Source: Gammaproteobacteria bacterium (GTDB lineage Bacteria; Pseudomonadota; Gammaproteobacteria; Pseudomonadales; Azotimanducaceae). From it: a DNA stretch of 10,921 nt. The DNA is taken from the NCBI GenBank assembly GCA_002726925.1, contig PBTJ01000134.1, positions 1-10,921 of the forward strand, in the 5' to 3' direction. The notes beneath the pieces are model-generated. The model worked only from the letters and a program-made list of their open reading frames with translations, was not told the DNA's origin and ran no database searches. The first letter of the stretch is position 1; each line of letters begins with the position of its first letter. Made by a program: the position numbers and the translations under genes. This document shows, piece by piece, positions 1-10,921 of this stretch.

Positions 1-207
1 ATGCTGTCCTGCGTGCCTGAGGTCATGAGCGAGTACAAACGACAAATTGATCATGCCTATGACCTATCTCTGGGTGATGCAATGGTTTACGAGGCTGATA
101 TTTGTCGGCGGCATCGCAGCCCTTCGGCGGAAGCTGTGTCTGAGCGCAGACTTTTGGTGCAGCAACGGGCGAGAAACCAGATGATCTCGGAAAGCCAGGA
201 GAAGTAG
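1..207 (+). CDS. Enoyl-CoA hydratase/isomerase (crotonase) family, 3' end only
   Basis: The frame is open from the first base of the window and stops at 205-207, so this is probably the C-terminal 68 residues of a longer protein; the ATG at base 1 may be an internal methionine. The tail has the pattern of crotonase C-termini: a helix with VPEVMSEYKRQI, then a segment ending in E (DAMVYEADI), then ERRLLVQQRARNQ, which resembles the common 'ERR..v..RGR.Q' ending of enoyl-CoA hydratases. The catalytic core lies outside the window, so the CoA substrate and the presence of the active-site glutamates cannot be judged. The next gene starts 75 bp downstream on the same strand, so co-transcription is possible. 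If base 1 were the true start, this would be a short orphan peptide, which I think less likely. Confidence 0.6.
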   Translation: MLSCVPEVMSEYKRQIDHAYDLSLGDAMVYEADICRRHRSPSAEAVSERRLLVQQRARNQMISESQEK

Positions 208-272
208 CGTTATCGGTGTTCTCAGTTCGTGACATAATCGCGCCCTGTAATAAGTCATGAGCACAGGAAAAA

Positions 273-278
273 GGGGAG
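273..278 (+). promoter_or_regulatory. Ribosome binding site for the GST-fold gene at 283
   Basis: A purine-rich GGGGAG lies 4 nt before a GTG codon at 283. It decides the start: the only nearby ATG (281) is followed directly by TGA, so translation most likely begins at the GTG. Confidence 0.6.
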
Positions 279-282
279 AGAT

Positions 283-1098
283 GTGACAGAAGCAGGTAAA
301 GGTGACGCACCGGTATTTATATCGTTAGAAGAGGCCGCTGCACTCAAAAATGGCACGCGAATCACCTTTATACCGGGTGTTCAGGCGCTCTATGCGGAGG
401 CCTTGAAGAACATCTGCTTCGTTAAGGGCATTCCAGTGATTCGTGCGTTGCACCCAATGATGGGGGTGGACAAGGAAACCGGCGAAGACCGTCAGAAGCG
501 ACTCTTCGAACTCACCAGTCAAAGCAGTTTACCGACGATGTTCTACAACGAAGAACGACCTCGAAACGTTTGGATCGAACAACTTTCCTTGGCAGAGCAA
601 ATTGGCGGTATGGATAGCCCTGCTCTGATTCCAGCAGATATGGCACAACGCGTAGAAATGTTTGGGCTATGCGCTGTCGTGTTGGGCGAGGACGGTCTAG
701 TTTGGAATATGCGCATCATGAATGACGGTCCTTTGGGCCGAAAATACGGCTACAGCGATGACGCCAGCGAGGCGGCGCCGGGTAAAGTCGCCGAGGTCAT
801 TGCCTTGCTCGATCATCGTTTGCAGCAACAGGCCCAGCGGGGTTCTGCGTATCTGGTGGGGGGTTCGCTGACCGCTGCGGATATTTATTGTGCAACAATG
901 AGTATGTGTATCACGGACACGCCGCCGGAGATCATGCCAGCGACCCAACAGAACCAAGGCATGCTGAAGTTTTTTGCCGCCAATGCGAAAGTGCCAGCAA
1001 TCGCCGAAGCGCTGAGCGGCCGAATCACAGAACATCAGCGCTACATCTTGACCACCTACTGCGAAACGCCTGCGGTACTGGGAGGCAGTCCGCTATAG
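283..1098 (+). CDS. Glutathione S-transferase-fold protein, atypical active site
   Basis: 271 residues with the two-domain GST layout. The N-terminal thioredoxin-like part contains a helix-strand element at residues about 31-52 (ALYAEALKNICFVKGIPV) and a putative cis-proline at P84 (SSLPTMF). The all-alpha C-terminal part carries the usual N-capping box near residues 195-202 (SLTAADIY). The region where GSTs normally hold the catalytic Ser, Cys or Tyr reads PGVQALYAEAL, without the familiar CPF/SxCS signature, so glutathione chemistry is uncertain. An insert of charged residues (about 61-76, DKETGEDRQKR) separates the first strands from the cis-Pro loop. The start is GTG with a good Shine-Dalgarno sequence. 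The gene follows the crotonase fragment and is convergent with the FAD monooxygenase, with 67 bp between stops. Fold assignment is fairly safe; substrate unknown; a non-catalytic or structural GST-like role is possible. Confidence 0.7.
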   Translation: MTEAGKGDAPVFISLEEAAALKNGTRITFIPGVQALYAEALKNICFVKGIPVIRALHPMMGVDKETGEDRQKRLFELTSQSSLPTMFYNEERPRNVWIEQLSLAEQIGGMDSPALIPADMAQRVEMFGLCAVVLGEDGLVWNMRIMNDGPLGRKYGYSDDASEAAPGKVAEVIALLDHRLQQQAQRGSAYLVGGSLTAADIYCATMSMCITDTPPEIMPATQQNQGMLKFFAANAKVPAIAEALSGRITEHQRYILTTYCETPAVLGGSPL

Positions 1099-1165
1099 AG
1101 GCTTGGCCTTCAGAACGAAACGTGATGTTGCCGCGGTTGGTCTGACCTTGTGAAACGGCTGCCGG

Positions 1166-2725
1166 TCAGCGGGAGCAGCCTAGCAATTCGGCTAAGTGGG
1201 TAAACAAAGAGTCGAGCGACACGTCTGCGTCGGTATGTCCGAACACCAGCCTGTCCGGCCGTATTAATAGGGCTTCGCCGGTTTGCAGAAGTTCTGGGAG
1301 CTTGCCGTGCACCATCTCGAGCGTTGAAACGTCAAGTAATTGGATTTGCAGTGCCGCGATTAAGGCAGCGCTTTTCTGATTCATCGAAACGCTTCCGTGA
1401 GTGAGCAGGGCAAAATTCGCGCCTAACAGATCATCGAAGCGAACTTCCTTGCCCTCAGGGTCACGCACAACGGGCTGCGGCAACAGGTACCCAGTGGCGC
1501 CAGCGTTGGATACCTGTTTGCTGAGGACGACACCGGATCGAATGGGGGGTTGCTCCCGACCTTGGCCATAACCGGATTTTCGCGAGGTCTGCTGCATTTG
1601 CGGTGGCTCCTCACCTGCACGCGCTGCGGCTTCTGTGGCGGCCACATGCTGCATGAGGTGTCCCATGTCCACAGCCCAGGAAACCAGATCGTGTGCATGG
1701 TCATCGCGCTCGGCCTGGTAGCTGTCGAGTAATGACGGTGCGCATTGGCCGTTGAGCACCAGCGGCAGTTTCCACGCGAGGTTGATCACATCACGCATGC
1801 CCGAGTTCATGCCTTGCCCCAGAAAGGGCGGTGTTTGGTGAGCGGCGTCGCCGGCGAGAAAAATACGGCCTTGCTGCCATTGTTCTGCTATCGCCGCATG
1901 AAACTGATACACCGCCGCACGTCGAACGCGGTACGTGTCCCTTGGCGTCCAGGTTTCCAGCAGGCGATGTATGGTCTGGTGCTCGAGCATATGCGCGGCT
2001 GTTTCGCCATCGTTTAGCTGAAATTCCCAGCGGCGGTAAGGATCCTTAGTGGCGACAAAGGTATGAATGCGATCCGGGTCGCATACCTGAAGCACCTCGT
2101 TCGGCAAGCTATGAGTTTTGATCATCTCTACGTCTACGACCAGCCAGTCCTGGTCGTAACCGAGATCACGCCACCCAATCCCTAATGCTTTGCGGACTGC
2201 GCTATTCGCGCCGTCACAAGCGAACAGATAATGGGCGGCGAGCGTAATCTCCCCCTCGTCCCCTAGCGCCTGAATCGCCACCTGCCTGGGGTCGCTGGAG
2301 AACTGAGTCATCTCGTAACCGATGTAGGCGGTTACGTTGGGGTGAGATTGGGCGGTATCGCGCAGATACGCTTCCAACTCCGGCTGATCAAACATGTTGG
2401 CTGGCTGCCAGCCATTGCTGCCGGTAGCGCGGGCATTACCGCCAAACAACCATTCGCGCTTGGCGTTGGCAAAGCCGGCACGCTCGCCCTCGCGTAGCGG
2501 CTGCATCATCTGCTGAACCGCTGTTGCCAGTCCTACGGGTTGCAGCGCGCGAATGATTTCGCCGTCCAAATTCACCGCCCTTGGGAGGGTGTAGACATCG
2601 GCTTCTTTCTCAATGGCGACGACAGTCAGTCCTGCTTCAGCGCACAGTATCGCGCCCAAACAGCCGACGGGGCCAAGCCCGACAATGGCCACATCGAAGA
2701 CGGTGTGGTCGGCTGCTGAGCTCAT
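1166..2725 (-). CDS. FAD-dependent aromatic monooxygenase, MhpA-like
   Basis: 519 residues, the usual size of class A flavoprotein hydroxylases of the 3-(3-hydroxyphenyl)propionate hydroxylase/phenol hydroxylase group. Visible motifs: the Rossmann GLGPVG at 16-21 with E39 at the end of the second strand (FAD ribose), the DG motif at 171-172 (FACDGANSAVR), the GD motif at 292-293 (FLAGDAAHQTPP) followed by GQGMNSGMRD, and a C-terminal thioredoxin-like domain from about 412 (GYLLPQP) to about 495 (LLIRPDRLVFG). Such enzymes use NAD(P)H and O2 to add a hydroxyl ortho or para to an existing phenolic OH. The start ATG overlaps the stop of the FAH-family gene by 4 bp (ATGA), and no separate Shine-Dalgarno sequence is visible, so translational coupling is likely. 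It is the last gene of the TetR-FAH-monooxygenase transcript. The class is firm; the substrate is not, so no gene symbol is given. Confidence 0.9.
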   Translation of the reverse strand: MSSAADHTVFDVAIVGLGPVGCLGAILCAEAGLTVVAIEKEADVYTLPRAVNLDGEIIRALQPVGLATAVQQMMQPLREGERAGFANAKREWLFGGNARATGSNGWQPANMFDQPELEAYLRDTAQSHPNVTAYIGYEMTQFSSDPRQVAIQALGDEGEITLAAHYLFACDGANSAVRKALGIGWRDLGYDQDWLVVDVEMIKTHSLPNEVLQVCDPDRIHTFVATKDPYRRWEFQLNDGETAAHMLEHQTIHRLLETWTPRDTYRVRRAAVYQFHAAIAEQWQQGRIFLAGDAAHQTPPFLGQGMNSGMRDVINLAWKLPLVLNGQCAPSLLDSYQAERDDHAHDLVSWAVDMGHLMQHVAATEAAARAGEEPPQMQQTSRKSGYGQGREQPPIRSGVVLSKQVSNAGATGYLLPQPVVRDPEGKEVRFDDLLGANFALLTHGSVSMNQKSAALIAALQIQLLDVSTLEMVHGKLPELLQTGEALLIRPDRLVFGHTDADVSLDSLFTHLAELLGCSR

Positions 2726-3597
2726 TGAATGGTGGCGGTATCAGGCTCGGCGATGACCTCGTTCTCAATGTAGCCGAGGCCTTCGATCTCTACTTTTACT
2801 GTGTCGCCCAGTTGCAGTGTCCCTTGGGGCTGCATGGCGGCGCCCACACCACTAGGGGTGCCGGTGGCGATGACATCGCCGGGCTCAAGGGTGAAGGCCG
2901 TGCTTAAGAACGCGATGATGTCGTAGCAGTTAAAGATCAGGTCGTCCGTATTGGTCTCTTGTCGCAGCTGGCCGTTAACGAAGGTGCGCAGCATGAGATT
3001 GTGTGGGTCGACCTCATCAGGGGTGACGATGGCGGGGCCGAAGGGATTATGTGTATCCCAAGACTTGCCCATCGTGAACTGGGGCGGGGTAGCCAAAAAC
3101 TGCCACTCGCGAACGCTTACGTCGTTGAGTACACAAAAGCCTGCAATCACCTTGCTGGCGTCGTCTTTGCTGACGCGGCGGCAGCGTTTGCCAATGACTA
3201 AGCCAAGTTCGCCTTCGTAGTCGAGCATCTTGGTCTCCGTTGGCGAGTGAATGGGCGCATAGGGACCATTCGCCGAGGTTGCCTGTTTGGTGAATACCAC
3301 GGGGTATTTTGGAATTTCCATGTTGCTTTCTTCGGCGTGGGCGCGGTAGTTCAGGCCAATGGCTAAGATCTTCGGCGGCCGTTTCATGGGTGCCTCAATG
3401 ACCACATCGGCTGCAGCAAAATGCGCTGCCGCGTTTATGTGCTTGGCCGCCTCCTGCATGGCGGCATCGCCTGCTTCCAAAAAGTTCAGCATATCGTCTG
3501 GCAAGCTGGGTGTGACCTTTGAAAGATCGACGATCTGCCCGCCCTGCAGCAAGCCAATGCGCGTGCGTGAAGATTCGGTAAAGGTGATCAGTTTCAT
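2722..3597 (-). CDS. Fumarylacetoacetate hydrolase (FAH) family protein
   Basis: 291 residues. An N-terminal cap of about 70 residues (MKLITF..., RIGLLQGG, IVDLS) precedes the FAH catalytic fold: GLNYRAHAEE at 81-90, metal-binding E128 and E130 (DYEGELGLVIG), D159 (VLNDVSVRE), the KSWDT loop at 178-182 (FTMGKSWDT), and GTPSGVG at 246-252. The divalent metal ligands E-x-E...D are all present, so the enzyme should be active. Family members cleave or decarboxylate ring-fission products (fumarylacetoacetate, fumarylpyruvate, homoprotocatechuate products, acylpyruvates); sequence alone does not separate these. It is coupled on both sides by ATGA overlaps, to the TetR gene upstream (3594-3597) and the monooxygenase downstream (2722-2725). 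Between a hydroxylase and a divergent ring-cleavage dioxygenase, it most likely handles the ring-cleavage product in the cytoplasm. A modest GGAAA precedes its ATG. Confidence 0.9.
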   Translation of the reverse strand: MKLITFTESSRTRIGLLQGGQIVDLSKVTPSLPDDMLNFLEAGDAAMQEAAKHINAAAHFAAADVVIEAPMKRPPKILAIGLNYRAHAEESNMEIPKYPVVFTKQATSANGPYAPIHSPTETKMLDYEGELGLVIGKRCRRVSKDDASKVIAGFCVLNDVSVREWQFLATPPQFTMGKSWDTHNPFGPAIVTPDEVDPHNLMLRTFVNGQLRQETNTDDLIFNCYDIIAFLSTAFTLEPGDVIATGTPSGVGAAMQPQGTLQLGDTVKVEIEGLGYIENEVIAEPDTATIQ

Positions 3598-4250
3598 AGT
3601 GGTTTCCGTATCGATGTGAATAAGTCGGCGACGGCATCGGCATGGGCGTCGACGGTTGCTGGGTCCAAGGGGTTCGTGCCAGAGAGCGCTGTCGCTTCTG
3701 CGGCGTTTGAAAACATCAGCGTGGCCGCGCCAGTGAGTGCGTAATAAAAATGATGCGCGTCCATCTTCGGCGCGATGCCAAGCTGCGTTGCACGGTTAAA
3801 TACGCCGCACACCTGCGCGTACCAAGGGCGAACCGAGCGGTCTAGCAACCACGCCAGGCGCCAGTCCTGGGCCATGCCCTCCTGGATCATTAGTCGATTG
3901 AGCTCGGGGTATTTGGCGCAAAACTTCACATAAGTGCGCACGAAGAATCGCAGTTGTTGCGTTTCATCGATTTGTTTCATGTGATTTAAGGCGGCGCCTA
4001 GGTCGCTCTCGGTGGTCGACATCAAATGTTCGGTGGCGGCTTGCCAAAGCGCTTTTTTTGACCCGAAGTGGTAGTTGATGAGGCCTCGCTTGACGCCGGC
4101 CTCAGTCTCTATACCGCGGGTGGAGGAGGCGTCATAGCCTTGTGTAGAGAAGGCCAGTAGAGCTGCATTGACCAATTTGAGCTTGGTGGCCTGGGCGTCT
4201 CGAAGCCTGTGTTCGCAGCTCGCGGTAGTGATTTGCTTGGCAGTTTGCAT
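3594..4250 (-). CDS. TetR/AcrR family transcriptional regulator
   Basis: 218 residues. The N-terminal DNA-binding domain spans about 20-66: helix 1 KLVNAALLAFSTQGYDASS, then the helix-turn-helix (TRGIETEAGVKRGLINYHF) with the hallmark YHFGSKKALW at 60-69. The remaining 145 residues are helical and form the ligand-binding/dimer domain (HHFYYALTGAATLMF is typical of TetR C-terminal domains). The N-terminus before helix 1 is about 20 residues longer than the minimal domain. No clear Shine-Dalgarno sequence precedes the ATG at 4250, but no better start exists downstream before the domain. It is the first gene of its transcript and overlaps the FAH gene by 4 bp. It probably represses the divergent dioxygenase-GST unit, and perhaps itself, by binding the palindrome at 4300-4315. 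The inducer is likely an aromatic substrate or intermediate; this is inference from position. Confidence 0.92.
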   Translation of the reverse strand: MQTAKQITTASCEHRLRDAQATKLKLVNAALLAFSTQGYDASSTRGIETEAGVKRGLINYHFGSKKALWQAATEHLMSTTESDLGAALNHMKQIDETQQLRFFVRTYVKFCAKYPELNRLMIQEGMAQDWRLAWLLDRSVRPWYAQVCGVFNRATQLGIAPKMDAHHFYYALTGAATLMFSNAAEATALSGTNPLDPATVDAHADAVADLFTSIRKPL

Positions 4251-4269
4251 GTTGTAGGCACAATAGAAC

Positions 4270-4298
4270 TTGTCTTGCGTGGGAGCACTTTATATATT
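4270..4298 (+). promoter_or_regulatory. Candidate sigma70 promoter for the dioxygenase-GST unit
   Basis: TTGTCT (4270-4275, 4 of 6 to the -35 consensus) and TATATT (4293-4298, 5 of 6 to the -10 consensus) are separated by 17 bp. Transcription would begin near 4305, leaving a leader of about 28 nt with a good ribosome binding site before the ATG at 4333. Found by eye only. Confidence 0.45.
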
Positions 4299-4299
4299 G

Positions 4300-4315
4300 C
4301 TTGTCGATTGGCAAG
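4300..4315. promoter_or_regulatory. Candidate TetR-type operator (imperfect palindrome)
   Basis: CTTGTCGATTGGCAAG is a 16-bp imperfect inverted repeat in which 6 of 8 base pairs are symmetric, with CTTG...CAAG arms. It directly follows the -10 element and covers the predicted start of transcription of the dioxygenase gene, where a bound repressor would block initiation. An extra copy of the half-site CTTGTC lies at 4269-4274, 31 bp upstream (about three helical turns). The assignment to the neighbouring TetR protein is inference from location and size. Confidence 0.4.
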
Positions 4316-4323
4316 TTAAACGT

Positions 4324-4329
4324 GAGGGG
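4324..4329 (+). promoter_or_regulatory. Ribosome binding site for the dioxygenase gene
   Basis: GAGGGG shortly before ATG 4333. It favours this start over the in-frame TTG at 4270, which would add 21 residues, lies inside the promoter region and has no ribosome binding site. Confidence 0.65.
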
Positions 4330-4332
4330 ACG

Positions 4333-5256
4333 ATGACAGGGATCAAAGACGTTTTATATGTCAGGTTTTGTGTCACAGATTTGCAGGCACAGCAGAAATT
4401 TCTGGATGATTTCGGATTTCAAACTAGGATCGACGACGGCTTGCTGATGGCCCGAGGCACTGATGGCAGCCCCTATATTTACCTCGCCGAAGAAGCCAGC
4501 GAGCCTGCCTTCGTCAGCGTCGGTTTTGCCGCCGAGTCAGAGGCCGCGCTGCGCGACATTGCCGCCATAGACGGCACACCGATTGAACCCAACCCCTTGT
4601 CCGGGGGCGGCCTTATTGCGCGTCTCACCGACCCCAACGGTTTTTCGGTTGAAGTCGTTGCTGATATCGCCGATTCATCATTGCTGACCGTGGCTGGCCG
4701 CTCCGGCTTTAATGATGGCGTTGAGAAACAGCGCCTTGGCGAGCGCGTCGCCTTCGCGGCACCTGAATGTTTGGTCAAACGATTGGGCCATGTGGTGCTC
4801 ATGGTCAATGACTTCGGCGAGACCTTTGCGTGGTATCAACGCCGGCTTGGGCTGTTAATTTCCGATGAGATCGTCATGGACAAGGACGGCCAAGAACAAA
4901 GCTTGGGGTCTTTCACGCGGTGTAATCGTGGCGAGGAATATGTGGACCATCACACAGTATTTTTTATCAACGCCGGTCATGCAGATTTCAACCATGCGGC
5001 ATTTGAGGTCGCCAACTGGGACGTGCTGATGCAAAGCCACTATTTACTGAAGAAGGCAGGACATCAGCATTCGTTTGGTGTGGGCAAGCATATTTTGGGC
5101 AGCCAGACCTTTGACTATTGGAAAGATCCCAATGGCTTCATGCTTGAGCATTTCACCGACGGCGATCTGTTCAACGAATCCTTTGGTTCGCATAAACGCA
5201 GCCCCGCTGACCTCATGGGCACGCACTGGGGTCCTGATGGCATGCCCGGCCAGTAG
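4333..5256 (+). CDS. Type I extradiol (VOC-fold) ring-cleavage dioxygenase
   Basis: 307 residues from the ATG with the good ribosome binding site. Two VOC modules are visible: an N-terminal one (about 1-115, from DVLYVRFCVTDLQ to DPNGFSVEVVAD) and a catalytic C-terminal one (about 148-285). The catalytic module has the two-histidine/one-glutamate iron site: H153 (RLGHVVL), H221 (FNHAAFE) and E272 (FMLEHF), spaced like the family's known enzymes. Other expected features are H206/H207 (VDHHTVFF) and the conserved Tyr in FDYWKDPNG. The family cleaves catechols, and some members hydroquinones, next to the diol using Fe(II) or Mn(II) and O2. A tail of about 30 residues (GSHKRSPADLMGTHWGP) follows the catalytic fold. 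It heads the + strand unit, 3 bp before the anchored GST gene, and diverges from the TetR-FAH-monooxygenase operon. Enzyme class is secure; substrate unknown. Confidence 0.88.
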   Translation: MTGIKDVLYVRFCVTDLQAQQKFLDDFGFQTRIDDGLLMARGTDGSPYIYLAEEASEPAFVSVGFAAESEAALRDIAAIDGTPIEPNPLSGGGLIARLTDPNGFSVEVVADIADSSLLTVAGRSGFNDGVEKQRLGERVAFAAPECLVKRLGHVVLMVNDFGETFAWYQRRLGLLISDEIVMDKDGQEQSLGSFTRCNRGEEYVDHHTVFFINAGHADFNHAAFEVANWDVLMQSHYLLKKAGHQHSFGVGKHILGSQTFDYWKDPNGFMLEHFTDGDLFNESFGSHKRSPADLMGTHWGPDGMPGQ

Positions 5257-5259
5257 ACT

Positions 5260-6276
5260 ATGCCAATGGAGCTAAGCGCCGTCATGGGCGGGGTCATTGG
5301 TGCAGTCATCCTGCTGGCGCTAACGCTTTTTTTACGCGAACGCGCGCAGCGACAGACCCGTCCGATGCCAGCGGGATTGCAGGCGGATATTAGCCTGCCG
5401 TTTGCTGCGCAGTGGACGCTCTACCACAACCCTTTTTCACTGTGCTCGAAAAAGATACGTGTTTGTTTGGCGGAATACGGTGTGGCTTACGACAGTGTCG
5501 CTATCGATCTTATCGAGACCGGCAGCTATCAAAACATCAGCCGTGAATTTCTCAAGGTCAATCCTGCTGCCACGGTGCCGGTATTGCTGCATAACGCTCA
5601 TCCTGTTTATGAATCGCACGAACAACTCAACTATGTGGCAGCAGTGGTCGATCAGACTGGCTTGCTGGTGCCGCAAGATCCACAGCTGCGGCAGGTGATG
5701 GATGCATGGGTGTACAAAACCTCCCTGTTGGGTGATGACCCAGTCGGCGCACCGGAAGCAACCGCAGGTAATGCAGTGCCGGGGTTAACGGTTCCAATCT
5801 TTGCCTCTATGTTGGCAAAGATCCCCACAGTGAAAATTGTCGAGGGACTGCTCTTCCACCGTATCAAGAAGCGGGCATTGCTCTTTTTGCTCATGAAGCG
5901 GAGAGGGCTGCAGAAAACCCTCACGCTGAAGCCGGTGACCGGCGTCCTCAATAGGTCCGCCAAAGCCATGACAGCGCATCTGCATGAACTGGAGTTGCAG
6001 CTGGAGAACAGCGGCGGGCCGTGGATCTGCGCTGATCAATTCACCCTTGCCGACGTGGGCATGATGGTAATTTTTGATCGTCTGCGCGAGGGCGACTGGC
6101 TGCACACGTTGGTGCATCACCGGCCTGTGCTTGACGCCTACTGGACGGCGCTGCAGCAGCGGCCAAGTTATCAAGCCGGGTGCGCGGATTTCACCCATCC
6201 CGCGGTCGCCGAGGCGACCGCCGAGTTGGCAGCGCTGAAGCAGGCGGATCAGTGGCCCTCAGGCATTCCTCGGTAA
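5260..6276 (+). CDS. Membrane-anchored glutathione S-transferase-fold protein
   Basis: 338 residues, about 110 more than a plain GST. Residues about 5-25 (from LSAVMGGVIG to TLFL) form one uninterrupted hydrophobic helix followed by basic RERAQRQTR, which predicts a single transmembrane anchor with the enzyme domain in the cytoplasm. The GST N-domain begins at about 52 (WTLYHNPFSLCSKKIRVCL). S60, C62, S63 and R67 line up with the SSCSxRVRI active-site motif of zeta-class enzymes (maleylacetoacetate and maleylpyruvate isomerases). The cis-Pro loop is NPAATVP (P107) and the glutathione-binding ES pair is E118-S119. A long helical insert with basic patches (about 185-225, HRIKKRALLFLLMKRR) lies in the C-domain before the capping box TLADVG. 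The gene starts 3 bp after the dioxygenase stop without its own strong ribosome binding site, so coupling is likely. It may isomerise the ring-cleavage product; that is inference. Confidence 0.78.
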   Translation: MPMELSAVMGGVIGAVILLALTLFLRERAQRQTRPMPAGLQADISLPFAAQWTLYHNPFSLCSKKIRVCLAEYGVAYDSVAIDLIETGSYQNISREFLKVNPAATVPVLLHNAHPVYESHEQLNYVAAVVDQTGLLVPQDPQLRQVMDAWVYKTSLLGDDPVGAPEATAGNAVPGLTVPIFASMLAKIPTVKIVEGLLFHRIKKRALLFLLMKRRGLQKTLTLKPVTGVLNRSAKAMTAHLHELELQLENSGGPWICADQFTLADVGMMVIFDRLREGDWLHTLVHHRPVLDAYWTALQQRPSYQAGCADFTHPAVAEATAELAALKQADQWPSGIPR

Positions 6277-6288
6277 CGACTGGGCAGG

Positions 6289-7740
6289 CTAATTGGGTTC
6301 ATGTCGGGTAGCCGCTTCGGCCCATGGTTTTCGGATTTCCTCACCACCAAAGGTATCCCAAGGCTGATCTGTGCTGAAATTCAAGGATTCTCGTCTGGGT
6401 GCATTCAACAGCGTGGTACGCAGGCGCTCGAAGCGCTGGGGAAATTGCTTTTGTAAATCTTCAAGCTCGCCCGGATCTGACTCGATGTTGTGCAAATACC
6501 AATTTTCTGACTTGAGAAATTCTGGCGTGATGGGCAAAGACGCCTCTCGCACAACCTTCCATGGCCACTCGATGATGGCTTCGCTGCCAATATTGGCCAC
6601 GATAATCGGACGCGACTGCACAGGCGCGCCGTCCAGCAGCGCGTCTTTAAGGCTAAGCCCGTCGACCTCAGGAATATCAATAGCCGCAATGTCCGCAAGG
6701 GTGGGTAGCACGTCGGCAATGTGTACGACCTGAGAGAAAGGTGTGTCCGACTCCATTTTATCCGGCCACCAGATGACGGCGGGCACGCGAATGCCGCCTT
6801 CGAATACTGAACCCTTCCCCTGTTTCAGGTCGCCATTGCTGCTGAAGCCGTCGCGCGCTGGCGGAATCAGCATCTCGATGAGCCATGGCTTTGGCGATGA
6901 CCCGCCATTGTCGCTGGCAAAGACAATAACGCTGTCCCTACCCCAAGGTTGCTGTATCAAACTGTCGAGTACCTCGCCAACAGCGCTGTCGAGCGAGGAA
7001 ATCATGCGCAGTAATGTCGCGCGCCCCTGATGCTCGGCGCTCTCATCTTGGGGTTCCTCGATCGGCGTGTGGATGGCGTTGAAGGAGACGAGCAGAAACA
7101 GCGGGTCGTCTTCGGCAGAGCGCTGCTCGATCAGTTCAATAGCCGCGGCCTTGATGAGCTGGGTGGTGTAGCCCTCTTCACGCAAGGTGACGCCATGCCT
7201 TTGCCAGTCGAGGCCGCCGGAAAACACACGATCAAAGTAACCGATGCCGCCATTGAGATGGCCGTAGAAAGAGTCAAAGCCGCGCTGCTGCGGCCAGTAC
7301 GCGGTGTTTGCATTGCCCAAGTGCCATTTGCCGACGAGATGGGTCTGGTAGCCAGCGCTTTTGAGATATTCCGGTAAGGTTTGCCACTGCAGCGGCAGGC
7401 CTTCTGTCGAGTGCCATTGGATGGGTCCGTTGACGCCATGAGTGGTGGCGAATTGGCCAGTAAGCAAGGAGGCCCGAGTGGGTGAGCAGGTTGGATTGAC
7501 ATAAAAACGATCAAGCTCCACGCCACGAGCCGCAAGGGCGTCGATGTTTGGCGTGGCTACTTGCGGGTCGTGGTAACCCACATCGCCCCAACCCAGGTCA
7601 TCAACTAACAATATAACGATGTTGGGCTTGAGTTGGTCTGCAGGTGGATTGTTCTGTGCTTCAACGGCATAGCTGGGCGTGCTCAACAGCGCAGCAACTA
7701 GCGCCAAGAGCCGCACATATCCGTGGTGTCGAGTTTGCAT
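6289..7740 (-). CDS. Secreted S1-family sulfatase (arylsulfatase type)
   Basis: 483 residues counted from ATG 7740; a GTG two codons earlier (7746) is an alternative. An N-terminal signal peptide (basic start, hydrophobic core LLALVAALL, likely cleavage after SYA at about residue 25) sends it to the periplasm or beyond. Sulfatase features appear in order: metal ligands D47-D48 (LLVDDLGWGD), C85 in CSPTR (the CxPxR site converted to formylglycine) followed by ASLLTGQ, K138/H140 in GKWHLG, H224 in NAIHTP, and D277-N278 (FASDNGG). All catalytic residues are present, so activity is expected if a formylglycine-generating enzyme exists elsewhere in the genome; none is in this window. The stop lies 12 bp from the stop of the convergent GST gene. 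Family members remove sulfate from aryl or carbohydrate esters; the substrate cannot be told from sequence. C-terminal HNIESDPGELEDL is typical of the family. Confidence 0.93.
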   Translation of the reverse strand: MQTRHHGYVRLLALVAALLSTPSYAVEAQNNPPADQLKPNIVILLVDDLGWGDVGYHDPQVATPNIDALAARGVELDRFYVNPTCSPTRASLLTGQFATTHGVNGPIQWHSTEGLPLQWQTLPEYLKSAGYQTHLVGKWHLGNANTAYWPQQRGFDSFYGHLNGGIGYFDRVFSGGLDWQRHGVTLREEGYTTQLIKAAAIELIEQRSAEDDPLFLLVSFNAIHTPIEEPQDESAEHQGRATLLRMISSLDSAVGEVLDSLIQQPWGRDSVIVFASDNGGSSPKPWLIEMLIPPARDGFSSNGDLKQGKGSVFEGGIRVPAVIWWPDKMESDTPFSQVVHIADVLPTLADIAAIDIPEVDGLSLKDALLDGAPVQSRPIIVANIGSEAIIEWPWKVVREASLPITPEFLKSENWYLHNIESDPGELEDLQKQFPQRFERLRTTLLNAPRRESLNFSTDQPWDTFGGEEIRKPWAEAATRHEPN

Positions 7741-7840
7741 GGGCACATCCGGTTGTTATTGCCTATTTGTTGGGGCTCGTACCTAGACGCGCCCTGATTC
7801 TTCCATCATGATCTCCGCAGAGAGGGTAGCGAGAAATTGG

Positions 7841-8197
7841 ATGTCTGACTATGCCGGAGGCTGTCACTGCGGGGCGGTCAGATTTACCGTCAACATGGAT
7901 TCGCCAAGCACGGGTTTGTACCGCTGTAACTGCTCCCTTTGCCGCAAAAAGGGCATCATCATGAAGCCCGTGCCGGTCGCAGATCTCGTAGTGCTGGCTG
8001 GCGCAGAGCATCTCAGTCTGTACCAATGGAACAAGCGCATCGCCGAACACTTTTTCTGCGCGATCTGCGGTGTTTATACCCACCATCGCCGTCGTCGTGA
8101 CCCCAGCCAATACAGCATCAATATCGAATGTTTGGATGAGCAGCCGATGCCAGAAAGTGCATCCGTCGGTTTGGTGAATGGTCTAGAGCACGAATAA
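7841..8197 (+). CDS. GFA/CENP-V-type zinc protein
   Basis: 118 residues from ATG 7841. An upstream in-frame ATG at 7808 would add 11 residues but has no ribosome binding site, and family members usually start just before the first cysteine motif, as here (MSDYAGGCHCGAVRF). Zinc-binding cysteines: C8 and C10 (CHC), C29, C31 and C34 (CNCSLC), C73 and C76 (CAICG), the full set expected of the glutathione-dependent formaldehyde-activating (GFA) family. The known member of the name was proposed to help form S-hydroxymethylglutathione, but most GFA proteins are uncharacterised and this activity is disputed. The gene diverges from the sulfatase gene (100 bp between starts) and converges with the enoyl-CoA hydratase across a strong terminator, so it is probably monocistronic. 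With two GST-fold genes nearby, a link to glutathione conjugates is possible but unproven. Confidence 0.85.
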   Translation: MSDYAGGCHCGAVRFTVNMDSPSTGLYRCNCSLCRKKGIIMKPVPVADLVVLAGAEHLSLYQWNKRIAEHFFCAICGVYTHHRRRRDPSQYSINIECLDEQPMPESASVGLVNGLEHE

Positions 8198-8228
8198 CCG
8201 CACGACTCGCCCTGCTCAAAATTGTCGC

Positions 8229-8262
8229 GCAAGAAAAAGGGGCTAGCGCCCCTTTTTCTTGC
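8229..8262. terminator. Bidirectional intrinsic terminator
   Basis: A perfect 15-bp inverted repeat with a 4-nt loop (TAGC). The inner stem is GGGGC/GCCCC, flanked by five A on the left and five T on the right, so each strand reads as a GC hairpin followed by a T tract. It sits between the stops of the GFA gene (8197, + strand) and the enoyl-CoA hydratase gene (8300, - strand), and should end both transcripts. Confidence 0.9.
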
Positions 8263-8299
8263 TCTGGTTTTGCTTGAGCTTCTCTGTGCCTTGGTTGGG

Positions 8300-9061
8300 C
8301 TAGGTGCCGGTCCAGTTTGGCGCGCGCTTCTCGGCAAAGGCCACTGGGCCTTCCTTGGCGTCGTTAGAAGCAAAGACCGATTTTTGCAGGGGCACCTGCA
8401 TCTCCCACAGCTTGTCTTCTTCAATACCCATGGCCGCGGAGCGTACCAGTGATTTGGAGGCCTTTACCGCCAGCGGCGCATTTTCGGCAATGCGTTCGGC
8501 CAGCGCGATGGCGGCATCCAGTGCTTTGCCAGGTTTGGTCATCTCGCTCAGCAGGCCCGCATCCAACGCCTCTTGCGCGGTGATCGGCTCGCCGGTTAAT
8601 GCCATTTCCATGGCCTTGGCGTAGCCCACCCGCGATGGCAGTCGAAAGACGCCGCCAGCGGCGGCAAAAAGACCAACCTTGACTTCACGAATACCAATCT
8701 TGGCATCGCTTGCAGCAACGATGAGGTCGCAGGTCAGCATGACCTCGCAGCCACCGGCTAGGGCAAAGCCGTTGACCGCAGCGATCAGGGGCTTTTCTGC
8801 GCCGGAGCGTACAAATTGATTTAGTGGGCCGATGTCTTCGCCGCGCGCAAAGGCTTTTAGATCCATGCCGGCGCAAAAGGCGCGACCGTTGCCGGTAATG
8901 ACACCTGCAACCAAGGAATTGTCAGCATCCAGTTCTTGGATAGCGGTCCAGAGTCCATTTGAGAGTGCGCCGTTAATGGCGTTCATGGCTTCGGGTCGGT
9001 TTAGGGTGATCACCATTACGCCACCGCGGCGCTCGACGATGACTGCTTGTTCTTCGCTCAC
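8300..9061 (-). CDS. Enoyl-CoA hydratase/isomerase (crotonase) family protein
   Basis: 253 residues from a GTG start at 9061, chosen because AAGGGAGAG lies just upstream; a longer frame from TTG at 9118 would add 19 residues of poor character. The crotonase core is clear: VITLNRPEAMNAIN (18-30), the oxyanion-hole segment GRAFCAGMDLK (59-69), AAVNGFALAGGCE (94-106), and VGLFAAAGGVFRLPSRVG. Both glutamates used by enoyl-CoA hydratases are present, E106 (GGCE) and E126 (IREV), 20 residues apart as in the well-studied enzymes, so hydration of a trans-2-enoyl-CoA is likely rather than a hydrolase or dehalogenase role. Cytoplasmic; fatty-acid or aromatic-CoA beta-oxidation are both possible. It converges with the GFA gene at a bidirectional terminator and diverges from the ABM-TadA gene with a 134-bp gap. 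A single-gene transcript is the simplest reading. Confidence 0.92.
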   Translation of the reverse strand: MSEEQAVIVERRGGVMVITLNRPEAMNAINGALSNGLWTAIQELDADNSLVAGVITGNGRAFCAGMDLKAFARGEDIGPLNQFVRSGAEKPLIAAVNGFALAGGCEVMLTCDLIVAASDAKIGIREVKVGLFAAAGGVFRLPSRVGYAKAMEMALTGEPITAQEALDAGLLSEMTKPGKALDAAIALAERIAENAPLAVKASKSLVRSAAMGIEEDKLWEMQVPLQKSVFASNDAKEGPVAFAEKRAPNWTGT

Positions 9062-9065
9062 TTTT

Positions 9066-9074
9066 CTCTCCCTT
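9066..9074 (-). promoter_or_regulatory. Ribosome binding site for the enoyl-CoA hydratase gene
   Basis: On the - strand AAGGGAGAG precedes GTG 9061 by 4 nt (6 nt from the AGGGAG core). It fixes the start at the GTG. Confidence 0.75.
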
Positions 9075-9195
9075 AGTTGATATTTGGCCAAGCATGGCAT
9101 GAAGTGCCTAAGGAACAAACTGTCTGTGAGGGAGCGAAATGATGTGGTGTAGTATGTCGCGTCGTTTGCTAGCGCGGCCTATCGGGACGTAAACC

Positions 9196-9921
9196 ATGGT
9201 GACATTGGAGGGCACAATGAGCGTGCCGCAAGATCAGCTTGAGGCTACTCAGGTCGCCTTGGTGGTGCATATTGCGCTGACTCAGGCAGAGCCCGGTTGC
9301 TTGTCTTTCGAGGTTTGGCCGAGTGCTGAAAACCCGCTGATCTTTCACGTCAAGGAAGCCTTCATCGACGGCGAAGCCTTCGCTGACCATCAAGCTCGCG
9401 CGGGCGCTAGCCCTTGGGGACAGCTAACCCAAGGGTTCGCTCGAGAATACCAAACGTCGGGCTTAGATCTGTCTGCCAGTGCGGACGAGACCTTTATGCA
9501 TCAAGCGCTGCAATTGGCTGATCATGCGAGTGAAGCCGGCGAGGTGCCGGTAGGTGCAGTGTTGGTGCGTGATGGACAAGTCATGGGGCAGGGCTTTAAT
9601 CAGCCTATTAGCGGACTTGATCCGACTGCCCATGCGGAGATCATTGCGTTGCGACAAGCGGCGCAGTTGCACAACAACTATCGACTCCCGGGCAGCACAC
9701 TCTATGTCACCATAGAACCTTGCTTGATGTGTGTGGGCGCCCTAATTCATGCGCGAGTAGCGCGTGTTGTGTTTGGTGCGCTTGAACCCAAGGCGGGCGC
9801 CGTACTAAGTCACCCTTGTTTGGAGTCGTATCCGAGCAACCATCGATTTGCGGTGACCCCAGGGGTGCTAGGCGAGATTTGCGGGCAGCGAATGAGTCGA
9901 TTCTTTGCGGCCAGGCGTTAA
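9196..9921 (+). CDS. tadA: Fusion: ABM (putative quinol monooxygenase) domain + TadA tRNA adenosine deaminase
   Basis: 241 residues in one uninterrupted frame. Residues 1 to about 91 match the antibiotic-biosynthesis-monooxygenase (ABM) family: VTLEGTMSVP strand, LVVHIALTQAEPGCLSFEV, FHVKEAFIDGEAFADHQARAGASPWGQLT. Residues about 97-241 are a complete TadA: DETFMHQALQLA, EVPVGAVLV, zinc ligand H146 and catalytic E148 (TAHAEI), NNYRLPGSTLYVT, zinc ligands C176 and C179 (EPCLMC), GALIHARVARVVFGA, NHRF, and a basic C-terminus FFAARR. TadA makes inosine at position 34 of tRNA-Arg(ACG) and is normally essential and stand-alone at about 160 residues. The ABM part is usually a separate protein of about 95 residues. 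The start at 9196 keeps the first ABM strand; ATG 9217 has a better ribosome binding site (GGAGGG) but would cut that strand. Adjacent purL supports a real tadA locus. An artefactual join by an indel cannot be excluded from one sequence. Confidence 0.88.
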   Translation: MVTLEGTMSVPQDQLEATQVALVVHIALTQAEPGCLSFEVWPSAENPLIFHVKEAFIDGEAFADHQARAGASPWGQLTQGFAREYQTSGLDLSASADETFMHQALQLADHASEAGEVPVGAVLVRDGQVMGQGFNQPISGLDPTAHAEIIALRQAAQLHNNYRLPGSTLYVTIEPCLMCVGALIHARVARVVFGALEPKAGAVLSHPCLESYPSNHRFAVTPGVLGEICGQRMSRFFAARR

Positions 9922-9978
9922 AGATCTGCGGCATTGCTTTATGATGATGCGCTTCTTCTTCAGCTATAGGCGGGCACT

Positions 9979-10921
9979 TTGAACGCGACCTCCGACTCAG
10001 CGCCACGTTCGCTTCCCCCTCTGTTATTGAATGGCCCAGCAGCGCTATCCGTGTTCGCCCTCGCCAAGATACAAGTCGATCTGCCGATGGTGGTGTATGC
10101 GCAATACCTGCACGTACTGCAGCTGCAGGGCGAGCTGAGTCAGGACGATCTCAATCAAGTAAACACGCTGCTGACTTACGGACCGACCCTTGAACTACCA
10201 GTCCGGCAGGGCAAACGGCTGACCACAGTGCTACCTCGCAGCGGCACGATCTCGCCATGGTCGAGTAAGGCCAGTGACATCTTCGCACGCTGTGGATTGC
10301 AAGGTGTCCTGCGAGTGGAGCGCGGCGTGCGCTGGTTTGTTGCTGACGACGCGGATCTATCTGCTATCGAACTCGAGCGGCTATACGACCGTATGACCGA
10401 GCAATGTTGGGCCGAGGAAGACCTACAGACTTGGTTTGACCAGGCAGAACCTAAGCCGGTGGAGCAGGTGCCATTGTTATCCCAGGGTCTGTCGGCACTG
10501 CAGCAGGCGAATTCACGCTTGGGTTTGGCGCTGTCGGAAGACGAGTTCGAATACCTGCAGGTTGCCTACCAAAACTTGCAGCGCGACCCCACTGATGTCG
10601 AGTTGATGATGTTCGCCCAGGCGAACTCTGAACATTGTCGGCACAAGATTTTTAATGCCGACTGGATTGTAGATCAGGTGCCACACAGCGGCTCGCTGTT
10701 CGGCATGATTCGCAACACTCATCGTCAGATTAACGGCAAGGGCATTCTCAGCGCCTATAGCGACAATGCGGCGGTAATCGCAGGCCCGCAGATTGATCGA
10801 TTATCGGTTGATCAAGCATCGCACCAATATGCGTTTGCGCCTGAGCCGGCGCACATTCTGATGAAGGTGGAAACGCACAATCACCCCACAGCTATTGCGC
10901 CTTTTGCGGGTGCTGCCACCG
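9979..10921 (+). CDS. purL: Phosphoribosylformylglycinamidine synthase (FGAM synthetase), 5' part
   Basis: 314 complete codons, then the window ends; the large gammaproteobacterial PurL is about 1,300 residues, so roughly a quarter is present. Recognisable blocks: the N-terminal [16 protein letters not shown] (like the ILRGxPALSxF start of known PurL), [15 protein letters not shown], then the catalytic-domain signature [18 protein letters not shown] at 212-229, [17 protein letters not shown], and [19 protein letters not shown] at the end. The enzyme uses ATP and glutamine to make FGAM in purine synthesis, in the cytoplasm. No ATG or GTG is available in frame after the TAG at 9967; TTG 9979 with AGGCGGG upstream is the best start, while CTG 10021 and TTG 10027 would begin almost exactly at the conserved block. 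It lies 57 bp after the ABM-TadA stop on the same strand. Identity is very secure; the start is not. Confidence 0.96.

Follow-up and report, generated by a model that had tools for sequence, protein, structure and literature searches.

An ABM domain and a complete TadA deaminase are joined in a single open reading frame, and this fusion is a real domain architecture, built of ordinary parts and found in one group of genomes only. As a rule, TadA is a housekeeping enzyme made as a separate protein. The window, which is the whole analyzed stretch of 10,921 nucleotides, is contig C124 of a 1.98 Mb draft genome (134 contigs, 82% complete). Judging from the sequence, we consider it likely that the gene yields one chain with two enzymes, probably assembled as one homodimer, and that this chain edits tRNA-Arg(ACG) as ordinary TadA does.

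One frame encodes both domains

The whole protein was searched against Pfam, and PF03992 matched residues 1–68 (E 1.2e-8, 35.4 bits, cut-off 23.1); the ABM domain on its own reached 38.4 bits against the same cut-off of 23.1. The TadA equivalog model of NCBIfam, NF008113, matched residues 95–241 with 174.3 bits (cut-off 150). Both models were above their cut-offs within the same frame, as the initial annotation had proposed, and the domain borders it drew are supported by sequence and conservation (Table 1). PF03992 was also matched by all 13 domains of the ABM alignment.

Table 1. Coordinates of the fusion gene, its parts, and its neighbors in the window
Feature	Position	Strand	Basis or remark
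ABM-TadA fusion ORF	9196–9921	+	ATG start, TAA stop, 241 residues
ABM domain (PF03992), residues 1–90	9196–9465	+	Pfam match above cut-off and kept invariant positions
Linker, residues 91–96	9466–9483	+	Low pairwise identity, 34%
TadA tRNA adenosine-34 deaminase domain, residues 97–241	9484–9918	+	NCBIfam NF008113 above cut-off; stop codon 9919–9921
Zinc and catalytic residues	H146 9631–9633; E148 9637–9639; C176 9721–9723; C179 9730–9732	+	
Internal ATG, Met101 (TadA helix-1 Met)	9496–9498	+	Sole in-frame ATG/GTG/TTG at residues 80–104 of the window's gene
purL, downstream neighbor	9979–10920	+	Named by sequence reading; frame open at window end
Enoyl-CoA hydratase/isomerase, divergent upstream neighbor	8300–9118	−	PF00378, E 2.1e-60

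The locus comparison revealed the tadA-purL order in the examined relatives as well. No consensus internal promoter or terminator was found in window 9060–9520. Farther upstream, at 1166–6276, lie genes for a FAD-binding hydroxylase, an FAA hydrolase, a TetR regulator, a glyoxalase/dioxygenase-superfamily protein, and a GST, and this set looks like one for the breakdown of aromatic compounds. Parts of it recur 5′ of the fusion at two other loci (L037 and L043), and none were seen at L038–L042 within the upstream stretches examined.

The fused frame recurs in one group of genomes

Counting homologs with both domains and comparing the locus, as had been suggested for checking the fusion, bore it out: eight of the 40 genomes of the genus-level group carried an unbroken, full-length frame without stops, covering residues 1–241 (2–241 in G024). 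The other seven fusions were 88%, 77%, 66%, 65%, 65%, 65%, and 61% identical to that of the window. TadA itself was matched in 35 of the 40 genomes, and the five without a match (G012, G015, G020, G025, and G028) were 64%–80% complete. In a scan of named genomes covering 80 of 314 relatives, seven had the fusion, all titled MAG, namely OM182 bacterium MED-G155, K189A clade AG-918-L22, SW42618_bin_3, HS5SWF_bin.10, HS5SWF_bin.30, MED810, and Pseudomonadales cluster1_bin.63. OM182 is placed by NCBI in the OMG group of Gammaproteobacteria.

A search of 206 genomes of the family gave no further fusion beyond these eight among the matches listed. For the class sample (369 genomes), the window's own was the sole fusion among the matches listed, and for the phylum sample (398 genomes), it was the sole spanning match among the best 47 (E 1e-55 or better); other members of the group were absent among the genomes listed for these two samples. 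The family, order, class, and phylum samples share genomes, and the profiles would overlook ABM relatives that are too distant. When the ABM domain alone was searched in the order sample of 390 genomes, a relative at E 1e-10 was present in 44, of which 40 were outside the group, so stand-alone ABM relatives occurred in 40 of the 386 order genomes outside it. None of the ABM-relative open frames outside the group in this sample exceeded 185 aa, and the tadA pattern was absent from all 26 outside ABM loci within about 1.5 kb on either side, where the contig allowed.

Several candidates from wider searches were set aside. Five long frames 5′ of tadA in other genera (L122–L126) contained no ABM-like sequence by eye, and several of them are presumably out-of-frame readings of guaA. 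Nine of ten candidates from the class search (L212–L221) had no ABM-like N-terminal part by eye, and the tenth, L220, had no TadA by pattern. The 10 tblastn matches examined for plasmids (254 records) and the 5 examined for phages (70 records) began at query residue 45 or beyond; H11, a match from residue 45, spans the end of a pgpC gene and continues into a separate tadA gene, and is therefore no fusion. IMG/VR gave one patterned stretch and no relative. No report of an ABM-TadA fusion was found in the titles and abstract openings of the open-licence papers listed.

Both halves are conserved

The TadA half retains all zinc and catalytic residues, as the initial annotation had stated. H146, C176, and C179 (zinc) and E148 (catalytic) were present in all eight fused proteins and in all 31 unfused rows aligned with Escherichia coli TadA, by whose residue roles the zinc ligands and the catalytic Glu are named. 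Among the TadA positions agreed in at least 80% of the 31 unfused rows, none was missing from at least six of the eight fused rows. The fused TadAs end 6–7 residues past the last FF pair (window 9904–9918), and most unfused rows end 9–26 residues past it. Four unfused TadAs (G003, G013, G023, and G063) are equally short at the C-terminus; G030, cut by a contig end, was left uncounted.

No second TadA was detected in the eight fused genomes. Each had one other match, of 33–49 bits over residues 83–199, which is presumably RibD; RibD models also match the window protein. tRNA-Arg(ACG) was found in six of the eight fused genomes (G011, G024, G029, G038, G001, and G033), and was not found in G000, the window's own draft (82% complete), or G007 (70% complete). 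Elsewhere in the group, G002 had two near-equal TadA matches (C80:1559–1996 and C10:8893–9327), and since this genome is 7% contaminated, one of the copies may be foreign.

For the ABM half, 20 positions show no variation among 26 stand-alone relatives, and 19 of these positions were kept in all eight fused domains: L4, G6, L22, H25, T29, E32, G34, C35, F38, V52, E54, F56, F62, H65, R68, S72, W74, R83, and Y85. The remaining one, Ile8, was kept in six of the eight. The fused domains depart at V18 and V81, which are T and F, respectively, in seven of the eight, and partly at V69 and L15. Over the 28 fused pairs, the mean pairwise identity was 62% for the ABM domain, 34% for the linker, and 73% for TadA. 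The dN/dS values cover 10 of these pairs. They were 0.065, 0.082, 0.094, 0.107, 0.124, and 0.22 (dS 1.5) for the ABM domain in the six computable pairs, with four saturated, and 0.067–0.106 for TadA in the five computable pairs, with five saturated.

The term "putative quinol monooxygenase" first given to the ABM half proved too specific. Its best solved relative by sequence was PA3566 (1x7v; 4.8e-8), listed with no function, other relatives were proteins without a stated function, and ArqI (8ecx; 0.0016) and LsrG (3qmq and 2gff; 0.0022) matched much more weakly; SO0527 (2bbe) was also among the PDB relatives. The LsrG model PRK10486 matched nine of the 13 ABM domains weakly (best E 4.4e-4) and gave the window's ABM domain 13.3 bits against a cut-off of 135, far below the level of an LsrG equivalog. 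No YgiN-named family occurred among the Pfam, NCBIfam, and PDB matches of the fusion and the ABM domains.

The fusion probably arose through an intergenic deletion

An abm gene with its own stop codon lies directly 5′ of tadA in five of the group's genomes (G005, G016, G017, G021, and G039). Separate genes in close relatives had initially been regarded as a sign against the fusion. Such genes do exist, but they mark a possible origin and not an error, because seven other assemblies carry the fused frame. The gap between the abm stop codon and the helix-1 Met of tadA is 97–175 nt in the separate genes, whereas the fused genes have 11 codons between Gly89 and Met101 (nine in G011). We therefore infer that a deletion, and not mere read-through, joined the genes, and the five genomes with adjacent separate genes make an intergenic deletion the probable origin. 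The tadA genes of the separate group lack an ATG ahead of the helix-1 Met; a TTG located eight codons upstream in all five genomes is presumably used as the start.

In the TadA tree, which lacks G026 as it was missed by the TadA pattern, the fused TadAs formed one clade (97/90) and the separate TadAs another (100/99). In the ABM tree, the fused ABM domains fell on one side of a branch with support of 100/95. Neither the best TadA tree nor the best ABM tree placed the fused and separate groups as sisters, but a single clade of all 13 was not rejected (p-AU 0.23 for TadA and 0.20 for ABM), so descent of both arrangements from one abm-tadA pair is neither established nor rejected by the trees. 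A purL tree of 20 rows, without G007 (too short) and four genomes that had no purL by pattern, recovered the same two groups with SH-aLRT values of 94 and 100, and likewise left their relation unsettled.

On the proposed course, a stand-alone abm gene would have stood 5′ of tadA-purL in an ancestor within this gammaproteobacterial group of OM182/K189A type. Loss of the abm stop codon and the intergenic stretch would then have produced an in-frame join. The fused gene itself has been inherited vertically.

Some features of the abm surroundings were also observed. In the abm-tadA gap of all five separate-gene genomes (L117–L121), some 35 bases around GGCTGGCGCTGTTAATAT, located before the TTG of tadA, resemble one another. 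They may represent a promoter or a regulatory site lost by the fusion; no consensus promoter or terminator was found in the gap of L118. The separate ABM of G016 (L121:5450–5752) has lost residues that are invariant elsewhere, at the positions of H25, H65, and R68, and may be decaying beside an intact tadA. An EamA-type transporter lies near abm at the unlinked loci L137 (by Pfam), L141, and L146 (by a look at the sequence) and at the separate-gene loci L118 and L121 (by a look at the sequence), and is possibly an old neighbor of abm.

Possible roles of the ABM half

The product of the fused gene would be a single chain of approximately 26 kDa. Its TadA half would convert A34 to inosine in tRNA-Arg(ACG), a reaction established for the family whose residues are kept here, and its ABM half would act on a small substrate, perhaps a reactive, quinone-like, or electrophilic one. 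Strong cross-talk between the halves would be absent. ABM and TadA proteins are both typically homodimers, and the simplest putative assembly is therefore a fused homodimer with a shared twofold axis.

A closer coupling of the two halves is conceivable, although we regard it as rather unlikely. The ABM half may bind, or be modified by, an oxidized or electrophilic metabolite and thereby alter TadA activity, so that editing of tRNA-Arg (or mRNA) would follow redox or aldehyde stress. The broader version, in which the module senses or consumes such a metabolite and so sets the inosine level of tRNA-Arg (and mRNA), is just as doubtful. The kept ABM residues, including the invariant Cys35, are consistent with this coupling, as are the genes beside stand-alone ABM relatives. 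A Pfam scan of 20 hand-picked neighbor genes from 16 of the 26 outside loci, run without a control set, found redox or electrophile families at six loci: Redoxin at L138 and L144, GST at L140 and L149, DJ-1, MarR, and OsmC at L142, and glyoxalase and flavin oxidoreductase at L148. Six other loci had a racemase, EamA, DUF6624, PhzF, a methyltransferase, or a lipocalin, and four had nothing. This sequence-based association is suggestive, but the neighbors were hand-picked, lacked a control, and vary by locus. According to excerpts of PMC12274486, 315 ABM architectures are counted in Pfam, and ABM domains are also fused to CoA ligases and glyoxalases; the Pseudomonas ABM protein ArqI, which bears a modification derived from glyoxal and has a partner enzyme as its target, offers a precedent; an excerpt of PMC7467310 reports that H2O2 induces TadA-type editing of fliC mRNA in Xanthomonas. 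Against coupling, the fused TadAs showed no group-specific change at conserved positions under the 80% and six-of-eight cuts.

Less probable still, the ABM half may serve TadA mainly as a dimer clamp or a solubility module and itself be inactive. The usual homodimeric state of both families and the short C-terminus of the fused TadAs would fit such a role. However, the kept ABM positions include the polar residues H25, T29, E32, C35, E54, H65, R68, S72, and R83, and the ABM dN/dS is as low as that of TadA, both of which argue against an inactive domain.

A role in holding the tRNA, in which the ferredoxin-like-fold ABM half would do what the N-terminal domain (ADAT3-N) does in eukaryotic ADAT3, appears very improbable. 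The PDB titles of ABM relatives do say "ferredoxin-like fold", and ADAT3-N contains a ferredoxin-like domain, as described in an excerpt of PMC8216470. But the net charge of the ABM half is −8 to 0 in the eight fusions by a crude, sequence-only measure, and ADAT3-N uses basic patches according to the same excerpt; a neutral to acidic ABM half therefore disfavors an ADAT3-N-like role. The invariant ABM set is, moreover, common to stand-alone proteins unlinked to tadA.

It is similarly improbable that an internal start near Met101 yields TadA as a second product or as the only one. This residue is an ATG in all eight fused genes, and tadA of the separate group has no ATG before the helix-1 Met, both of which would suit an internal start. 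However, Met101 is part of helix 1 and occurs in all 39 TadA rows, including the unfused ones, and therefore does not by itself mark a start site, a point on which the initial annotation is corrected. The motif DETF before it, first described as conserved, is not: the eight fused proteins have DETF, DETF, DESF, DEIL, DETW, DETW, NAQY, and DVIH. In-frame ATG, GTG, or TTG codons at residues 80–100 are absent from five of the eight fused genes, including that of the window, and present in G033, G038, and G011; in these three, the in-frame TTG or GTG at residues 90–100 makes a second product possible. Sequence and conservation support the original view that the deaminase is translated as part of the single longer chain.

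Finally, an assembly or frameshift artifact, which the incomplete 134-contig draft and the relatives with separate genes might suggest, has next to no probability and is taken as refuted, given the unbroken frame in seven other assemblies at 61%–88% identity and the low dN/dS in both halves.

Significance and comparison with known systems

The regulation of bacterial A-to-I editing is described as unclear in an excerpt of PMC13170351. A natural, long-conserved fusion that joins TadA to an enzyme for small molecules allows editing control to be tested directly. An effect of the ABM half on editing would point to a signal; if editing is left unchanged, TadA would tolerate a dimeric N-terminal partner. 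Should the ABM half turn out to sense a metabolite, the fusion would be a bacterial wobble-editing enzyme with a built-in metabolite-responsive domain.

Compared with ordinary TadA (NF008113; solved as 1z3a), the fused proteins have the same whole deaminase domain with its zinc and catalytic residues, and tRNA-Arg(ACG) was found in six of the eight genomes. Ordinary TadAs among those examined here have no ABM, whereas in the fused eight an ABM domain of 90 residues and a linker precede the deaminase. Stand-alone proteins of the ABM subfamily share with the fusion the PF03992 fold family and 19 of the 20 subfamily-invariant positions; unlike the fusion, they are separate chains, and none of the 26 outside loci has tadA. 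The fusions of ABM with CoA ligases or glyoxalases described in the excerpts of PMC12274486 likewise unite ABM and another enzyme in one chain, but the partner in the present fusion is a tRNA-editing enzyme. The eukaryotic ADAT2/ADAT3 enzyme, as presented in the excerpt of PMC8216470, likewise deaminates the wobble adenosine and carries an additional alpha/beta domain at the N-terminus. There, the subunit that bears ADAT3-N is catalytically inactive, and ADAT3-N itself is basic and binds tRNA. In the fusion, by contrast, the domain in front has a neutral to acidic charge and resembles an enzyme, and the catalytic residues of the deaminase are retained.
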